Positions 1 through 64,000 of a DNA stretch of 64,000 nt are shown here, in pieces. The DNA is from an uncultured Helicobacter sp. (GTDB lineage: Bacteria > Campylobacterota > Campylobacteria > Campylobacterales > Helicobacteraceae). Positions within the stretch are counted from its first letter, which is position 1, and every line of letters starts with the position of its first letter. The stretch lies in the NCBI GenBank assembly GCA_949298825.1, contig CASFYB010000001.1:62001-126000 (forward strand). Reading direction: 5' to 3'. Below the pieces are notes generated by a model that made no database searches, was not told where the DNA came from, and worked only from the letters and a program-made list of their open reading frames with translations. Both the position numbers and the translations under genes were made by a program.

Positions 1-148
1 CACGCACAAGTGGTGTATCTCCCATATTTTGAGTAAAGACTACTAGATGATCATAAATTTGTCCATCAATAATCTGACGTACAGCCTGAATGATAAAATC
101 ACCAAATCGTGTAGGTAGTTTTGCTTTTTTTGAAAATTCTAATTGCAT
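1..148 (-). CDS. ribA: GTP cyclohydrolase II, N-terminal part (runs off the window)
   Basis: The 49 visible residues begin MQLEFSKKAKLPTRFGDF and include the segment GDTPLVR. These match the start of the GTP cyclohydrolase II domain (LPTRFG near the N-terminus, PLVR just before the catalytic region). The enzyme opens the imidazole ring of GTP in the first step of riboflavin synthesis. The ATG is preceded by an AGGAAG ribosome site. There is no DHBP-synthase domain in front, so this is the stand-alone RibA form rather than a RibBA fusion. The zinc-binding cysteines and the rest of the protein lie left of the window, so activity cannot be judged. It is transcribed divergently from the YhcH-family gene at 237. 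Confidence 0.8.
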   Translation of the reverse strand, partial: MQLEFSKKAKLPTRFGDFIIQAVRQIIDGQIYDHLVVFTQNMGDTPLVR

Positions 149-236
149 TATTCTTCCTAATTATTTAATTTTAATTATAATTTGAGCAGCAATTATAACC
201 ACAAATTATTAAATCAACTTCATTTTGGAGGCCTAA

Positions 237-749
237 ATGGCTGTTGTTGGAAATTTTAAATCTCTTAAAAATATGTTTTACAAAACTCCTGCGTTAAATG
301 CCCTCTCTGAGTATTTAACACAGGCTTTAGATACAAATTCAGCAGTCTATAAGCGCATTTTAAATACAGATGAAGAAAATAAAATCACACTTAGTGATGG
401 CATGTTTGCTATTGAACAGAGCTATGGGCTAAAAGATATTTCAAAAGCTTTTTTTGAAACCCATTTAAAATATGTAGATTTCCAGCTAGTAGTTTTTGGA
501 GAGGAGTATTTCTTGCTAGGAGATAGGCAAGATTTTACACAAGATATGATGGATATCAGCAGAGATCTTATCACTTATAAGCCTCATTACAAAGCCTCTC
601 AAATCTATCTTAAAGCAGGGAGCTTGGCTGTATTTTTTGAAAATGATGTGCATGCAGGGGGATTAGCCCTCTGTGATCTTGCCCTATCTCAAAAAGTTTA
701 TAAAACTGTTATCAAAGTCCCCAAAGAACTTTTGAAATTAAAGTTTTAA
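237..749 (+). CDS. YhcH/YjgK/YiaL family protein (DUF386)
   Basis: A 170-residue protein of the YhcH/YjgK/YiaL cupin-like family. Family hallmarks are visible: a central FETHLKYVDFQLVVFGEE stretch, GSLAVFFENDVHAG (candidate metal-binding His near residue 140) and a C-terminal VYKTVIKVPKEL segment. Relatives have been linked to sugar or sialic-acid metabolism and to biofilm formation, but the substrate here is unknown and no sugar genes are adjacent. The start is supported by a strong GGAGG site a few bases upstream. The gene is convergent with mfd and their stop codons overlap by 4 bp. It stands alone between ribA and mfd, so context says little about its job. Confidence 0.8.
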   Translation: MAVVGNFKSLKNMFYKTPALNALSEYLTQALDTNSAVYKRILNTDEENKITLSDGMFAIEQSYGLKDISKAFFETHLKYVDFQLVVFGEEYFLLGDRQDFTQDMMDISRDLITYKPHYKASQIYLKAGSLAVFFENDVHAGGLALCDLALSQKVYKTVIKVPKELLKLKF

Positions 750-3700
750 GCTTTTTTAGCCTTTAGGCTACGCAGATATCCTAAAATATCTTCTAAGATA
801 CTCTCTTGAGATTCTGCTTTGATAAATTCTTTTTTATCCTCTATTTCAAAGGCTACATCAAGCTTAAAGTTAGAAATGCTTTTAATCCCTAAGTCTTTTG
901 CTAGAATCTTAACTAGCATCAACATTAAAAAACTATTAGTCATCAAGTCTAACTCGCCAAATCTATCTTTGATCTCCCTCTCAATCTCATATATCTCATC
1001 TGCTTTTTGGCATAAAGATAGGCGTCTGTATAGCTCTAGTCTTAAAGTATCACTAGAGATAAGCTCTGGACTAAGATAGGCAGATACCTGCAAGCGCAGC
1101 TCTATATCACTTTCTTTGATTTTTTCTTTTGAGCTAAGTGTATAGATCGCATCTTCAAGCATCTTTAGATAAAGACTATAGCCAATATTTTTAATATGCC
1201 CACTTTGTGCTTCACCTAGTAAATTCCCTCCACCCCTAATCTCTAAATCCTGATAAGCAATCATAGCACCAGATCCAAGAAAGGAGTTTTTCTCTAAGGC
1301 TAGCAGTCTTTTTGTAGCCTCAGGTGTTAAGCCTTCTTTAGAATCTACCAAAAAGTAGCACCACCCCTCTTTATCTCCCCTACCTACTCTACCACGTAAC
1401 TGATGCAAATCTGCTAGTCCAAATCTATCAGCACCATCAACAATAATACTATTGGCATTGGGAAGATGGATGCCAGATTCAACAATTGAGGTACAAAGCA
1501 GTAGCTGATATTTATGCTCAGCAAAACCAAGCATGATTTCCTCACTCTCCTTAGAATCAATTTGTGAATGCAAAATAGCAATACTTAAATCAGGCAAAAG
1601 CTCTAGTAAATCAGATTTGATTGTAGAGATATGGGAGATATTATTATGCACATAAAAAACTTGGCCATTTCGTCTTAGCTCACGCAAAATAGCCTCTTTG
1701 ATTAGGGCATCACTTTTTTCTTTCACAAAGGTTTTAGACCCTACACGCTCAAATGGTGGAGTAGTAAGCGTGCTCATACCTTTAATATGTGATAGTGCCA
1801 TATTTAAGGTTCTTGGGATAGGCGTGGCTGACATAGATAGAAGATGCACATCCTTGCTTAGAGATTTGATAGCCTCTTTTTGCTTGACACCAAATTTATG
1901 CTCTTCATCAATAATGATTAATCCAAGATTTTTAAAATCTGCACCAAGAATACTATGCGTACCAACTACAACATCTATACTGCCATCTTTTAATCCCTTC
2001 AATACTTCTGATTTAGCCTTGCTAAATCTATCTAATCTAGCTACTTTAAAAGAGCTAAGACGTGACTTTAAGGTTTGAAAATGCTGGAATGCCAAAAGTG
2101 TGGTTGGCACCACTAAGGCTGCCTGCATACCATTTTTGCATACTGCAAAAATCGCATTAAGCGCGACTTCAGTTTTCCCAAAGCCAACATCACCAGATAG
2201 AAGCCTATCCATCACCCTGCCACTAGAAATATCTAAGAAAATTTCATCAATACTTTTTTTCTGATCTTCAGTAAGCTCAAATCCAGAGCTTCTTTGGAAG
2301 ATGCTAATCTCTGGCAATTTGGTATCAACTATTTTGCCAGGAGTGAGATTTCTCTTAGCAGCTAAGGCAATAATAGAATCTGCAATTTCAAATAACTTTG
2401 CTTTAATCTTTTCTCTTAGCTTTGCAAAATTACCCTTGCCAAGCCTATCTACCATCGGCACACCAGAACTTCCAGCAATATAGCGATCAATCAAATTTAG
2501 ATTCTCAACTGGTAAAAGCAAAACATCCTCGCCCTGATAAGAAATCTCGATAAAATCTCTCACACATCCTAGAACTTTTGCCTGCTTGATGCCAGAAAAA
2601 ATACCAATACCATAATCCCTATGAACGACATATTCTCCGATATTTAACTCATCTATAGCAATCTTTGGGCGATTTTTCCTTTTTTGCTTAGGATAAGAGT
2701 TTAATGAAATAATATAGCCTTGTGGTGTGGCAATATTAACAACAAGGCTAGATAAATGAGTCTTGATGCCTCTAGCATTAAAATCTTGGGCCATCAGATC
2801 TGTGGGCACTAAGATGATAAGTTTTTTGCTTGTATTTAACTCCAAAAAATAATCCAGATTCTCTTGCTTAAGCACAATATCTTCATAGCCATCCACAGGG
2901 GCTAAAATGGGCAAGGAATCTAAAAAGCTTTTATTATAAGGACTATTCAACTCAATAGTTAATAATTCACCTAAATACTCCTTTGCCTTTGGCGTCATTA
3001 ATGATGGAAAAAGTTTCAAAAACTCAAGGCTATTTTGATCTAAAAACCAAAAGCCTAGAGAAAAAATATCCCGAGAAAAGCTATCAAAGTCACTCTCTTC
3101 AATCCTGGCATTTAATTCCTCTACCTCTTGATCATCAAGGGCAAAGATAGCAGGTGGAATCTCTATAGAATCCATCTCTTCTTTATTGCTTTTTTGTGTA
3201 GTGACATCAAAGATTCTAATGCTTTCACACTCATCATCAAAAAAGCTTAGCCTATAAAATATCCCTCCATCCAAACCAGGGATACCAATATCTAAAATAT
3301 CCCCTCTAAAGCTCACTTCCCCAGGCATCTCAACAATCTCTACCATCTCATAGCCATAGTTAAGAAGCTTTTGCTTTAAATCTAAAAATTTGAGGTTTTT
3401 GCCTCTTTGTATACTCATCTTTTGTAAAAGTCTTGGACTTGGCAAGGCATAGAGCAGCGATGAAATAGGAGCGATAAGGATAGGATGGTTTGTTTTATCT
3501 TTAAAACTTAAATCATCATTTAAAAAATGATAAAACTCCCTAAGAGCAGAGTTCATACAGATAAATTCATCATAAAAACTACGCAGATCATCCCCATATC
3601 TAGCACGAAAATCTGGCAGTAAAATAGGAGTATAAGTACTTATGCCACTTTCTTTGGCAAATAAAGATAGATGATAGGCCTCTTGGGCCTCCTTGGCATC

Positions 3701-3766
3701 TTCAGTGATTATGATAGTTGGGATATCTTGCTTTAAAAAATGCGCATAAAGGCTGGATTGCACCAC
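746..3766 (-). CDS. mfd: transcription-repair coupling factor
   Basis: A 1006-residue Mfd, close to the usual epsilonproteobacterial length. The N-terminal third is the degenerate UvrB-like, UvrA-contacting region. A CarD-like RNA-polymerase-interaction domain follows at about residues 375-430 (GEYVVHRDYGIGIF). The SF2 translocase motor has Walker A GDVGFGKT at 525-532 and a DEEH box at 620-623, and the TRG/C-terminal domain closes the protein. Mfd removes RNA polymerase stalled at lesions and recruits UvrA for excision repair. It lies directly downstream of ccmA (2 bp between stop and start), so it is probably co-transcribed with the cell-shape genes, as in H. pylori. No truncation or frameshift is seen. 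Confidence 0.97.
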   Translation of the reverse strand: MVQSSLYAHFLKQDIPTIIITEDAKEAQEAYHLSLFAKESGISTYTPILLPDFRARYGDDLRSFYDEFICMNSALREFYHFLNDDLSFKDKTNHPILIAPISSLLYALPSPRLLQKMSIQRGKNLKFLDLKQKLLNYGYEMVEIVEMPGEVSFRGDILDIGIPGLDGGIFYRLSFFDDECESIRIFDVTTQKSNKEEMDSIEIPPAIFALDDQEVEELNARIEESDFDSFSRDIFSLGFWFLDQNSLEFLKLFPSLMTPKAKEYLGELLTIELNSPYNKSFLDSLPILAPVDGYEDIVLKQENLDYFLELNTSKKLIILVPTDLMAQDFNARGIKTHLSSLVVNIATPQGYIISLNSYPKQKRKNRPKIAIDELNIGEYVVHRDYGIGIFSGIKQAKVLGCVRDFIEISYQGEDVLLLPVENLNLIDRYIAGSSGVPMVDRLGKGNFAKLREKIKAKLFEIADSIIALAAKRNLTPGKIVDTKLPEISIFQRSSGFELTEDQKKSIDEIFLDISSGRVMDRLLSGDVGFGKTEVALNAIFAVCKNGMQAALVVPTTLLAFQHFQTLKSRLSSFKVARLDRFSKAKSEVLKGLKDGSIDVVVGTHSILGADFKNLGLIIIDEEHKFGVKQKEAIKSLSKDVHLLSMSATPIPRTLNMALSHIKGMSTLTTPPFERVGSKTFVKEKSDALIKEAILRELRRNGQVFYVHNNISHISTIKSDLLELLPDLSIAILHSQIDSKESEEIMLGFAEHKYQLLLCTSIVESGIHLPNANSIIVDGADRFGLADLHQLRGRVGRGDKEGWCYFLVDSKEGLTPEATKRLLALEKNSFLGSGAMIAYQDLEIRGGGNLLGEAQSGHIKNIGYSLYLKMLEDAIYTLSSKEKIKESDIELRLQVSAYLSPELISSDTLRLELYRRLSLCQKADEIYEIEREIKDRFGELDLMTNSFLMLMLVKILAKDLGIKSISNFKLDVAFEIEDKKEFIKAESQESILEDILGYLRSLKAKKA

Positions 3767-3768
3767 TA

Positions 3769-4170
3769 TTATTTGCCTTTATCAGCTGACTTTTCTTGTT
3801 TATTATCCTTAGAGATGATCTTAGATTCTCCTATAAATATACCTTTTCGCTCTATGACAAACTCTGGTGTTATTACCTTCCCTTCAATGCAACCTAAAGG
3901 CAATATCTCTACAACCGCGCTTTCTGTATTACCAAAAAACTTACCATTAACGACAAATTTCTGTGCATAGACATTCCCCTTGATCACACCACTTTTACCA
4001 ATAATCACAGTATTTTTAGAATGAATCTCGCCCTCAAATTCCCCATCAATATGCAAATGACAAGTAGTGTTAATCTGCCCTGTTATTTTTGTCCCTTGTG
4101 AGATGATGGTGGTTGGACCTCCTTTGATGGGAGCATCAGGGTATTGATTAGCATTAGTAAAGATTGCCAT
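3769..4170 (-). CDS. ccmA: bactofilin CcmA (cell-shape scaffold)
   Basis: A 133-residue bactofilin. The core is a series of short beta-helix turns (residues 20-115) with the typical periodic pattern of hydrophobic and small residues, flanked by short polar tails. In Helicobacter CcmA forms a membrane-associated scaffold that directs peptidoglycan trimming and helical shape together with Csd proteins. Its first 88 bp overlap the 3' end of csd1 in another frame. An AAAGGA site about 8 bp before the ATG, lying inside csd1, supports the start. The order csd2-csd1-ccmA-mfd is that of H. pylori. Confidence 0.93.
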   Translation of the reverse strand: MAIFTNANQYPDAPIKGGPTTIISQGTKITGQINTTCHLHIDGEFEGEIHSKNTVIIGKSGVIKGNVYAQKFVVNGKFFGNTESAVVEILPLGCIEGKVITPEFVIERKGIFIGESKIISKDNKQEKSADKGK

Positions 4171-5030
4171 TTTAAAGTCCTTTCTTTTTCAAAAATAATA
4201 TCAAAATTCTTCATATTCCACTGAATAAAATGAAGTGGATTAATCGGATTATTAAGAAATCTAACCTCATAGTGGAGATGGGGTCCTGTAGATACACCAC
4301 TAGACCCACTATAGGCAATGATTTGACCCTTTTTGACAAACTGACCAGGGTTTATAGCCAAGGAACTAAGATGAGCATAATAGGTTTTAAAGCCAAAGGC
4401 ATGCGAGATTTTTACTAGATTCCCATATCCGCCATTCCATCCAGTAGCAGCATAGTCTACCACCCCATCAGCAGTGGCATAAACAGGAGTATTAGATGGT
4501 GTAGAAAGATCAATGCCTGTATGGCGATGAAGGATGTGCAATATAGGATGCATACGATTTCCAAATAATGCTGAAATACGATAATAGCGCTCTAAGGGAT
4601 ATCCATTAGGGATAAACTTCATAATAAAGGCTTTCTGTGCCCCGGTAATAGCTGAAGTATCAATACGACTAATTAAGCTTTCTTCTATCTTTTCATCATT
4701 TTCTTTTGATATGCCAATAATATCCTCTAGATTATCTACCTTATCGCCAACTATGCTTATCGCATCTAGCCTTGCTGTGATTTCATCATTTAAGAATGCA
4801 TTGGTTTTTTGGGTTTTCTTAAACTCTGTGGCTAGCAAATCATGCTTTTTGGCAATATTTTTAATCTCACTTTTCATCACAAAAATAGCGCTAATGATAA
4901 AAACAATCAGCGCAAAGATCCCTACAAGCGCATAAAGTGCCACTTGCTTAAAAAGCATAGTAACATTAAAATGCCTGCTTCCATTTTTATCAGTGATCAT
5001 AAAAACTAGACGTTTTTGAAGCAAGCTCAT
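4083..5030 (-). CDS. csd1: LytM/M23 peptidoglycan endopeptidase Csd1
   Basis: A 315-residue bitopic protein with a cytoplasmic N-terminus, one membrane segment at about 28-52, a short coiled coil (58-115) and a C-terminal LytM domain. All zinc ligands are present: H170 and D174 of HxxxD, and H253 of the HLH motif; catalytic H220 (YAH) is also kept. It should cleave D-Ala-mDAP crosslinks in the periplasm, relaxing crosslinking to allow cell curvature. It overlaps ccmA by 88 bp at its 3' end and abuts csd2 upstream (overlap of 4 bp), so translation is probably coupled. In the family Csd1 pairs with Csd2. Confidence 0.93.
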   Translation of the reverse strand: MSLLQKRLVFMITDKNGSRHFNVTMLFKQVALYALVGIFALIVFIISAIFVMKSEIKNIAKKHDLLATEFKKTQKTNAFLNDEITARLDAISIVGDKVDNLEDIIGISKENDEKIEESLISRIDTSAITGAQKAFIMKFIPNGYPLERYYRISALFGNRMHPILHILHRHTGIDLSTPSNTPVYATADGVVDYAATGWNGGYGNLVKISHAFGFKTYYAHLSSLAINPGQFVKKGQIIAYSGSSGVSTGPHLHYEVRFLNNPINPLHFIQWNMKNFDIIFEKERTLKWQSLLMLINTLMLPSKEVQPPSSHKGQK

Positions 5031-5941
5031 GGCATGATTTCCTTAGTTATATCAATACCATATTTAGCATCATCTTGTATGCCATAGTTTTGCAGCTTTA
5101 AAATATCAGATATAGTATAGATCAAATCTCCCCAGTCCATCTTTTCATCTGTAAATATAGCACCAAAATTATCATTGCTCCATTCAATATAGTTTTTAGA
5201 TTCTATGGGTTTATTTAAAAAAGATATTTCATAATAGATTTTTGAATTTATATAGCCAATCACTTCTCCCTTTTTGACAAAATCCCCTCTTTTTGGTAGG
5301 ATTTCAGACATATGCGCATATATAGAGCCAAAACCAAAAGAATGACTAAGTCGTATATAATTGCCATATCCACGACGATAATTAGTACGCACAAACTCAA
5401 CCACGCCATCTGCACTTGCAATAATTGGTGTATGCCCTAAAAGCTCATAGCTATAACCTAATTTTTGATGTCGTCTAGGATATTCGGCTGAAAGACTAGG
5501 AGCCTTGGCTTTAAAGCTAGCAACTGGATTACCATTTGGCAAGAGATTTAAAAGCAGTGTTTTTAGCCTCAAGTCCAATGCTTCTATATCTCCAAGTTCT
5601 CTTTTTTGATATACTTTTTTGCTATTTTTTTGCGTGCTTAGGATAGATTCTAAATCTTGTATTTTTTGATAGATCATACTTAGCTCATTACTCTTTTGCT
5701 GAATCTGATTTTTTAAGCTTTTGTTTTGCTGATAAAGGTATCGATACTCTGAAACAGCGATATTTTGCTCTAGGGCAATTTCATCAATGCTGCTCATTAA
5801 TATGCTTAAAAGCCAAAAAGAAAGGGTAACAATAATAATAAATCCCAAAATACCAAAAAAAACAATCTTCTTGATGTGTTTATGGGCATGAAATTGGTGC
5901 AGCCCTTTTTCATCAGCAATACTTATAATAAACTTATCCAT
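5027..5941 (-). CDS. csd2: Csd2, catalytically degenerate LytM-family partner of Csd1
   Basis: A 304-residue protein with the same architecture as Csd1: one membrane segment at about 27-50, a coiled coil at about 70-115 and a LytM fold. The zinc site is lost. The HxxxD position reads GYSYE and the HLH motif is replaced by IYY, while YAH is retained. It is therefore predicted not to hydrolyse peptidoglycan; H. pylori Csd2 is likewise described as an inactive partner that stabilises Csd1. It sits between folC (8 bp overlap) and csd1 (4 bp overlap) in one run of genes. Orthology rests on both position and degeneracy. Confidence 0.9.
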   Translation of the reverse strand: MDKFIISIADEKGLHQFHAHKHIKKIVFFGILGFIIIVTLSFWLLSILMSSIDEIALEQNIAVSEYRYLYQQNKSLKNQIQQKSNELSMIYQKIQDLESILSTQKNSKKVYQKRELGDIEALDLRLKTLLLNLLPNGNPVASFKAKAPSLSAEYPRRHQKLGYSYELLGHTPIIASADGVVEFVRTNYRRGYGNYIRLSHSFGFGSIYAHMSEILPKRGDFVKKGEVIGYINSKIYYEISFLNKPIESKNYIEWSNDNFGAIFTDEKMDWGDLIYTISDILKLQNYGIQDDAKYGIDITKEIMP

Positions 5942-7100
5942 TATTTATTCCAGATTCCAGATCTTTATGTTTTTTCATAAAGGTTTCCACCACACTAAAA
6001 GAACCAAAAACAAGATATTTTACCCCATCTTCTAGGCAAGAAAACTCTTTGTATTTTAAATTTAAAGAATCTAAAATTGTACAAAGTTTTGGAAAAGCAA
6101 TAACCCTTGGATGCTCAAGCTTTAAGATTTCTACATGCCTTATTATAGATGATAAAATCTGTAAAATTTCTTTGATATTTTTATCCTCATAAGAATTATA
6201 AATTAAAACAATCTCTACAATCCCCTCTTTTTGCAATGCCTGTTTGATAGCCTTAGCTGCCCCAACATTATGACCTACATCTAGATAAATATTTGGTGTT
6301 ATTTTTTGCATGCGTCCAAGCAAGTTAAGCTTAGGTAATTGTGAGGGTATTTTATTTAAAAACCACTTAAATGCCATGATAGCGCTAAATGCATTTTGTG
6401 ATAAAAAATCCGGAAGATCTATAGTAAGCCTTTTAATCTCATCAGTCATATCATTAGTTTTTAAAATCATTAAATGGCTATTTTTCTGATTTGCAATCTT
6501 TGTGGCTAAGGCATAGATGCTATCATCTTGATTGATTGATAAAATTGCATTTTTGCCCATTGCTGCAAGTTTGGTTTTAGCAATCTGTTCTAAATCTTCT
6601 CCTAGCATATCTTGATGATCCAGGCTAATATGAGTAAAAATATCTAGATCATATTCAAGCACCGAGGTTGAATCAAACTCCCCTCCAAGCCCTGCTTCCA
6701 TGATCAAATAATCCACATCTTTAGCTAAAATCAAAGCTAGAAATGTCATATACTCAAAATAGCTGCAAGCATTGATAAAATCAAAAGTCTGCAAAAAAAT
6801 ATGTGCTTCTTCTAAATCTTTAGTCAAAATAATTGAATCATTTTTATAAAAACGCTCTTTGAAATCAAAAATATGTGGCGAAGTAAAATGCAAAATTTTA
6901 CAACCTTCATTTCTTAGCATCAAGGCTAGATATCGCCCTGTACTACCCTTGCCATTAGTCCCGATAATATGTATTTTTTTTACCCTGCTTAAATCTATAT
7001 ATAAAGAGAGTTTTTGATAGATCAAATACGCCCTATTAGGGTCAAAAGGCGCATACTCCCTTCCTTTTGTCAAAAGATATTCAGATAAGCTTATTGCCAT
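5934..7100 (-). CDS. folC: bifunctional folylpolyglutamate/dihydrofolate synthase
   Basis: A 388-residue Mur-ligase-like enzyme. The P-loop GTNGKGS lies at 47-53, HISLDHQDMLG matches the central ATP/Mg region, and YLDVGHNVGAAKA starts the C-terminal domain. It adds glutamate to dihydropteroate and to reduced folates in the cytoplasm. It is at the short end for the family, as is usual in epsilonproteobacteria. It overlaps the upstream GGDEF gene by 10 bp and csd2 by 8 bp, so it belongs to the same transcription unit although the pathway is unrelated to cell shape. Confidence 0.93.
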   Translation of the reverse strand: MAISLSEYLLTKGREYAPFDPNRAYLIYQKLSLYIDLSRVKKIHIIGTNGKGSTGRYLALMLRNEGCKILHFTSPHIFDFKERFYKNDSIILTKDLEEAHIFLQTFDFINACSYFEYMTFLALILAKDVDYLIMEAGLGGEFDSTSVLEYDLDIFTHISLDHQDMLGEDLEQIAKTKLAAMGKNAILSINQDDSIYALATKIANQKNSHLMILKTNDMTDEIKRLTIDLPDFLSQNAFSAIMAFKWFLNKIPSQLPKLNLLGRMQKITPNIYLDVGHNVGAAKAIKQALQKEGIVEIVLIYNSYEDKNIKEILQILSSIIRHVEILKLEHPRVIAFPKLCTILDSLNLKYKEFSCLEDGVKYLVFGSFSVVETFMKKHKDLESGINNG

Positions 7101-8452
7101 TGAACCTGATTTCTACCGCTACGCTTAGCCTTATAAAGAAGCGCATCTGCATTTGCCAGCATAGCCTCACGAGAAACATGGCTAGCTCTATCTGATACAC
7201 CTATGGAAGTTGTGATATTAATATTCTTGTTTTTATAGTCTTTTCCTTCCTTCTCTACTGCTGCACAAATCCTCAAGGCTACATCCTTAGCATCATTTAA
7301 AGAAGTATTAGGCATAATGACTAAAAATTCATCTCCTCCATATCTACCTACAATATCACTATTGCGAGAATTATTTAAAAGAATATTTGAAAATAGCTTT
7401 AAGATCTCATCTCCTAGAATATGCCCACAAGTATCATTGATAGTCTTAAATCCATCAATATCAAAGAATAATACAGAATAGTTTTTGGCATCTTTGCTAA
7501 AGTTCTGTTCGCATTCTAAAAGCATGGCATTTAAATGGCCATGGTTGTAAAGATCAGTTAGTGTATCTCGACAAGTTTTCTCCTCCATATCCTTGAGAAT
7601 CCCCATCAACCTAGCAAGCTGGAAGGATAGCTCTTGCATGCCTCTTTCTTTATTTTGCAAGGAATTATTTAAAAACAAAACCTTGTCATAAAACTTATTA
7701 ACAATCTCAATAAAACCATCCTCACCATTACTTTGAGCGATAGCATTACTCTGCTCTACAATTTGATTTTTTATCTCTTTGAGTTTGTCTATTTGTCTAG
7801 AGTTTTCTTGCAAGGTATCTTGAAGGTCATTTAAAATATGGTGCACATCTTGAGAATCCAAACTTTCTCCAGCCCTCAAAACACCCTCACCAATATCACA
7901 TATCTTTTCTAGCTGCTCTAAAACCTCTTGATCAGTGATAGATTGAGAAAGATTAAGTAAAATATCTACAAGTCTTTTGCTTAATTTATCATCATAAATC
8001 CTAGATAGATGAGTAAGTCTAGCGACAATACTCACCACTCTTTTTTGCAATGATACATGAGTTTCTGAAGCCAAAATACTTCTCCAACCAGCTTCAATCC
8101 CCTTTAAATCCTCAAGATTTTCTAATCTTTCTATTTCAAATAGATATCTATACTCTTGTATGGACTTTGGAGTTAGCATATCAGAAAAGATCTGCAAAAG
8201 TGTTACACAAAGGTGAGAAAGCTGCTCAACCACCAAAGAAGATTCATAATTTTTAGTCATATTTTTCAATGCATCAACAGCCTTTTCTCGGTTATGATTA
8301 AGAGGCAGAGGAGCAAGATTGATATCTGATATTTTTTCTAATTGAAAGTCTTTTTGCTTTAAAAGCTTTAAAAAACTATCGATTCTAGATTCCTGGGTTA
8401 CATTTTCTTTATCTAAGATATCAAAAATCTCTTGCAATGTTTTTTTAATCAT
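7091..8452 (-). CDS. diguanylate cyclase (GGDEF domain)
   Basis: A 453-residue soluble protein; no membrane segment is evident. Residues 1-285 are mostly helical with coiled-coil-like stretches (about 205-285) and match no sensor domain I can name. The C-terminal GGDEF domain is complete: active site GGDEF at 372-376 and an allosteric inhibition site RxxD (RNSD) at 363-366, exactly five residues earlier. It should make c-di-GMP from two GTP and be product-inhibited. There is no EAL or HD-GYP domain. It lies between the lptE-like gene and folC, where H. pylori has no such gene. No receiver domain is seen, so the input signal is unknown. Confidence 0.92.
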   Translation of the reverse strand: MIKKTLQEIFDILDKENVTQESRIDSFLKLLKQKDFQLEKISDINLAPLPLNHNREKAVDALKNMTKNYESSLVVEQLSHLCVTLLQIFSDMLTPKSIQEYRYLFEIERLENLEDLKGIEAGWRSILASETHVSLQKRVVSIVARLTHLSRIYDDKLSKRLVDILLNLSQSITDQEVLEQLEKICDIGEGVLRAGESLDSQDVHHILNDLQDTLQENSRQIDKLKEIKNQIVEQSNAIAQSNGEDGFIEIVNKFYDKVLFLNNSLQNKERGMQELSFQLARLMGILKDMEEKTCRDTLTDLYNHGHLNAMLLECEQNFSKDAKNYSVLFFDIDGFKTINDTCGHILGDEILKLFSNILLNNSRNSDIVGRYGGDEFLVIMPNTSLNDAKDVALRICAAVEKEGKDYKNKNINITTSIGVSDRASHVSREAMLANADALLYKAKRSGRNQVQWQ

Positions 8453-8472
8453 TAGATTCTCCCTTGGTTTTG

Positions 8473-8982
8473 TTATCTCTTCATATCCTTACCATAATAA
8501 GCAATCTGTGAAATCAGTCTATCTATACACTGGCCACCAGCCTCTGCGATCGCTTCTAGGCGATTGTTATAGGTGATTGTTGGATCGGCCAAAGAAACAG
8601 CATAGTCATAATAAGCACTATTAGTTAAAACCTTACTTTGTCTTGTGCCCTTATTTTTTATCTCAAACTCGATAGTAATATTAGCACGATAAAAGGTTGT
8701 AAAGCCATTTTTATCTGTCGCGATAGAGGTATCAGAAATATGCTTTATCACTACAGAAATAATACTATCTGCCTCTTCTTTGCCCTTGATCTCTTTTTGG
8801 AATCTAGCAACCATAACCTTATATAACAAATCTCTTAATTGTACCGAATTTTCAGTATTGGCTAAGTTAATTTTTAAATCTATATAGACACTATTTCCTA
8901 AGGCATTTTGACTATAATGGGCAACAGGGGCATACCCACACCCACAAAATACCAAAGCTATAAGAAATAAAAAGCAGCGCAT
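8473..8982 (-). CDS. lptE: LptE-like LPS-assembly lipoprotein
   Basis: A 169-residue protein with an N-terminal lipoprotein signal (MRCFLFLIALVFCGC), predicted to be cleaved before the second Cys of CGCG. The mature part has alternating strands with an LptE-like pattern (a long helix after AEAGGQCIDRLISQI at the end). LptE plugs LptD in the outer membrane during LPS export. The call is partly by synteny: H. pylori has a lipoprotein proposed as LptE next to leuS. Sequence conservation in LptE is low, so this is a moderate call. It lies 4 bp downstream of leuS and is probably co-transcribed with it. Confidence 0.7.
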   Translation of the reverse strand: MRCFLFLIALVFCGCGYAPVAHYSQNALGNSVYIDLKINLANTENSVQLRDLLYKVMVARFQKEIKGKEEADSIISVVIKHISDTSIATDKNGFTTFYRANITIEFEIKNKGTRQSKVLTNSAYYDYAVSLADPTITYNNRLEAIAEAGGQCIDRLISQIAYYGKDMKR

Positions 8983-8986
8983 TTAA

Positions 8987-11425
8987 TTAGCCTATTACAA
9001 AATTAACCAACTTTCCAGGGACAAATACCTCTTTTTTGACCTCTTTGCCATCAAGCCATTTTTGAGCGCCATCATAGGCAAGCTTTAACACCTCTTCTTT
9101 GCTTGCATTTTTACTTACCTTGATTTCTGTACGCTTTTTACCATTTATGCTTATGATGATGAGATCATCTTGACTAACTAATGCTAAAGGATCTAGATCA
9201 ATAGGCCCCAAATTTTTCAAATCAAAATAAGTCGCTGATATTTCCCAACAAATATGGGGGATAATAGGCTCAAGCACAGAGGCTAAAATAAAATACCCCT
9301 CAGTCCACACATCTATATTCTCCTGTGCACTCAAGGCATTAAAAGCTTCCATACACGCAGCAATTAGAGTATTAAATGCAAAACCAGACTGCTTTTTGCT
9401 AAAAATTTCTTCACTTTTTAATAAGGCTTCATAGACTTTTTTCCGAGCATATTTTTCATCATCTTTCAAATTTTTAGAATCTATAGTTGGTTTATGTGTG
9501 CATTTTTTGACCTTGCTAGATCGCTCTACAAAACGTCTAATAAAGCGATATCCACCCTCAAGTGCACTATCATTCCATTCTAGCTCTTTTGTCGGTGGTG
9601 CAGCAAAAAGGATAAAAAGCCTTGCTGTATCTGCGCCATATTTTTGAATAATCTCATTTGGTGGGACTACATTTCCCTTGCTCTTGCTCATTTTAGCTCC
9701 ATCTTTTAGCACCATACCCTGTGTCAAAAGATGCAAAAATGGCTCACCAAAATCAATATAGTTTAAATCACGCAAAACCTTAGTAAAAAAACGTGCATAC
9801 AAAAGATGTAAAATAGCATGCTCAATCCCCCCAATATACTCATCTACCCCCATCCAATATTTCACACTTTCCTCATCAAAGGCAGCCTTATCCCATTTAT
9901 CTGACTGGGTAGTATAGCGGAGAAAATACCAGCTAGACTGGAAGAAAGTATCCATCGTATCTGTTTCTCTACGGGCGATATTTCCACATTTTGGGCAAGT
10001 TACTTGCTGCCAAGCTTGATGCTTATCTAAAGGATTTCCCTCACCATCAATCCTTACATCCTCTGGTAATGTTATAGGAAGTTTCTCTCTTTTTTCTGCG
10101 ACAATACCACAGGTCTCACAATGAATAAGTGGGATGGGAGCACCCCAATAGCGCTGACGAGAAATCCCCCAATCTTTCAATCGGAAATTAATCACTCTTT
10201 TACCCAGCTCTTTAGCCTCAAAGTACTGAATAATCTTTTCTCTAGCTTCTTTTGTACTAAGCCCACTAAACTCTTTAGAATCTACCAAGCTTCCCTTATC
10301 CTCAAAAGGCTCATCTGAATTGATTACTACCTTTATAGGAAGATTATATTTAATAGCAAAAGCATTATCTCTCTCATCATGAGCAGGCACACTCATCACT
10401 GCCCCACTACCATAATCCATCAATACAAAATTTGCAACCCAAAGGGGAATCTTTTCTTTTGTGATTGGATGGATGGCATTCACCCCCAATGCCACACCCT
10501 CTTTATCTTCCATAGCCCTAGCACGAGCACTCTTTTTTTGCATAGCCTGGATTGCTTCTTTGACTTCACTAGATAGCATGCTCTGTGATATGAGGGCTGC
10601 TACAAGCGGATGCTCTGGAGCCAGAGCGCAATAAGTCACGCCAAAAATCGTATCTGCACGCGTGGTAAAAACCTGGATTTCACTAAGCTTTTGTCCATTT
10701 TCTAACGTGATAGCCTCTTCAAGCTCAAAGCAAAACTCAAGTCCACTAGATTTGCCAATCCAGTTTTCCTGCATCAAAAGCACTGCTGATGGCCATTTGC
10801 CTTCCAAGGTTTTTAAATCCCTCAAAAGCTCATCAGCATAATCTGTAATTTTGATATAGTATTGATACATTTCCTTTTGCTCAACACTATGTCCACATCG
10901 CCAACAGCAACCATCACTCACTTGCTCATTAGCCAAAACCGTCTTATCATTAGGACACCAATTTAAAAAAGCCTTCTTCCTATATACAAGGCCTCTATCC
11001 CACATATCTAAAAAAAATTGCTGCTCCCATTTAGTATAGCCAGCATCACAGGTAGCAAACTCTCTTTCCTTGCTAAAAGAAAAACCCAGAGAATCTAGCT
11101 CCTTATCCATATTTTGTATATTTTGATAAGTCCAGTTCTTAGGGTGTATCCCATGCTTGATAGCCGCATTTTCTGCTGGCATACCAAAGGCATCAAAGCC
11201 AATGGGATGCAAAACATTAAAGCCTTCCTTACGGTAATAACGTGCCATAGCATCACCCAAACAATAGTTGCGCACATGCCCCATATGGATAGATCCACTA
11301 GGATAGGGAAACATACTAAGAATATATTTTTTAGGTTTTGTAAAATCTGCTATAGGTTCATGCGTATGGTTTTGATGCCAATATTCTTGCCATTTTTTTT
11401 CAATCTCTAATGCATTGTACTCCAT
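8987..11425 (-). CDS. leuS: leucyl-tRNA synthetase
   Basis: An 812-residue class Ia synthetase. The HIGH motif appears as HMGH at 47-50 (context [14 protein letters not shown]), and KMSKS is present in [10 protein letters not shown] about two thirds along. A zinc-type CxxC/CxxC pair (CPKCG, CETCG) lies in the central part. The editing domain (CP1) and the C-terminal anticodon-binding region are complete. The enzyme charges tRNA-Leu in the cytoplasm. The gene follows secF by 12 bp and precedes the lptE-like gene by 4 bp. No irregularity is seen. Confidence 0.98.
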
Positions 11426-11437
11426 ATTCTTCCCTTT

Positions 11438-12409
11438 TTATACTCGACCATTTTCATACATTTGTCTAAGACGCTCTTTTTCCTGTATTTTTTTAGCTTT
11501 TTGTATTTCTTTTTGATGATATTTTTCAATATCAAAGCCAAATAAAATCGCCAACTTAGGTGCGACAAACATAGAACTATAAGTACCAAAAACAACGCCA
11601 AACAACATTGGCAAAGAAAAGCCAATAATATTTTCTCCACCAAATAAATAAAGCGTAAGAAGGACAAAAAACACAGTAAGCGAAGTAAGCAGCGTCCTTG
11701 ATAATGTGCTTGATATTGCCTCATTAATAACTTCAGAAATATTATTGCTTTTATCAGTTAGCATTTTTTCCCTGATTCTGTCAAAGACAATGATCGTATC
11801 ATTGATAGAATAGCCAAGTAAGGTCAAAAGAGCGGCTATAACCTCAAGATTAAGATCAATATTAAAAACAATAACACTGGCTGCTGTGATAATCACATCA
11901 TGCACCAAGGCAATAATACCAGCTAGGGCAAAGCGCCATTCATAGCGGAAACTAACATACAGCATCATGGCTATTGTTGCTAAGACAAGGGATAAAATAC
12001 CTTTTTGTTTTAGCTCATTACCTACCTTTGGACCCACAGTATCGAGCTTTCTAATCTCAAAATCTCCACTACCCTTTAAGGTCGTCTCTATAACCTCATT
12101 TAAATTTTGCGTGCCAAAATGATCGCTATAGGGTATTTTAATTAGCAACTCTTCTTTGCTGCCATATTCACTAACCTGAGATCCCTTGAACCCTTCAGTA
12201 TTTTCAAGAATCTCACGCACCTTAGCAATTGGAGCTTCCTTTTCATAGCGGATCTGGACACTGCTTCCACCAGCAAAATCAATCCCTGCGCTAAAACCCT
12301 TTATAAAGATTAAGGCCAAAGCACCGATTGTTAAAAATATAGACAAAATAAGACCATATTTTGAATAAGCAACGAAATCAAAAATTTTTACTTTCTTGAA
12401 AATCTCCAT
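11438..12409 (-). CDS. secF: protein translocase subunit SecF
   Basis: A 323-residue membrane protein of the RND-like SecD/SecF family. It has one N-terminal membrane segment (about 15-38, ending GFSAGIDFAGGSS), a periplasmic loop, and five further membrane segments with the family motif GYSINDTIVVFDRIRE-like sequence at about 195-210. Together with SecD and YajC it uses the proton gradient to pull secreted proteins through SecYEG. The start has an AAGGAT site. It follows secD by 8 bp in the usual yajC-secD-secF order. Confidence 0.96.
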   Translation of the reverse strand: MEIFKKVKIFDFVAYSKYGLILSIFLTIGALALIFIKGFSAGIDFAGGSSVQIRYEKEAPIAKVREILENTEGFKGSQVSEYGSKEELLIKIPYSDHFGTQNLNEVIETTLKGSGDFEIRKLDTVGPKVGNELKQKGILSLVLATIAMMLYVSFRYEWRFALAGIIALVHDVIITAASVIVFNIDLNLEVIAALLTLLGYSINDTIIVFDRIREKMLTDKSNNISEVINEAISSTLSRTLLTSLTVFFVLLTLYLFGGENIIGFSLPMLFGVVFGTYSSMFVAPKLAILFGFDIEKYHQKEIQKAKKIQEKERLRQMYENGRV

Positions 12410-12417
12410 GACAATCC

Positions 12418-14004
12418 TTATTTTTTGATTCCAAACCAGAAGTTTAATGACTTGCTTTTAGAGAGATGAGGCATGATTAAATTATAAAATCCATGAGTGC
12501 CAATAATAGCCGTGATAATAGAAGCAATAATACCAATACCAGTAGTAATTGCAAATCCCTTAATAGCACCTGTACCATATGCATAAAGCAAGACAGAGGC
12601 AATAAGACTGGTAATATTAGAATCAAAGATTGCACGAGAAGCATTGATATAGCCAAGCTGTATTGATCTTTCTATGCTCTCACCAGCCTTTAGTGCTTCT
12701 CTAATCCTTTCATTAATAATTATATTAGCATCCACAGCCACACCGACAGTTAGCACAATACCAGCCATACCAGGAAGCGTTAAGGTTGCTCCAAAAATTG
12801 CCATAATCGCGATAATCAAAAATAGATTGATCACTAGCGCAAAACTTGCAATCACACCAGCCATAGAATAATACACAATCATAAAACCAACAACCAAAAT
12901 AAAGCCAGAAGCCAGAGCTATAATAGAGGATCTAATACTATCTGCCCCAAGACTTGGTCCCACACTCCTTTTTTCAAGCACTTCAAGAGGAGCTGAGAGT
13001 GCTCCTGATCTAAGGGTGATGGCTAGATCGCTAGCTTGTTCTTTGGTAAAGCCACCACTAATCTGACCGCTCCCTCCACCGATCCTTTGACGGATAACAG
13101 GAGCAGAATACACCTTACCATCAAGCACAATTGCCATGCGTTTACCAATATTAGAACCTGAAAAGTCCCCAAATATTTTTGCACCTTGAGAATCAAGAGT
13201 AAAGCTCACAACTGGCTGATGACTTTCATCATAGACAACCCGCGCATCTGTAATCCTATCCCCATCCAAAATAGGCACAGCCTTTAATAATATCTTTGCA
13301 TCTCCATATCCATCAAGATAGGGCAAAATCACATCGCCATACTTCTGGGCTTCAAGCTCACTCATACTATCAACGCGATTGTTCCTATCTTCATCTACAG
13401 CCATCATTTGCAAATGAGCTGATTTAGAAATTAGATTCCGCGCCCTATTTTCCTCTTCTATAGTCTTTATCCCAGGTAGGCCTACAAGGATATTATCTAC
13501 GCCTTGTTGTGTGATACTAGGTTCTGATAAGCCAAACTGATCAAGACGATTTCTAATAGTTGCTACAGCTTGCTCTACAGCATTTTTTTTGATATTTGCA
13601 GCCTCTTGTGCAGTCAGACTAATATGATATACAAGCTCTTGCTTATCAATCTTTAAGCCCTGGAATTTCTTTAAAATATCATCCAATAGCTTAGCATCCG
13701 CAGAATCTAAAAGCCCTATATCTATGCCATTATCACGAGCATGAAGATAATCTAGCAATACCTTTTTCTGCTTTAACTCAAAGTTAATAGAAGCTGATAA
13801 AGAACTATAATAAGCCTTGATAGCCTCATCAGTTTTTACACCAAGCAATAAGTTTAACCCACCCTGCAAATCTAGACCCAAAGAGATCTTTGGACCCTTA
13901 GTCTGAAAGAGAGAGGGTATGGAAAATCCGATACCAAAAATAAGCGCAACACAAAAAATAAATATTTTATAATTTGGTGCTGGTTTTAAGGAATGTGCTT
14001 TCAT
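12418..14004 (-). CDS. secD: protein translocase subunit SecD
   Basis: A 528-residue SecD. The N-terminal membrane segment is followed by the [14 protein letters not shown] signature, a large periplasmic P1 domain, and a C-terminal six-helix block containing [16 protein letters not shown]. It works with SecF and YajC at SecYEG. Its start abuts the yajC stop with an ATGA-like 1 bp overlap, so the two are translationally coupled. No defects are seen. Confidence 0.97.
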
Positions 14005-14291
14005 TATTTGATTGCTGTCTCTTCTTCAATCTTATAGGCAACATACTCTTTTGCTATCTTTACGGTTGTATCACTATTTAGCTTAACAGAAAAAAACTTC
14101 TCTTCAGCCTTTACAAACTCACAAATAAAGCCGCCATTAGTAACAATCTTATCACCCTTTTTTAGATTCTCTAGCATTTCTTTATGTTTTTTTTGCTGGA
14201 CTCGCTGCGGACGAATGATAAAAAAATAAAAAATTAAGATCAAAATTACAAAAGGTAATAGGGAAGTTAAAATACTTTGAGAGTTTTGCAT
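14004..14291 (-). CDS. yajC: YajC, accessory subunit of the Sec translocase
   Basis: A 95-residue protein with a single N-terminal membrane segment (about 10-28), the [17 protein letters not shown] motif just after it, and a small beta-rich cytoplasmic domain ([14 protein letters not shown]). This is the standard YajC layout and length. It heads the secDF operon. A hydrophobic first membrane segment and the coupled secD make the call secure. Confidence 0.95.
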
Positions 14292-14341
14292 AAATCATCC
14301 TTTGGATTAAAAATAAAAAATATAATAATAACGCGTTTTTG

Positions 14342-15508
14342 TTATTTTGAAAGCTTATTCATAAAAAAGAGTAAGACTGATCCAATAAGTGCGGCCAAAA
14401 ATGAAGCACACAAAATCGCAATCTTGGCTAGTTGAATAACATCTTCATTATCAAAGGCAAGATGAGTGACAAAAATAGACATCGTAAAGCCAATACCAGC
14501 CAAAAGTCCTGCTCCAAAAATATGCCGCCATAAAAGCTTTTCTGGTTTTTTGACAATCTTCATCTTATCGCATATAAAACATAATAAAAAAATTCCAAGT
14601 GGTTTGCCAAGTACCAAGCCAAGCAAAATCCCAAAAAATACACGAGTAGATTCCAAATCTATTACAAAAGCATCAAATCTAACACCAGCATTAGCTAATG
14701 CAAAAAGAGGCATAACCAAATATATACTATAAGGATGCAATAAATGCTCAAGTCGCTCAAGCATGCCAGGCTTATTTTCCTTACCTCCATCAATAGGTAT
14801 GCTAAAGGCTAGAATCACAGCAGAGACAGTAGCATGGATCCCACTAGCATGAATGCACAACCACAATAAAATCCCTAATATCAAATAATAAACAAACTTC
14901 TGGATTCTAAAATAATGTAAAATCGCTAAGCAGGCAACAAGACCACAAGATATAGCCAAATAGCCCCAGAGTATCTCACCTGTATAGAAAATCGCAATAA
15001 CAAGAATAGCCCCTAGATCATCCACCACAGCTAAAGTCACCAAAAAAAGCTTCAAAGAAGCAGGTATGCAAGATCCAAGCAAAGAAGCCACACCCAATGC
15101 AAAAGCAATATCTGTAGCCATTGGTATGCCAAAGCCATGAGAATAATTACTGTTTGCATTTACAGCTAGATACAATAATGCAGGGATGAGCATACCACCA
15201 ATAGCTGCTACTATAGGAAAGCCAGCTTTTTGCAAACCAGAAAGCTCCCCACGCAAGAATTCTCGCTTGATCTCTAGCCCAACAGTAAAGAAAAACAAAC
15301 TCATCAATACATCATTGATCCAATGATGCAGGCTAAAACCCACAAATAAGTCAAAAATCTGCACCCCGAGTTTATATTCCCAAAAATGTAAAAATTCAGA
15401 AGAGATAGCTGAATTTGCCATAAAAATGGCAATCAGCGTAGCAATCAATAATAAAATACCACCAAAAGATTCTGAATGTGTCAACTGACACAATCTTTTA
15501 AACATCAA
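14342..15508 (-). CDS. nhaA: Na+/H+ antiporter NhaA (copy 1)
   Basis: A 388-residue NhaA of normal length, with about 12 membrane helices. The ion-binding double aspartate is present in TLAVVDDLGAILVIA, and PMATDIAFALGVASLLG is conserved in helix IV. It exchanges sodium for protons at the inner membrane, helping pH and salt homeostasis. Its start overlaps the stop of the second nhaA by 4 bp (ATGA), so the pair is translationally coupled. It lies upstream of yajC-secDF, as the single nhaA does in H. pylori, so this copy is the likely positional ortholog. Confidence 0.95.
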   Translation of the reverse strand: MMFKRLCQLTHSESFGGILLLIATLIAIFMANSAISSEFLHFWEYKLGVQIFDLFVGFSLHHWINDVLMSLFFFTVGLEIKREFLRGELSGLQKAGFPIVAAIGGMLIPALLYLAVNANSNYSHGFGIPMATDIAFALGVASLLGSCIPASLKLFLVTLAVVDDLGAILVIAIFYTGEILWGYLAISCGLVACLAILHYFRIQKFVYYLILGILLWLCIHASGIHATVSAVILAFSIPIDGGKENKPGMLERLEHLLHPYSIYLVMPLFALANAGVRFDAFVIDLESTRVFFGILLGLVLGKPLGIFLLCFICDKMKIVKKPEKLLWRHIFGAGLLAGIGFTMSIFVTHLAFDNEDVIQLAKIAILCASFLAALIGSVLLFFMNKLSK

Positions 15509-16971
15509 TCTACCTTTTGCTTTCTAGAAGAAGTGCTAAAAAATAAGGAAATAATCCCAAATACCACTGCTATACTAGATGCAATGATAACAGAAAGTTT
15601 TGAAGTATCAATCATATTTTGACTTTCATAGGCCAAACCTGCTACAAACATGGACATTGTAAAACCAATACCAGCTAAAAATCCTACTGCTAATACATGA
15701 CCATAGCTCAATCCCTTAGGACGGATAGAAATATTAAGCTTTTCACTAAGCCATGCAAATAAGACAATGCCAATTGGCTTACCTATTACTAAACCAAGAA
15801 CAGTACCCCATAAAATACCATCACTAAATAAATCTAGATTACTATCAATAACCACCCCACCATTAGCAAAGGCAAAAAGAGGCACGATAAAATAGGCACA
15901 TATAGGTTGGAGCGCATGCTCTAGACTTAAGAGTGGATTCTTAGCATATAGGGAATAGTGACTTATATTATCCAAAATATGAACATAATCACTAGCTCTT
16001 TTCATGTCAATTCTTTTTTCTTCTGTTGGCTGGATAAAGTTTTTAATCCCATCTCTAAGGGATTTAAAAAATGATTTTTTTTCGATTTTTAGCGTACTAT
16101 TTCTAATACGCTCAATCTCTTCAAAATCAATCTTATCCCATTCTTTGATCATTTTTTCAAAGTACTTTCCAGATACCTTTGTTTTACCTGGTATACAAAA
16201 AGCCAGTATAACAGCAGCTATAGTTGGATGTATGCCACTTTTATACACAGCGATCCATAGTAAAATACCAAGAATAAAATACAATGAAAGATGCTTGGTA
16301 TCACGCCAATTAATATAAATCAACACCCCTAGAATCAAAAGTGCGCAATAAAGGGCATTCATATCTAAATGCTCAGTATAGAAAATTGCAATAACACTTA
16401 CAGCACCCAAATCATCTGCTACAGCAAGCGTAACAAGGAATATCTTTATTACTGGTGGTATGCGCTTACCCATAAGAAGTATCACGCCAAGTGCAAAAGC
16501 CGTATCTGTACTCATAGCCACACCAAAACCATTAGCACTAGGAGTCCCATGATTAAAATAAAGATAGACAACAATTGGCACACAAATACCACCAATTGCC
16601 GCAAAAGTAGAAAAACTTACTTTTTTAAATCCAGCCAAATCCCCATAAAGGACCTCTCTCTTCATCTCTAGACCCACCATAAGGAAGAAAAAACTCATTA
16701 AAACATCATTAATCAGATGCAAAATACTCATCTGCTTAATATGATCATTAAACATGATTCCAACTTCAGAATTCCAAAATGAAAAATAATGAGAGGATAA
16801 AGAAGAGGTATTAGCCACGATCATAGCTATTACCACACAAACAAAAAGTAATATACCTCCGAAAGACTCATGGCCAATAAAATTATAAAGCCCTCTTTGC
16901 AAACGATCCTTAAGATAAAGAGAGCCTTGTTTTTTGGCATCAGGAAGTGTTATATCAACAAGATCTTTCAT
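15505..16971 (-). CDS. nhaA: Na+/H+ antiporter NhaA (copy 2, with a large insertion)
   Basis: A second NhaA of 488 residues, about 100 longer than copy 1. The ion-binding DD is kept in TLAVADDLGAVSVIA and the helix IV STDTAFALG stretch is present. Part of the extra length is a soluble, charged insertion at about residues 265-345, including EWDKIDFEEIERIR and a Lys-rich stretch, between two membrane helices; the rest is a roughly 25-residue N-terminal extension. The insertion is probably a cytoplasmic loop and could be a regulatory region; that is inference. It is upstream of copy 1 with a 4 bp overlap, so both are made from one message. Confidence 0.93.
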   Translation of the reverse strand: MKDLVDITLPDAKKQGSLYLKDRLQRGLYNFIGHESFGGILLFVCVVIAMIVANTSSLSSHYFSFWNSEVGIMFNDHIKQMSILHLINDVLMSFFFLMVGLEMKREVLYGDLAGFKKVSFSTFAAIGGICVPIVVYLYFNHGTPSANGFGVAMSTDTAFALGVILLMGKRIPPVIKIFLVTLAVADDLGAVSVIAIFYTEHLDMNALYCALLILGVLIYINWRDTKHLSLYFILGILLWIAVYKSGIHPTIAAVILAFCIPGKTKVSGKYFEKMIKEWDKIDFEEIERIRNSTLKIEKKSFFKSLRDGIKNFIQPTEEKRIDMKRASDYVHILDNISHYSLYAKNPLLSLEHALQPICAYFIVPLFAFANGGVVIDSNLDLFSDGILWGTVLGLVIGKPIGIVLFAWLSEKLNISIRPKGLSYGHVLAVGFLAGIGFTMSMFVAGLAYESQNMIDTSKLSVIIASSIAVVFGIISLFFSTSSRKQKVD

Positions 16972-17010
16972 AAATTAACATACCCAAAAATTAATTTTTA
17001 ATATAAAGTT

Positions 17011-17574
17011 TTATTTTACCTTTTCTACATACTCAGCAGTTTCAGTATTTACACGGATGACCTCTCCCTCAAGTACATGAAAAGGGATTTGCACAACAGC
17101 GCCAGTCTCAAGTGTAGCTGGCTTTTTGCCACCACTTGATGTATCTCCTTTAAAATTAGGTGCAGTTTCAACAATTTTTAACTCCACAATCTGAGGGACA
17201 TCTACAGAAATCGCCTTATTATTGTGAAATAATATCTGAACATTCATACCATCTAGCATCCACTTAGAAACATCACCTACTTGATCATCGCTAAGTCCGA
17301 TTTGCTCATAAGTCTCTGTATCCATAAACTGGAACATTTCTCCATCATGATAAAGGAATTGCATTGTTTTTTCAGCTAGGTTTGGCTCCTCGCACTTATC
17401 TCCAGCATGGAAAGTTTTTTCAATCACCTTGCCATCAAGAAAAGATTTAATCTTAGCCCTTACAAAAGCCGCACCTTTACCTGGTTTTACATGTTGATAT
17501 TCAACAATACGATAAGGCACTCCTTCAATTTCAATCTTTAATCCCTTTTTTAGTTCACTCATACCAATAGCCAT
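17011..17574 (-). CDS. efp: translation elongation factor P
   Basis: A 187-residue EF-P with three beta-barrel domains. The tip loop reads PGKGAAF with Lys33, the residue that is modified or directly acts at the peptidyl-transfer centre to rescue polyproline stalls. The sequence is nearly identical to H. pylori EF-P at both ends. No modification enzyme (epmA/epmB) is adjacent. It lies 19 bp downstream of fba with the same neighbours as in H. pylori. Confidence 0.97.
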
Positions 17575-17593
17575 ATTTCCTCCTTTAATTTAT

Positions 17594-18517
17594 CTAAATT
17601 TTACCAGCAGATCCCAATATATGCATGCGCTCAACTATCACCTTTTTCATCGCTTCAATACCAGGTGAGAAGAATTTTCTTAAATCAAATTGAGTAGGAT
17701 CATTATTGGCTACCTTGCGCACTTCTGCCATAAAGGCTATACGCAAATCTGTATCTGTATTTACCTTATTGATCCCGCCCTTTACAGATTCTTGCAAAAA
17801 GTCAAATGGTACGCCCTTGCTTCCCTTGAGATCACCACCTGTAGATAAGAAACTTTCACGCACATATTCAGGAATAGCACTTGCCCCATGCAATACAAGA
17901 GGAATATTTGTCAATCGCTTCACTTCTTGCAAACGTTCAAAATCAAGCTTTGGCTCACCCTTAAATTTAAATGCCCCATGGCTTGTGCCGATAGCTGGTG
18001 CAAGATAATCAACACCGCTTTCTTTTACAAATATTTCTGCCTCTTTTGGATTGACAAGCACAGCATCTTTTTCATCAACTGAAATATTATCTTCAATCCC
18101 CATCAAACGCCCTAGTTCTGCCTCTACACTCACACCCCTTTGATGTGCAAACTCAACAACCTGCTTTGTCATTTCTAGATTCTCTTCAAACTCATGATGA
18201 GAAGCATCAATCATTACAGATGTAAAGCCAGCCTCAATAGCATTCTTACAAGAATCAAAACTAGTCCCATGATCAAGATGGAGAGCTACTGGTATATGAG
18301 GATAGGATTTAGCCATAGTCTTTGCCATGCCTACTACCATATCTATCCCCATATATTTAATCGCACCCTCACTAGCTTGAATAAAAATGGGTGAGCTCGC
18401 CTCATGGGCTGCCTCAAAAATAGCGCGTAACATTTCATAGTTGACAAAATTAAAAGCGCCGACGCCATAAAATTCTTTATGAGCTTTTTGTAAAATTTCA
18501 TTACCCTGAAGCAACAT
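17594..18517 (-). CDS. fba: class II fructose-bisphosphate aldolase
   Basis: A 307-residue zinc-dependent class II aldolase. Metal-binding HLDHG and the SVMIDASHHEFEEN segment are intact, as is GTSHGAFKF further on. It interconverts fructose-1,6-bisphosphate with the triose phosphates; in Helicobacter it works mainly in gluconeogenesis, which fits the ppsA gene at 43258. It sits between the PEB4-type chaperone and efp in the H. pylori order. Confidence 0.96.
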   Translation of the reverse strand: MLLQGNEILQKAHKEFYGVGAFNFVNYEMLRAIFEAAHEASSPIFIQASEGAIKYMGIDMVVGMAKTMAKSYPHIPVALHLDHGTSFDSCKNAIEAGFTSVMIDASHHEFEENLEMTKQVVEFAHQRGVSVEAELGRLMGIEDNISVDEKDAVLVNPKEAEIFVKESGVDYLAPAIGTSHGAFKFKGEPKLDFERLQEVKRLTNIPLVLHGASAIPEYVRESFLSTGGDLKGSKGVPFDFLQESVKGGINKVNTDTDLRIAFMAEVRKVANNDPTQFDLRKFFSPGIEAMKKVIVERMHILGSAGKI

Positions 18518-18526
18518 TTCTAGCCC

Positions 18527-19360
18527 TTAGTTAATTGTTATTTTTGCGTTATTTCTAAGAGTTTGGATTTTTTGCTGGATGACCTCTTGAAACTTCTGCT
18601 CTTTAAACATATTTTCAATTCCCTGTTTTGCTTCTTCAAAACTTACTTGCTTTGGCTCACTTTTCTTAATAAGATAGATCACATGATAGCCATAATCTGT
18701 TTTAACAGGTGTTTTTGTATAGGTGCCAGGTTTTAGTTCAAAAACAGCTTTTGCAAACTCTGGAACCATCTGATTTCTTTGGAAAGTACCAAGATCACCA
18801 CCATTTTGAGCCTTCTTTGCATTAGGATCGATAGTGTTTTTATTAGCAAGCTCAATAAAGCGTGCTTCTATTTTTGTTTTTGGTGCCTTATTCAAATCAG
18901 CAATGATCTTTTCTGCCTCATCTTGAGACTTTACCAAAATATGGCGTGCTTGACCTTCTTGCTGTACAAACTGATTTGGATTGTCATCATAAAACTTTTT
19001 TAAATCTGATTCTGGAATCTTGATTTGATTGACTTCTTTAGCAATTTTTTGCTGCCATCCATTTACAAGTAGCTGTTTTTTAATATTTTCTAAAGCTTCT
19101 TTATACTCTTTGCTATCTTCTATTTTTTCGCTTTTTGCCGCCTTTTCAATAAGTATCTCATTTATTTTCTGATTGATGAGACCTGTTTTTTGTTCTTGAT
19201 TTAGTTTATCAAAATCAAAGTTTGGCATCTGTTGCTTTAGCATATCAAAATCTTTTTCTGTGATAACCACACCATCTACATTTGCTAGGTCTTTAGCATT
19301 GGCAATCCCAGAAAAAAGTATACCAGCCGCAACGACACTCATTACTTTTGCATATCTCAT
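18527..19360 (-). CDS. periplasmic peptidyl-prolyl isomerase / chaperone (PEB4/Cbf2 type)
   Basis: A SurA-like periplasmic protein of about 277 residues. A signal peptide (MRYAKVMSVVAAGILFSG...ANA) precedes a SurA-N-like helical region and a parvulin domain starting at EGQARHILVKS, with the conserved GGDLGTFQRNQMVPEF stretch. It should assist outer-membrane protein folding. A longer reading frame begins at 19372, but the GGAG site is spaced correctly only for the ATG at 19360, so I chose that start. The family includes C. jejuni PEB4 and the H. pylori antigen next to fba. Confidence 0.93.
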   Translation of the reverse strand: MRYAKVMSVVAAGILFSGIANAKDLANVDGVVITEKDFDMLKQQMPNFDFDKLNQEQKTGLINQKINEILIEKAAKSEKIEDSKEYKEALENIKKQLLVNGWQQKIAKEVNQIKIPESDLKKFYDDNPNQFVQQEGQARHILVKSQDEAEKIIADLNKAPKTKIEARFIELANKNTIDPNAKKAQNGGDLGTFQRNQMVPEFAKAVFELKPGTYTKTPVKTDYGYHVIYLIKKSEPKQVSFEEAKQGIENMFKEQKFQEVIQQKIQTLRNNAKITIN

Positions 19361-19428
19361 TGTATTCTCCATTTACATTTAAGATTATTATCTAAGCGAC
19401 AATATTATTATATTGTAGCTGAAAAATT

Positions 19429-19806
19429 TTAACCAACCTTAAAAATCTGATACATAATAAAAAAGCCCAAAGCCACGCATAATACCACTGAGAAATTGCT
19501 AATGCTTAAATAAATCATCGCCTTTAATATTTCGCTATTTCTCAGCATAGTAAATACCTCTCCACCAAAGCTAGAAAATGTCGTAAAACCACCTAAAAAT
19601 CCTACTATCACAAAATATCTAAAATCATGAGATAACCCCTTACTCTCTATAAACCATATACCAACCCCCATTAAAAGCCCTCCAAGTGCATTAACCATCA
19701 AGGTCCCATAAGGAAAGGTTTCAAGATTTAATCTTGATGAGAACAGCCATCTTGCTATAGATCCTATCCCTCCACCCAAAAAAATAGATAATAAAATTTT
19801 GATCAT
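19429..19806 (-). CDS. crcB: fluoride exporter CrcB/Fluc
   Basis: A 125-residue membrane protein with four helices. Family motifs GGGIGSIARWLFS at the start, PYGTLMVNALGGLLMG in helix 2 and GFLGGFTTFSSFGGE in helix 3 are all present. The channel works as an antiparallel dimer and expels fluoride. The frame is open 13 codons further upstream, but the ATG at 19806 overlaps the hemD stop as ATGA and gives the standard length, so I place the start there. No fluoride riboswitch is recognisable because the gene is internal to an operon. Confidence 0.93.
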   Translation of the reverse strand: MIKILLSIFLGGGIGSIARWLFSSRLNLETFPYGTLMVNALGGLLMGVGIWFIESKGLSHDFRYFVIVGFLGGFTTFSSFGGEVFTMLRNSEILKAMIYLSISNFSVVLCVALGFFIMYQIFKVG

Positions 19807-20528
19807 TTCTCCATCTCCGATATTTTTTGAGCCAACCTCAAACAAGAAAGCAAATCTCTTTTCTCACTCACATATCCCATAATAGAAGAATCAAAAGCCT
19901 TAAAAGTAGTCTCTCCAATAGCTACTGCCCTATAGCTCAAATCCCATGTAAATATATTTTTAAAAGCCCTAAAATGACTAGGTGCGCTAAAGATGATAAT
20001 AGAATTTTGTTTTGGTTTTTGTGATTGCAGGATGCTAGATTGCAAAATCTGACTTTCATATGCAATAATCTCTTTGAAATCAATATTATTTAATTTAAGC
20101 TTTTCATCAAGCCTAGAGACAATCTCTCTAGCCCTAAAATATACAACCTTACTATCGTGTAATAAAGGAAGTATCTCATCGCCAAATTTATCCCCATGAC
20201 CATCTTGCCCAACAAACACAACATTCAAACCAAGCTCACGGGCTAATCGCGCTGAAGAATGACCAATCACATAACAGGGTATTTGCTTTAAATACAAAAA
20301 AGTCGGAGCATTTTTTAATGCCTCATGAAATGCAAATATAGCATTTTGAGAGGTAAAAATAAGAGCCTTTTTTTTAGATTCTATATTTAAAAAGCTTGCA
20401 ATATCCCCTAGCCTTAAAGGATAAAAAATAATTTGCCTTAATACCAGTCCCTTAGCATTAAATCTAGATAATAGTTCTTTATTTTGCTCTAAAAGCACCT
20501 CTGAAGCAACAACTACAATCTCTGCCAA
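19803..20528 (-). CDS. hemD: uroporphyrinogen-III synthase
   Basis: A 241-residue HemD-family protein. The family is poorly conserved, but the C-terminal half shows IIFSAPSHFRAFKNIF and AIGETTFKAF, which match the typical 'SPS...F' and 'IG.TT...' signatures, and ALIFTSQNAIFAF marks the first domain. It closes hydroxymethylbilane into uroporphyrinogen III in haem synthesis. It is followed by crcB with a 4 bp overlap and preceded by uppP with a 7 bp gap. Confidence 0.88.
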   Translation of the reverse strand: MAEIVVVASEVLLEQNKELLSRFNAKGLVLRQIIFYPLRLGDIASFLNIESKKKALIFTSQNAIFAFHEALKNAPTFLYLKQIPCYVIGHSSARLARELGLNVVFVGQDGHGDKFGDEILPLLHDSKVVYFRAREIVSRLDEKLKLNNIDFKEIIAYESQILQSSILQSQKPKQNSIIIFSAPSHFRAFKNIFTWDLSYRAVAIGETTFKAFDSSIMGYVSEKRDLLSCLRLAQKISEMEK

Positions 20529-20535
20529 AATCCCC

Positions 20536-21321
20536 TCACATCATCCAAAAATACCATAAAAATACCCCACCTAACACAATCCTATAAAACCCAAAACTTA
20601 TATAAGAAAACCGCTTAACAAATCCAAGAAATAACTTAATGGCTAAAAGTGCGACAATAAAAGCTACGATACCACCAAGCAATAAAATAAAAGAATTTGC
20701 CCAATCAAGCAATGCATAGTTTTTATACAAATCATAGCTAGTAGCAGCAAGCATCGTAGGTATGGCAAGTAAAAAAGAAAACTCTGCTGCCAAAGTACGC
20801 GAAAGCCCCATCCAAAGTCCAGCAATGATCGTAGCACCAGATCTAGATGTCCCAGGTATCATAGCTAGGCTTTGGCAAAGTCCGATGATAAATGCCTCCT
20901 TGTAGCTAATCTTATCTAACCCTTCTTTTGGGATCTTATTTTTATGCTTTCTAGGTAGTATCCAATACTCTGTCAATAAAAATACAATCCCCCCAATAAT
21001 CAGCATATAAGCCACTGTCTCTGGGACAAAAAGCATCTTGATCCACTTATAGGCAAAAAGTCCAATAATACCAGTAGGGATAAAGCCTATCATCAGTTTT
21101 ACCCAGACATCAAGACCATGGATCAAATGTCGCCATAATACAAAAATAACCGCAAGAATAGAGCCTAGCTGCACAGCAATCTCAAAAGTCTTTACAAAAT
21201 CATCATCTTGATTGACACCCAAAAAATGGCCAGCCAAAATCATATGTCCTGTCGAAGAAACAGGTAAAAACTCTGTCAATCCCTCCACAATACCAAGTAT
21301 AACTGCTTGAAAAATATCCAT
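20536..21321 (-). CDS. uppP: undecaprenyl-diphosphatase (BacA type)
   Basis: A polytopic protein of about 261 residues. Both active-site blocks are present: [14 protein letters not shown] near the N-terminus and [10 protein letters not shown] in the middle. It dephosphorylates undecaprenyl pyrophosphate to recycle the peptidoglycan lipid carrier. The frame is open back to 21396, but that would overlap ybeY by 59 bp. A GGAAGG site lies 6 bp upstream of the ATG at 21321, giving the usual N-terminus [10 protein letters not shown], so I use that start. Confidence 0.95.
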
Positions 21322-21337
21322 GTTCATCCTTCCATCA

Positions 21338-21772
21338 TTAAATAGGCTTTGTCTCTGCCCTAACAATAAGGCTATCTGGCAATCCAAACTCAGCAATCAA
21401 TGCTTCTTCAGCCTCTCTGTGCTCGCCATTATCTTCCTCATGATCATAGCCCAAAAGATGGAGCATACCGTGGATAAAGAGCAATGCTAGCTCATCTTCT
21501 AAATCATGTTTGTAAAACTCTGCTGCCCTCAATGCTTCATCAAGGCAAATAACTATACTGCCTAATGGCATATCCTTGATACCAAAATCATCCAAAGGAA
21601 AGCTTAAAACATCGGTACTACTATCCTTATTTCTATGTTGAGTATTTAGGATGCGCATATCCTCATCATGCAGGATGATAAGCTCTATATCTCTATCACT
21701 CATCCTAGCAGCTATCTTTTCAAATAGAGCAATATCAATGACTATATCAGTTTGATTTATAAAATCTATCAT
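21338..21772 (-). CDS. ybeY: rRNA maturation endoribonuclease YbeY
   Basis: A 144-residue protein with the zinc-binding signature [14 protein letters not shown], and the STDVLSFP motif in the middle. YbeY takes part in 16S rRNA 3'-end processing and ribosome quality control. It lies 4 bp downstream of dapB and just ahead of uppP. Length and motifs are normal. Confidence 0.95.
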
Positions 21773-21776
21773 GCTA

Positions 21777-22553
21777 TTAAAAATCTAGCAGATCTTTAAT
21801 GCCATATAAAGCATTAGGCTTTGTATGAAGCCACAAAGCAGCCTCTAAAGCTCCTTTAGCAAATGTCAGGCGAGATGTGGCATTATGTGTAAGCTCTATA
21901 AACTCACCAAGCGCATAAAATCCAACATTATGTCGCCCGACTATATCCCCTCCTCGTAAAGCCATAACGCCTATTTCATCCTTTTTCCTTGTACCGCACT
22001 CACCATCTCTCCCACTAACACGCACTTTATCCAAATCTAGATTCCTGGCCTTTGCAGCGCTCTCTGCTAAATGAAGTGCCGTCCCACTTGGCGCATCTTT
22101 TTTGAGATGATGATGATACTCTGTAATCTCAATATCACTATCTCCCATGCTCTTAGCCACCATTGCTACAAGCTTATCTAAAATGGCTATACCCTTTGAC
22201 ATATTTCTAGCATATAGTACGGGGGTTTTTTTTGCAAGATTACTTAATTTTTGCATAGTTGCCTTACTAAGACCAGTGGTCCCACACACAAGAGGTCTTG
22301 GCAAATCATGCAAAACATCAAGCAAATAATCAGTAGAATCTGGCAAGGAAAAGTCAATCACCACATCACATGATCTTAGAAACTGTGATGCATCATTGCT
22401 CACGCTGCAATTTTCTGGTACCTGTATATCCAACCTAGAACGAACCAAAACAGCGCTAAGCTCGCAGGCATCATGGCTAGCTATCAGATCAACCAATAAT
22501 CTCCCCACTCTGCCATTAGCACCGCATACTCCTATTTTCAACTTTCCTGCCAT
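21777..22553 (-). CDS. dapB: 4-hydroxy-tetrahydrodipicolinate reductase
   Basis: A 258-residue enzyme of lysine and diaminopimelate synthesis. The Rossmann nucleotide loop is GVCGANGRVGRLL, and the catalytic/substrate segment reads EYHHHLKKDAPSGTALHL. FLPDSTDY-like FSLPDSTDYLL and CGTTGLS are typical. It supplies mDAP for the peptidoglycan that Csd1 later trims. It sits between trxB and ybeY with short gaps. Confidence 0.96.
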   Translation of the reverse strand: MAGKLKIGVCGANGRVGRLLVDLIASHDACELSAVLVRSRLDIQVPENCSVSNDASQFLRSCDVVIDFSLPDSTDYLLDVLHDLPRPLVCGTTGLSKATMQKLSNLAKKTPVLYARNMSKGIAILDKLVAMVAKSMGDSDIEITEYHHHLKKDAPSGTALHLAESAAKARNLDLDKVRVSGRDGECGTRKKDEIGVMALRGGDIVGRHNVGFYALGEFIELTHNATSRLTFAKGALEAALWLHTKPNALYGIKDLLDF

Positions 22554-22574
22554 ATACCCTCCTTTAAGTTTACC

Positions 22575-23519
22575 TTAATGCTTAGAATCAAGATATGAAA
22601 TTGCTTGTAAAGCAGCAGTCGCTCCATCACCAGCAGCGCATACCACCTGCTTACTAGCCTGAGTGCGCAAATCTCCTGCTACAAATAGCCCAGGTACATT
22701 TGTCCTCATTGATAAATCTACTTTCACGCTACCCCACTCATCAAGCTCGCACAAAGATGCCCCATTTTCTTGCATTAATATCTGATTATTTACCTCATAG
22801 CCCACAAAGATAAAGATCCCGGGTAGTTCCAAGTCTCGCTTTTCATTGGTTTGCAGATTTACCAGGCTAATACCTGTCACGCCCATATTATCACCCTTAA
22901 TCTCTTCGATCTGATAAGGAGTTAAAAATTCGATCTTTTCATTTGAACGGGCATGCTCTACTGTGACTGGAGCAGCACGAAACTCATCGCGACGATGGAT
23001 GAGATAGACTTTTTTACACATTTTAGTAAGATAGATCGCTTCTTCAAGCGCAGTATCTCCTCCACCCAAAACAGCCACTTCCTTATTCTTATAAAAAAAT
23101 CCATCGCATGTAGCACAAGTACTAACACCTTTGCCCCATAGCTCATCCTCACCTTTAATACCAGTTTTCTTAGGTCGCCCACCAGTAGCTACGATCACTG
23201 CACGCGCTTCAATATTCTGCCCATCATTCTGATGAATGATAAAATGATCATCTTTTTTGCTGATACGATCTACTTGCACCATAGCATGCTTAAGACCAAA
23301 TCTAAAGCACTGCTCCTGCCATGGCGCCATAAAGTCTAATCCACTTAATATTTCCTTAACACCAGGATAGTTCTCAATCTCACTGCTTCCTGTGATTTGT
23401 CCACCAGGCATACCCTTTTCAAAAAGCACTACATCCTTAATCCCGCCACGAGTAGCATACAAACCAGCCGATAGTCCAGCAGGACCACCACCAATGATGG
23501 CTAAATCTATCATTTGCAA
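22575..23519 (-). CDS. trxB: thioredoxin reductase
   Basis: A 314-residue flavoprotein. The FAD-binding [10 protein letters not shown] is at the N-terminus, the redox-active CATC lies in [10 protein letters not shown], the NADPH loop is [10 protein letters not shown], and VAGDLRTQ near the end completes the FAD site. It reduces thioredoxin, whose gene is directly upstream at 23599. A 10-bp hairpin separates the two genes, so they may be differentially expressed. Confidence 0.97.
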
Positions 23520-23572
23520 TCCTTTAAATAATAATTTTTATTAATGGTATTACGGAAATATCAATCGAATCT

Positions 23573-23597
23573 AAATAGCCCACAAAATGGGCTATTT
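23573..23597. terminator. hairpin between trxA and trxB
   Basis: A perfect 10-bp stem (AAATAGCCCA / TGGGCTATTT) with a 5-base loop lies directly downstream of the trxA stop codon. It is followed by a T run on the plus strand and by a weaker T-rich stretch on the minus strand. It probably attenuates or ends trxA transcription before trxB. Confidence 0.7.
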
Positions 23598-23598
23598 T

Positions 23599-23916
23599 TT
23601 AAAGTAGAGAATCTAGCTTATTTTTGATTTCTTGCTTTGAAGTAGCTCCTACCATCGTATCTGCTACCTCTCCATTTTTCATAAATAAAATAGTAGGGAT
23701 ACTGCGGATTCCATAGCGAGCAGATAGCTCATCTTGCTCATCTGTATTAACCTTACAAATAGCAGCCTTGCCATCATACTCACTTGCCAACTCATCAATC
23801 ACGGGAGCTAGCATGCGGCATGGTCCACACCATGGAGCCCAGAAATCAACCAGAGCTACACCCTCTTTTACAGTAGAATCAAAATTTTCTTTAGTCAACT
23901 CAATATATTGTCCCAT
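23599..23916 (-). CDS. trxA: thioredoxin
   Basis: A 105-residue thioredoxin with the active site WCGPC in DFWAPWCGPCRML and the cis-proline context IRSIPTILF. It is the cytoplasmic disulfide reductant regenerated by the TrxB encoded next to it. A GGAGAAAAAT ribosome site precedes the ATG. A consensus TATAAT box lies about 30 bp upstream of the start. Confidence 0.97.
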   Translation of the reverse strand: MGQYIELTKENFDSTVKEGVALVDFWAPWCGPCRMLAPVIDELASEYDGKAAICKVNTDEQDELSARYGIRSIPTILFMKNGEVADTMVGATSKQEIKNKLDSLL

Positions 23917-23945
23917 ATTTTTCTCCTAAATTAAAATATTCTCAC

Positions 23946-23951
23946 ATTATA
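23946..23951 (-). promoter_or_regulatory. -10 box of trxA
   Basis: On the minus strand the sequence reads CAGTATAATGTG, an exact TATAAT, 29 bp upstream of the trxA ATG. It lies in the only sizable gap of this gene run (23917-24028), so it probably starts the trxA(-trxB) transcript. Confidence 0.6.
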
Positions 23952-24028
23952 CTGGTCATTTTTTAATCAAAATTAACACACTCAAGAAAAATTATCCATT
24001 GCATTCATAGATAATATGTAAGAATTAT

Positions 24029-24235
24029 TTATTTGCTATCCAGAGACTTGTCTAAATCTTCTAATAAAACCTCTCCTCTAGCAAAGCAATCTCTATCTAA
24101 TTCCTCAAAAGCGATCATAATATTTTCTTGCTTTTTATTCGCGACTTTTACAAGAGTCCTAGAGATCTCTTTTGCGATCTCTGATTTTTGTTCTTTGGTC
24201 AATTTTCCTGCTAGTTTAATATTTACAAATGGCAT
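24029..24235 (-). CDS. 4-oxalocrotonate tautomerase family protein
   Basis: A 68-residue protein of the tautomerase superfamily. After Met removal the N-terminal catalytic proline is exposed (MPFVNIKLAG), followed by the standard beta-alpha-beta layout with KEQKSEIAKEIS. H. pylori has a homologous tautomerase of the same size. The natural substrate is unknown; no aromatic-degradation genes are nearby. Confidence 0.9.
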   Translation of the reverse strand: MPFVNIKLAGKLTKEQKSEIAKEISRTLVKVANKKQENIMIAFEELDRDCFARGEVLLEDLDKSLDSK

Positions 24236-24244
24236 TTTCTCTCC

Positions 24245-26104
24245 TTACCAGCTAAAGCCACCGCCAATCTTCAAGCTCAAATAATCTGGCACACTAAATC
24301 CATTGACCTCAGTAAGTCTAGTGCTGCTCTGCACAGCTATATCCAAGAATCCAAGGATATTAATACCTCCTGTGAGAATTATGCCCGATGCTGTATACCC
24401 ACGCATATCATACATAGCACCCATTCTGATATCTAGCACTTTTAAATCTAGCATCAAACCACCACCAATCATCTGACTTTTTGGCAAGGTGTATGAAAGC
24501 GTATCATTAGGCAATAAATCCACATCCATCGCTAAATTTAAAATACCCCATTGATAGGCCATACCAGAGCGTACCTGCGGGTTAAGATAGTACTTAGTAT
24601 GCTCATCTAAATAGAGGCCTGGATTATTAAGGTTTTTGCCCACTAAACCTAGGCTAAATCCACCCAAGCTATACAATATCCCAGCATCAATCCCAAAATT
24701 ATGTGTAAATACTGGATCTGTTGGAGTCTTAATATTAGAAAATGCATCAAAACCACCAGACTTATGGATCCTATAACCAGCACTAAAGATATATTTAAGC
24801 GCCATACCCACACTGATCTCACCTGCACCCACCTCTACGCTATATCCATAGCCGATAGGCACCTCTGTGATCATAAGCCCACTGACATCAATCTTATGCT
24901 GAGCCTTATTGCTAAATATAGAATGATTATCAAAGTTAGTGTTATCTGATTTATTAACAGTAATACCATCATTGCCCACACCTACGCTGATGTAGTTGCT
25001 ACCATTTTGGACGATGATCTGATTATGACTTTCATCAAAGCTAGCAGATCCATTGGCAAAAAGACTGCCAAAAATACCCATAGCAAAGCCGCTATTAGGC
25101 TTCTTTGCGATCTGTAAAACAATACCATTTTGAGAAGTGATCACAAAGTTATTATTTCGCAAAGAATCTTGAATAAGGCTAATATCCTTGATAGCCTGAT
25201 CTAAGCTGGCATCCACACCACTAAGCTTAATACCACCTAAGGCGCCTAACACCTTATCTAAGTCTAAATTTCCCCCATTTGCCTTGCCAGCTTCAGAGAG
25301 AAGACCTGCTAGATTCCCCACGCTAGAAGCATCCATATTTTTAAGGATGCTATCAAAGATTGGATTCCCCCCAGCAGCAGCACTCGCCTTTAACATATCT
25401 TCTTGTATTTTGCCAAAAAGCTTTTCTTGATTGCCAGGATTTTTGGCAATCTCTTGAAATTTCTTAGCTGCATCTTCAAGACTATTTTGGCTACTTATAT
25501 CATTGCTGTTACTACCATTAACCCCAGCACTACTAACCACATTTTGCAAATATTTTTTTAGATCATCATCAGTGATGCCATTACCACCAGAGCCAGACCC
25601 ACTGCTTGATCCTCCGCCCCCACTACTAGAGCCATTATTTACTAAATTTTTAAGCATATCGCCAAAATACCCATCTATATTGACGCTTGTAGTCTTAGAA
25701 GCAGCTGCTGATGCTGCGCCAAGCATCATGACACCACCACTTAGCCCACTAGAATGAGTACTTGCCCCCTGGGCACTTTTAGTCTTAGCGCCAAATGCAC
25801 TGGCCAAACTGCTAGGTAGTTTTTGTAGATTATTAATATCAATACGAGCTAAAGAAAGGAGATTTTTCTCTTGTACACCAAGTCCAAAGCTATAGCCAAA
25901 GCGGCTTTTCTTGCTTGCGCCAAGTAAGGCTGGATTGTAGTATAGGCCCCATTGAGAGTTTTTGAGTGCGACACCAGCACCACCCATCCCCATAGAGACA
26001 TTGCCCATACCACCAAACTCAAGCGCGCTAAGAGAGGTGCTTAAAGCCATGGATAAGGCTAGAGAATAACAGATTCTGGTTTTAAACTTACTGTGTAACT
26101 GCAT
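24245..26104 (-). CDS. TraF-like outer-membrane protein (F-plasmid TraF_2 family)
   Basis: A 619-residue exported protein with a signal peptide of about 28 residues (ends LSALEF). Residues 29-75 contain GGMGNVSMGMGGAGVA and NPALLGASKKSRFG, typical of the chromosomal 'conjugal transfer TraF' proteins of epsilonproteobacteria and FadL-like barrels. A Gly/Ser-rich, low-complexity linker lies at about 155-172. The last third has alternating hydrophobic strands ending in Phe-Ser-Trp, as in outer-membrane barrels. There are no conjugation genes nearby, so the TraF label is a family name and not a function. It lies 9 bp ahead of the tautomerase gene. Confidence 0.7.
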   Translation of the reverse strand: MQLHSKFKTRICYSLALSMALSTSLSALEFGGMGNVSMGMGGAGVALKNSQWGLYYNPALLGASKKSRFGYSFGLGVQEKNLLSLARIDINNLQKLPSSLASAFGAKTKSAQGASTHSSGLSGGVMMLGAASAAASKTTSVNIDGYFGDMLKNLVNNGSSSGGGGSSSGSGSGGNGITDDDLKKYLQNVVSSAGVNGSNSNDISSQNSLEDAAKKFQEIAKNPGNQEKLFGKIQEDMLKASAAAGGNPIFDSILKNMDASSVGNLAGLLSEAGKANGGNLDLDKVLGALGGIKLSGVDASLDQAIKDISLIQDSLRNNNFVITSQNGIVLQIAKKPNSGFAMGIFGSLFANGSASFDESHNQIIVQNGSNYISVGVGNDGITVNKSDNTNFDNHSIFSNKAQHKIDVSGLMITEVPIGYGYSVEVGAGEISVGMALKYIFSAGYRIHKSGGFDAFSNIKTPTDPVFTHNFGIDAGILYSLGGFSLGLVGKNLNNPGLYLDEHTKYYLNPQVRSGMAYQWGILNLAMDVDLLPNDTLSYTLPKSQMIGGGLMLDLKVLDIRMGAMYDMRGYTASGIILTGGINILGFLDIAVQSSTRLTEVNGFSVPDYLSLKIGGGFSW

Positions 26105-26124
26105 TTTATCTCCTTTGCAGAATA

Positions 26125-26904
26125 TTACTCAATAATTATAACCTCTTTTTCTAATTTTACACCAAATTCTTCATAAACCCTCTTTTCTCCAAGGCCAATT
26201 ACTTCCATAGCTGTTTCAAAACTAGCCAAACTTCTATCATAATTTACCAAAAAGTTAGCATGAGTTTCAGAAAACCCCACGCCATGAAAGCTATATCCCT
26301 TTAGCCCCACAGCCTCAAGCATCCTACCTGCAAAGTCTCCCTTAGGATTTTTAAAGCAGCTACCACAGCTAGGGTGCTTTGGATGGGTTTTCCTCATCAG
26401 AGTGCAGGCCTCTTCTACATCCTGTCTAAAGCCCTGTATCTTTTTAAAACGTGCAGCAAAGATCACGCCATTAATCTCACTCTTACGATAAGCTAAACCT
26501 AGCCTATCTGCCTCAATCCATTCAGAATCTACGCACACAGAATGAAGAGTATTTTTCATCTCATAGTCCTTCATGCCTGCATTCATTTTCACAAGTCCGC
26601 CAAGAGATCCAGGCAATGCGCGCAAAAACTCTAAGCCGCCAAGATTATTCTGCTTAAAAAACTTAAAGATCTTAGCGCTACTGCATGCACCCCCAACCTC
26701 TATAAAATCCCCTAGATCCTTAATGTAATCAAATCTATCTCCCAAAATCGCCAAAGAAGTCGCATGAGGTGAAATCAAAAGATTGCACCCATAGCCAAGG
26801 ATCCTTAAATCTTTATCATAAGAATAATCCTCTATCACATCAACCATGATAGCCCCACCAATTTTAATGCTTAAATATTTAGAAAAATCAATAATCTTTT
26901 TCAC
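26125..26904 (-). CDS. murB: UDP-N-acetylenolpyruvoylglucosamine reductase
   Basis: A 259-residue MurB, at the short end for the family as usual in Helicobacter. The FAD segment LGYGCNLLISP, the GSLGGLVKMNAG loop and HPSCGSCFKNPKG are all recognisable, and a catalytic Glu is in SETHANFLVN. It completes UDP-MurNAc synthesis for peptidoglycan. It follows fliQ by 2 bp, the same unusual flagellar/cell-wall pairing as in H. pylori. Confidence 0.95.
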   Translation of the reverse strand: MKKIIDFSKYLSIKIGGAIMVDVIEDYSYDKDLRILGYGCNLLISPHATSLAILGDRFDYIKDLGDFIEVGGACSSAKIFKFFKQNNLGGLEFLRALPGSLGGLVKMNAGMKDYEMKNTLHSVCVDSEWIEADRLGLAYRKSEINGVIFAARFKKIQGFRQDVEEACTLMRKTHPKHPSCGSCFKNPKGDFAGRMLEAVGLKGYSFHGVGFSETHANFLVNYDRSLASFETAMEVIGLGEKRVYEEFGVKLEKEVIIIE

Positions 26905-26906
26905 AA

Positions 26907-27173
26907 CTAACCTATAAAATTTGGGATCAACTCTATAAGGCGACGCGTATAATCAAGCAGCATATGCAGCATCCATGGCATTGTAAAAATAATCACTGCA
27001 ATAACGGCCAAAATCTTAGGCACAAAAGAAAGTGTCATTTCATTAATCTGGGTCGTTGCTTGGAAAATACTCACTAAAAGCCCCACAATAAGACCCACTA
27101 ATAAGACAGGCAGAGAGATCATCAGAGTGATTTTATAAGTTTCAATAGCTAGTGCCATTAATTGATTTTCCAT
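26907..27173 (-). CDS. fliQ: flagellar type III export protein FliQ
   Basis: An 88-residue protein with two membrane helices (about 13-35 and 50-72), the standard FliQ layout, containing LVGLIVGLLVSIFQATTQINEMTLSFVPK. FliQ is part of the FliPQR export gate. The frame is open to 27182, but an AAGGAT site is properly spaced for the ATG at 27173, which also gives the normal FliQ length. It is transcribed divergently from the trp genes. Confidence 0.95.
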   Translation of the reverse strand: MENQLMALAIETYKITLMISLPVLLVGLIVGLLVSIFQATTQINEMTLSFVPKILAVIAVIIFTMPWMLHMLLDYTRRLIELIPNFIG

Positions 27174-27242
27174 AAAGATCATCCTTGCTTAAAAATATCG
27201 ATGGGAATTTTTGTAAAATGCTACCATTTTCTAAAGAATTTC

Positions 27243-27269
27243 TAAAGTAAAAAGCTAGATTTTACTTTA
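27243..27269. promoter_or_regulatory. inverted repeat upstream of trpCF
   Basis: A perfect 10-bp inverted repeat (TAAAGTAAAA / TTTTACTTTA) with a 7-base spacer sits in the fliQ-trpCF intergenic region, 43 bp before the trpCF ATG. It could be an operator or a hairpin in the leader. It has no T run and the arms are AT-rich, so it is not an obvious terminator. A TGTAAGAT -10-like box follows shortly after it. Confidence 0.4.
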
Positions 27270-27311
27270 TTTCATTGTAAGATTTAAAAAAGTAACACAT
27301 CAGGAGAATCT

Positions 27312-28826
27312 ATGTCAAGCAAGGGGAAGGGCCCTCATATTCTAGAAAAGATTTGCAATATACGTAAAGAAAAAATAAAAAAATTTGGCTTTGGGTTTGG
27401 GTTTAATATCCCTGAAAAAAGAGAAGTGCCCCTATGCCCTCCTAGATTCCATGCTCCATCACCTTTTTTGATCGCAGAGATCAAGCGATCTTCCCCATCC
27501 GCAGGCGATATCAGCCCGATTGATGATCCTATAGGATTGGCTGGTCTCTATCTAGATAGTGGGGCTAGTGCTATTTCTGTACTGACAGAAGAAGAGCACT
27601 TTAAAGGAAGCATCAAAGATCTTATGAATATAAAAAATACCTATAAAAATGCCACTATTTTGCGTAAAGACTTTTTACAATATCCAGAAGAGGTCATGGT
27701 AAGCTTTAGAGCTGGTGCAGATATGATTTTACTTATCATCGCCATGTTTTTAAAAGATCAAAATACCTTCGAATCTATTTTAAAAGAAGCTCGTAAGCTA
27801 GAGATGGGCGTGCTTTTTGAGGTGCACAATTGGGAAGAGTATCTTTTTCTAGCTCCCTATTTAGACAATCTAGATAGAGAGCTTTTAGGCATAAATGCGC
27901 GCAGTCTCCATAGCTTTGAGATCTCAAAGCAAGATACCCTCATCCTAGCCCATAAGATCAAAGACATCAACCCCAATGTACCCATTATCTTTGAATCAGG
28001 CATCACAAGCTCTCATGATGGGTATATCATAGGCACCAATCAAATAAATGGGATGCTATGTGGTAGCTATCTAGTGGAGCAAAATGGAAAAAATCTCTCT
28101 GCACTAAAGCAAGCCTATATAAAAGGCTATAAACAATCCCAAACAAGCTTTGAATATCATCTCTTTAGACATCTAGCACTAAATAAACGTCCACTTATAA
28201 AAGTTTGTGGTATCACAAATCTTGATGATGCGCTATTATGTGCAGAGGCAGGGGCTGATATGCTGGGCTTTATCCTTGTGCCAGATACCCCACGATACAT
28301 AGCACCAACTCAAATCAAGCAAATCTCTAAAGCCCTAACCTCACTCTATCCTGATATCCTAAAAATTGGTGTGCTATCAGATGATCCCCAAACCATAAAA
28401 GATGCTAGAAATTTATTAGATTCCAAAATATTAGATTCCCTGCAGCTACACTCCATGAAAGACTTTTCTAACTTTGGTGGGTTAAACCTTAAAGAATCTA
28501 GCTTTAGCTTTTATCCATCTATTGACTTTGGGGATATGGATTGCTTCCCAGATGGCAATATCTTGCCCTTTGTTTTATTAGATTCCAAATATGGTGGGGG
28601 GAGTGGTAAAAACATAGAGACACCTCTCTTAGAAGCACTCAAAATGAGCAATAGACCATTATTTATGGCCGGGGGCATCGGCTTAGAAAATCTAAATGTA
28701 TTTTTAGATCTAAATCCAAAAATGCTAGATATAAACTCTAAGCTAGAATCTAAACCTGGATATAAAGATAATAGCAAGGTTAAAAAACTTTTTGAAGCGC
28801 TAGATTTAAGATATGGAGAGAGATAA
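27312..28826 (+). CDS. trpCF: bifunctional indole-3-glycerol-phosphate synthase / phosphoribosylanthranilate isomerase
   Basis: A 504-residue fusion. Residues 1 to about 260 are the TrpC barrel, with substrate-binding AEIKRSSPS at 55-63 and catalytic ILRKDFL further on. From about 297 the TrpF barrel begins with KVCGITNLDDAL and includes GADMLGFIL. It performs two consecutive steps of tryptophan synthesis (PRA to CdRP to indole-glycerol phosphate). The C-to-F fusion is known in H. pylori and enterobacteria. It starts the trp operon here; its stop overlaps the trpB start by 1 bp. Confidence 0.96.
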   Translation: MSSKGKGPHILEKICNIRKEKIKKFGFGFGFNIPEKREVPLCPPRFHAPSPFLIAEIKRSSPSAGDISPIDDPIGLAGLYLDSGASAISVLTEEEHFKGSIKDLMNIKNTYKNATILRKDFLQYPEEVMVSFRAGADMILLIIAMFLKDQNTFESILKEARKLEMGVLFEVHNWEEYLFLAPYLDNLDRELLGINARSLHSFEISKQDTLILAHKIKDINPNVPIIFESGITSSHDGYIIGTNQINGMLCGSYLVEQNGKNLSALKQAYIKGYKQSQTSFEYHLFRHLALNKRPLIKVCGITNLDDALLCAEAGADMLGFILVPDTPRYIAPTQIKQISKALTSLYPDILKIGVLSDDPQTIKDARNLLDSKILDSLQLHSMKDFSNFGGLNLKESSFSFYPSIDFGDMDCFPDGNILPFVLLDSKYGGGSGKNIETPLLEALKMSNRPLFMAGGIGLENLNVFLDLNPKMLDINSKLESKPGYKDNSKVKKLFEALDLRYGER

Positions 28827-30076
28827 TGCAAGAAATATTTCAAAAATCTAAAGATAGATTCTTTGGTGAAGGCAAAGAAGCCTATGGCGGTCAGTATGTT
28901 CCAGAGATATTGCGCCCTGCGCTAAAAGAGCTAGAAAAAGCCTATGAGGAGATCTTCCCTTCCCAAGCCTTTCAAGATGAGCTAAAAGACTTGCAAGAAC
29001 ATTTCATCTCTCGCCCCACCCCACTTATCTATGCTAAAAATGCCTCAAAAATCCTCAATAATGATATCTATCTAAAATTTGAAGGTCTAGCCAATACAGG
29101 TGCTCATAAAATCAACAATGCCATTGGTCAGGTGCTTTTAGCCAAAAAAATGGGCAAGAAAAAAGTGATAGCAGAGACTGGTGCTGGGCAGCATGGACTA
29201 GCTACTGCCTGTGCTTGCGCTAAGCTTGAGATGGAATGTGAAATTTTTATGGGGGCTATTGATATAGCTCGTCAAAAGCCAAATGTATTTAATATGGAAC
29301 TTTTTGGTGCTAAAGTTAGAAGTGTGGAATCTGGATCTAAAACCTTGAAAGATGCAGTAAATGAAGCTCTAAGAGTATGGAGTGCAGAAAGTAAGGATAC
29401 TTTTTATGTGCTTGGCAGTGCGCTTGGCCCATACCCCTATCCAGATCTAGTACGAGATCTACAAAGCATCATCTCTAAAGAGCTAAAAACTCAAATCAAA
29501 TCTCAACTCAATGGATCACCTGACATAATGATCGCCTGTGTGGGTGGAGGGAGCAATGCTATTGGATTTTTTAGTGAATTTTTACAATCAGATATAAAAA
29601 TGATAGCTATCGAGGCAGGCGGCATAGGTGAGAATCTAGGAGAACATGCTAAAAGAATAAAAAGCAAGGATGCTAGCAGCGCAATAGCACAAGGCTATAA
29701 AAGCATATTCTTACAAAAAGATGCCCAAATAGCACACACTCATAGCATTAGCGCAGGGCTAGACTATGCTGGCATTGGACCGCAGCTAGCCCATTTAGCA
29801 CAAATAGGTCGCATTGACTTTATGAGCGCTAAAGATAGTGAAGTCCTAGAGGCACTTAGATTTTTTGCCAAAACTGAAGGTATCATCGCTGCACTAGAAT
29901 CTTGCCATGCATTAGCTGGAGCTATGGCTATAAGCAAAGAAGTGCAGCATAAAAAAATCATAGTCAATGTCTCTGGAAGAGGTGATAAGGATATTTTCAT
30001 CACAGCTAAACACATCGCGCCACATGCATGGCTAGATTTTTTAGAATCTGAAGTTAGGCAATTAAAAGGAATATAA
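28826..30076 (+). CDS. trpB: tryptophan synthase beta chain
   Basis: A 416-residue PLP enzyme. The PLP lysine is K95 in TGAHKINNAIG, and the phosphate loop GGGSNAIG and the AETGAGQHGLATA segment are intact. It condenses indole with serine. It has the length of TrpB1-type subunits that pair with TrpA, encoded directly downstream. Confidence 0.97.
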   Translation: MQEIFQKSKDRFFGEGKEAYGGQYVPEILRPALKELEKAYEEIFPSQAFQDELKDLQEHFISRPTPLIYAKNASKILNNDIYLKFEGLANTGAHKINNAIGQVLLAKKMGKKKVIAETGAGQHGLATACACAKLEMECEIFMGAIDIARQKPNVFNMELFGAKVRSVESGSKTLKDAVNEALRVWSAESKDTFYVLGSALGPYPYPDLVRDLQSIISKELKTQIKSQLNGSPDIMIACVGGGSNAIGFFSEFLQSDIKMIAIEAGGIGENLGEHAKRIKSKDASSAIAQGYKSIFLQKDAQIAHTHSISAGLDYAGIGPQLAHLAQIGRIDFMSAKDSEVLEALRFFAKTEGIIAALESCHALAGAMAISKEVQHKKIIVNVSGRGDKDIFITAKHIAPHAWLDFLESEVRQLKGI

Positions 30077-30838
30077 ATGAAAGAACGCATCACCAAGCCT
30101 TTAGATAAACCAGCATTAATGGGGCATATTATTGCTAATTTTCCAAATCATGAGCTTAGCTTGAGGGCAGCCAAGGGGATTATTTTAGGTGGAGCAGAGT
30201 TTTTGGAGATACAAATCCCATTTTCTGATTCTAATGCTGATGGCGTGGTGATACAAGAAGCCTGCCAAGATGTGCTTGAGGGTGATTTTCAATTGCATGA
30301 TGCTTTCAAACTAGTTAGGGATCTAAACTCTCATGGCAAGATCATCTTAATGACCTATGCTAATATCATCTTTAAATACGGAATAGAAAGATTTATACTA
30401 GAAGCCAAAAATGCTGGCAGCCATGGGCTTATTATCCCTGATCTGCCACTAGGAGAAGATGAGGGATTAAGAGAGAGTGCTAAAAAACATGATATTTTTA
30501 TCATCGAGCTTATCACGCCAAATATGCCAGAAGAAAGGATGAGAGAGATTATCCATCAAACTCCTTGTGAGATTCTTTATATTGTCGCTAGAAGTGGTAT
30601 TACCGGGGATAAAACAGCCATTGATCAAAGTATTTTAGACTATCTTAAAAAACTCAAAGAGCTTACCAATAAACGCTTAGCCATTGGTTTTGGCATACAA
30701 AGCTATGAGCAAGTCTCTATACTAAAAGACTATGCTGATATTATTGTCGCTGGCAGCTACTTTGTCACAGAGATAAAAAAAGATCCTAGCACAGAAGCAC
30801 TCAAGCTAAGCACAGAGAGACTAATGGGGCGAGTCTAG
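30077..30838 (+). CDS. trpA: tryptophan synthase alpha chain
   Basis: A 253-residue TIM barrel. Both catalytic acids are present in the segment FLEIQIPFSDSNADG, and IIPDLPLGE and SGITGDKT are typical. It cleaves indole-glycerol phosphate and channels indole to TrpB. It follows trpB immediately. Only CF, B and A are here; trpE, trpG and trpD are not in the window, so the organism must encode them elsewhere or lack them. It is convergent with mnmE with 1 bp between the stops. Confidence 0.96.
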   Translation: MKERITKPLDKPALMGHIIANFPNHELSLRAAKGIILGGAEFLEIQIPFSDSNADGVVIQEACQDVLEGDFQLHDAFKLVRDLNSHGKIILMTYANIIFKYGIERFILEAKNAGSHGLIIPDLPLGEDEGLRESAKKHDIFIIELITPNMPEERMREIIHQTPCEILYIVARSGITGDKTAIDQSILDYLKKLKELTNKRLAIGFGIQSYEQVSILKDYADIIVAGSYFVTEIKKDPSTEALKLSTERLMGRV

Positions 30839-30839
30839 A

Positions 30840-32201
30840 TTATTTCCCCAGACAAAACTCACCAAACATGTGAGTAAACATCTCATCCACATCATATGGA
30901 TGAGTAAGCAAAGCAAGAGTATCTAGTACCTCTTTGATATGATAAGAAAATAACTCTAACTCACATTTTAAAAGCTTATCTTTAGCCAAAAGCAATGCAT
31001 CTAAGATAGTCTTAATGATATTTATCTGGTATTCGCTAAATAAAAATACCTCTCCTTTAGGTATAGCAAAATCCTGCACCACCCTACTTAAAGCCTCTTT
31101 GAACTCTAAAATAAGTCCTAAATCATAAGCACTCACCTTTAAAACTTCCTGGGCCTTTAGATCTTTTTCTAAGATTTTAAAATCTATCTTTGATTCCCTA
31201 TCTATTTTATTAAATACAATAATTAGCCTTTGTTGATCATTAAGCCCTGAGAGATGTTGAATGATGGAGTAATCCTCCTTATCCAAAGCCTCTGAGGAAT
31301 CAAAAACTGCAATTATAATCTCACTTTCTTTAATCGCCTCAAGACTACGCTCAATCCCGATACCCTCAATCTTATCACGACTATCTCTAATGCCAGCTGT
31401 ATCGATGATTTTTACAACCTGACCATCAAGATTTAGACTAGATTCAATCACATCTCTTGTCGTCCCAGCTATATCAGAGACAATAGCCCTTTCTTGAGAT
31501 AAAAGCGCATTTAAAAGGGAGCTTTTTCCTACATTTGGCTTGCCAACAATACACAGACTAAGTCCTTCTAAAAATACATTTCTAAGGGTAGAAAATTCTA
31601 AAATCTCTTTAAATTTTGTATATAAACCCTCAATCTGACCAGAAAGACTATCTAGCGTGTCTTGTGGTATATCCTCATCGCTATAATCAATCATAACTTC
31701 AGAAAATGCCAATGCCCTCAAAAGCATCTCTCTAGAATCAGCTACAAAACTGCTCAATCTTCCTTTAAGCTGGGATGCTAAAAGCTTGCTAGCCTGCTCA
31801 CTCTGAGCCATAATAAGTCCAGATATAGCTTGAGCTTGAGATATATCAATACGACCATTTAAAAAAGCTCTTTTAGTAAACTCACCTGGAGTGGCCAAGC
31901 GAGCACCAAGCCTCAAAACAAGCCTCAAAATCAAATGGGTTAAAACCACACCACCATGGCATTGGATCTCACACACATCCTCACAAGTATAGCTCTTAGG
32001 CGCTGCAAAATACAATACTATCGCCTCATCAATAGCATCATTGCCATCATAAATAGAGCATAAATGTGCATAACGTGGTTTTAATGAAGTTTTATGCGTT
32101 AGAGCAAGCGTGATCTCAAGTGCCCTGCTCCCACTGATGCGCACAACACCCATCGCTCCACTACCAAGCGGAGTAGAAATAGCAGCTATTGTATCTTTCA
32201 T
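30840..32201 (-). CDS. mnmE: tRNA modification GTPase MnmE
   Basis: A 453-residue protein. The N-terminal folate-binding domain precedes a helical domain holding the G domain: G1 GKPNVGKSS, G2 AGTTRD, G3 DTAG and G4 NKID. It ends with the catalytic C-terminal motif FCLGK. With MnmG it installs cmnm5 groups at U34 of tRNAs. It overlaps the upstream jag gene by 4 bp and lies in the H. pylori-type cluster rpmH-rnpA-yidD-yidC-jag-mnmE. Confidence 0.97.
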   Translation of the reverse strand: MKDTIAAISTPLGSGAMGVVRISGSRALEITLALTHKTSLKPRYAHLCSIYDGNDAIDEAIVLYFAAPKSYTCEDVCEIQCHGGVVLTHLILRLVLRLGARLATPGEFTKRAFLNGRIDISQAQAISGLIMAQSEQASKLLASQLKGRLSSFVADSREMLLRALAFSEVMIDYSDEDIPQDTLDSLSGQIEGLYTKFKEILEFSTLRNVFLEGLSLCIVGKPNVGKSSLLNALLSQERAIVSDIAGTTRDVIESSLNLDGQVVKIIDTAGIRDSRDKIEGIGIERSLEAIKESEIIIAVFDSSEALDKEDYSIIQHLSGLNDQQRLIIVFNKIDRESKIDFKILEKDLKAQEVLKVSAYDLGLILEFKEALSRVVQDFAIPKGEVFLFSEYQINIIKTILDALLLAKDKLLKCELELFSYHIKEVLDTLALLTHPYDVDEMFTHMFGEFCLGK

Positions 32202-32863
32202 CTCATCATACTAATAAATACAAATTGCTCATTGTCTTCATTTTTTAGACAAATATAGCGCCCTGGATATAGCTCTCTAAGACGCTTTAGCGCGATCACA
32301 CCAAGAATACCACTAAGGTTTTTTGTCCTATATTCAGTGCTATTTAAAATTTCAGATTCAATGCTTTGGAGATACTGCTCAATAATCTCTTCTTGAATAC
32401 TTAGAAATTGGGCTACTTCAAGCCGGATATTATATCCATAAATAGGATTGATCCAGTTAAAAAGCAAATAAGAAAGAGCCTTATAGCGATATCCCTTTTC
32501 TCCTATAAGCAAGGCTGTATCCTTGCCATCCAAGTAGATTCTAATCGTTCCCTTATCATAGGGATCAACCTTTATCTTTTCTATCTCATAGGGCATAAAT
32601 GAAAGCATTTTGGATAACTCTTGTTGTATCATCAAACAATCAGAAATCATATTTTGTTTATCAAAAGAGACTTTAGAATTTCTGATAACAGGATGAGTTT
32701 TCTTTGATACAACACTAATAATAGCCTCTTTTTTTCCAATGCCCAAAAAGCCATTTGAAGGTTGCTGAATAATCTCATATGATAAATCCACTACAGAGCA
32801 ATTAAGCTCCTTTGAAGCAAGAATTATCGCATCCTGTAGGGTCTTAGCACTAAAGGTTTTCAC
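32198..32863 (-). CDS. jag: Jag/KhpB RNA-binding protein
   Basis: A 221-residue protein. The Jag N-terminal domain occupies about 1-50 (KTLQDAIILASKEL...GFLGIGKKEA). A KH-like domain follows at about 95-160 with LIGEKGYRYKALSYLLFNWIN, and a short R3H-like C-terminal part completes it. KhpB-type proteins bind RNA and influence cell division and envelope gene expression. Placement right after yidC (1 bp gap) is the classic arrangement. Confidence 0.9.
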   Translation of the reverse strand: MKTFSAKTLQDAIILASKELNCSVVDLSYEIIQQPSNGFLGIGKKEAIISVVSKKTHPVIRNSKVSFDKQNMISDCLMIQQELSKMLSFMPYEIEKIKVDPYDKGTIRIYLDGKDTALLIGEKGYRYKALSYLLFNWINPIYGYNIRLEVAQFLSIQEEIIEQYLQSIESEILNSTEYRTKNLSGILGVIALKRLRELYPGRYICLKNEDNEQFVFISMMR

Positions 32864-32864
32864 G

Positions 32865-34505
32865 CTAGTCTTTCATTTTTTCAGATGGCTTTTTATGTTC
32901 AGCTATTTCTCTTTGTTTTTTGCGCTCAAGCATGGCATTGATAGAAAGCTGCTGCAAGATCGTTAAGAGATTGTTCACCGTCCAGTATAGTACAAGGCCC
33001 GCTGGGAAAAATACCAAGAAAATAGTAAAGAATACTGGAAGCATCCTAAAAATTTTCTCCTGCATAGGATCACTAAAACCAGATGGCGTTAAACGCTGCT
33101 GAACATACATAGATACACCCATTAAAATAGGGAGGACAAAGAAAGGATCCATAGCTGAAAGATCGTGAATCCAGAAAATAAAATCTGCACTTTTCAGCTC
33201 TACAGAGTTATAAAGCACTCTATAAATAGCATAGAAAATAGGGATTTGGATAAGTAGTGGCAGACAGCCTCCAAGTGGATTTGCTCCATGCTTTTTATAT
33301 AGTTGCATCATATGCATTTGCAGCTTTTGAGGATCACTTTTATATTTTTCTTGCAATTCCTTCATCTTTGGTGTGATCTCTTTGATCTTTTGCATGCTCA
33401 CCATCCCCTTATAGCTAAGCGGATATAAGATAAGCTTCACAATAATAGTAAGTACGATAATAGCCCAACCCCAATTGCCAATATGGCTGTGCAAAAACTC
33501 TAGCAATAAAAATACAGGCTTGGCAAAGAAAGTGATAATCCCATATTCAATCACATGTGTCAAATCACCATTTATAGAATCAAGAAACTTATAATCCTTT
33601 GGTCCAATATAACCATAAAGCTCCAAATCTCCATTTGCATAAATATAAGGAGCAGGCTTTTTATCACTACTTGCATCTATTGCGACAGGGATGCCACCTT
33701 GCTTGGCAAAAAATAATGTCGTATAGTATCTATCCACGCTTGCAACAAACTTAGCAGATTCAAACTCTTGGGTTTGCTTTGCATCTCCATCTTCGATCTT
33801 TTCAATCTTATCATCTGCTTTTTGCAAAATCACACCATTAAAAGCATAATTCTCTTGATCTGTGATAGGATGCATACCATTGCTAAGAAAATAGGTTAGA
33901 TTTGGCTTATCAATCTCAATTTTTAAATCATATCTCAAGTCATTATAAAATGTAATAATCTTTTTGATACTCACATCACCTAGCTTTTGTGTAAGTATCA
34001 AAACTTCAGATTCTCTATCTAGGGTGATCTTCTCTTTAGATGCGCTATAAGGAGTACTAAAGGCCTTTTGATTGATCATCTCATCTTGGAATCTAAGCTC
34101 TAATGGATGCAATCCCCCTTCTTTAAATAATGCCAGTCTTTCCTTTGGTTCTGGCTTTTTCATCACTCCAAATAAGATTTTAACATGATCAAAAAAACCT
34201 AAATCTGTGGCATTACTGGTATATTTTTTATTTTTCAAATACACCTGAGAGATGCGTCCAAGTGCATCAACCTCAATATCAAAATCCTTAGATTCTATTT
34301 TTGAAATGATTAGATTGCTGTTTTCACTCTCTTGCTTTTGTGCACTCTTTGTTTCTATCTGTGGTGCCTTATTTTGTGATGTAGTTTCTAGGCTAGTTTG
34401 AGATGCTTGCTCTGAAGGTGTAACAAAATAATGGCTATATACCGCAATAAAAACAAATGAGACTGCAACAGCCAAAATTACACGCAAATTAGAATTATTT
34501 TTCAT
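32865..34505 (-). CDS. yidC: membrane protein insertase YidC
   Basis: A 546-residue Gram-negative-type YidC. An N-terminal membrane anchor is followed by a large periplasmic beta-supersandwich domain (about 60-325). The five-helix insertase core begins near GNWGWAIIVLTIIVKL and includes the cytoplasmic coiled hairpin KMKELQEKYKSDPQK and a Lys-rich tail. It inserts and folds inner-membrane proteins with or without SecYEG. It overlaps yidD by 4 bp. Confidence 0.96.
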   Translation of the reverse strand: MKNNSNLRVILAVAVSFVFIAVYSHYFVTPSEQASQTSLETTSQNKAPQIETKSAQKQESENSNLIISKIESKDFDIEVDALGRISQVYLKNKKYTSNATDLGFFDHVKILFGVMKKPEPKERLALFKEGGLHPLELRFQDEMINQKAFSTPYSASKEKITLDRESEVLILTQKLGDVSIKKIITFYNDLRYDLKIEIDKPNLTYFLSNGMHPITDQENYAFNGVILQKADDKIEKIEDGDAKQTQEFESAKFVASVDRYYTTLFFAKQGGIPVAIDASSDKKPAPYIYANGDLELYGYIGPKDYKFLDSINGDLTHVIEYGIITFFAKPVFLLLEFLHSHIGNWGWAIIVLTIIVKLILYPLSYKGMVSMQKIKEITPKMKELQEKYKSDPQKLQMHMMQLYKKHGANPLGGCLPLLIQIPIFYAIYRVLYNSVELKSADFIFWIHDLSAMDPFFVLPILMGVSMYVQQRLTPSGFSDPMQEKIFRMLPVFFTIFLVFFPAGLVLYWTVNNLLTILQQLSINAMLERKKQREIAEHKKPSEKMKD

Positions 34506-34888
34506 TCAATTTCCTTAAAAGATTTGATAACTAAAAATTTAGAGCAAAAATAAACAGAATCGAACTTAAAAGAATATCTAGCAAGTGGGATAAGCCAAAA
34601 ATCAATCTTAAGAAGTGGATAAAACCCTGGTGCAATCCTTTTTTTAATAACAGGATAATCAATCCCTCCATCATTTAGCTGATGGCAGCGTAAAAGTCTT
34701 AAGAAAATAAAATAACAAGCAAGCAATAAGGGCTGATTTTTTATCCTCCAGCGTGCATATTCAGAGCAAGAAGGATAAAAACGACAAGCCTTTGGTAAAA
34801 ATGGGGATAAAACCCTTTGATAGGCATTTAGAAGCATAAGGGCTAGAATCTTACATCTTTTTTTTGTTTGGCTGAAAAATGAAGACAT
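34502..34888 (-). CDS. yidD: membrane protein insertion efficiency factor YidD
   Basis: A 128-residue protein with the YidD core: NAYQRVLSPFLPKACRFYPSCSEYA (the CRFYPSCS signature), then LRLLRCHQLNDGGIDYP. It helps YidC-dependent insertion. The reading frame overlaps rnpA by 46 bp; an alternative start at Met18 (34837) would avoid the overlap, but rnpA/yidD overlaps are common. The C-terminal extension after about residue 80 is longer than the minimal family. Confidence 0.92.
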   Translation of the reverse strand: MSSFFSQTKKRCKILALMLLNAYQRVLSPFLPKACRFYPSCSEYARWRIKNQPLLLACYFIFLRLLRCHQLNDGGIDYPVIKKRIAPGFYPLLKIDFWLIPLARYSFKFDSVYFCSKFLVIKSFKEIE

Positions 34889-35178
34889 CTTAAAAATTCC
34901 TTTTCTAGCTCTAAGAAAGAAAGCTCCAAAACCTCTGCTCTTGGGACAAATACCAAAGATAGACCCTTGAGCCTTTGTATATGCATCCTACATAATGCTC
35001 TAAAACGTCGCTTGACCAAATTCCGCTTGCAAGCATTACCGACTTTTTTAGAAACGCTAAGTCCAACTAAAATCTCCTTTTGCCCTCCGCAAATGAAGAT
35101 CATAAAACCCTTAGCATAATATCTTTTTCCATTCTTATAAACAAAATCAAATTCTTGTTTATTTTTTAGCGTATCCAC
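34843..35178 (-). CDS. rnpA: ribonuclease P protein component
   Basis: A 111-residue basic protein with the RNR signature as CKRNLVKRRFRALCR (about 52-66), and the N-terminal LKNKQEFDFVYKNGKR. It supports RNase P RNA in removing tRNA 5' leaders. It starts with GTG, one base downstream of the rpmH stop, so translation is probably coupled. Confidence 0.95.
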   Translation of the reverse strand: MDTLKNKQEFDFVYKNGKRYYAKGFMIFICGGQKEILVGLSVSKKVGNACKRNLVKRRFRALCRMHIQRLKGLSLVFVPRAEVLELSFLELEKEFLRCLHFSAKQKKDVRF

Positions 35179-35179
35179 T

Positions 35180-35314
35180 TTATACTGCTAGACGTTTTCT
35201 ACCCTTAGCACGACGAGCAGCGATCACTCTGCGACCATTTTTTGTCTTCATTCTTGTTCTAAAACCATGAGTTCTTTTTCTGGGAGTATTGTGAGGTTGA
35301 TAAGTTCTTTTCAT
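35180..35314 (-). CDS. rpmH: 50S ribosomal protein L34
   Basis: A 44-residue, very basic protein beginning [18 protein letters not shown] and containing [21 protein letters not shown], the invariant L34 pattern. It heads the rpmH-rnpA-yidD-yidC-jag-mnmE run. The ATG is preceded by an AAGGA site. It is short but unmistakable. Confidence 0.98.
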
Positions 35315-35396
35315 AGTTGGTCCTTAAAATAATTTAAAATAGAGATTATAACAAAATTTTAAAACTTTTAACAAACCCCGAAAAAACCATAGCTAA

Positions 35397-36236
35397 TCAA
35401 ATTTTTTCTATGGCTCTACAAACTTGTTGCACAATCCAATCTGGTGTTGATGCTCCAGCTGCTATACCACATAATTTTTTATCAACAAACCACTCTAGAT
35501 CTAAATCCTTTTCATCTTGCACTAAATAGCTATCCTTGCAAGCTAGCTGAGCGATATTTAAAAGCTGTTTTGTATTAGATGAGGTTTTGCCTCCTACAAT
35601 CACCATTACATCAACCTCACTACTTAGCTCTCTTACAGCCTCTTGATTATCAAATGTAGCATTACAAATAGTATTAAAAACACGTGCTTCATAGCAATGA
35701 CTAATTAAAAAATTTGCAATATCAAGAAACTTTTGAGTCTGCTTTGTAGTCTGAGAGATGAGTGCCACCTTTTTAGGAAGTCTATATCCGCTCTCAATAA
35801 GTTCTTTTAACTCTTCAAGGCTTGCCACTACAATAGGCTTGCTTACAGAATAGCTCATCACGCCCTTGATTTCAGGGTGACTAGCATCTCCAAAAATTAC
35901 AACCACATAACCTTTTTCGCTCATTTCTTGGGCTATTCTTTGAGGTTTAATTACAAAAGGGCAAGTCGCATCAGTGATCTTTACTCCTTTTTCTTGCAAA
36001 GTTTTTAAATCTTGCTTAGTGATTCCATGTGTACGAATAATCACATCTTGATTGGCTTGGACATCCTCTGTATTGTTTTGCACAAATACATTATAGCTAT
36101 CTTCTAAACGCTTAATCTCCCTCTCATTATGAATTAAAGGTCCAAAAGTAATTGCTCCTGGATTTCTTTCAGCCAATTTAATTGCTCTTTTAACTCCAAA
36201 ACAAAACCCATATTTTTTTGCTAATTTTATTTGCAT
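35397..36236 (-). CDS. ispH: 4-hydroxy-3-methylbut-2-enyl diphosphate reductase
   Basis: A 279-residue iron-sulfur enzyme. The three cluster cysteines are visible in YGFCFGVKRA (Cys12), DATCPFV and ICNATFDNQ. Family HGI and THG motifs surround them. It performs the last step of the MEP isoprenoid pathway. It overlaps aroA by 10 bp; the order pheS-pheT-aroA-ispH matches H. pylori. In H. pylori rpsA follows; here rpmH does, so synteny breaks downstream. Confidence 0.96.
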   Translation of the reverse strand: MQIKLAKKYGFCFGVKRAIKLAERNPGAITFGPLIHNEREIKRLEDSYNVFVQNNTEDVQANQDVIIRTHGITKQDLKTLQEKGVKITDATCPFVIKPQRIAQEMSEKGYVVVIFGDASHPEIKGVMSYSVSKPIVVASLEELKELIESGYRLPKKVALISQTTKQTQKFLDIANFLISHCYEARVFNTICNATFDNQEAVRELSSEVDVMVIVGGKTSSNTKQLLNIAQLACKDSYLVQDEKDLDLEWFVDKKLCGIAAGASTPDWIVQQVCRAIEKI

Positions 36237-37537
36237 CTACTATCCTTCAAGCTATATTTCTGCAAGATCTCTAAAAAATTAGGGAAAGAAATATCTACAC
36301 AAGAAAAATCCTCTATCTCCACGCCACACACAAGTCCTGCCACCCCAAAGCTCATAGCAATCCTATGATCGCCAAAGCTAGAAACCCTAGCACTATGCAT
36401 CCTGCCTCCAGATATCTCAAAACCATCTTCATATTCTATGCATTCTATACCCATTGCCCTAAGATTTAGCACAATAGCTTTGATTCTATCACACTCTTTT
36501 ACACGCAATTCTTTTGCACATCTCACCCTGCTCACTCCATTAGCACAAGCCATAGCGATACTTAGTGCTGGTATTTCATCAATCAACCAAGCGATATTTT
36601 CATCTAAATCCACACCCCTTAATTCCCCGTATTTTACATAAATATCACCTATGCTCTCATAAGTGCTTTCAGTTATCTGATAAGAGATTGTCGTGCCCAT
36701 CTTCTCAAGGACTCTAAAGGCCTCTAATCTAGTAGGATTTAACAATACATTTTTTAACAAAACTTCTGAATCTGGCAAAATAGCTGCTGCTAATGCTATA
36801 AAAAAGGCGCTTGAAGGGTCTGCTGGGATACGGAAAGAAAGAGGATTTAAAGCCTTCTCAAGAGGAGAGATTTTAATGCCTCCATCCTTTAAGACCAGAT
36901 TAGCACCCATACCAATAAGCATATTTTCACTATGATTTCTGCTTAACTCCACTTCAGAGAAAAATGACTCATTACTAGCATGTAGTCCAGCTAGGATCAT
37001 CGCACTTTTTACCTGCGCTGAAGCGATGTTGCTATGATAGTTAAAGCCCTCAAGCCTACTTCCTTCAATCCCTATGGGAGCAAAATTATCCTCCCTAGCC
37101 TTAATCTTTGCTCCAATATCTCTTAAAGGCTTTATTACTCTGCCCATAGGACGGATTTGCAAATACTGATCTCCACTAAGTATAAAACGTCCTTTTATGC
37201 CACTTAAAAGCCCGGTATAAAGCCTTATTGCCGTACCTGCATTACCGCAGTCTAAAATATCATTAGATTCTTTGATGCCTTTTGGCGGGATCAAAGTCAG
37301 CCTATTTGCAATACCATTTTCCCTAGCATCATCATATTTCACTTCAAGCCCTAAGGCTTGAGCAATTTTTAAAGAGTTTAGCGTATCTTGCGCATATAAA
37401 AAATTTTCTACATAGCTTGGTTTGTCACTTAAAAGTGCAAATATAGCACAACGATGAGAGAGTGATTTATCTGATGCGATATGATCTATCTCTCCGCAAA
37501 TCCGCTTTGCCTTAGTAATGGTTTGAAAAACTGGCAT
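36227..37537 (-). CDS. aroA: 5-enolpyruvylshikimate-3-phosphate synthase
   Basis: A 436-residue EPSP synthase. Substrate-binding features are present: SDKSLSHRCAI near the start, DCGNAGTAIRLYTGLL in the middle, and the late DHRIAMSF motif. It adds enolpyruvate to shikimate-3-phosphate on the way to chorismate, upstream of the trp genes in metabolism. It is 2 bp downstream of pheT. Confidence 0.96.
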   Translation of the reverse strand: MPVFQTITKAKRICGEIDHIASDKSLSHRCAIFALLSDKPSYVENFLYAQDTLNSLKIAQALGLEVKYDDARENGIANRLTLIPPKGIKESNDILDCGNAGTAIRLYTGLLSGIKGRFILSGDQYLQIRPMGRVIKPLRDIGAKIKAREDNFAPIGIEGSRLEGFNYHSNIASAQVKSAMILAGLHASNESFFSEVELSRNHSENMLIGMGANLVLKDGGIKISPLEKALNPLSFRIPADPSSAFFIALAAAILPDSEVLLKNVLLNPTRLEAFRVLEKMGTTISYQITESTYESIGDIYVKYGELRGVDLDENIAWLIDEIPALSIAMACANGVSRVRCAKELRVKECDRIKAIVLNLRAMGIECIEYEDGFEISGGRMHSARVSSFGDHRIAMSFGVAGLVCGVEIEDFSCVDISFPNFLEILQKYSLKDSRCK

Positions 37538-37539
37538 TA

Positions 37540-39900
37540 TTACACCTTGAGCTTAGCTCCATGCTTAGTAAGTATATCAAGAACCTGATCACTCACCTTA
37601 TTAATATCTTCATCCATCAAGCTCTTATCCTTTGGACAGATTTCAAGACGTATGCTAAGGGCAAGCTTTGAATCATCTTGTACAAATATATCTAATGGAT
37701 ACATTTTAGATAGATATTCTATATTCTCATCCATCACTGCTTGATGTAATGTACTAAAGCTAATATCACTATCTATATGAAGCGTAAGATCTCTATAAGA
37801 TCTTGGCAAGCGACTAAAATCCTTAAAAATCCTATGTCCTCTATGCAGACCATCTAAATCTAGCTCGCAAATAAAAACATCAAAGATTTCCATCTCTTTA
37901 GCCAAAACTGGATGCAATTTAGAAATAATACCTATTTGCTTGCCATCTTTAAAAACCTTGGCACACTGGAATGGATGGAAAATCCTGCTTAGCTTTTCAC
38001 ACTCTTCTTTAGTATGGGTCTTAAGCTCAAACTCCCCGATAATACCCTCAATACAAGAAGCAAAGCTATAAAAATCCCATTTAGCACCCTTTGGATGGGG
38101 ATAGACTTCTGCTTGCTTCAATCCACTAACCACAAAGGCAACTCTTTGAGATTCATTACGTCTATGATCATAGATACTACCAATCTCACAAAGCTTGATA
38201 TTTTTATATCCATGATTTTGATTGCGCGCTATAGAATCAAGCATGGCTGGTATCAATGAGGTGCGCAAAGTATCCAGTTCAGAAGTAATCGGGTTAATCA
38301 AATCTAGCTTTTCATCTACAACTTCAAGTCCAAGCTCCTGCAAGCGGCTGCGTTGATAAAAAAGATAATGAATACACTCAATAAAACCATAACTAAGCGC
38401 CCTAGTAATAATATCCCTCTGATTTTTATAAGCACTATAAGTATCACTCATGCGAGGATAATCCCTGCCAAAATATGGTTTAGATGGAATCTTATCTATA
38501 CCATATATCCTTAAAATCTCTTCACTTAAGTCTTGCTCATTTTGGATATCGTGGCGATGAGCAGGCACGACGACGCTAAAAGAATCTGTAGTATTATTTT
38601 TTACTTCTATGAGAAAATCAAGTTGCTTTAAAATACCAAATGCCTCTTCGCTATCAATCTCATAACCAATAATATTAGTAAGATTTGAAAACTGTGTATG
38701 TATTAGATTTGGCTCTCTATCTTGCTTGATCTCTTGGACTTCATCATAAATAAAGCAATCACAATATGCGCTCAATGCAAGACATAAAAAATTGATCCCC
38801 AACTCAAGCTCTGGGTTGCTACCTCTGGTACTAAGATAGGCGATGTCCTTATTCATCTCTTTTGGCTTTGATTTAAATAAAAGCTGAGAAATCACTGTCG
38901 GATCTATATAGCTAGCCTCAAAAATAATCAAATGTTGGGAATCTAAATCCTGCTTTATAGCATTTCCCACTCCGATGACAGAGAGTACTTCATCCCCGCA
39001 CATCACCTGCTCAAAACCTTTTTCATTAGAGCTTACATTAAGCCATAATATTTCTTGATTCTGCTTTGCAATAAGCCTATCAGCACCATAGGCATTTAGC
39101 AAAATACCAGTCATATAGGTAGCATAGCCAATAAAATTTTGCAGTACTCCTTCTTTAAGATTATCCGTAAAACCTAGTGCTAAAGCAATCTTTAAGGGCG
39201 TGTATTTTGCATTAAAATCCACCACCTTATAAAGCAAGGAAGAATCAATCTTATTTTTTAAAGCAATCTGCATCTTTCTACCAATGCCAATTTGATTGGT
39301 GCTGATATATTCCTTAGGCTTTTTAATACTAAGATTAAAAATGCCCTTAAGCTCCCTGGCTATACCCAATACACAAAGACAATCACCACGGTTAGGAGTT
39401 AGGGATATCTCAAGCACATGAGTATTAAAAATAGGATATTCTCTAAGCTCTTTACCAAGCTCAAGTGCTCCAATACTCTCATCTAGCACCATAATCCCAT
39501 CATTAAGCTTAGGTAGCCCTAGCTCAGTACTTGAACAAAGCATACCAAAGCTCTCTACACCACGAAGCTTAGAAGGCTTGATCTTAAGAGTTTGATCTCC
39601 TTGACCAAGTATCGCACCCTCCATAGCCAAGGCTACATATTGTCCAGCTTCGACATTCTTAGCACCACAGACAATCTGCAATACCTCCCTACCCATATCC
39701 ACCTTACAGACAGAAAGTTTATCCGCATCAGGGTGTTTGGACTTTTCTAGCACCTTGGCTACGACGACCTTTGGTGGAAGTGCCACTTGTTTGCACCCCT
39801 CTACTTCTAAGCCAATCCTATCTAGTGCTTGAGTAATATCACTAACTTCAAGATGGCTAATATCAATAAATTCTTCTAATAAACTTGTTGCTATAATCAT
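37540..39900 (-). CDS. pheT: phenylalanyl-tRNA synthetase beta subunit
   Basis: A 786-residue PheT. It has an N-terminal tRNA-binding OB domain (VVVAKVLEKSKHPDADKLSVCKVDMG at about 45-70), the B3/B4 editing domain, B5 segments, and a C-terminal ferredoxin-like anticodon-binding domain (SRLPRSYRDLTLHI). It joins PheS as an alpha2-beta2 enzyme. Its start overlaps the pheS stop by 1 bp. Confidence 0.97.
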   Translation of the reverse strand: MIIATSLLEEFIDISHLEVSDITQALDRIGLEVEGCKQVALPPKVVVAKVLEKSKHPDADKLSVCKVDMGREVLQIVCGAKNVEAGQYVALAMEGAILGQGDQTLKIKPSKLRGVESFGMLCSSTELGLPKLNDGIMVLDESIGALELGKELREYPIFNTHVLEISLTPNRGDCLCVLGIARELKGIFNLSIKKPKEYISTNQIGIGRKMQIALKNKIDSSLLYKVVDFNAKYTPLKIALALGFTDNLKEGVLQNFIGYATYMTGILLNAYGADRLIAKQNQEILWLNVSSNEKGFEQVMCGDEVLSVIGVGNAIKQDLDSQHLIIFEASYIDPTVISQLLFKSKPKEMNKDIAYLSTRGSNPELELGINFLCLALSAYCDCFIYDEVQEIKQDREPNLIHTQFSNLTNIIGYEIDSEEAFGILKQLDFLIEVKNNTTDSFSVVVPAHRHDIQNEQDLSEEILRIYGIDKIPSKPYFGRDYPRMSDTYSAYKNQRDIITRALSYGFIECIHYLFYQRSRLQELGLEVVDEKLDLINPITSELDTLRTSLIPAMLDSIARNQNHGYKNIKLCEIGSIYDHRRNESQRVAFVVSGLKQAEVYPHPKGAKWDFYSFASCIEGIIGEFELKTHTKEECEKLSRIFHPFQCAKVFKDGKQIGIISKLHPVLAKEMEIFDVFICELDLDGLHRGHRIFKDFSRLPRSYRDLTLHIDSDISFSTLHQAVMDENIEYLSKMYPLDIFVQDDSKLALSIRLEICPKDKSLMDEDINKVSDQVLDILTKHGAKLKV

Positions 39901-40922
39901 TAAAATTGCTCCAATACACCCAAATCTGTTTCAAAAAAACTTCTTAAATCATTGATCTGACATGTAAGCATTGCCAAACGTTCAATACCCATACCAAAAG
40001 CATAACCACTTACATTACTATACCCCACTGCCTCAAATACCCTAGAATCTACCACTCCACAACCAAGCACTTCTAGCCATCCAGTATGTGAGCATACTCT
40101 GCAGCCTTCTCCATTGCAAAAATGACAACTAATATCTACCTCTGCACTAGGCTCTGTAAAAGGGAAAAAACTAGCACGAAAGCGCACCTTTATATCTCCA
40201 AAAAGATACTTTAAAAAATCTTCTAAAATAAATTTAAGATGGGTAAAATTAACCTTTCCTATTTCATCAACCACTAAACCCTCAATCTGATGAAACATAG
40301 GCGTGTGTGTCAAATCATAATCCCTCCTAAAAGTAGCACCAGGACAAATCATTTTAATAGGTGGTTTTTGGGCAAGCATTGTTCGAATCTGGACAGGCGA
40401 AGTATGCGTACGTAAAAGTTTAAAATCTTTAAAATAAAAAGTATCTTGCATATCTCTAGCTGGATGATATTCTGGTAGATTTAAAGCCTGAAAATTGTGA
40501 AAATCATCCTCTATTAATGGTCCAACACATAAATCAAAATTTAGATTCCTAAAATACTCAATAATCCTATCTTTAGTGTAATTAATCGGGTGCCCTAAGG
40601 ATCGCTCATTTGTCGCATAAAATAAACTAGGATCAATTTTTTCATTCAAAAGCACTTGCTGCAATTCTATATTTTCTAGCTTTTCTTTTTTAGCGATAAA
40701 GGCTTCCTCAAAGCTAGCCTTAAATAAATTTAATTCCTTGGCCACCTCTTTTTTCTTATCAGGATCTAAGTCTTTTAGCTGGGCAAACCTCTGTGTTATA
40801 GAGCCTTTTTTGCCAAAGTATTGCACTCTTAATGCCTCCAACTCTCCTAATGATAAACATCTTAAAATCTCTTGCTCAATCTGTGCTATATCTAAATTTT
40901 GTTGCATTTCTGCCATTTCCAC
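39900..40922 (-). CDS. pheS: phenylalanyl-tRNA synthetase alpha subunit
   Basis: A 340-residue class II synthetase subunit. An N-terminal coiled-coil arm (about 10-95) is followed by the catalytic core: motif 2 [19 protein letters not shown] and motif 3 [27 protein letters not shown] cluster of four cysteines in the insertion is typical of this family. The first codons (MEMAEM) offer several Met starts and cannot be settled by eye. Confidence 0.97.
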
Positions 40923-40981
40923 CTTTTGTTTATTTTAAAAATTAGTGTATTCTATCCAAAATCAGTTAAAAAGGATCCCTT

Positions 40982-41284
40982 ATGCTAGGGCATGCGCTAA
41001 AATACAAGAATATCAAACTAGATGATTACATAATAATAGATATAAGAGAGCTAGAAGACTATAAAATGGAGCATATCATCAATGCTATTTGGGTAAGAGA
41101 TATCCAGCGTATCGGCTATATTGCCAAAGAGCATCCAGATAAAAAGATCCTACTATACTGTTATCATGGCAATACAGCAAGAATCTACACAGAAACATTG
41201 CTTTGTGAGGGCATCAAAAATGTATTTTTTCTAAAAGAAAATATAGAAGAGTTTCAAGAGCTTCAAATCCCCATGCAAAAATAA
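40982..41284 (+). CDS. rhodanese-like domain protein
   Basis: A single 100-residue rhodanese domain. The active-site loop carries Cys60 in LLYCYHGNTA, and IIIDIRELEDYKMEHIINA is the usual early D-x-R motif. It may carry persulfide sulfur; no partner is encoded nearby. An AAGGAT site supports the start. The gene ends in a hairpin and then the phage remnant begins, so it marks the left chromosomal boundary of the island. Confidence 0.85.
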   Translation: MLGHALKYKNIKLDDYIIIDIRELEDYKMEHIINAIWVRDIQRIGYIAKEHPDKKILLYCYHGNTARIYTETLLCEGIKNVFFLKENIEEFQELQIPMQK

Positions 41285-41303
41285 AGAATTTCCTAATTCT
41301 TTA
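41282..41303 (+). terminator. hairpin terminator after the rhodanese gene
   Basis: A perfect 9-bp stem (TAAAGAATT / AATTCTTTA) with a TCCT loop starts at the stop codon and is followed by a T-rich stretch. It likely ends the rhodanese transcript; on the other strand it follows the truncated tape measure gene. Confidence 0.6.
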
Positions 41304-41307
41304 GATT

Positions 41308-41718
41308 CTATTTATCCATCAGATTTATCAGAAATACTACCTTTTTGACCATAGCAAAGTTAGCTTCAAAGTCCATAGCCTTGCTTATCGGTTTATAGAT
41401 AGCAGCATATAAACTACCTATAGTCCCTAAGATTTGACCCCTTAGCTCTAAAACCCTATTACAAGCCTCTGTAGTATCTAGTTTCAATTTAGCAATACTT
41501 GCCTTTGCTATCTGTTTTTCCATTTCTTTTAGGGCTTTAGGCTCTAGTTTAGGACCTATTAGCTTCCTATCCATTTCTTTTTTAAAGGATTTAATGGCTC
41601 CATTTAGGGATTTATCTAGCACATCACCTATTCCAAATGCTTTTTTGTTAACTTTATCTAATGCACTATTTAGGGCGCTTAGCTCTGGGGTTATGGATAG
41701 TTTTAATGTGCTTTGCAT
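41308..41718 (-). pseudogene. phage tail tape measure protein, N-terminal fragment
   Basis: The 136 residues have the amphipathic, helical, Lys/Leu-rich character of the start of TP901-type tape measure proteins. They reach the family hallmark AMDFEANFAMVKKVV near the end (compare FEA.MA.VKKVV in intact proteins), where the sequence changes to a few unrelated residues and stops. Intact tape measures are several hundred residues long, so more than three quarters is missing. The loss ends within about 20 bp of the rhodanese terminator. Confidence 0.75.
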
Positions 41719-41777
41719 ATTTATCCTTTTTTTGTATCTTATTTAATAGTAATTTTATTTATTTTAGGGGTAGGGTT

Positions 41778-42188
41778 TTGGGAAAGATATATTTATTGCT
41801 TTATATAATTTTTAATTTCTGGGGCGTCAATATTCACAGTAACATTAAAATTCTATTCCTTTTTTTCGCTCTTTTTTTTGGTTTTTTATTTGCAAAAAAA
41901 TGGGATAGGAATACCCGCCTAAAAAAGCAGGGATTAAAGATACCTTCTTTTTATGATGATTTTAAAAGAGATTTTAATACCCTAACCATTGCATTTAAAA
42001 AAACCATCAATGCACTTAAAATATCTTTTATCTGGGCTTCTAAGGCTATTTTTAAAGGATTAAAGTGGTTGTTTAAGCCTGCACATATTAGATTATTCTT
42101 TTTTCTTATTAAAGAAGGGATAGTTCTTTTCTTTGCCTTTGTACTCACAGTTATTGTTTTTGTTTCTATGTTTACTTTTTCTTTGTGA
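41778..42188 (+). CDS. small two-region membrane protein, candidate phage moron
   Basis: The frame is open from 41661, but an AGGGG/TAGGG ribosome-like stretch sits just ahead of a TTG at 41778, giving about 136 residues that avoid the tape measure gene. It has a hydrophobic N-terminal region (two adjacent segments around YLLLYIIFNFW and ILFLFFALFFGFLFA), a basic middle (about 50-100) and a last hydrophobic segment near LFFAFVLTVIVFVSMF. It lies on the strand opposite to the tail genes. I recognise no family. Such stray reverse-strand genes in prophages are often lysogenic-conversion or superinfection-exclusion genes; that is inference. Confidence 0.45.
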   Translation: MGKIYLLLYIIFNFWGVNIHSNIKILFLFFALFFGFLFAKKWDRNTRLKKQGLKIPSFYDDFKRDFNTLTIAFKKTINALKISFIWASKAIFKGLKWLFKPAHIRLFFFLIKEGIVLFFAFVLTVIVFVSMFTFSL

Positions 42189-42211
42189 TTTTGGCTTTTG
42201 AAGCCTAAGTA

Positions 42212-42349
42212 TTAAATCTTAGGAATTTGGGCATATCTTTTAGCTAATTCTATATAGTCTAAAAACTCGCTAAATCTCATCTCCTCTATATCCTTTTTAC
42301 TAAAATGCAGGGCATAGCCAATCAAGGCTACACCCTCTCTTAGTTTTTT
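42212..42349 (-). CDS. tail chaperone extension (GpE' type), reached by -1 frameshift
   Basis: From the slippery site at 42343-42349 the -1 frame continues for 43 codons to a TAA at 42212. It contains ALHFSKKDIEEMRFSEFLDYIELAKR, which has the pattern of the P2 GpE' family (bulky-hydrophobic-HF, then an M..EF..Y...A.R helix). No separate start codon with a ribosome site is evident, so it is expected only as a fusion to the upstream 87-residue chaperone (about 130 residues in total). It is too short for a simple ORF scan. Confidence 0.75.
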   Translation of the reverse strand, partial: KKLREGVALIGYALHFSKKDIEEMRFSEFLDYIELAKRYAQIPKI

Positions 42350-42603
42350 TCATCAAGGCCTATAAAATCAGTTACTACTTTTGCTAAGCGGTTAAATTCT
42401 CCTATAGGTAAGCTTTCTAAAAAGTCAGCATCAATCTCTCCCATACTCATATCGATTAAAAGAGATTTAGCCTGTTCTATCTCATCCTTGCTCTTAGCCC
42501 TTGCGCTTTTAAGCTGGAGTAATGTAGGTTCTTGTAAGATTACAACCTGCCCATCTCTAAAAACAAATTCCATTTTTTCTTTTTCAAAAGCTTTAAGTGC
42601 CAT
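42340..42603 (-). CDS. phage tail assembly chaperone (GpE-like)
   Basis: An 87-residue protein rich in charged residues. It has FVFRDGQVVILQEPTLLQLKSAR near the N-terminus and a D-x-L-ES-LPIGEFNRLAKVVTDFIG end, like phage tail assembly chaperones of the P2/Mu groups. It ends with GLDEKN just at a slippery heptamer. In such phages the short product and the frameshifted long product coat the tape measure during tail assembly. Here both flanking partners are broken, so it probably has no function, although its frame is intact. Confidence 0.75.
   Translation of the reverse strand: MALKAFEKEKMEFVFRDGQVVILQEPTLLQLKSARAKSKDEIEQAKSLLIDMSMGEIDADFLESLPIGEFNRLAKVVTDFIGLDEKN
42343..42349 (-). other. -1 programmed ribosomal frameshift site (A AAA AAC)
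   Basis: Reading on the minus strand, the chaperone frame ends GAA AAA AAC TAA. The heptamer A AAA AAC is a canonical -1 slippery sequence, placed directly at the stop codon, and the -1 frame then runs through the GpE'-like extension. This is the same arrangement as in the E/E+E' genes of contractile-tailed phages. Confidence 0.8.
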
Positions 42604-42613
42604 TTATTATCCT

Positions 42614-42916
42614 TTATGTGATGTTATTTCTAATACTTGCAAACTGGTCAATGCCATTTACCATAAATACTGAGTTTTCCACATCATAGACTATCACTGG
42701 TGCTTTATCTATCTGATAAGTGAAAGTATAGATAGCCATCTCAAAGCTTAGTTCTACTTCTTTCTCCATCTCAAAGCTAGGTAGCTCTCCTACCTTTACC
42801 ACACCACCAAAAGTAGCGATGATTTGTGTATCTTGCTGGGTTAGGCTTACATTTGTAGCATTTTGTTTTACATAGATTACTTTTGGCAGGATTGTAGATA
42901 GTGGGGTTAGCAGCAC
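42614..42916 (-). pseudogene. phage major tail tube protein, C-terminal half
   Basis: A 100-residue fragment whose end has the contractile-phage tail tube pattern: YQIDKAPVIVYDVENSVFMVNGIDQFASIR corresponds to Y.L.ID...VIE.D..N.I..VNG.DQLA.IR of FII/Mu tube proteins. The normal protein is about 170 residues. Only a GTG at 42916 begins the open frame; upstream in frame is a TGA that lies inside the CRISPR-repeat-derived sequence. The N-terminal half was therefore removed at the junction with the CRISPR element. Confidence 0.75.
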
Positions 42917-42925
42917 GGCATTGAC

Positions 42926-42955
42926 GCCACTTCACAAATCCTTCTATGCTATAAT
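42926..42955 (+). repeat. solitary CRISPR repeat remnant
   Basis: Thirty bases match positions 7-36 of the 36-base repeat of the array at 53268, with only two T-to-C differences; the first six bases (GTTTTA) are replaced. The 3' end TGCTATAAT is intact, so the extended -10 promoter of the repeat is kept. There is no second repeat, hence no spacer. It is in the same position relative to a tracrRNA as the last repeat of the main array. Confidence 0.85.
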
Positions 42956-42997
42956 AGGCATAGCTCAAATAACCTTGACAATGAGGCTAAAATACTA

Positions 42998-43003
42998 TAT
43001 AAT
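42998..43003 (+). promoter_or_regulatory. -10 box of the second tracrRNA
   Basis: TATAAT within ACTATATAATAG, 29 bases before the anti-repeat. The equivalent box in the main locus is TATATAATAG at 54071-54080, so the promoter is conserved between the copies. Confidence 0.55.
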
Positions 43004-43011
43004 AGTGCCTC

Positions 43012-43114
43012 TAATATAGCATTAGAATAAAGAAGAATTTGTAAAGTGGCTAAAATAAGGAGTTTTTTGTAGTTTCTCCGCGGGGTAACTGCCTAGCATC
43101 CCCTCAAAAACTAC
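43012..43114 (+). ncRNA. second tracrRNA copy
   Basis: From 43038 to 43115 the sequence is identical to the main tracrRNA region (54090-54167) except for one base. The anti-repeat at 43032-43055 is a perfect 24-base complement to repeat positions 2-25. The scaffold follows: GGAG (43061)...CTCC stem, GGGG...CCCC stem and the 3' CTAC at 43111-43114. The region upstream also aligns with the main locus, but contains about 20 extra bases between the -10 box and the anti-repeat. It is followed by a TTTCTTC stretch. The exact 5' end is unknown; I give the approximate start expected from the -10 box. Confidence 0.8.
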
Positions 43115-43257
43115 TTTCTTCTAAAATGAATTATCTACAAAATCTAAATCAAAAACTAGTTTTTATACATTTTTTATGCAATATCAAAATATTAAGATAC
43201 AAAAGTATCCAAAAACAATCTATAAGTCCTAGCTTATAGCTTTAATCCCATCTGAGA
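43115..43257. other. non-coding gap between the second tracrRNA and ppsA
   Basis: No gene is seen. It contains a perfect AT-rich palindrome (AAAAACTAGTTTTT, 43151-43164) followed by T-rich DNA, which could end the tracrRNA transcript, a small GATAC-AAAA-GTATC hairpin at 43196-43209, and the left arm of the ppsA terminator. Confidence 0.5.
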
Positions 43258-43265
43258 TTAAAGCT
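43238..43265. terminator. hairpin at the end of ppsA
   Basis: A perfect 10-bp stem (AGCTTTAATC / GATTAAAGCT) with an 8-base loop includes the ppsA stop codon. A TTTTT run follows it on the plus strand, so it would also stop transcripts coming from the second tracrRNA. Confidence 0.65.
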
Positions 43266-45672
43266 TTTTCTCTAGCTCAGCTATCCTTGTCCAAGTCTCT
43301 ACGACAGAATCAGGATTCAAAGAAATAGAGCTGATCCCCTCTTTGACCAAAAACTCTGCAATCTCTGGATAATCACTTGGAGCTTGTCCACAAATCCCGC
43401 AATATTTATTATGACGTTTACAAGCCTCAATGGCCCTTTTAAACATCTCAAGCATGGCTGGATTACGCTCATCAAAGATATGGCTAACAAGCTGACCATC
43501 TCTATCGACCCCTAAAGTCAACTGTGTCAAGTCATTAGATCCGATAGAAAAACCATCAAAGATAGACAAAAACTCATCAGCCAAAATCACATTAACTGGC
43601 AGCTCACACATCACATAAATCTCTAGGCCATTTTTACCAGATTCTAAGCCATTTTTACGGAAAATCTCTAGAATCTTTTTACCCTCTTCTGGCGTCCTTA
43701 AAAATGGCACCATGATCTTCATATTAGTAAGACCCATCTCCTCTCTTACCTGCGCAAGCGCTTCTAGCTCCCATTCAAAAGCTGTATGATAAAGATCAGA
43801 ATAATATCTACTAGCCCCCCTATAACCTAGCATTGGATTCTCTTCTTGTGGTTCATAACATGTCCCAGCGATCATACCGCGATACTCATTAGACTTAAAA
43901 TCACTTGTACGCACAATCACTGGCTTAGGATAGAATGCTGCAGCAATCATACCCATCCCTTCGGCTATTTTTTTGACAAAAAAGTCTTTTGGGCTTTCAT
44001 ATCCTGCGATCAATTTTTTGATCTCTTCTGCCTCTGGGATTTTTTTACCATTTTGCAAATCCACTAAAGCAAGAGGGTGTGCCTTAATTTGATTTAAAAT
44101 AATCATCTCCATACGCGCCAATCCAACGCCATCATTTGGCAGCTGGGCAAAGCTAAAGGCTTTCTCTGGATTACCAATATTCATATAAATCTTTGTCTTT
44201 GTATTGCCAAGGTTATCAAGACGGATGGTATCTACTGCATATTCGTGAATACCTGCATACACATAGCCCTCCTCTCCTTCAGCACAAGATACAGTGACTT
44301 CCATACCAGTATATAGTCTATCTGTCGCTCCGATAGCCCCGACTATAGCTGGCACTCCTATCTCTCGTGCTACGATGGCTGCATGGCAAGTCCTACCACC
44401 ACGATTTGTGATCACAGCAGCCGCTTTTTTCATCGCTGGCTCCCAATCAGGATCTGTATTATCTGTAACTAATATCTCTCCCTCTTTAAAAGTATTCATA
44501 TGCTCGATATCATTGATGATCCTAACCTTGCCATAGCCGATTTTACCGCCTGTAGCACGTCCCTTGATCACCACCTCTCTGCTTTCATTTTTAGCAAAAC
44601 GGTATTTTTCAATCACTTGTACACTGTTATTTTTTTCTTTCTGACTTTGGACCGTCTCTGGTCGTGCCTGCACTATGAAAATCTCGCCACTATCTCCATC
44701 CTTAGCCCACTCCATATCCATGGGGCGATACTCTCCAGCCTCTTTAGAATAATGTTTTTCAATCGTAACAGCATAACGCGCTAGTGTCAAAATATCATCA
44801 TCACTAATAGAGAAAGTTTGCATTTCTTTTTGGGTTGTAGCGATGTTTTTTGTAGGATGCTCACTACCCTTTGGCGCGTATACCATCTTTACATTCTTAT
44901 GGCCCATTTGGCGTTTGATAATAGGTCTCTTGCCTGTCTCAAGCGTAGGCTTAAAAACATAAAATTCATCTGGGTTTACTGTCCCACCCACGACATTTTC
45001 ACCAAGCCCCCATGATGAAGTGATAAATACTGCATCCTTAAATCCCGTCTCTGTATCAATAGAAAACATCACTCCAGAGCTGCCCTTATCTGCGCGCACC
45101 ATTTTCTGAACCCCCACAGATAGCGCGACTTTAAAATGATCAAATCCCCTAGAAGCCCGATAGCTTACCGCTCTATCTGTAAATAAAGAAGCAAAACAAG
45201 ACTTAATGTAGTGAATCAAATCTGTCTGACCTTTAACACTTAAATAAGTATCTTGCTGACCTGCAAAGCTCGCATCTGGCAAGTCCTCTGCAGTAGCTGA
45301 ACTACGCACTGCTACATCTGCCTCTTTCATACCATATTCATCACTCAAGATTCTATAAGCTTCAAAGATCTCATCTCTCAAATCCGCAGGGAAAGGAGTA
45401 CCAAAAATAAGCTCTCTAATCTTTTTAGAGCGAGTTTTTAGCACATCAATCTCTGTAATATCCACATCTTTTAAAAGACTTACAATCTTTTCTCTAATCC
45501 CACCAGAATCTAATAAATACCAATAAGCCTCTGAAGTAATAGCAAAGCCATTTGGGACTTTGATACCTACAGGGACAAGCTCTTGAAACATTTCACCAAT
45601 ACTTGCATTTTTACCCCCCACAAGTGGGACATCTTTGTTGTTAAGCTCTTTAAAAAACTTGATATATTGCAT
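43258..45672 (-). CDS. ppsA: phosphoenolpyruvate synthase
   Basis: An 804-residue enzyme. The N-terminal ATP-grasp domain begins with [12 protein letters not shown] and has [25 protein letters not shown]. The swivelling domain carries the phosphorylated His in [15 protein letters not shown], and the C-terminal PEP/pyruvate barrel ends with [15 protein letters not shown] and [10 protein letters not shown]. It makes PEP from pyruvate for gluconeogenesis, which fits fba. It is divergent from purL and its 3' end faces the phage/tracrRNA island. Confidence 0.97.
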
Positions 45673-45895
45673 TATGACGCGCTCCCATAACTTTCTTTAC
45701 TAGGTATTTTTCCAAAAGTGTAGCAAAAAATCACAATCAAATCACATAAAAAATCACCATCAAATATAAATCAAAAACTACACACAAAAATCTATACCCC
45801 TAAAATAATTAAAACATCTCAAATTCTTGCTTTTTTGCTAGAATCAAAATTTATATCCCTAATAAACTAGCAAATCAAGACTTTAAGGACATGCT

Positions 45896-48106
45896 ATGAG
45901 TATCCAAAATCTCCCTGAAATCCTCAAAAAACATAAACTTAGTCAAGAAGAGTATGAACAAATAAAAACCATCTTAGGGCGGGAGCCAAACTTAGTAGAA
46001 ATTGGTATTTTTTCTGCAATGTGGAGTGAACATTGCAGCTATAAATCCAGCAAAATCTACCTTAGAGGCTTCCCGACCACTGCCCCTTGGGTCATACAAG
46101 GGCCTGGGGAAAATGCCGGAGTCATTGATATTACCAAAGGTTACAGTGCTGTCTTTAAAGTAGAATCTCACAATCACCCAAGCTTTATTGAGCCTCATAG
46201 CGGAGCTGCTACTGGGGTAGGTGGTATCATGCGTGATGTTTTTACAATGGGAGCTCGCCCTATAGCTAGCTTAAATGCCATTTGCTTTGGACGTATTGAT
46301 GAAAAAGCAAGTCCCAATTCTACTATGCCAAGTGATATGGCTAAGCTTCATCAGCGTTTATTAAAAGGAGTAGTCTCTGGGATTGGACATTATGGCAACT
46401 GCATCGGAGTGCCCACAGTTGGTGGAGAGACCTACTTTGATTCTTGTTTTGATGGAAATGTACTTTGCAATGCCTTTATGCTAGGTATAGCAAAAAGTGA
46501 TGAAATCTTTTATGGCAGGGCTGAGGGCATTAATAATCCAGTCATTTATGCAGGGAGCAAAACAGGGCGCGATGGACTAGGTGGAGCTGTGATGAGCAGC
46601 GATAGCTTTGATGAAGAAAGTAAGAATCTACGCCCTACTGTACAAGTTGGAGATCCTTTTAGCGGGAAACTATTGCTTGAAGCCTGCCTTGAGCTATTTA
46701 AAAAAGATTTGATTGTCGGGATACAGGATATGGGAGCTGCCGGACTTACTAGCTCAAGCTTTGAGATGGCTGCACGCAGTGGCAGCGGGATGGCTCTTTA
46801 TCTTGATAAAGTGCCCATGAGAGAAGAAGGGATGAATCCTTATGAGCTCATGCTTAGTGAATCTCAAGAAAGGATGCTAATATGTGCTAAAAAGGGATGC
46901 GAAGAAGCAGTGTGTGATATTTTTAGAAAATGGGATATTGATGTGGCTATTATTGGTGAGGTTACTAATAGTGGGCATATGGAGCTTTACTGGCATGATG
47001 AACTATGCGCACATATTCCAATCGCACCCATTACAGATCTAGCCCCAATGCTCTCTCGCCCTATCTCAAAGCCTAGCTATCTTGATACCCTCAATACTCA
47101 AAACTTCAAACCCAAAATAGAGAATCTAGAAAATACCCTATATGAAATGCTAGGAAGCATCGAGGTGGGTAGTAAGAAAATGATCTATGAAAGATTTGAT
47201 AGTCTTGTTGGCACCAATACCCTTATCGCTCAAGATGGTGGAGATGCCAGCCTTGTGCGCGTAAAAGAAAACAACACAGCTCTTGCTATGAGTATCTATG
47301 CGCCTTATGATTATTGCTATCTAGATCCTAAGAAAGGTGGAGAGATCGCTGTTGCCACAGCAGGTAGAAAATGCGCTATTAGAGGAGCTAGAGCACTTGC
47401 TATTAGCGATTGTCTAAACTTTGGCAATCCAGAGAATGAAGAAGTAATGTGGCAATTTAAAGAAGTGTGTGAGGGCATTAAAAATGCTTGTGCTAAGCTA
47501 AATACGCCTGTAGTGAGTGGTAATGTCTCACTTTATAATCAAACTAATGACAAAGATATACACCCAACACCTACCATCGTGTCTGTAGGGCTTATTGCTG
47601 ATGCTAAAGATGGTATAGATTCTGCGCTAAAGGGTGGGGAGATCATACTCCTTGGTGAATGGAAAGAAGAGTTTGGTGGCTCGCTTATCCAAAAAATGCA
47701 AGCTGGTAAAATCTCTGGCAAGGCTCCAGAACTCTGCTTAGATACCGAGCTTAAATTGTGGGATCTACTTATTGAGCTAAATAGCAAAAAGCTTTTAAGC
47801 GCGGCAAAAAATGTAGGCACTGGTGGTGTAATCATCAGTCTATGCAAAATGGCATTCTTGGGTGATCTTGGCTTTGAGTGCCAAAGTGGTCTAGAATCTC
47901 ACATGCTATTTTCTCAACCCCAAAGCCTTGTGCTTGCAGAATCTCTAGATAGCACAAGCGTGCTAAAAATAGCTGAGGACTTCAACATCCCTGCTAGAAT
48001 CATAGGCAAATCTGGTGGAAATACATTACAAATTGATGGGGTCAAAATACCACTTGATAAGGCCAAAGATATTTATGAGCAAGGCTTTATGCGCCATTTT
48101 GAGTAG
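45896..48106 (+). CDS. purL: phosphoribosylformylglycinamidine synthase, small PurL
   Basis: A 736-residue single-polypeptide PurL without a glutaminase domain, so it needs PurQ and PurS. ATP- and substrate-binding stretches are intact: MWSEHCSYKSSK near the start, KVESHNHPSFIEPHSGAATGVGGI, and DMGAAGLTSS. It acts in de novo purine synthesis. H. pylori is thought to depend on purine salvage, so this gene separates the organism from it. The gene is followed by an LpxR-like gene after 18 bp, an unrelated function. Confidence 0.96.
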   Translation: MSIQNLPEILKKHKLSQEEYEQIKTILGREPNLVEIGIFSAMWSEHCSYKSSKIYLRGFPTTAPWVIQGPGENAGVIDITKGYSAVFKVESHNHPSFIEPHSGAATGVGGIMRDVFTMGARPIASLNAICFGRIDEKASPNSTMPSDMAKLHQRLLKGVVSGIGHYGNCIGVPTVGGETYFDSCFDGNVLCNAFMLGIAKSDEIFYGRAEGINNPVIYAGSKTGRDGLGGAVMSSDSFDEESKNLRPTVQVGDPFSGKLLLEACLELFKKDLIVGIQDMGAAGLTSSSFEMAARSGSGMALYLDKVPMREEGMNPYELMLSESQERMLICAKKGCEEAVCDIFRKWDIDVAIIGEVTNSGHMELYWHDELCAHIPIAPITDLAPMLSRPISKPSYLDTLNTQNFKPKIENLENTLYEMLGSIEVGSKKMIYERFDSLVGTNTLIAQDGGDASLVRVKENNTALAMSIYAPYDYCYLDPKKGGEIAVATAGRKCAIRGARALAISDCLNFGNPENEEVMWQFKEVCEGIKNACAKLNTPVVSGNVSLYNQTNDKDIHPTPTIVSVGLIADAKDGIDSALKGGEIILLGEWKEEFGGSLIQKMQAGKISGKAPELCLDTELKLWDLLIELNSKKLLSAAKNVGTGGVIISLCKMAFLGDLGFECQSGLESHMLFSQPQSLVLAESLDSTSVLKIAEDFNIPARIIGKSGGNTLQIDGVKIPLDKAKDIYEQGFMRHFE

Positions 48107-48124
48107 GCTTTATTTGGAGGAGAG

Positions 48125-49198
48125 ATGATATATAGAAATATCAGATTTCTTGTCTTTTTGTTGATAGCTACAGTCATTGGGCTATCTCAAGAGATCAAAA
48201 CCTCTGATGATATAAAATCTCCCTCTACCCAAGAAGCAGATAAGGCAGATGCTAAAGATTTAGACAATGCCCCCCAAACCCTTAACCCTTATAAAAAATC
48301 ATTTTTTACAATTTTAAGCGATAATGATGCTTATTATAATCCCTATACAGACTACTATTATACGGCAGGCACAGCTCTAGTTTATACGACAAAAGAGTTT
48401 GATTTCTCTCATTCTTTTGGAAGATTTTTTAGCCTCAATGCTTCAAACAAACGCCTTAGTCGCTTAAGTTTTGGGATACATCAAGATATTTATACACCCA
48501 TCAAGCGCGGTGCAAATGTAGATATTAGAGATTTTCCTTATGGTGGATTCCTCGCTTTTGAATCTAGCATTGCTAATCGCAGGGCAAACTCACTTGAAGT
48601 GATTAAACTTCAAATCGGTATGATAGGTCCCTCTGCCCTAGCCAAAGAAACCCAAAAACTCATCCATATCATCACCAAAAATCCTATTTTCTATGGCTGG
48701 GATACGCAGCTTCAAAATGAATTTGCACTAAATCTTTATTATGACTTTATCTATCGATACAATCTTTTTAGTATCAAAAAATTGGGTGGACTTAGCATGG
48801 ATATACTGCCTACTATAGCCATTTCTATAGGCAATGTAGCTACTAATGCTAGTGCTGGTAGTAGGATACGCTTAGGCTATAATCTTGATGTGGATTTTGG
48901 TAGTCCAAAAATCAATACTTCTTCAAGCGGATCATTACCCTATTTAGATGCCTTTAGCTTTTATATCTTTGCTGGAGCGGTGGGCAAATATGTCATTAGA
49001 GATGCTTTTATACAGGGAAATAGCTTTAATCCAAGGGATCTCAAGCTAGAAAATGCTACCTATAATGCAGAACTTGGCATAAGTCTTAGCTATAAAGGAT
49101 TCTCGCTATCTTATGTATTCACACAGGTTGGGCGCGGTTTTAAAGGGGCTTTACCTTATCATAATTTTGGTAGCCTAATCTTAAATTTTGCCTTTTAA
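48125..49198 (+). CDS. LpxR-like lipid A 3'-O-deacylase
   Basis: A 357-residue exported protein: a signal segment (about 1-22) and a polar linker, then a barrel with the family pattern FFTILSDNDAYYNPYTDYYYTAG (ND....TD..YT.G) at about 60-83. Further conserved-looking parts include GIHQDIYTP and FYGWDTQLQNE. The final residues LILNFAF end in Phe, as in outer-membrane barrels. LpxR removes the 3' acyl chains of lipid A in a Ca-dependent manner, lowering TLR4 recognition; H. pylori has a homolog. A GGAGGAG site precedes the ATG. Confidence 0.82.
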   Translation: MIYRNIRFLVFLLIATVIGLSQEIKTSDDIKSPSTQEADKADAKDLDNAPQTLNPYKKSFFTILSDNDAYYNPYTDYYYTAGTALVYTTKEFDFSHSFGRFFSLNASNKRLSRLSFGIHQDIYTPIKRGANVDIRDFPYGGFLAFESSIANRRANSLEVIKLQIGMIGPSALAKETQKLIHIITKNPIFYGWDTQLQNEFALNLYYDFIYRYNLFSIKKLGGLSMDILPTIAISIGNVATNASAGSRIRLGYNLDVDFGSPKINTSSSGSLPYLDAFSFYIFAGAVGKYVIRDAFIQGNSFNPRDLKLENATYNAELGISLSYKGFSLSYVFTQVGRGFKGALPYHNFGSLILNFAF

Positions 49199-49201
49199 TC
49201 T

Positions 49202-49783
49202 ATGTATAAAGTTTATTTTAAAAACAGCAAAAAGCCATCAAAACTCCTTATAGCCAGCATATTTTCATCACTGCTACTAGCTACTAGTCTAGATCTACCA
49301 GCACCAAAGCCCAAGGACTTTAAAGATAGTATTCACACAAAGGATGGTTTTTTAAAAAAGGATATCAACTACTATCTTGATAAAAATGATGCACTTTTAT
49401 GGCGCTACTACAATCAAGTCATCAAGCAGTCTAAAAGCCAAAACTACCCCATCTATGCCAAACGCTATATCATCGATGCAAAAAGCTATAGTGAGCTATC
49501 TAGCAATGCCAAACAAGCCCTAAGAGGTCAAATTGTATTTGCCTCCATTATCTTAGATACCACATCCAATAAAACTCTAAATTATAGCCAGCTAGGTGGT
49601 ATTAGCATAAAAGGTATACTAGCCCAAGATGCCGATAATAAAGCTGCTAAAAAGTATTTTTTTAAATTTGATCCTCGTTATTACAGTGATTTAGAAGCTC
49701 TGGATAAAAAACGCAGAATCTATGCTTACTGCATCCTACCCTCTTTTAGTTCCTGCATTATGCTAGGCATCCATGAAGAATGA
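49202..49783 (+). CDS. hypothetical secreted protein
   Basis: A 193-residue protein with a probable signal peptide (basic start, then LLIASIFSSLLLATS, cleavage near residue 30). The mature part is rich in Lys, Tyr, Asp and Ser and shows a late pair of cysteines (Cys183 and nearby). I recognise no family. It starts 3 bp after the LpxR-like gene, so the two are probably co-expressed, and it may act in the periplasm together with it; that is inference. Confidence 0.65.
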   Translation: MYKVYFKNSKKPSKLLIASIFSSLLLATSLDLPAPKPKDFKDSIHTKDGFLKKDINYYLDKNDALLWRYYNQVIKQSKSQNYPIYAKRYIIDAKSYSELSSNAKQALRGQIVFASIILDTTSNKTLNYSQLGGISIKGILAQDADNKAAKKYFFKFDPRYYSDLEALDKKRRIYAYCILPSFSSCIMLGIHEE

Positions 49784-49869
49784 TAGCTTGATATTTTACT
49801 GATTTTTGATTAGATAATGCCTCTCTAGCCTGAAAAAGGCAATCTGACACTATATCTAAGGAATTTTTA

Positions 49870-50023
49870 ATGAAAAAAAATCATTATGGTTTTGTTTTGT
49901 TGTTTTAGTGTAGCGCTTGCAGATCAAAAGCTAGCAGACAAAACAAAGGAGATGCCAATTAGCATCATTGCGCATAATGGCTCTATGTATTGCTATACAC
50001 GACTTATAAATTACAAAAAATAA
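49870..50023 (+). pseudogene. small secreted peptide with a frameshift in an A8 tract
   Basis: From the ATG at 49870 the frame meets eight A residues (49873-49880) and then a stop after 12 codons. If the run had seven A, the frame would read MKKIIMVLFCCFSVALADQ and continue to a TAA at 50021-50023, a peptide of about 50 residues with a clear signal sequence. An in-frame ATG at 49886 could still give 45 residues, lacking the basic start. It is either a broken gene or one switched by slippage in the A tract. A GGAAT site is seen upstream. The rest of the 300-base gap (49784-50085) holds nothing else I can identify. Confidence 0.5.
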
Positions 50024-50085
50024 GGTTATAATCTTTAAAAATATTATAAAATTTTTTAATAAAAATTAATAAGGAAGCTTAAAGA

Positions 50086-51072
50086 ATGATAGCCTTTTAT
50101 GATGGCTTTGGCTATAGTGATGGTGAAAGCTTTAAAAAATCTCACCGCCTCAAAGAAACCATCACTGCTATCCCGCTTCAATCTTGCATCCCTATTTTTT
50201 TAGATTCACTACCTTCTACCCCAGACCTACTGCTTTCTGCTTGTCTACGCACTAAACTTCTTGATCTTTCAAAGCAGTATTCACTCTGCTATACAAAGCT
50301 TTTTGATGATCGTATCTTAGTTCTAGCTAGCGAGCAAAAATCCTTAAAATTCATCTCTATCCCAGAAATCTTCTTGCCATTTGGAAATAAAGATCTTTTA
50401 GACAACTCCATGTTTTGCTTTGAAAATAGCCTGGCTATCTTTTATCAAAAAAGACTTTTGCATTTTTCTAAGAATGATGATTTTAGCGATATTTTTAATG
50501 CACTAGAGATGATTAGGGAAAAATATGGCATTGAGATTAGCACGATCTATTCTACTAAAAGCTATGATTCTATTGATGTAAAAGACTTTGATACACTAGG
50601 TAAATTCCCTATTGCCAATCTTGCTATATCTGCCTATAAAGATCACAAAGAGCTATTTTTGCAGCCACAAAACCCATGGTATAAGACACAGCTTTTTATA
50701 ATTTTGCTTGGTTTTTTGGGTGTGTTTTTTACTCTTTTAACATTCTATGGCATAGCAAATAGCCACCTAGATAAACTAGAACTTAAAAATCTCAATATAA
50801 AATCCACCCCCAAATCTCAATCTCGCTATGATCTTTTTGCCTCCATTACTAATCTAGCTAGCAGATACAACATTTTATTTGAACAGATGGACTTTGTCAG
50901 TCAAAAAGAAGATTTTGCATTAGGAATCTATGTTTGCTTTTCTCGTCAAATAGACTTTGTCAACTGGATAGACAAAATGGAAGATAAGCTAAAAACCCCT
51001 AGCATCTATGCAGATATACAAAATATAAACTCAAATTATCACTGCACATGGATCTCTTGGGCAAAACAATGA
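50086..51072 (+). CDS. competence/type II secretion-like inner-membrane protein (Cts-like)
   Basis: A 328-residue protein. The N-terminal 200 residues are soluble and compatible with an actin-like/PilM-GspL cytoplasmic fold (not strongly diagnostic). One membrane helix follows at about 207-225 (LFIILLGFLGVFFTLLTFY), and a short C-terminal periplasmic region of about 100 residues. This GspL-like topology, followed by a GspM/PilO-like gene and a secretin, resembles the Campylobacter Cts DNA-uptake genes. No gene symbol can be assigned safely. The stop overlaps the next start as ATGA. Confidence 0.6.
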   Translation: MIAFYDGFGYSDGESFKKSHRLKETITAIPLQSCIPIFLDSLPSTPDLLLSACLRTKLLDLSKQYSLCYTKLFDDRILVLASEQKSLKFISIPEIFLPFGNKDLLDNSMFCFENSLAIFYQKRLLHFSKNDDFSDIFNALEMIREKYGIEISTIYSTKSYDSIDVKDFDTLGKFPIANLAISAYKDHKELFLQPQNPWYKTQLFIILLGFLGVFFTLLTFYGIANSHLDKLELKNLNIKSTPKSQSRYDLFASITNLASRYNILFEQMDFVSQKEDFALGIYVCFSRQIDFVNWIDKMEDKLKTPSIYADIQNINSNYHCTWISWAKQ

Positions 51073-51707
51073 TAAATCAGATTCTTTCTTATTGGGATCA
51101 AAAAGGGGCTTTAGAAAAGATTTTTTGGATAAGTTTTGTATTTGCTGTGATCTTTAGTCTTTTTTATCTTTTTGGCTTTGATGAGCTACTAGCACGCTAC
51201 AAAGCCATCAAAGATCAAAAAGATCTCATATCTTTTAATCAAGCCACCCTAACTAATCCAAAATCCCCCACAAAAATCTTGCAAGAAATATTACAATCTG
51301 ATAAGAATATCAATATAGAAAACCTAGAATCAAAAGGTAATATCCATACCCTCATAGCAAGTGGGGACTTCCTTGCGCTGACAAAACTTTTAAAATTCAT
51401 AGAAAGCTTCAATCAAAATGAAATCTTAGACTATAGCTTAAAGCAGAAAGAAAAGATGCATTTATTTGTGAGATTTTATATTGCTAGAAATGCCTTTATA
51501 CGCAATTTAGAAAACAAAGAAGCATCTTTGGTGTTTTTTAGCCCTCGCGTGATGGATCTAGAGATCATCATTAACCACAAAGCCAGAATCTCCAATCAAT
51601 GGTACAAAATAGGGGATAATCTTTTTGGCATGAGAATCAAAGATATCACCCCCATTTCTGTGATCTTAGAAAATGCAGAACATCAAGAAATCACAATAGG
51701 ACTTTAA
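51069..51707 (+). CDS. PilO/GspM-like protein of the competence system
   Basis: A protein of 212 residues: short cytoplasmic start, one membrane helix at about 20-40 (FWISFVFAVIFSLFYLFGF), a coiled region and a small alpha-beta periplasmic domain. This matches PilO/GspM-type proteins that join inner-membrane platform and secretin. The frame is open from 51048, but the ATG at 51069 overlaps the previous stop (ATGA) and is preferred. The secretin gene follows without a gap. Confidence 0.6.
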   Translation: MINQILSYWDQKGALEKIFWISFVFAVIFSLFYLFGFDELLARYKAIKDQKDLISFNQATLTNPKSPTKILQEILQSDKNINIENLESKGNIHTLIASGDFLALTKLLKFIESFNQNEILDYSLKQKEKMHLFVRFYIARNAFIRNLENKEASLVFFSPRVMDLEIIINHKARISNQWYKIGDNLFGMRIKDITPISVILENAEHQEITIGL

Positions 51708-53204
51708 ATGCTAATAATAAAAACTTTGAGACTTTATTTTCTTCTTATTTTGCTTGCTGCCCTCCTGTATGCCAAGCCTTGTGAGACAAAAAAGTTTGAT
51801 ATTGCTATTAGTAAAAATATTAGTTTTTATGAGATATTAGAGCAGCTAGCCAAAGAATGCCATCTTAGCATCATCTATAGAGACAAGGCTTCTCAAAGCA
51901 TCCTAGAAGATAAAAACATCCTTCTAAATTTCTATCATGCAAGCCTAAAAGAAATACTACAAACAGGATTTGAAGCCCTAGATCTAGACTATATTTTTGA
52001 ATCCCAAAAGATATACATCTCGCATCTAAAAACAAAAACTTTTTATATCAATTATATTGCAACTTCCAGAGTAGCCTCAAGCAATACTAACATCATCTTC
52101 TCTCAAGATGCCCAACAAGATAGCAACTTTAATCAAAATATTCCAAATAATGCCAACAGCACCCACCAGCAGCTCCTAGATATGGCTAGCACCCAAGATC
52201 AAAATGCCAATAAATCAGGCTCTAAAATCTATTCTTTGGATGCGCTAGATTTTTGGGGAGAGATCAAAGAGCAGCTCTACCCTATTATTTTTCGAGAAAA
52301 TGATAGGTATATTCCTGCCAAAGATTCCACTCCTATTAGCATTGATAGGGGCTCTGGATTTATCACCATCACTGCCACACCCTCTCAAATCAAACGTGCA
52401 CAGCTCTACATACAAAAACTTAATGAACGTCTAAGTGCTGAAGTACTTATTGATGTCAATATCTTAACCATCACCCATAATGATGAGCATACTACAGGGA
52501 TTGACTGGGGTAGTCTCTATGACTTTAGTATCAACAACTCACAATCCCCACTACTAAGCCTAACCAACTCCTCAATCCAGTATGGAATCAATATTTTTTC
52601 ACAAGATCTAAGTCTTGGAGAGATCATCCAATTTTTAGGCACCTATGGCTCTGTAAGCTCAATATCTAACCCAAAAATCCTCACCCTAAACAACCAACCA
52701 GCCCTCATCTCTGTAGGCAATATCATCCGCTATACTCAAAATCTCGTCTATCAAACTGCTAACACTTCTTCTACACTTCAAAATACAAGGCAGCAATATC
52801 CAAGCGTATTTTCTGGGGTGCTTTTAGATATTACCCCATCTATTGAGGGTGATGAGATTATCTTAAGGATAAATCCATCCATCACCTCCACAAAAGACTC
52901 AAAAATAGAAAATCAAAGCAATGCGCTAAAATCCCCTCCAAACCTCTCTACAAATCAACTCTCCTCGATTGTAAAAATCAAAAATAATCAACGAGTGATC
53001 CTTGGTGGCCTTATTTCCAAGCAAAATCTAACTCAAGAAAAACGCTTACCAATTTTAGGCTATATACCTGTATTAAGATATCTTTTCTCCTACCGCAAGC
53101 AAAGAGAGCAAACCCAAGAAATGGTCATCATCATCACACCAAAGATCATCCATCTGGATGAAGAGATGAAAATACCAAATATCGATAACAAAAAGAATAA
53201 GTAA
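51708..53204 (+). CDS. secretin of the competence/type II secretion family (CtsD/PilQ-like)
   Basis: A 498-residue secretin. A signal peptide (1-22, ends LLYAKP) precedes an N-terminal domain (FDIAISKNISFYEILEQLA), a low-complexity Asn/Gln/Ser linker (about 120-170), an N1-like domain and the secretin core. The core includes SISNPKILTLNNQPALISVG and the end signature VILGGLISKQN...LPILGYIPVLRYLF. It should form an outer-membrane pore for DNA uptake or pilin passage. In Campylobacter further cts genes follow in the operon; here the CRISPR array begins 63 bp downstream. Confidence 0.85.
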   Translation: MLIIKTLRLYFLLILLAALLYAKPCETKKFDIAISKNISFYEILEQLAKECHLSIIYRDKASQSILEDKNILLNFYHASLKEILQTGFEALDLDYIFESQKIYISHLKTKTFYINYIATSRVASSNTNIIFSQDAQQDSNFNQNIPNNANSTHQQLLDMASTQDQNANKSGSKIYSLDALDFWGEIKEQLYPIIFRENDRYIPAKDSTPISIDRGSGFITITATPSQIKRAQLYIQKLNERLSAEVLIDVNILTITHNDEHTTGIDWGSLYDFSINNSQSPLLSLTNSSIQYGINIFSQDLSLGEIIQFLGTYGSVSSISNPKILTLNNQPALISVGNIIRYTQNLVYQTANTSSTLQNTRQQYPSVFSGVLLDITPSIEGDEIILRINPSITSTKDSKIENQSNALKSPPNLSTNQLSSIVKIKNNQRVILGGLISKQNLTQEKRLPILGYIPVLRYLFSYRKQREQTQEMVIIITPKIIHLDEEMKIPNIDNKKNK

Positions 53205-53234
53205 GTAGATTATCCATCACAATAAAGCATACTA

Positions 53235-53243
53235 TGTTATAAT
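53235..53243 (+). promoter_or_regulatory. extended -10 box (TGTTATAAT) ahead of the first repeat
   Basis: TGTTATAAT differs by one base from the TGCTATAAT at the end of each repeat, and ends 24 bases before repeat 1. It may be the trace of a decayed repeat or a promoter that starts transcription into repeat 1. Confidence 0.45.
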
Positions 53244-53267
53244 AAGAGCCTATCTAGGTTTGAATAA

Positions 53268-54029
53268 GTTTTAGCCACTTTACAAATTCTTCTATGCTAT
53301 AATATCAATGCCAGTTTTAAGGGACTTAATAATGTTTTAGCCACCTTAAAGATTCTTCTATGCTATAATCTGATGTACATTATTCTAAAAGCAGCACTAG
53401 TTTTAGCCACTTTACAAATTCTTCTATGCTATAATGGCAGAGAATTTCTTAGCCAACCAAACAGAGTTTTAGCCACTTTACAAATTCTTCTATGCTATAA
53501 TTGGGGAGTAAATAGCAATGGATGCTTAGGGGTTTTAGCCACTTTACAAATTCTTCTATGCTATAATAAGACCCCTTGCCTCCTAGTCTCTGGCTTTGTT
53601 TTAGCCACTTTACAAATTCTTCTATGCTATAATTTATTCGTGGATAGGGTTTTACCCTACCCTGTTTTAGCCACTTTACAAATTCTTCTATGCTATAATT
53701 ATAAATGATAAAAATCGACTCTATCTGTAGTTTTAGCCACTTTACAAATTCTTCTATGCTATAATAGCGAGTTTGGGATAAACTATGCTGAGCATGTTTT
53801 AGCCACTTTACAAATTCTTCTATGCTATAATTTGAAGCCTATATTTTTTTTATTTTTTTTGGTTTTAGCCACTTTACAAATTCTTCTATGCTATAATTTT
53901 TTCAATAGCCATCCTATCTGGTTGTGCGTTTTAGCCACTTTACAAATTCTTCTATGCTATAATTAAGCTAGATGATATATACAAAGCCATTAAGTTTTAG
54001 CCACTTTACAAATTCTTCTATGCTATAAT
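53268..54029 (+). CRISPR. type II-C CRISPR array, 12 repeats, 11 spacers
   Basis: Twelve 36-base repeats start at 53268 and recur every 66 bases (53334, 53400 ... 53994). All 11 spacers are exactly 30 bases. The repeat begins GTTTTAGCCACTTTAC and ends TCTATGCTATAAT. Eleven repeats are identical; repeat 2 (53334-53369) has three changes (positions 12, 16, 18). The GTTTTAG end fixes crRNA direction as plus strand (spacer then repeat), and each repeat ends in a perfect extended -10 (TGCTATAAT), as in Campylobacter and Neisseria II-C arrays, so each crRNA can start within its spacer. cas genes lie to the right on the minus strand. I found no protospacer by eye in this window. Confidence 0.98.
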
Positions 54030-54043
54030 AGACATAGCTCAAA

Positions 54044-54063
54044 TAGCCTTGATATCGAGGCTA
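54044..54063. repeat. near-perfect palindrome between the last repeat and the tracrRNA promoter
   Basis: The 20 bases TAGCCTTGATATCGAGGCTA can fold with nine pairs (one G-T). The same element is present, slightly degraded, at 42970-42989 in the second copy. It may be a leader element, a protein-binding site or a hairpin in a long tracrRNA transcript. Confidence 0.5.
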
Positions 54064-54072
54064 GAGGGATTA

Positions 54073-54078
54073 TATAAT
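54073..54078 (+). promoter_or_regulatory. -10 box of the tracrRNA
   Basis: TATAAT in TATATAATAG, 9 bases before the expected 5' region of the tracrRNA and 12 before the anti-repeat. It is conserved in the second copy. A second possible promoter is the TGCTATAAT of the last repeat, 44 bases upstream. Confidence 0.6.
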
Positions 54079-54084
54079 AGCAAT

Positions 54085-54167
54085 AAGGGTTTGTAGAGTG
54101 GCTAAAATAAGGAGTTTTTTGTAGTTTCTCCGCGGGGTAACTGCCTAGCATCCCCTCAAAAACTACT
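54085..54167 (+). ncRNA. tracrRNA of the type II-C system
   Basis: The anti-repeat (54085-54107) pairs with repeat positions 2-24 with three G-U wobbles. It is followed by AATAAGGAG and a scaffold like C. jejuni tracrRNA: GGAG (54111-54114) pairs with CTCC (54128-54131), GGGG (54134-54137) with CCCC (54152-54155), and the loop GTAG (54121-54124) with the 3' CTAC (54163-54166). It is on the plus strand, same direction as the array, and faces cas2, whose stop is at 54178. No clear terminator is seen behind it. Confidence 0.88.
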
Positions 54168-54177
54168 CTATAAAATC

Positions 54178-54486
54178 TTAAAACAACAATAATCCCTCTG
54201 GTTTTTGTGCCTCTTCAGTAGGGCTACTACTACCTATCATAATCTTCATGTTATCAAACTGTCTTTCTGTGAGCATAAGCGCACGTATATGACCCTTTTT
54301 AGGTATCAACATTTCTAGTCTTTTCATACATGTATTAGCACTCTGTACCCCTCTACAAATCCTTACATATACAGAAAATTGCATCATAAAAAATCCTTCT
54401 TTAATAAGGCTGTTTCGAAATTTTGAAGCTGCTTTCCTATCATTTTTAGTATATGTGGGCATATCAAACATCACTAACACTCTCAT
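54178..54486 (-). CDS. cas2: CRISPR-associated endonuclease Cas2
   Basis: A protein of 102 residues from the ATG at 54486. The Cas2 ferredoxin-like start is MRVLVMFDMP, with the conserved Asp, and the YVRICRGVQSANTCMKRLE segment is typical of type II Cas2. The frame is open to 54516, but a GGAAGAG site fits the later ATG and reduces the overlap with cas1 to 23 bp. Cas2 forms the core of the Cas1-Cas2 integrase. It is convergent with the tracrRNA, with only about 12 bp between ends. Confidence 0.95.
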   Translation of the reverse strand: MRVLVMFDMPTYTKNDRKAASKFRNSLIKEGFFMMQFSVYVRICRGVQSANTCMKRLEMLIPKKGHIRALMLTERQFDNMKIMIGSSSPTEEAQKPEGLLLF

Positions 54487-55390
54487 AAATCTCTCTTCCA
54501 TTTGAATTTTCTCCAAAAATGGGCAACTCTAATGCATCCAAATCCCCAGATATAGCCCTAGCAAAACTCTGCACACTCCTAGATATTGCCCTACTTAGCG
54601 AATAGCTCTTATTATTAGTTGTGATAATTTTTGCTTGTAAAATATTGGCCAAATAGATTCTATGCTCTAATCTAAAGCTATTTTCATTCCCAAGATCCAT
54701 ACCAAGAACCCTAGAATCTACAAACACTCTATATGGCTCCATGAGATCATCAGCAAGATTAAAGGGATTGAATTGATTTTTGTGAAAAATACCAATAGCA
54801 GGGAGGAAACCAGAAGCTACTAAGTTTCTTGCCACAACACTACGCACAATTGCATAGCCATAATTTAGCGCAGAGTTAATAACACAAAAATCTTTGCGCA
54901 TAAATCCTTTTCCAAAAATAGCTGGAAAATAAAGCATAGCTGCCTTTGCCTCATCATTATCCAAATCAGCCATCTTGACATTCTTATAAAATAACTCTAA
55001 TTTCTTTGCTATAGGATTTTTATCTAAAAGTGATATCTGGTTAGCAATCTTTGCTTTAATAATCCTTTGCCATAAAACTGCTTTGATTCTTTGAGTGAGA
55101 TTTAGCTGGATCCCTAATATTTTTGATGCCCTATAATGAGGAAGATATGGCAGAAAGATCCCATTTGGCATATGAGAGGCATCACAGCTAAATAGCATAA
55201 TCTTGTATTGAGCCAATATGCTTAAAAGACTAGAGCTAAATACAACCTGTGGGGTATCAATAATGATATTTTCAATATCCTTCAAAGGGATAGATATCTC
55301 CTTATCTTGGATAATAATTAAATTATTATTCCTGCAAGAAAGCCTAGCTGGTTTACTAAAAAATAAAGTCCTGTAGGATTCTTCAAACAT
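54464..55390 (-). CDS. cas1: CRISPR-associated integrase Cas1 (type II)
   Basis: A 308-residue Cas1. Typical stretches are NSALNYGYAIVRSVV, ASGFLPAIGIFHKNQFNPFNLADDLMEPYR (metal-binding His and Asp) and an upstream Glu in DNDEAKAAMLYF. The N-terminal beta-domain is complete. It integrates new spacers at the array. It starts 15 bp after the cas9 stop; cas9-cas1-cas2 without cas4 or csn2 defines the minimal II-C layout. Confidence 0.97.
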   Translation of the reverse strand: MFEESYRTLFFSKPARLSCRNNNLIIIQDKEISIPLKDIENIIIDTPQVVFSSSLLSILAQYKIMLFSCDASHMPNGIFLPYLPHYRASKILGIQLNLTQRIKAVLWQRIIKAKIANQISLLDKNPIAKKLELFYKNVKMADLDNDEAKAAMLYFPAIFGKGFMRKDFCVINSALNYGYAIVRSVVARNLVASGFLPAIGIFHKNQFNPFNLADDLMEPYRVFVDSRVLGMDLGNENSFRLEHRIYLANILQAKIITTNNKSYSLSRAISRSVQSFARAISGDLDALELPIFGENSNGREIYESVSDV

Positions 55391-55405
55391 CTCTTGATGG
55401 CTAAA

Positions 55406-58400
55406 TTAAGATTTTTTATTTTTCATCTCATCTCTAGCAGCCCTAGGAGCATCAGTCACTTCACCCAAAACAGATACCATCTTCTTTTTAAATACTTTTA
55501 AAGTTTGAATACCCACTCCCTCTTTTAGAAAAGTCATCTCTTCTTTCTTCATATAAAAATTTTGCTCATCACCTTTAAGTTTATAACTACTTGTATGCTC
55601 AACTGTTATAGAAGCAGAGGAAATATTAGCAGCCTTATATAGACCTAAAACAGGATTTTTCATTTGTTTAGTTTGTATTTCTATCACATCATTAGGATAT
55701 AAAGAAAAACAAAACTCATAATCCTCATCCATCTCAATCCAATCCTTTTTACCACTTACACAAGCCTTATTTGGTATTTTCCCAATAGCAATATCATAAG
55801 TATAAATAGGCACTAGATAAAACCCTTTTTTCTTTTTACCTTTAAAAATATCTATACGCACCATTGATCCATTCTTTACAACACCTTCATTAATAGCCCT
55901 TAGCTTCCCTAGCTCTACAGCACGCTTTATCCCCTCTACTCCTTCATAGGTTTTCCCATATTCCCTATCTTTAAAGCTTCTTACTGTCTCCTCATGCAAT
56001 GCCCCACTAGCCTTATGAGATACCTTATGAGATACCATGATAGATTCAACACTTCTTACAACATTATCCCTAAAATTATTCATTGGCCAACGCAAGGCAT
56101 ATTTTATTTTTTCATCAAGTTTTTCAGTTTTTTCAACCTTTCCTTTATATACAAGCTCTTTTTGCCTTAAATATTCGCTAAAGCGCTGGATACTAGCAGG
56201 GTTTACACATGCGATGATAATAGCATCTTCAGCATGATGGATGTGATTAGAACGATCCTTTTTATCAATCCCCCAATAATGCCTTAAAAATGAGATAAAA
56301 CTACCAGATACAATCCTGATATGCTCTTTTTTATCCCCTATGGGCAAGAAGTCTAAATATTCTCTAACATATTTGCTTACTACCCTAGAAATATATCCAG
56401 TATCTACCAAATTACGCCTTAAAAATTCAGCCCTAGCACCCTCATTCCTATCTTTGAAATTTTTATTAAAAAGTTTTCTTACTCTCTCTTTGCCAAGCCT
56501 CATTGATCTTACACGTTCTACAAATGCATCCCACTGCTCCTGATTGCTACCAAAACGTTCATAAGGAGTTTCAGTACGTTTATTTTGATTCTCACCTGCT
56601 AGACAAAGAATCTTATTATTTTGAGAATCATCCAAACTTCTACTTAAAGGTAAAATATGGTCTATCTGAGTATTCCCATTAAACAAATCATGGATTGTAA
56701 TTTTTCGTCCACTATAAACACAAGTTTCATTTTGCATCTTAAATAATTTGACCCTTAAAATATTTTCTTTGTGGTCTATCCCAAGCTCATCTAAAAGCCT
56801 CTTAGCCTCATTATTTTCTTTTTCATTATTTTTTTGCATCCTTTCAATTCTCGTACGCTCTTCCTTGCTCAAGCCCACTTCACGGGCCAGCTCAATATTA
56901 ATATAATGAAACTTGCCATATTTTTGCAAGATTGCATTTAACACTTTTCTAAATTCGCTTAATGCGCGCATAACAACTGGGTTTTTAATCTCAAAATAGC
57001 TATCCTCTTTTACTATCTCACAAAGAGGGGGTAGGACCCCTTTTTGATGTGCTTGCTTAGGTTTTAATACACCCTGTGCATAAAGCTCTGCTATAGCTTC
57101 ATCATAGCGCATCCCCTTTTGCATCAAAGGGATTATAAAACTAAGAGCCTTCAGGCTAAGATTGATCGTTTTAGAAAAGCTAAAATTCTGATTTTTAATC
57201 TCTTGTATCTTAGATTCTAATCCCATCTTTTTTAGACCTTCAACAATATGATCCCAATTCTTATTTTCAGCTAGTAAGGTAGCTAGTACATCCAGCTTAG
57301 TCTCATCAATACCCAATGAAGCCAGCTTAATGGTTGAAGTAAACTTTATAAAAATAGCACTTTCTGCCTTTTCTTTAGAATAATCAAGCTCCCTAAACTG
57401 ATAAGTATCTGGCAACTTTAATAATGCCCTTAAGCCTTTGTAGCTAAGACCTGTTTTAGACCCCATAGCCTTAGAGAGAATCTGATTAATCGAATCTGGA
57501 ATATCATAGACTATACCCGTAGTATTTACTATGTGTTTTAGTAGATTAATAATCCTAGTTAATGCGATGAATTTCTGTGCACTTGGCGTATCCTTAAAAG
57601 CCCTATTCTCATCTCTAAAAAACTCACATTTCCCGACCTTATTTTTCAAGCTCTTTAGTGGACGTTGATAAAAAATTAAGCCTTCTTTTTTATTTTTTTT
57701 CAGAGCTTTTTCATCACCAAGTAAAGTCTTGCAAAACTCATCATTAATAAATTTACTCCCTAAGCTTTTTTGAACTTCAAAAATCATTTCAAGTTCATTT
57801 CTTAGCTCACTTCTAGCCACAGAATATTTATAGCTAGGATTCTTATCCTTCATTCTATTTCTTACATTATCCATTTGGCCATCTGGACGTAATTTGCGAT
57901 AATACTCCCAATAAAACATCTGACCTATGGTCTTATAGCCACTGTTTTTGCATTTTTGCTGATTTTCTTGGATGCATGATAGTAGCTTTTTACCATCCTT
58001 GTCCTGATCCATCCCATAGGTGATATCATCATACCCCCTTCTTTTAGCAATATGCAAAATCACTCTAGCTAGCTCCCTGGCCTCTAGCTTCTTATCCAAT
58101 GCTAAAGCACGTAGCTCCCATACAGACTTATCACCTTTTTTAAAAAGCTTTTTTTGTTTTTGCTCCAGCTCTTCTTTAAGCGGGATTTTTTCTTCATTGA
58201 TTCTAAAAAGAGTGGGTAGCTTATTTTTTTCATTCTGCTCTAGCATATCTTCTAGTGGTATACCTAGCATCTTAGATAGATATTTTTTTATCTCTAGCAT
58301 ACGCCTAGCACGCCTTCTTAGCAAACGCCTTTGAGACCTAGCTGCTCTTCTTGGCAGAGCCAAGGAAGTCTTATCTTTTGGGTGCTCAGCCTTAGGGAAA

Positions 58401-58522
58401 ATCCTAACCCCAGAGGCTATGATTTTATTCTCATTAGGACTCTTAGTATTATCATCCATCTCTACTAATGCCCAACCAATGCTTGAAATACCAATATCGA
58501 TTCCTAATGTTTTTATTAACAT
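55406..58522 (-). CDS. cas9: CRISPR-associated endonuclease Cas9 (type II-C)
   Basis: A 1038-residue Cas9, slightly longer than C. jejuni Cas9 (984). RuvC-I has Asp9 in LGIDIGISSIGWAL. The arginine-rich bridge helix is at 58-81 and the REC lobe follows to about 500. RuvC-II has Glu544 in INIELAREVG, HNH has the catalytic Asp621-His622 in QIDHILPLS, and RuvC-III has His762-His763 and Asp766 in IHHAEDAIIIA. The C-terminal WED/PAM-interacting part is complete. All catalytic residues are present. With crRNA and tracrRNA it cuts DNA. An AAGGA site precedes the ATG and a TATACT-like box lies at 58556-58561. It is divergent from bioD. Confidence 0.98.
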   Translation of the reverse strand: MLIKTLGIDIGISSIGWALVEMDDNTKSPNENKIIASGVRIFPKAEHPKDKTSLALPRRAARSQRRLLRRRARRMLEIKKYLSKMLGIPLEDMLEQNEKNKLPTLFRINEEKIPLKEELEQKQKKLFKKGDKSVWELRALALDKKLEARELARVILHIAKRRGYDDITYGMDQDKDGKKLLSCIQENQQKCKNSGYKTIGQMFYWEYYRKLRPDGQMDNVRNRMKDKNPSYKYSVARSELRNELEMIFEVQKSLGSKFINDEFCKTLLGDEKALKKNKKEGLIFYQRPLKSLKNKVGKCEFFRDENRAFKDTPSAQKFIALTRIINLLKHIVNTTGIVYDIPDSINQILSKAMGSKTGLSYKGLRALLKLPDTYQFRELDYSKEKAESAIFIKFTSTIKLASLGIDETKLDVLATLLAENKNWDHIVEGLKKMGLESKIQEIKNQNFSFSKTINLSLKALSFIIPLMQKGMRYDEAIAELYAQGVLKPKQAHQKGVLPPLCEIVKEDSYFEIKNPVVMRALSEFRKVLNAILQKYGKFHYINIELAREVGLSKEERTRIERMQKNNEKENNEAKRLLDELGIDHKENILRVKLFKMQNETCVYSGRKITIHDLFNGNTQIDHILPLSRSLDDSQNNKILCLAGENQNKRTETPYERFGSNQEQWDAFVERVRSMRLGKERVRKLFNKNFKDRNEGARAEFLRRNLVDTGYISRVVSKYVREYLDFLPIGDKKEHIRIVSGSFISFLRHYWGIDKKDRSNHIHHAEDAIIIACVNPASIQRFSEYLRQKELVYKGKVEKTEKLDEKIKYALRWPMNNFRDNVVRSVESIMVSHKVSHKASGALHEETVRSFKDREYGKTYEGVEGIKRAVELGKLRAINEGVVKNGSMVRIDIFKGKKKKGFYLVPIYTYDIAIGKIPNKACVSGKKDWIEMDEDYEFCFSLYPNDVIEIQTKQMKNPVLGLYKAANISSASITVEHTSSYKLKGDEQNFYMKKEEMTFLKEGVGIQTLKVFKKKMVSVLGEVTDAPRAARDEMKNKKS

Positions 58523-58555
58523 TAATCAGTCCTTTTACTTTTACCAGTATTATTA

Positions 58556-58561
58556 AGTATA
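58556..58561 (-). promoter_or_regulatory. possible -10 box of cas9-cas1-cas2
   Basis: On the minus strand TATACT lies 34 bases before the cas9 ATG in the divergent gap with bioD. It is a one-base deviation from TATAAT; no clear -35 box is seen. The call rests on position only. Confidence 0.35.
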
Positions 58562-58582
58562 TAGTATTTAAAATTTCTAAAC

Positions 58583-58588
58583 TATAAT
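58583..58588 (+). promoter_or_regulatory. -10 box of bioD
   Basis: TATAAT in AAACTATAATATAAA, 29 bases before the bioD ATG at 58618. It would give a short leader of about 23 bases. Confidence 0.5.
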
Positions 58589-58617
58589 ATAAAATATACA
58601 AATTTATGGAGAGTTTT

Positions 58618-59235
58618 ATGAAAATTTGCATCAGCGCCCATCATACAGATGCAGGCAAGACACATCTATCTAGCATGCTTTGTGCAAGCTTAGGTTATGA
58701 CTATTTTAAAATCATCCAAGCTGGAGAACCAAGAGATGCTTTGCTGGTGAAACACTATTGTCAACTTGCCCAATCAAAAAGCATCATTTATCCTGATGGC
58801 ATCTTTTTAAAAACACCCGCTTCACCTCATATTGGCAAAAAGCTTGAAAATAAAACCTATAATGGCTTAGATATCCCCTTGCCAGAATCAAAAAATCTCA
58901 TCATAGAGACTGCTGGTGGACTCTATACCCCCATAGATGAGCACCACACGATGCTAGATTTTATGGGAAAAAACAATCTCCCTACATTATTGGTCGGACG
59001 CTATTATCTAGGAAGCATCAATCATATTCTATTATCTATAGAAGCGCTAAGAGCAAGAGGGATAAAGATTCTAGGGCTTGTGATCAGCGGAGAGGGGGAT
59101 GAAGATTTTGATAGCTTTATCTCAAGCTATGCAGATATCAAAATCTTGCATCTTCAAACCTTTGATCAGGATAATTTTCATACAGTAAAAAAAGACTTTT
59201 TATCACAGCTAAAAAGAGCAATAAAAAGCCTATAG
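58618..59235 (+). CDS. bioD: dethiobiotin synthetase
   Basis: A protein of about 205 residues, short for BioD but like the H. pylori enzyme. The P-loop is AHHTDAGKTH, in place of the usual GTDTGVGKT. IIETAGGLYTPIDE matches the catalytic ETAGG segment, and LLVGRYYLGSINHILLSIEALRARGI is typical. It closes the ureido ring in biotin synthesis. The frame is open from 58606, but a GGAG site inside it fits the ATG at 58618. It is convergent with fabG, with 3 bp between the genes. Confidence 0.92.
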   Translation: MKICISAHHTDAGKTHLSSMLCASLGYDYFKIIQAGEPRDALLVKHYCQLAQSKSIIYPDGIFLKTPASPHIGKKLENKTYNGLDIPLPESKNLIIETAGGLYTPIDEHHTMLDFMGKNNLPTLLVGRYYLGSINHILLSIEALRARGIKILGLVISGEGDEDFDSFISSYADIKILHLQTFDQDNFHTVKKDFLSQLKRAIKSL

Positions 59236-59238
59236 AGG

Positions 59239-59982
59239 CTACATATATAAGCCGCCATTAACCTTAAGGACCTCTCCTGTCACATAGCTAGCACCATCGC
59301 TAAGCAAAAATGCCACACAACTTGCGATCTCCTTGCCAGTAGCCATACGACCAAGAGGGATATTTTTAAGATAATAATCACGCACTTCATCCTTAAGAAC
59401 AGCAGTCATATCTGTCTCTACAAATCCAGGTGTAACACAATTAAAACGAATATTTCTACTTGCACCCTCATAGGCAAAAGATTTACTCATAGCTATCATT
59501 CCACCCTTGCTAGCTGCATAGTTTACCTGCCCGGCATTCCCACGCTCACCGATGATAGAAGCGATATTAACCACACTACCATATCTTTGCTTGCTCATCA
59601 CCTTTAGTGCCTCACGACAACCAATAAAACTTGATTTGAGATTTGCATCTACAACATCCATAAACTCTTCTGTCTTCATGCGCAAAGCAAGTTTATCATT
59701 TGTGATTCCTGCATTATTTACCAAATAACCTAGCTCACCATCACTCTCAACAATGACATTAATAGCCTCACTAAATGCAGCCTCATCAGTAGCATCAAAA
59801 CAAATAATAGCAGCCTTCCCACCATTATCCTCAATCTCTTTTTTCAATGCCTCTGCAAGCTCAGGCTTACTACGATAGTTGATCCAAACCTTTAGACCAT
59901 AACCAGCTAAAACCCTTGCAATATCTGCACCAATGCTCTTGCTTGCACCTGTAATAAGCGCATTTTTCCCGCAAAACTGCAT
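59239..59982 (-). CDS. fabG: 3-oxoacyl-[ACP] reductase
   Basis: A 247-residue short-chain dehydrogenase. The NADP loop is TGASKSIGADIA, NNAGITNDKL follows, and the catalytic Ser-Tyr-Lys is in NIASIIGERGNAGQVNYAASKGG. It reduces beta-ketoacyl-ACP in fatty acid synthesis. A GGAGG site precedes the ATG at 59982; the frame is open to 59994, but that Met lies within the ribosome site. It follows rpsU, as in H. pylori, yet acpP, which normally comes next, is absent here and bioD stands in its place. Confidence 0.96.
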   Translation of the reverse strand: MQFCGKNALITGASKSIGADIARVLAGYGLKVWINYRSKPELAEALKKEIEDNGGKAAIICFDATDEAAFSEAINVIVESDGELGYLVNNAGITNDKLALRMKTEEFMDVVDANLKSSFIGCREALKVMSKQRYGSVVNIASIIGERGNAGQVNYAASKGGMIAMSKSFAYEGASRNIRFNCVTPGFVETDMTAVLKDEVRDYYLKNIPLGRMATGKEIASCVAFLLSDGASYVTGEVLKVNGGLYM

Positions 59983-60058
59983 AAAAACCTCCAATAATGA
60001 TAAAAATGATGATTTGCTTTAAAGAAGACCAGCACAAAAGTGCTGGTAATGTTTTGGA

Positions 60059-60271
60059 TTATAACCTAGATTCATATCTGCGAAGCATATACAAACGCTT
60101 AAGCATTTTCTTCTTCGCATTGATTTTTTGCTTCTTGCGCTTTTCAGTTTGAGATTCAAAAAATCTTCTAGCGCGACATTCTGTCACGACAAGATTGCGA
60201 TCAGTTTGCTTTTTGAATTTGCGATAAGCTTCATCAAATGTTTCATTCTCGCGAACTTTTATACCAGGCAT
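60059..60271 (-). CDS. rpsU: 30S ribosomal protein S21
   Basis: A 70-residue basic protein beginning [20 protein letters not shown] and ending with an Arg/Lys-rich tail ([17 protein letters not shown]), the S21 pattern. It helps 30S subunits bind mRNA. A start at 60283 would add four residues without a better ribosome site. It is the first gene of the rpsU-fabG pair and is divergent from tRNA-Arg. Confidence 0.96.
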
Positions 60272-60375
60272 AATATCACCCACTTTCTTAAAAATTATTA
60301 ATGTAAACTCAGGAAAACCTGAAATATTATTTTAGCAACTTTTAATTAGATTTTTGAAAAAAATATTTTTTCTGG

Positions 60376-60381
60376 TATAAT
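60376..60381 (+). promoter_or_regulatory. -10 box of tRNA-Arg
   Basis: TGGTATAAT, an extended -10 match, lies 21 bases before the tRNA 5' end and is followed by a GC-rich TGCGGGC stretch, resembling a stable-RNA discriminator. Confidence 0.65.
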
Positions 60382-60402
60382 GCGGGCTTTAGCAAAAGTT
60401 TT

Positions 60403-60479
60403 GTGTCCATAGCTCAGCTGAATAGAGCAACAGGTTGCGGTCCTGTAGGCCGGGGGTTTGAATCCCTCTGGGCACACCA
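60403..60479 (+). tRNA. tRNA-Arg (anticodon GCG)
   Basis: A complete cloverleaf of 77 bases: acceptor GTGTCCA/TGGGCAC with one G-T pair, D arm GCTC/GAGC, anticodon stem ACAGG/CCTGT with loop TTGCGGT (anticodon GCG at 60437-60439), variable loop AGGCC, T arm GGGGG/CCCTC with loop TTTGAAT, and an encoded CCA end. It would read arginine codon CGC and, by wobble, CGU. Most bacteria use an ACG anticodon (edited to inosine) for this box, so GCG is less common. Confidence 0.95.
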
Positions 60480-60515
60480 TCTTCCTCACTCCTCTTAATT
60501 AAAGGTATTTTCTAT

Positions 60516-61151
60516 ATGACTTTCCTATCCCCAAATATATCAAAGCTTAAATTTGGCTTTAGTAAAATCGTCCTTGCTTTTGTTTTAAGTATTTTCCCAG
60601 TATCAAGCCTAAAAGCCAAAGGAGCTTTTCAGATCTATGGTGATATCTTTCAATTTCTTCCCTTAATGGTGTCTATATATCCAATGGCAATTCAAGATTG
60701 GAGAGGGCTTGGACAGTTAGCCATAGGTACAGGCAGTACACTGGCAATAACACTGGCCAGTAAATATACTTTTAGCGCTATTGCTACCAGTCATCCTGAT
60801 TGGGCTGCTATTAGCAAAAGACCTGATACTGGATCACACAATGGCTTCCCATCTGGTCACACTGCCTCTGCCTTTAGTGCAGCTGGTTTTATGCAAAGAC
60901 GTTATGGGTGGCAATGGGGGGTACCTACAACAATACTTGCCTCACTTGTTGGAATATCTAGAATCACTTCAAAACGCCATACTATCACACAAGTTATTGC
61001 CGGAGCGATTTTAGGCTATGGGCTTGGGTTTGTAGTAAGTAGCCGATTTCAAAAACCAAACACAAATATCAATATAGATATAGATAATGAAGTCCTAGAT
61101 AACGGGATGGAAAATAAAAGCATCTCGCTTAATATCTATCATAGATTCTAA
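60516..61151 (+). CDS. PAP2-family phosphatase
   Basis: A 211-residue exported or membrane-anchored protein with an N-terminal hydrophobic signal (about 15-35). The acid-phosphatase motifs are in order: KRPD in AAISKRPDTGSHNG, PSGHTASAF, and SRITSKRHTITQVIAG. The last motif normally ends H-x3-D, but here the Asp is a Gln (HTITQ). It may act on lipid A, undecaprenyl or phosphatidylglycerol phosphate, as LpxE/LpxF-like enzymes do; the substrate cannot be told. It follows tRNA-Arg by 36 bp. Confidence 0.82.
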   Translation: MTFLSPNISKLKFGFSKIVLAFVLSIFPVSSLKAKGAFQIYGDIFQFLPLMVSIYPMAIQDWRGLGQLAIGTGSTLAITLASKYTFSAIATSHPDWAAISKRPDTGSHNGFPSGHTASAFSAAGFMQRRYGWQWGVPTTILASLVGISRITSKRHTITQVIAGAILGYGLGFVVSSRFQKPNTNINIDIDNEVLDNGMENKSISLNIYHRF

Positions 61152-61167
61152 TTTAATCTAGAATCTA
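61142..61167. terminator. bidirectional hairpin between the PAP2 gene and the outer-membrane protein
   Basis: A perfect 9-bp stem (TAGATTCTA / TAGAATCTA) with an 8-base loop lies between two convergent genes and starts in the last codons of the PAP2 gene. A short TTTT run follows. Confidence 0.6.
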
Positions 61168-61171
61168 ACTT

Positions 61172-62089
61172 TTAAAAGCTAAATCCAAGTGTCAGGCCAA
61201 AAACATTTGTATGATTTTTTGGCTCAACAAAATTCCCAACTATACCATCTGCTGAAGTCGCACTCACAATATCAGAAGCATCAATAGACCAGAAATCCCA
61301 ATAGGCATTAATCTTGATTGAATAGGTTGGCAAAATATAATAGCGTATTCCCATGCTAAGACGTCCACCATACCCTATACTTTGTTTAAAAAAGACATCT
61401 TTGTTATATCCCACATCTGTGAGCGTTGAAGTATTATGGCCAAAAAGCAAGATTCTGTATTCTAATGCACTGATCAAAGAAAGTTGCGGATTTACTGGTA
61501 TTTCTCCACTCATCCCGATTGGCAAATACAAATACCCTTGATAACGATAATAGCTAGCTTTTATACCGGGTTTATCCTCTAGGTGATTTCTTAAAAACCT
61601 ATATCCAAGCCCCGTATAAACAAAAAACATTTCCTTCTTATCAAATAACGTAAGGCCAAACTTTGTAGCACCTGATATATACCAATCTGTAGACTTTGTC
61701 TTATAAGGCGTGACATTACCATGACCATCTTGTATGCCTCCATCATAGGCATTAGCCCCTACATGCGTATCATAGGTCAGATCCATCTGGAATCTAAATA
61801 AGTCTCTAACATATCCAAGAGAGGCAAAGAGATTAAACATGGGTCCAGAGATATGCATCACACCTGGCTCTGCATATCTATAGTAGGATAAACCCAAACC
61901 TATATCATATAAAAATATTTCTGAAGATACATTGCGCAAAGAAGGCTGCTGGGCTGACTGGCCATAACCTTGATTATACCCGCCCGTATAGCCATATCTC
62001 CCAGCACCAGCCATCCCACTAGGCGGTATAGCATATGCGATGCCTAAAGATAAACACGATATTAGAAAAATTTTATTAGCGATTTTCAA
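61172..62089 (-). CDS. Helicobacter-type outer-membrane beta-barrel protein
   Basis: A 305-residue exported protein. The signal peptide is about 20 residues (LISCLSLGIAYA), followed by a Gly/Tyr/Gln-rich stretch (about 25-48), then alternating strands with many aromatic residues and a terminal Phe (LTLGFSF), the barrel end signal. I cannot assign it to a named Hop or Hor family; function is unknown. Its start overlaps the stop of a 57-residue membrane peptide by 14 bp. Confidence 0.75.
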   Translation of the reverse strand: MKIANKIFLISCLSLGIAYAIPPSGMAGAGRYGYTGGYNQGYGQSAQQPSLRNVSSEIFLYDIGLGLSYYRYAEPGVMHISGPMFNLFASLGYVRDLFRFQMDLTYDTHVGANAYDGGIQDGHGNVTPYKTKSTDWYISGATKFGLTLFDKKEMFFVYTGLGYRFLRNHLEDKPGIKASYYRYQGYLYLPIGMSGEIPVNPQLSLISALEYRILLFGHNTSTLTDVGYNKDVFFKQSIGYGGRLSMGIRYYILPTYSIKINAYWDFWSIDASDIVSATSADGIVGNFVEPKNHTNVFGLTLGFSF

Positions 62090-62249
62090 GTATTTTGATT
62101 CTCGCTTCTAAAAGTTTAATCTGCTTTAAATTCTCTGCAGTGGCATTAATCTCTGCAATCAAAGCAAAGATAAAGAACAATAGCAAAAAAATAAAAATCA
62201 TACCCATAAAAATAAGAGCTTTTAACATTCTTTTATGCCTTGCATCCAT
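62076..62249 (-). CDS. 57-residue single-pass membrane peptide
   Basis: The frame from the ATG at 62249 gives 57 residues: a basic N-terminus (MDARHKRMLK), one membrane helix (about 11-32, rich in Phe, Ile, Leu) and an amphipathic C-terminal coiled coil (ENLKQIKLLEARIKILENR). An AGGGG ribosome site is present. It ends 14 bp inside the outer-membrane protein gene and starts 9 bp after the ZnuB-like gene, so the three are probably co-transcribed. No family is recognised. Confidence 0.7.
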   Translation of the reverse strand: MDARHKRMLKALIFMGMIFIFLLLFFIFALIAEINATAENLKQIKLLEARIKILENR

Positions 62250-62257
62250 AAGCACCC

Positions 62258-63076
62258 CTATGCCTTACCTCTAAAATATCTAAAGGATAATACCCAAAAA
62301 AGTGCAAATACAGATACAAGAACAACACAAGGCCCTATGCTCAAATCATACCCATAGGACAAAGCAAATCCACTCCACATCAACACCAAGGATAATAGAC
62401 TTGATAATGCCATTTGAGAACGTAAAGATGAGCTAAAAAATCCAGCAATATAAGCTGGAATAGATAAAATAGAAATCACCAAAATAAGACCTGCTACACT
62501 CATACTCATAACCACACCTAGCGCTATTAAAACAAAGCTAAGCATGCTTAGAGTTTTTACCCAAATACCCTTAAGCTGACAAAATTCAAAATCATAAAAT
62601 ATGCCCAAAATCTCACGATAAAAAATAGTGATAATAAGAATCAAAAATGCATCAAATATCCCAATATACCACAAATCTTCCGTGCTTACAGCGATGATAG
62701 ATCCAAATAAATAGCTAGAGAGATCTTTCCCATAGCCTTGTGATAAATCCATACAAATCACCCCAATAGCCATACCCATAGCCCAAAGTGCAGCAATATA
62801 GCTATCTAGAGAATCTTTATACCTTAGCTTTACCCACCCCATGATAAGGGCCATAAATACTGCAGATAATGCCGCACCAAGCATCGTACTAAAACCAAAA
62901 AATAAAGCAATCCCCACGCCACCAAATGTACCATGTGCTACACCACCAGTCAAAAATACACTCTTAGAGCTCACAACTAGCGCGCCAATCACACCAGCAC
63001 TTATACTAACAAGGATTGAAGCTAGCAGTGCATTTAGCAAAAAAGGGTAATGACTAAAAAACTCTATCATCTCCAT
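62258..63076 (-). CDS. ABC-type zinc/manganese transporter permease (ZnuB-like)
   Basis: A 272-residue polytopic protein with eight or nine helices. It has the ABC-3 family features GALVVSSKSVFLTGGVAHGTFGGVGIA and the late SVAGLILVISILSIPAYIA. It would form the channel for divalent metal import. The binding protein and ATPase are not adjacent, so metal specificity and partners are unknown. It follows the mqo gene by 6 bp. Confidence 0.88.
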   Translation of the reverse strand: MEMIEFFSHYPFLLNALLASILVSISAGVIGALVVSSKSVFLTGGVAHGTFGGVGIALFFGFSTMLGAALSAVFMALIMGWVKLRYKDSLDSYIAALWAMGMAIGVICMDLSQGYGKDLSSYLFGSIIAVSTEDLWYIGIFDAFLILIITIFYREILGIFYDFEFCQLKGIWVKTLSMLSFVLIALGVVMSMSVAGLILVISILSIPAYIAGFFSSSLRSQMALSSLLSLVLMWSGFALSYGYDLSIGPCVVLVSVFALFWVLSFRYFRGKA

Positions 63077-63082
63077 AAGCTC

Positions 63083-64000
63083 TTATAAACTCGCGACTTC
63101 TTCTGGTGATAAATCTTTATAAAAACGCTCTAAATCAAGCTTACATCCCAAATAAGCCACAATCTCTTTAGAATCAATCATCGCATTTTCAAGACAACTT
63201 GTAGCTCCAGGAGATGGAGTCATATTAAAGGTAATTCCTTTATTGGTGATGATTTTTTTCTCACCTAAAACAAGCTTTTTCTCTGTCCTATCTAGGACTT
63301 GAGGGCGCACTTCGCCATACCCCTTGGCATATTGCAAATCTTCTAGCCTAAGAGATGGGATGATTTTTTGCGCGTCTTTTAAAAAGCCTCTTTTCCCAAA
63401 ATAAGGCAACTCAAAGCTCATATTTTTAAAGACATAATTGCGGATTTCAGAATCTTTCATCAAATCTAGCACAATTTTTAATACATCCATATTTGCATCT
63501 AATTTAATCAACTCCCAGCCGATCTTATCTAGCCAGTGCTTACCACGCTCCAATTTTGGCATAGACAAAGCAGTAGGTCCCATACGTGTTTTACCCTTGA
63601 TGGCCACATCAGGATCCCCATGAATAGCTGCAAATGGTAGTTTTGGATTCTGCACGGTATAGACCTTACCTCTTAGCAAATCAGGTACAAAATAAAAACT
63701 ACCTGCTACAGGTAAGCAGCCAAGATCTAGGCCATATCCCATCCCCTGGGCTAAAGGCAAAGAGTATGATCCAGCATCTACAAGCACAAATTTGGCATAT
63801 ATTTCATCCCCCTGCTTTGAAACTAAAGCATAGCCATCACCCCTAGGTTCGATTTTATTTACCCAGTAGTTTAAAAATGTTGCATTATTAGGATTTTTCT
63901 CCATAGCCTCTTTGACAAAATGCTCACTCAAATAGCCATAATCAAGCCCGCACCAATCTTTCTCATATCCCATACCAACAACATTTTCATAACGATCAGC
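63083..64000 (-). CDS. mqo: malate:quinone oxidoreductase, C-terminal part (continues past the window)
   Basis: The 305 visible residues include VKTKY-like [40 protein letters not shown] and the FAD-binding end [20 protein letters not shown]. These match the C-terminal two thirds of Mqo. It oxidises malate to oxaloacetate with quinone reduction; Helicobacter uses it in place of malate dehydrogenase. The frame is open to the last base, so the start lies beyond the right edge. An internal Met at 63973 is not the start. Confidence 0.88.

What the first reader, a model, noticed from the sequence alone, without database searches (positions are those of the whole stretch)
42926..43114. A second tracrRNA with its own CRISPR repeat remnant, fused to a broken prophage tail gene
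The last-repeat/palindrome/promoter/tracrRNA unit of the main array (53994-54167) is present again 11 kb away at 42926-43114. The scaffold is identical except for one base in 78, while the flanks have drifted more, which suggests recent duplication or purifying selection on the RNA. On its left, a phage tail tube gene is cut at this element: the in-frame stop upstream of the fragment lies within the repeat-derived DNA. Possible explanations are a relic of an older array next to ppsA hit by the prophage, a backup tracrRNA, or a phage-carried CRISPR mimic like the solitary repeat units known as RNA anti-CRISPRs. The truncated tube gene argues against a phage-maintained gene in its present form.
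Basis: partly seen in the sequence, partly recalled or inferred. Interest (0 to 1): 0.9.

Follow-up and report, generated by a model that had tools for sequence, protein, structure and literature searches.

The report
Second tracrRNA gene beside prophage scrap
This Helicobacter carries a second, apparently intact copy of the small RNA gene (tracrRNA) its CRISPR-Cas9 system needs, stranded 11 kb from the main locus against a scrap of dead virus; spare copies of this gene turn out to be common in its relatives, so the usual one-tracrRNA-per-system picture does not hold for this group.

Summary
At 42926-43115 (+) there is a second tracrRNA unit: 30 nt of a CRISPR repeat, leader, promoter, anti-repeat and scaffold. 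It lies 11,052 bp from the tracrRNA of an intact-looking type II-C Cas9 locus. The scaffold differs by one base in 78. Phage homology ends at 42925 and repeat homology starts at 42926.

It is not a phage gene. No viral record searched carries this tracrRNA. The nearest relative (G098) lacks both the prophage scrap and the unit.

Nor is it a lone oddity. By covariance-model search, 9 of 32 tracrRNA-bearing Helicobacteraceae genomes hold two to four copies. Most extras are cas-less "repeat(s)+leader+tracrRNA" units, some with one repeat, as here. In G096 the copy beside cas2 has lost its anti-repeat and only the detached copy can pair.

Most likely it is a cut-down orphan array end, fused to phage DNA by a deletion and still supplying tracrRNA in trans. 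The anti-repeat matches the distant array 25/25 and its own neighbouring repeat poorly. It carries the only perfect sigma-70 promoter in the 64 kb. The scaffold is unchanged while the leader drifted. Transcription is untested, and gene conversion could explain the scaffold identity. RNA anti-CRISPR is unlikely. Verdict: new variant of a known kind.

The parts
42926..42955 (+). Truncated CRISPR repeat (lacks the 5' GTTTTA) that ends with an intact extended -10, TGCTATAAT. Two changes against the main array repeat (C for T at 42933 and 42940).
42956..43008 (+). Leader with the sigma-70 promoter TTGACA-N17-TATAAT (42975-43003), the only exact 12/12 match in the 64 kb window
43009..43030 (+). Extended 5' part of the tracrRNA: holds TATAGCAT, complementary to the 3' end of the repeat, and an insertion absent from the main copy
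43031..43055 (+). Anti-repeat: 25/25 Watson-Crick complement of 11 of the 12 main-array repeats
43056..43115 (+). tracrRNA scaffold, identical to the main copy over 43045-43115
41290..42925 (-). Internal scrap of a Helicobacter prophage tail module: tape-measure N-terminal fragment 41308-41718, tail assembly chaperone 42340-42603, tail tube C-terminal part 42614-42925. Intact copies of the module exist in other Helicobacter prophages.
53269..54029 (+). Main CRISPR array: 12 repeats, period 66. The second repeat from the distal end is degenerate.
54049..54167 (+). Main tracrRNA: promoter TTGATA-N18-TATAAT, anti-repeat with three G-U pairs, scaffold
54178..54516 (-). cas2 (named from its place after cas9-cas1 and its conserved relatives at the same place in other genomes)
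54464..55390 (-). cas1 (same basis)
55406..58522 (-). cas9, 1038 aa, CjCas9-like, no internal stop

Best explanation
42926-43115 is a second, probably working tracrRNA gene. By origin it is the leader end (one repeat, leader, tracrRNA) of a cas-less orphan CRISPR array of the kind found in several Helicobacter species. A deletion between a resident prophage and that array cut off the array and the first 6 nt of the last repeat, leaving phage tube DNA fused to the remainder. In action (inferred), RNA polymerase starts from TTGACA-N17-TATAAT near 43010, and possibly also from the extended -10 in the repeat remnant. The anti-repeat pairs with crRNAs from the main array 11 kb away, RNase III trims the duplex, and Cas9 takes it up. 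It therefore adds tracrRNA dose, or replaces the weaker-pairing main copy. Shown: the anatomy, the pairing and its energies, the promoter sequence, the conservation pattern, and the recurrence in relatives. Inferred: transcription, Cas9 loading, and the deletion event.
For: (1) Pairing follows the distant array, not the neighbour. The anti-repeat is a 25/25 complement of 11 array repeats. Predicted duplexes with the array repeat: -44.1 kcal/mol for the second copy, -34.4 for the main copy; second copy with its own repeat remnant -29.9. Relatives G098, G097, G100 and G096 have C (repeat) and G (anti-repeat) at one of these positions; this array changed to T and only the second copy changed to A. 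(2) It has the only 12/12 sigma-70 promoter in 64 kb; the main copy scores 11/12 with an 18-nt spacer. (3) Leader plus repeat differ at about 12 of 81 sites, the scaffold at 0 of 60; Fisher p=0.001. (4) Kind: 9 of 32 tracrRNA-bearing Helicobacteraceae genomes have 2-4 copies, and one genome of another family of the order has two. Most extras keep anti-repeat and scaffold. One-repeat units in G068 and G069 show the same drifting leader with an unchanged scaffold, 56/56. (5) In G096 the copy next to cas2 has a ruined anti-repeat (-10.5 kcal/mol) and only the detached copy pairs well (-33.5).
Against: No transcript data exist. There is one genome per species, so no within-species test was possible. 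Gene conversion with the main copy could produce the same scaffold identity; the G068 solitary unit looks like a leader mosaic of main and solitary types. The compensatory argument rests on a single substitution plus an unbroken 25-nt match. G098 lacks the unit, so it is not essential to the system. The G096 main copy also keeps its scaffold although it cannot pair, so scaffold conservation alone does not prove function.
Confidence: 0.62

Rival explanations
1. A dead relic. The unit is a leftover of an orphan array end; promoter and scaffold are intact only because it is young or was overwritten by gene conversion from the main copy.
For: It sits in a scrap of broken phage DNA that the sister species lacks. 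The repeat is truncated and altered. Gene-conversion-like mosaics exist between main and solitary units in G068.
Against: The leader has diverged about 20% from the main copy, so it is not very young. The anti-repeat differs from the main copy at 4 sites, so it was not converted from it, yet it fits the array perfectly. Two leader changes moved the promoter toward consensus, taking G098 as the older state.
Confidence: 0.27
2. A phage-carried RNA anti-CRISPR or CRISPR mimic (Racr, solitary repeat unit) trapped with its prophage.
For: It abuts phage tail DNA. Tail-module remnants also lie near CRISPR or tracrRNA units in G096 and at a shared locus in G105 and G107.
Against: Six pattern scans of 2.9 million viral contigs found no carrier. 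Phage records gave only a 26-nt chance match and plasmids none. Intact relatives of this prophage have no tracrRNA. The promoter in the repeat reads away from the repeat, and the encoded RNA is a full cognate tracrRNA. Viral type II mini-arrays are reported to lack tracrRNA genes (PMC8616872).
Confidence: 0.04
3. A regulatory long tracrRNA that guides Cas9 to the cas promoter in the manner of tracr-L.
For: A 12-nt word in the leader (42990-43001) recurs upstream of cas9 at 58558-58569; shuffle p about 0.02.
Against: The shared word is -10-type promoter sequence in both places. No repeat-like segment lies between it and the anti-repeat, so no single-guide fold is visible. The main copy's leader shares nothing of 8 nt or more. 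tracr-L is described for II-A (PMC8616872).
Confidence: 0.03

Closest known systems
Type II-C tracrRNA of Campylobacter and Helicobacter (C. jejuni minimal CRISPR; PMC3656092, PMC4607530)
   Same: Anti-repeat complementary to the repeat, downstream of the array, sigma-70 -10 in front, repeats that carry an extended -10; repeat changes mirrored in the tracrRNA
   Different: Known loci are described with one tracrRNA beside array and cas genes; here there is a second, cas-less and array-less copy 11 kb away
CampyICE1 CRISPR-Cas9 (PMC8743540)
   Same: tracrRNA located in an array that is not beside cas9; several short arrays in one element
   Different: There the detached tracrRNA is the only one and lies on an integrative element; here it duplicates an intact main copy and no mobile element was found
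Solitary repeat units / RNA anti-CRISPRs (PMC10651486)
   Same: A single repeat without cas genes next to phage DNA
   Different: Has leader, promoter and tracrRNA; repeat truncated; prophage is an internal scrap; no viral homologue found
Orphan CRISPR arrays
   Same: cas-less, with the same repeat family as a cas-bearing locus elsewhere in the genome
   Different: These orphan units bring their own tracrRNA, and in this case nothing of the array but one partial repeat is left

Membership tests
Type II-C tracrRNA | Anti-repeat complementary to the repeats of a cognate array | tested here: met
   25/25 complement, -44.1 kcal/mol
Type II-C tracrRNA | Conserved scaffold of the cognate Cas9 clade | tested here: met
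   97.9 bits with covariance model R1 (it is one of the 16 training rows); scaffold identical to the cas-linked copy and one indel from G098
Type II-C tracrRNA | Promoter upstream of the anti-repeat | tested here: met
   TTGACA-N17-TATAAT, sequence match only
Type II-C tracrRNA | Cognate cas9 in the genome | tested here: met
   1038-aa CjCas9-like ORF
Type II-C tracrRNA | Transcribed, RNase III-processed, bound to Cas9 | not testable with these tools
   no RNA data
RNA anti-CRISPR / solitary repeat unit | Encoded in an intergenic region of a virus, prophage or plasmid | tested here: not met
   Sits at the edge of an internal phage scrap; no carrier in viral contigs, phage records or plasmids
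RNA anti-CRISPR / solitary repeat unit | Repeat expressed as a small RNA from a promoter just upstream | tested here: not met
   Repeat truncated; its only strong promoter element is its own 3' end and reads away from it; a weak 9/12 match (42921-42950) overlaps it
Orphan repeat-leader-tracrRNA unit of Helicobacter (defined in this work) | Repeat(s), leader and tracrRNA without cas genes, beside a cas-bearing main locus | tested here: met
   Same order and extent as units in G067, G068, G069, G105, G107; here with one truncated repeat
tracr-L natural single guide | Guide matching the cas promoter, followed by a segment that pairs with the anti-repeat | tested here: inconclusive
   12-nt match of -10-type sequence, p about 0.02; no pairing segment seen by eye

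The most novel reading that the evidence does not exclude
In this Helicobacter lineage the tracrRNA gene is migrating away from its CRISPR locus. Detached repeat-leader-tracrRNA copies take over as the main supplier while the cas-linked copy loses pairing strength: partly in the window genome (three G-U pairs and one mismatch in the main copy), completely in G096. The duplicated unit is the leader end of the array, so arrays can spread as self-sufficient, cas-less cassettes that bring their own tracrRNA.
Probability: 0.3. Interest if true: 0.75.

Novelty: new variant of a known kind. Interest (0 to 1): 0.62.

Why it matters
tracrRNA is normally treated as a single gene sitting next to its array. 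Here, and in more than a quarter of the tracrRNA-bearing Helicobacteraceae genomes examined, it is multi-copy and can be detached. That affects how tracrRNAs are predicted for new Cas9s: the copy beside the array may be the broken one, as in G096. It gives natural pairs for testing which of two tracrRNAs Cas9 prefers. It also offers a route by which orphan arrays stay functional and spread. I found no description of multi-copy tracrRNA genes in the papers I could search; the main comparative paper on tracrRNA evolution (Faure 2018) was not held.

Tried and rejected
Phage origin: six tracrRNA patterns against viral contigs, none found; phage and plasmid blastn, only a 26-nt chance match in a Cellulophaga phage; covariance model on four annotated Helicobacter prophages with related tube genes and on genome loci around them, nothing above noise. 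Tube protein in viral contigs: no relative. Self-targeting as the cause of the deletion: none of the 11 spacers matches the prophage scrap or its relatives beyond 13-15 nt words, apart from the low-complexity spacer 9. Rfam: no tracrRNA match, only a tRNA. Old array at ppsA: suggestive but weak. G096 has one 27/36 repeat-like stretch plus partial ones about 63 bp apart (shuffles reach 25), in the opposite orientation, and no other species shows one. Association of extra tracrRNAs with the phage tail module: four genomes, but G105 and G107 share one locus and tape-measure relics are scattered in many places, so I do not claim it. First genome-contig scan with the single Cas9 found nothing; the profile scan worked and gave organism names.

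Full report
What is there. The window holds a type II-C CRISPR-Cas9 locus: cas9 55406-58522 (-), cas1 and cas2 (-), and on the other strand an array of 12 repeats (53269-54029) followed by its tracrRNA (to 54167). A second copy of the last-repeat/leader/tracrRNA unit lies at 42926-43115, 11,052 bp away. The copies differ by one base in the last 78 nt, by four bases in the anti-repeat, and by about 20% plus an insertion in the leader.

The junction. On the left the unit abuts minus-strand phage DNA: tail tube (PF04985), tail assembly chaperone (PF10109) and the start of a tape-measure gene. Homology to intact Helicobacter prophages runs to 42925, and repeat homology starts at 42926. Both ends of the phage piece lie inside genes, so it is an internal scrap. 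The first in-frame stop upstream of the tube fragment is in the repeat remnant. The nearest relative, G098 (its CRISPR contig has the same length as a Helicobacter anseris 2013ZJHSD2 record), has a simple 176-bp gap between the same two genes, with neither phage DNA nor tracrRNA.

Is it only a relic? Three observations speak for function. First, pairing. The second anti-repeat is a perfect 25-nt complement of the present array repeat. It pairs more strongly with it than the main tracrRNA does (-44.1 against -34.4 kcal/mol), and poorly with its own neighbouring repeat (-29.9). At one of these positions the relatives have C in the repeat and G in the anti-repeat; this array has T, the main tracrRNA kept G (a G-U pair), and only the second copy has A. 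Second, the promoter. TTGACA-17-TATAAT at 42975-43003 is the only perfect match in the whole window on either strand; the main copy has TTGATA-18-TATAAT. Third, the scaffold shows no change in 60 nt while leader and repeat show about 12 in 81 (Fisher p=0.001). I treat the third as the weakest, because gene conversion could do the same: the solitary unit of G068 looks like a mosaic of main and solitary leaders.

It is one of a kind that recurs. A tracrRNA covariance model searched over 121 Helicobacteraceae genomes found tracrRNAs in 32, and two to four copies in nine. I read the seven other multi-copy genomes outside this genus in detail and G096 separately. The extra copies are real tracrRNAs, and nearly all keep an anti-repeat that fits the local repeat (L112 of G105 does not). 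G067, G105 and G107 have cas-less arrays that end in their own tracrRNA. G066 and G082 have such units on both sides of the cas operon. G068 and G069 have units with a single repeat, one of them orthologous in the two species (95% over 1.9 kb). Many pairwise matches between units begin at one repeat (-107) and end at the end of the tracrRNA (+81), the same extent as in the window. A genome of another family in the order also has two equal-scoring copies 13 kb apart.

The most telling relative is G096, in the same genus. Its tracrRNA beside cas2 has lost the anti-repeat, while a detached copy 6.3 kb away keeps one that fits the array (-10.5 against -33.5 kcal/mol). If that system works, it must work through the detached copy.

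What it is not. No phage, plasmid or viral contig searched carries such a tracrRNA. The promoter in the repeat remnant reads away from the repeat, and the RNA is complete, so it does not look like the repeat mimics described as RNA anti-CRISPRs (PMC10651486). A tracr-L-like role is not supported beyond a 12-nt promoter-type word. No spacer of the array targets the prophage scrap.

Origin and mechanism. The simplest history that fits is an orphan array end of the kind seen in other Helicobacter, next to a prophage, trimmed by one deletion that joined the tube gene to the last repeat. What the deletion removed is the array and the repeat's 5' end, needed for spacer uptake; what remains is what is needed to make tracrRNA. 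This history is inference. Whether the RNA is made and used is not known, and that is the decisive test.

Noticed in passing
L031 (G096) 8626-8713 and 14915-14999: In this relative the cas-linked tracrRNA has lost its anti-repeat; only a detached copy 6.3 kb away can pair with the array repeats.
   Followed up: yes
L100-L115 (G066, G067, G068, G069, G105, G107; G082 = L108): Cas-less units of repeat(s)+leader+tracrRNA, two to four tracrRNA copies per genome, one with a cas2 fragment (L111) and one with the leader deleted (L112).
   Followed up: partly
L102, L104, L106, and the distal end of the L103 array: Solitary II-C units sit directly after what looks like a leader and repeat of another CRISPR type (GACCCGATTAAAGGGGATTGAAAT), as if II-C units were joined to a second kind of array.
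   Followed up: no
window 41308-42925; L031:10171-12411; L110:1396-3109; L202:2187-4652: Remnants of one Helicobacter prophage tail module (TAC, tape measure) lie within about 5 kb of CRISPR/tracrRNA units in four genomes (three independent loci). Could be chance, because tape-measure relics are scattered.
   Followed up: partly
L063 (G096) 7137-7240: Degenerate CRISPR-repeat-like stretches about 63 bp apart between tsaD and ppsA.
   Followed up: partly
L032 (G098) 12009-15068: The sister species' cas9 is split into ORFs of 899 and 113 aa, and its array is down to two repeats: a decaying system.
   Followed up: no
window 54044-54063 and 42970-42989: A palindrome (AGCCTTGATATCGAGGCT in the main copy, weaker in the second) overlaps the -35 of the tracrRNA promoter; a relative (G095) has CCCTTGACAAGGGG there, a possible operator.
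   Followed up: no
window 42990-43001 and 58558-58569: A 12-nt word is shared between the second tracrRNA's promoter and the cas9 upstream region (shuffle p about 0.02), probably common -10 sequence.
   Followed up: yes
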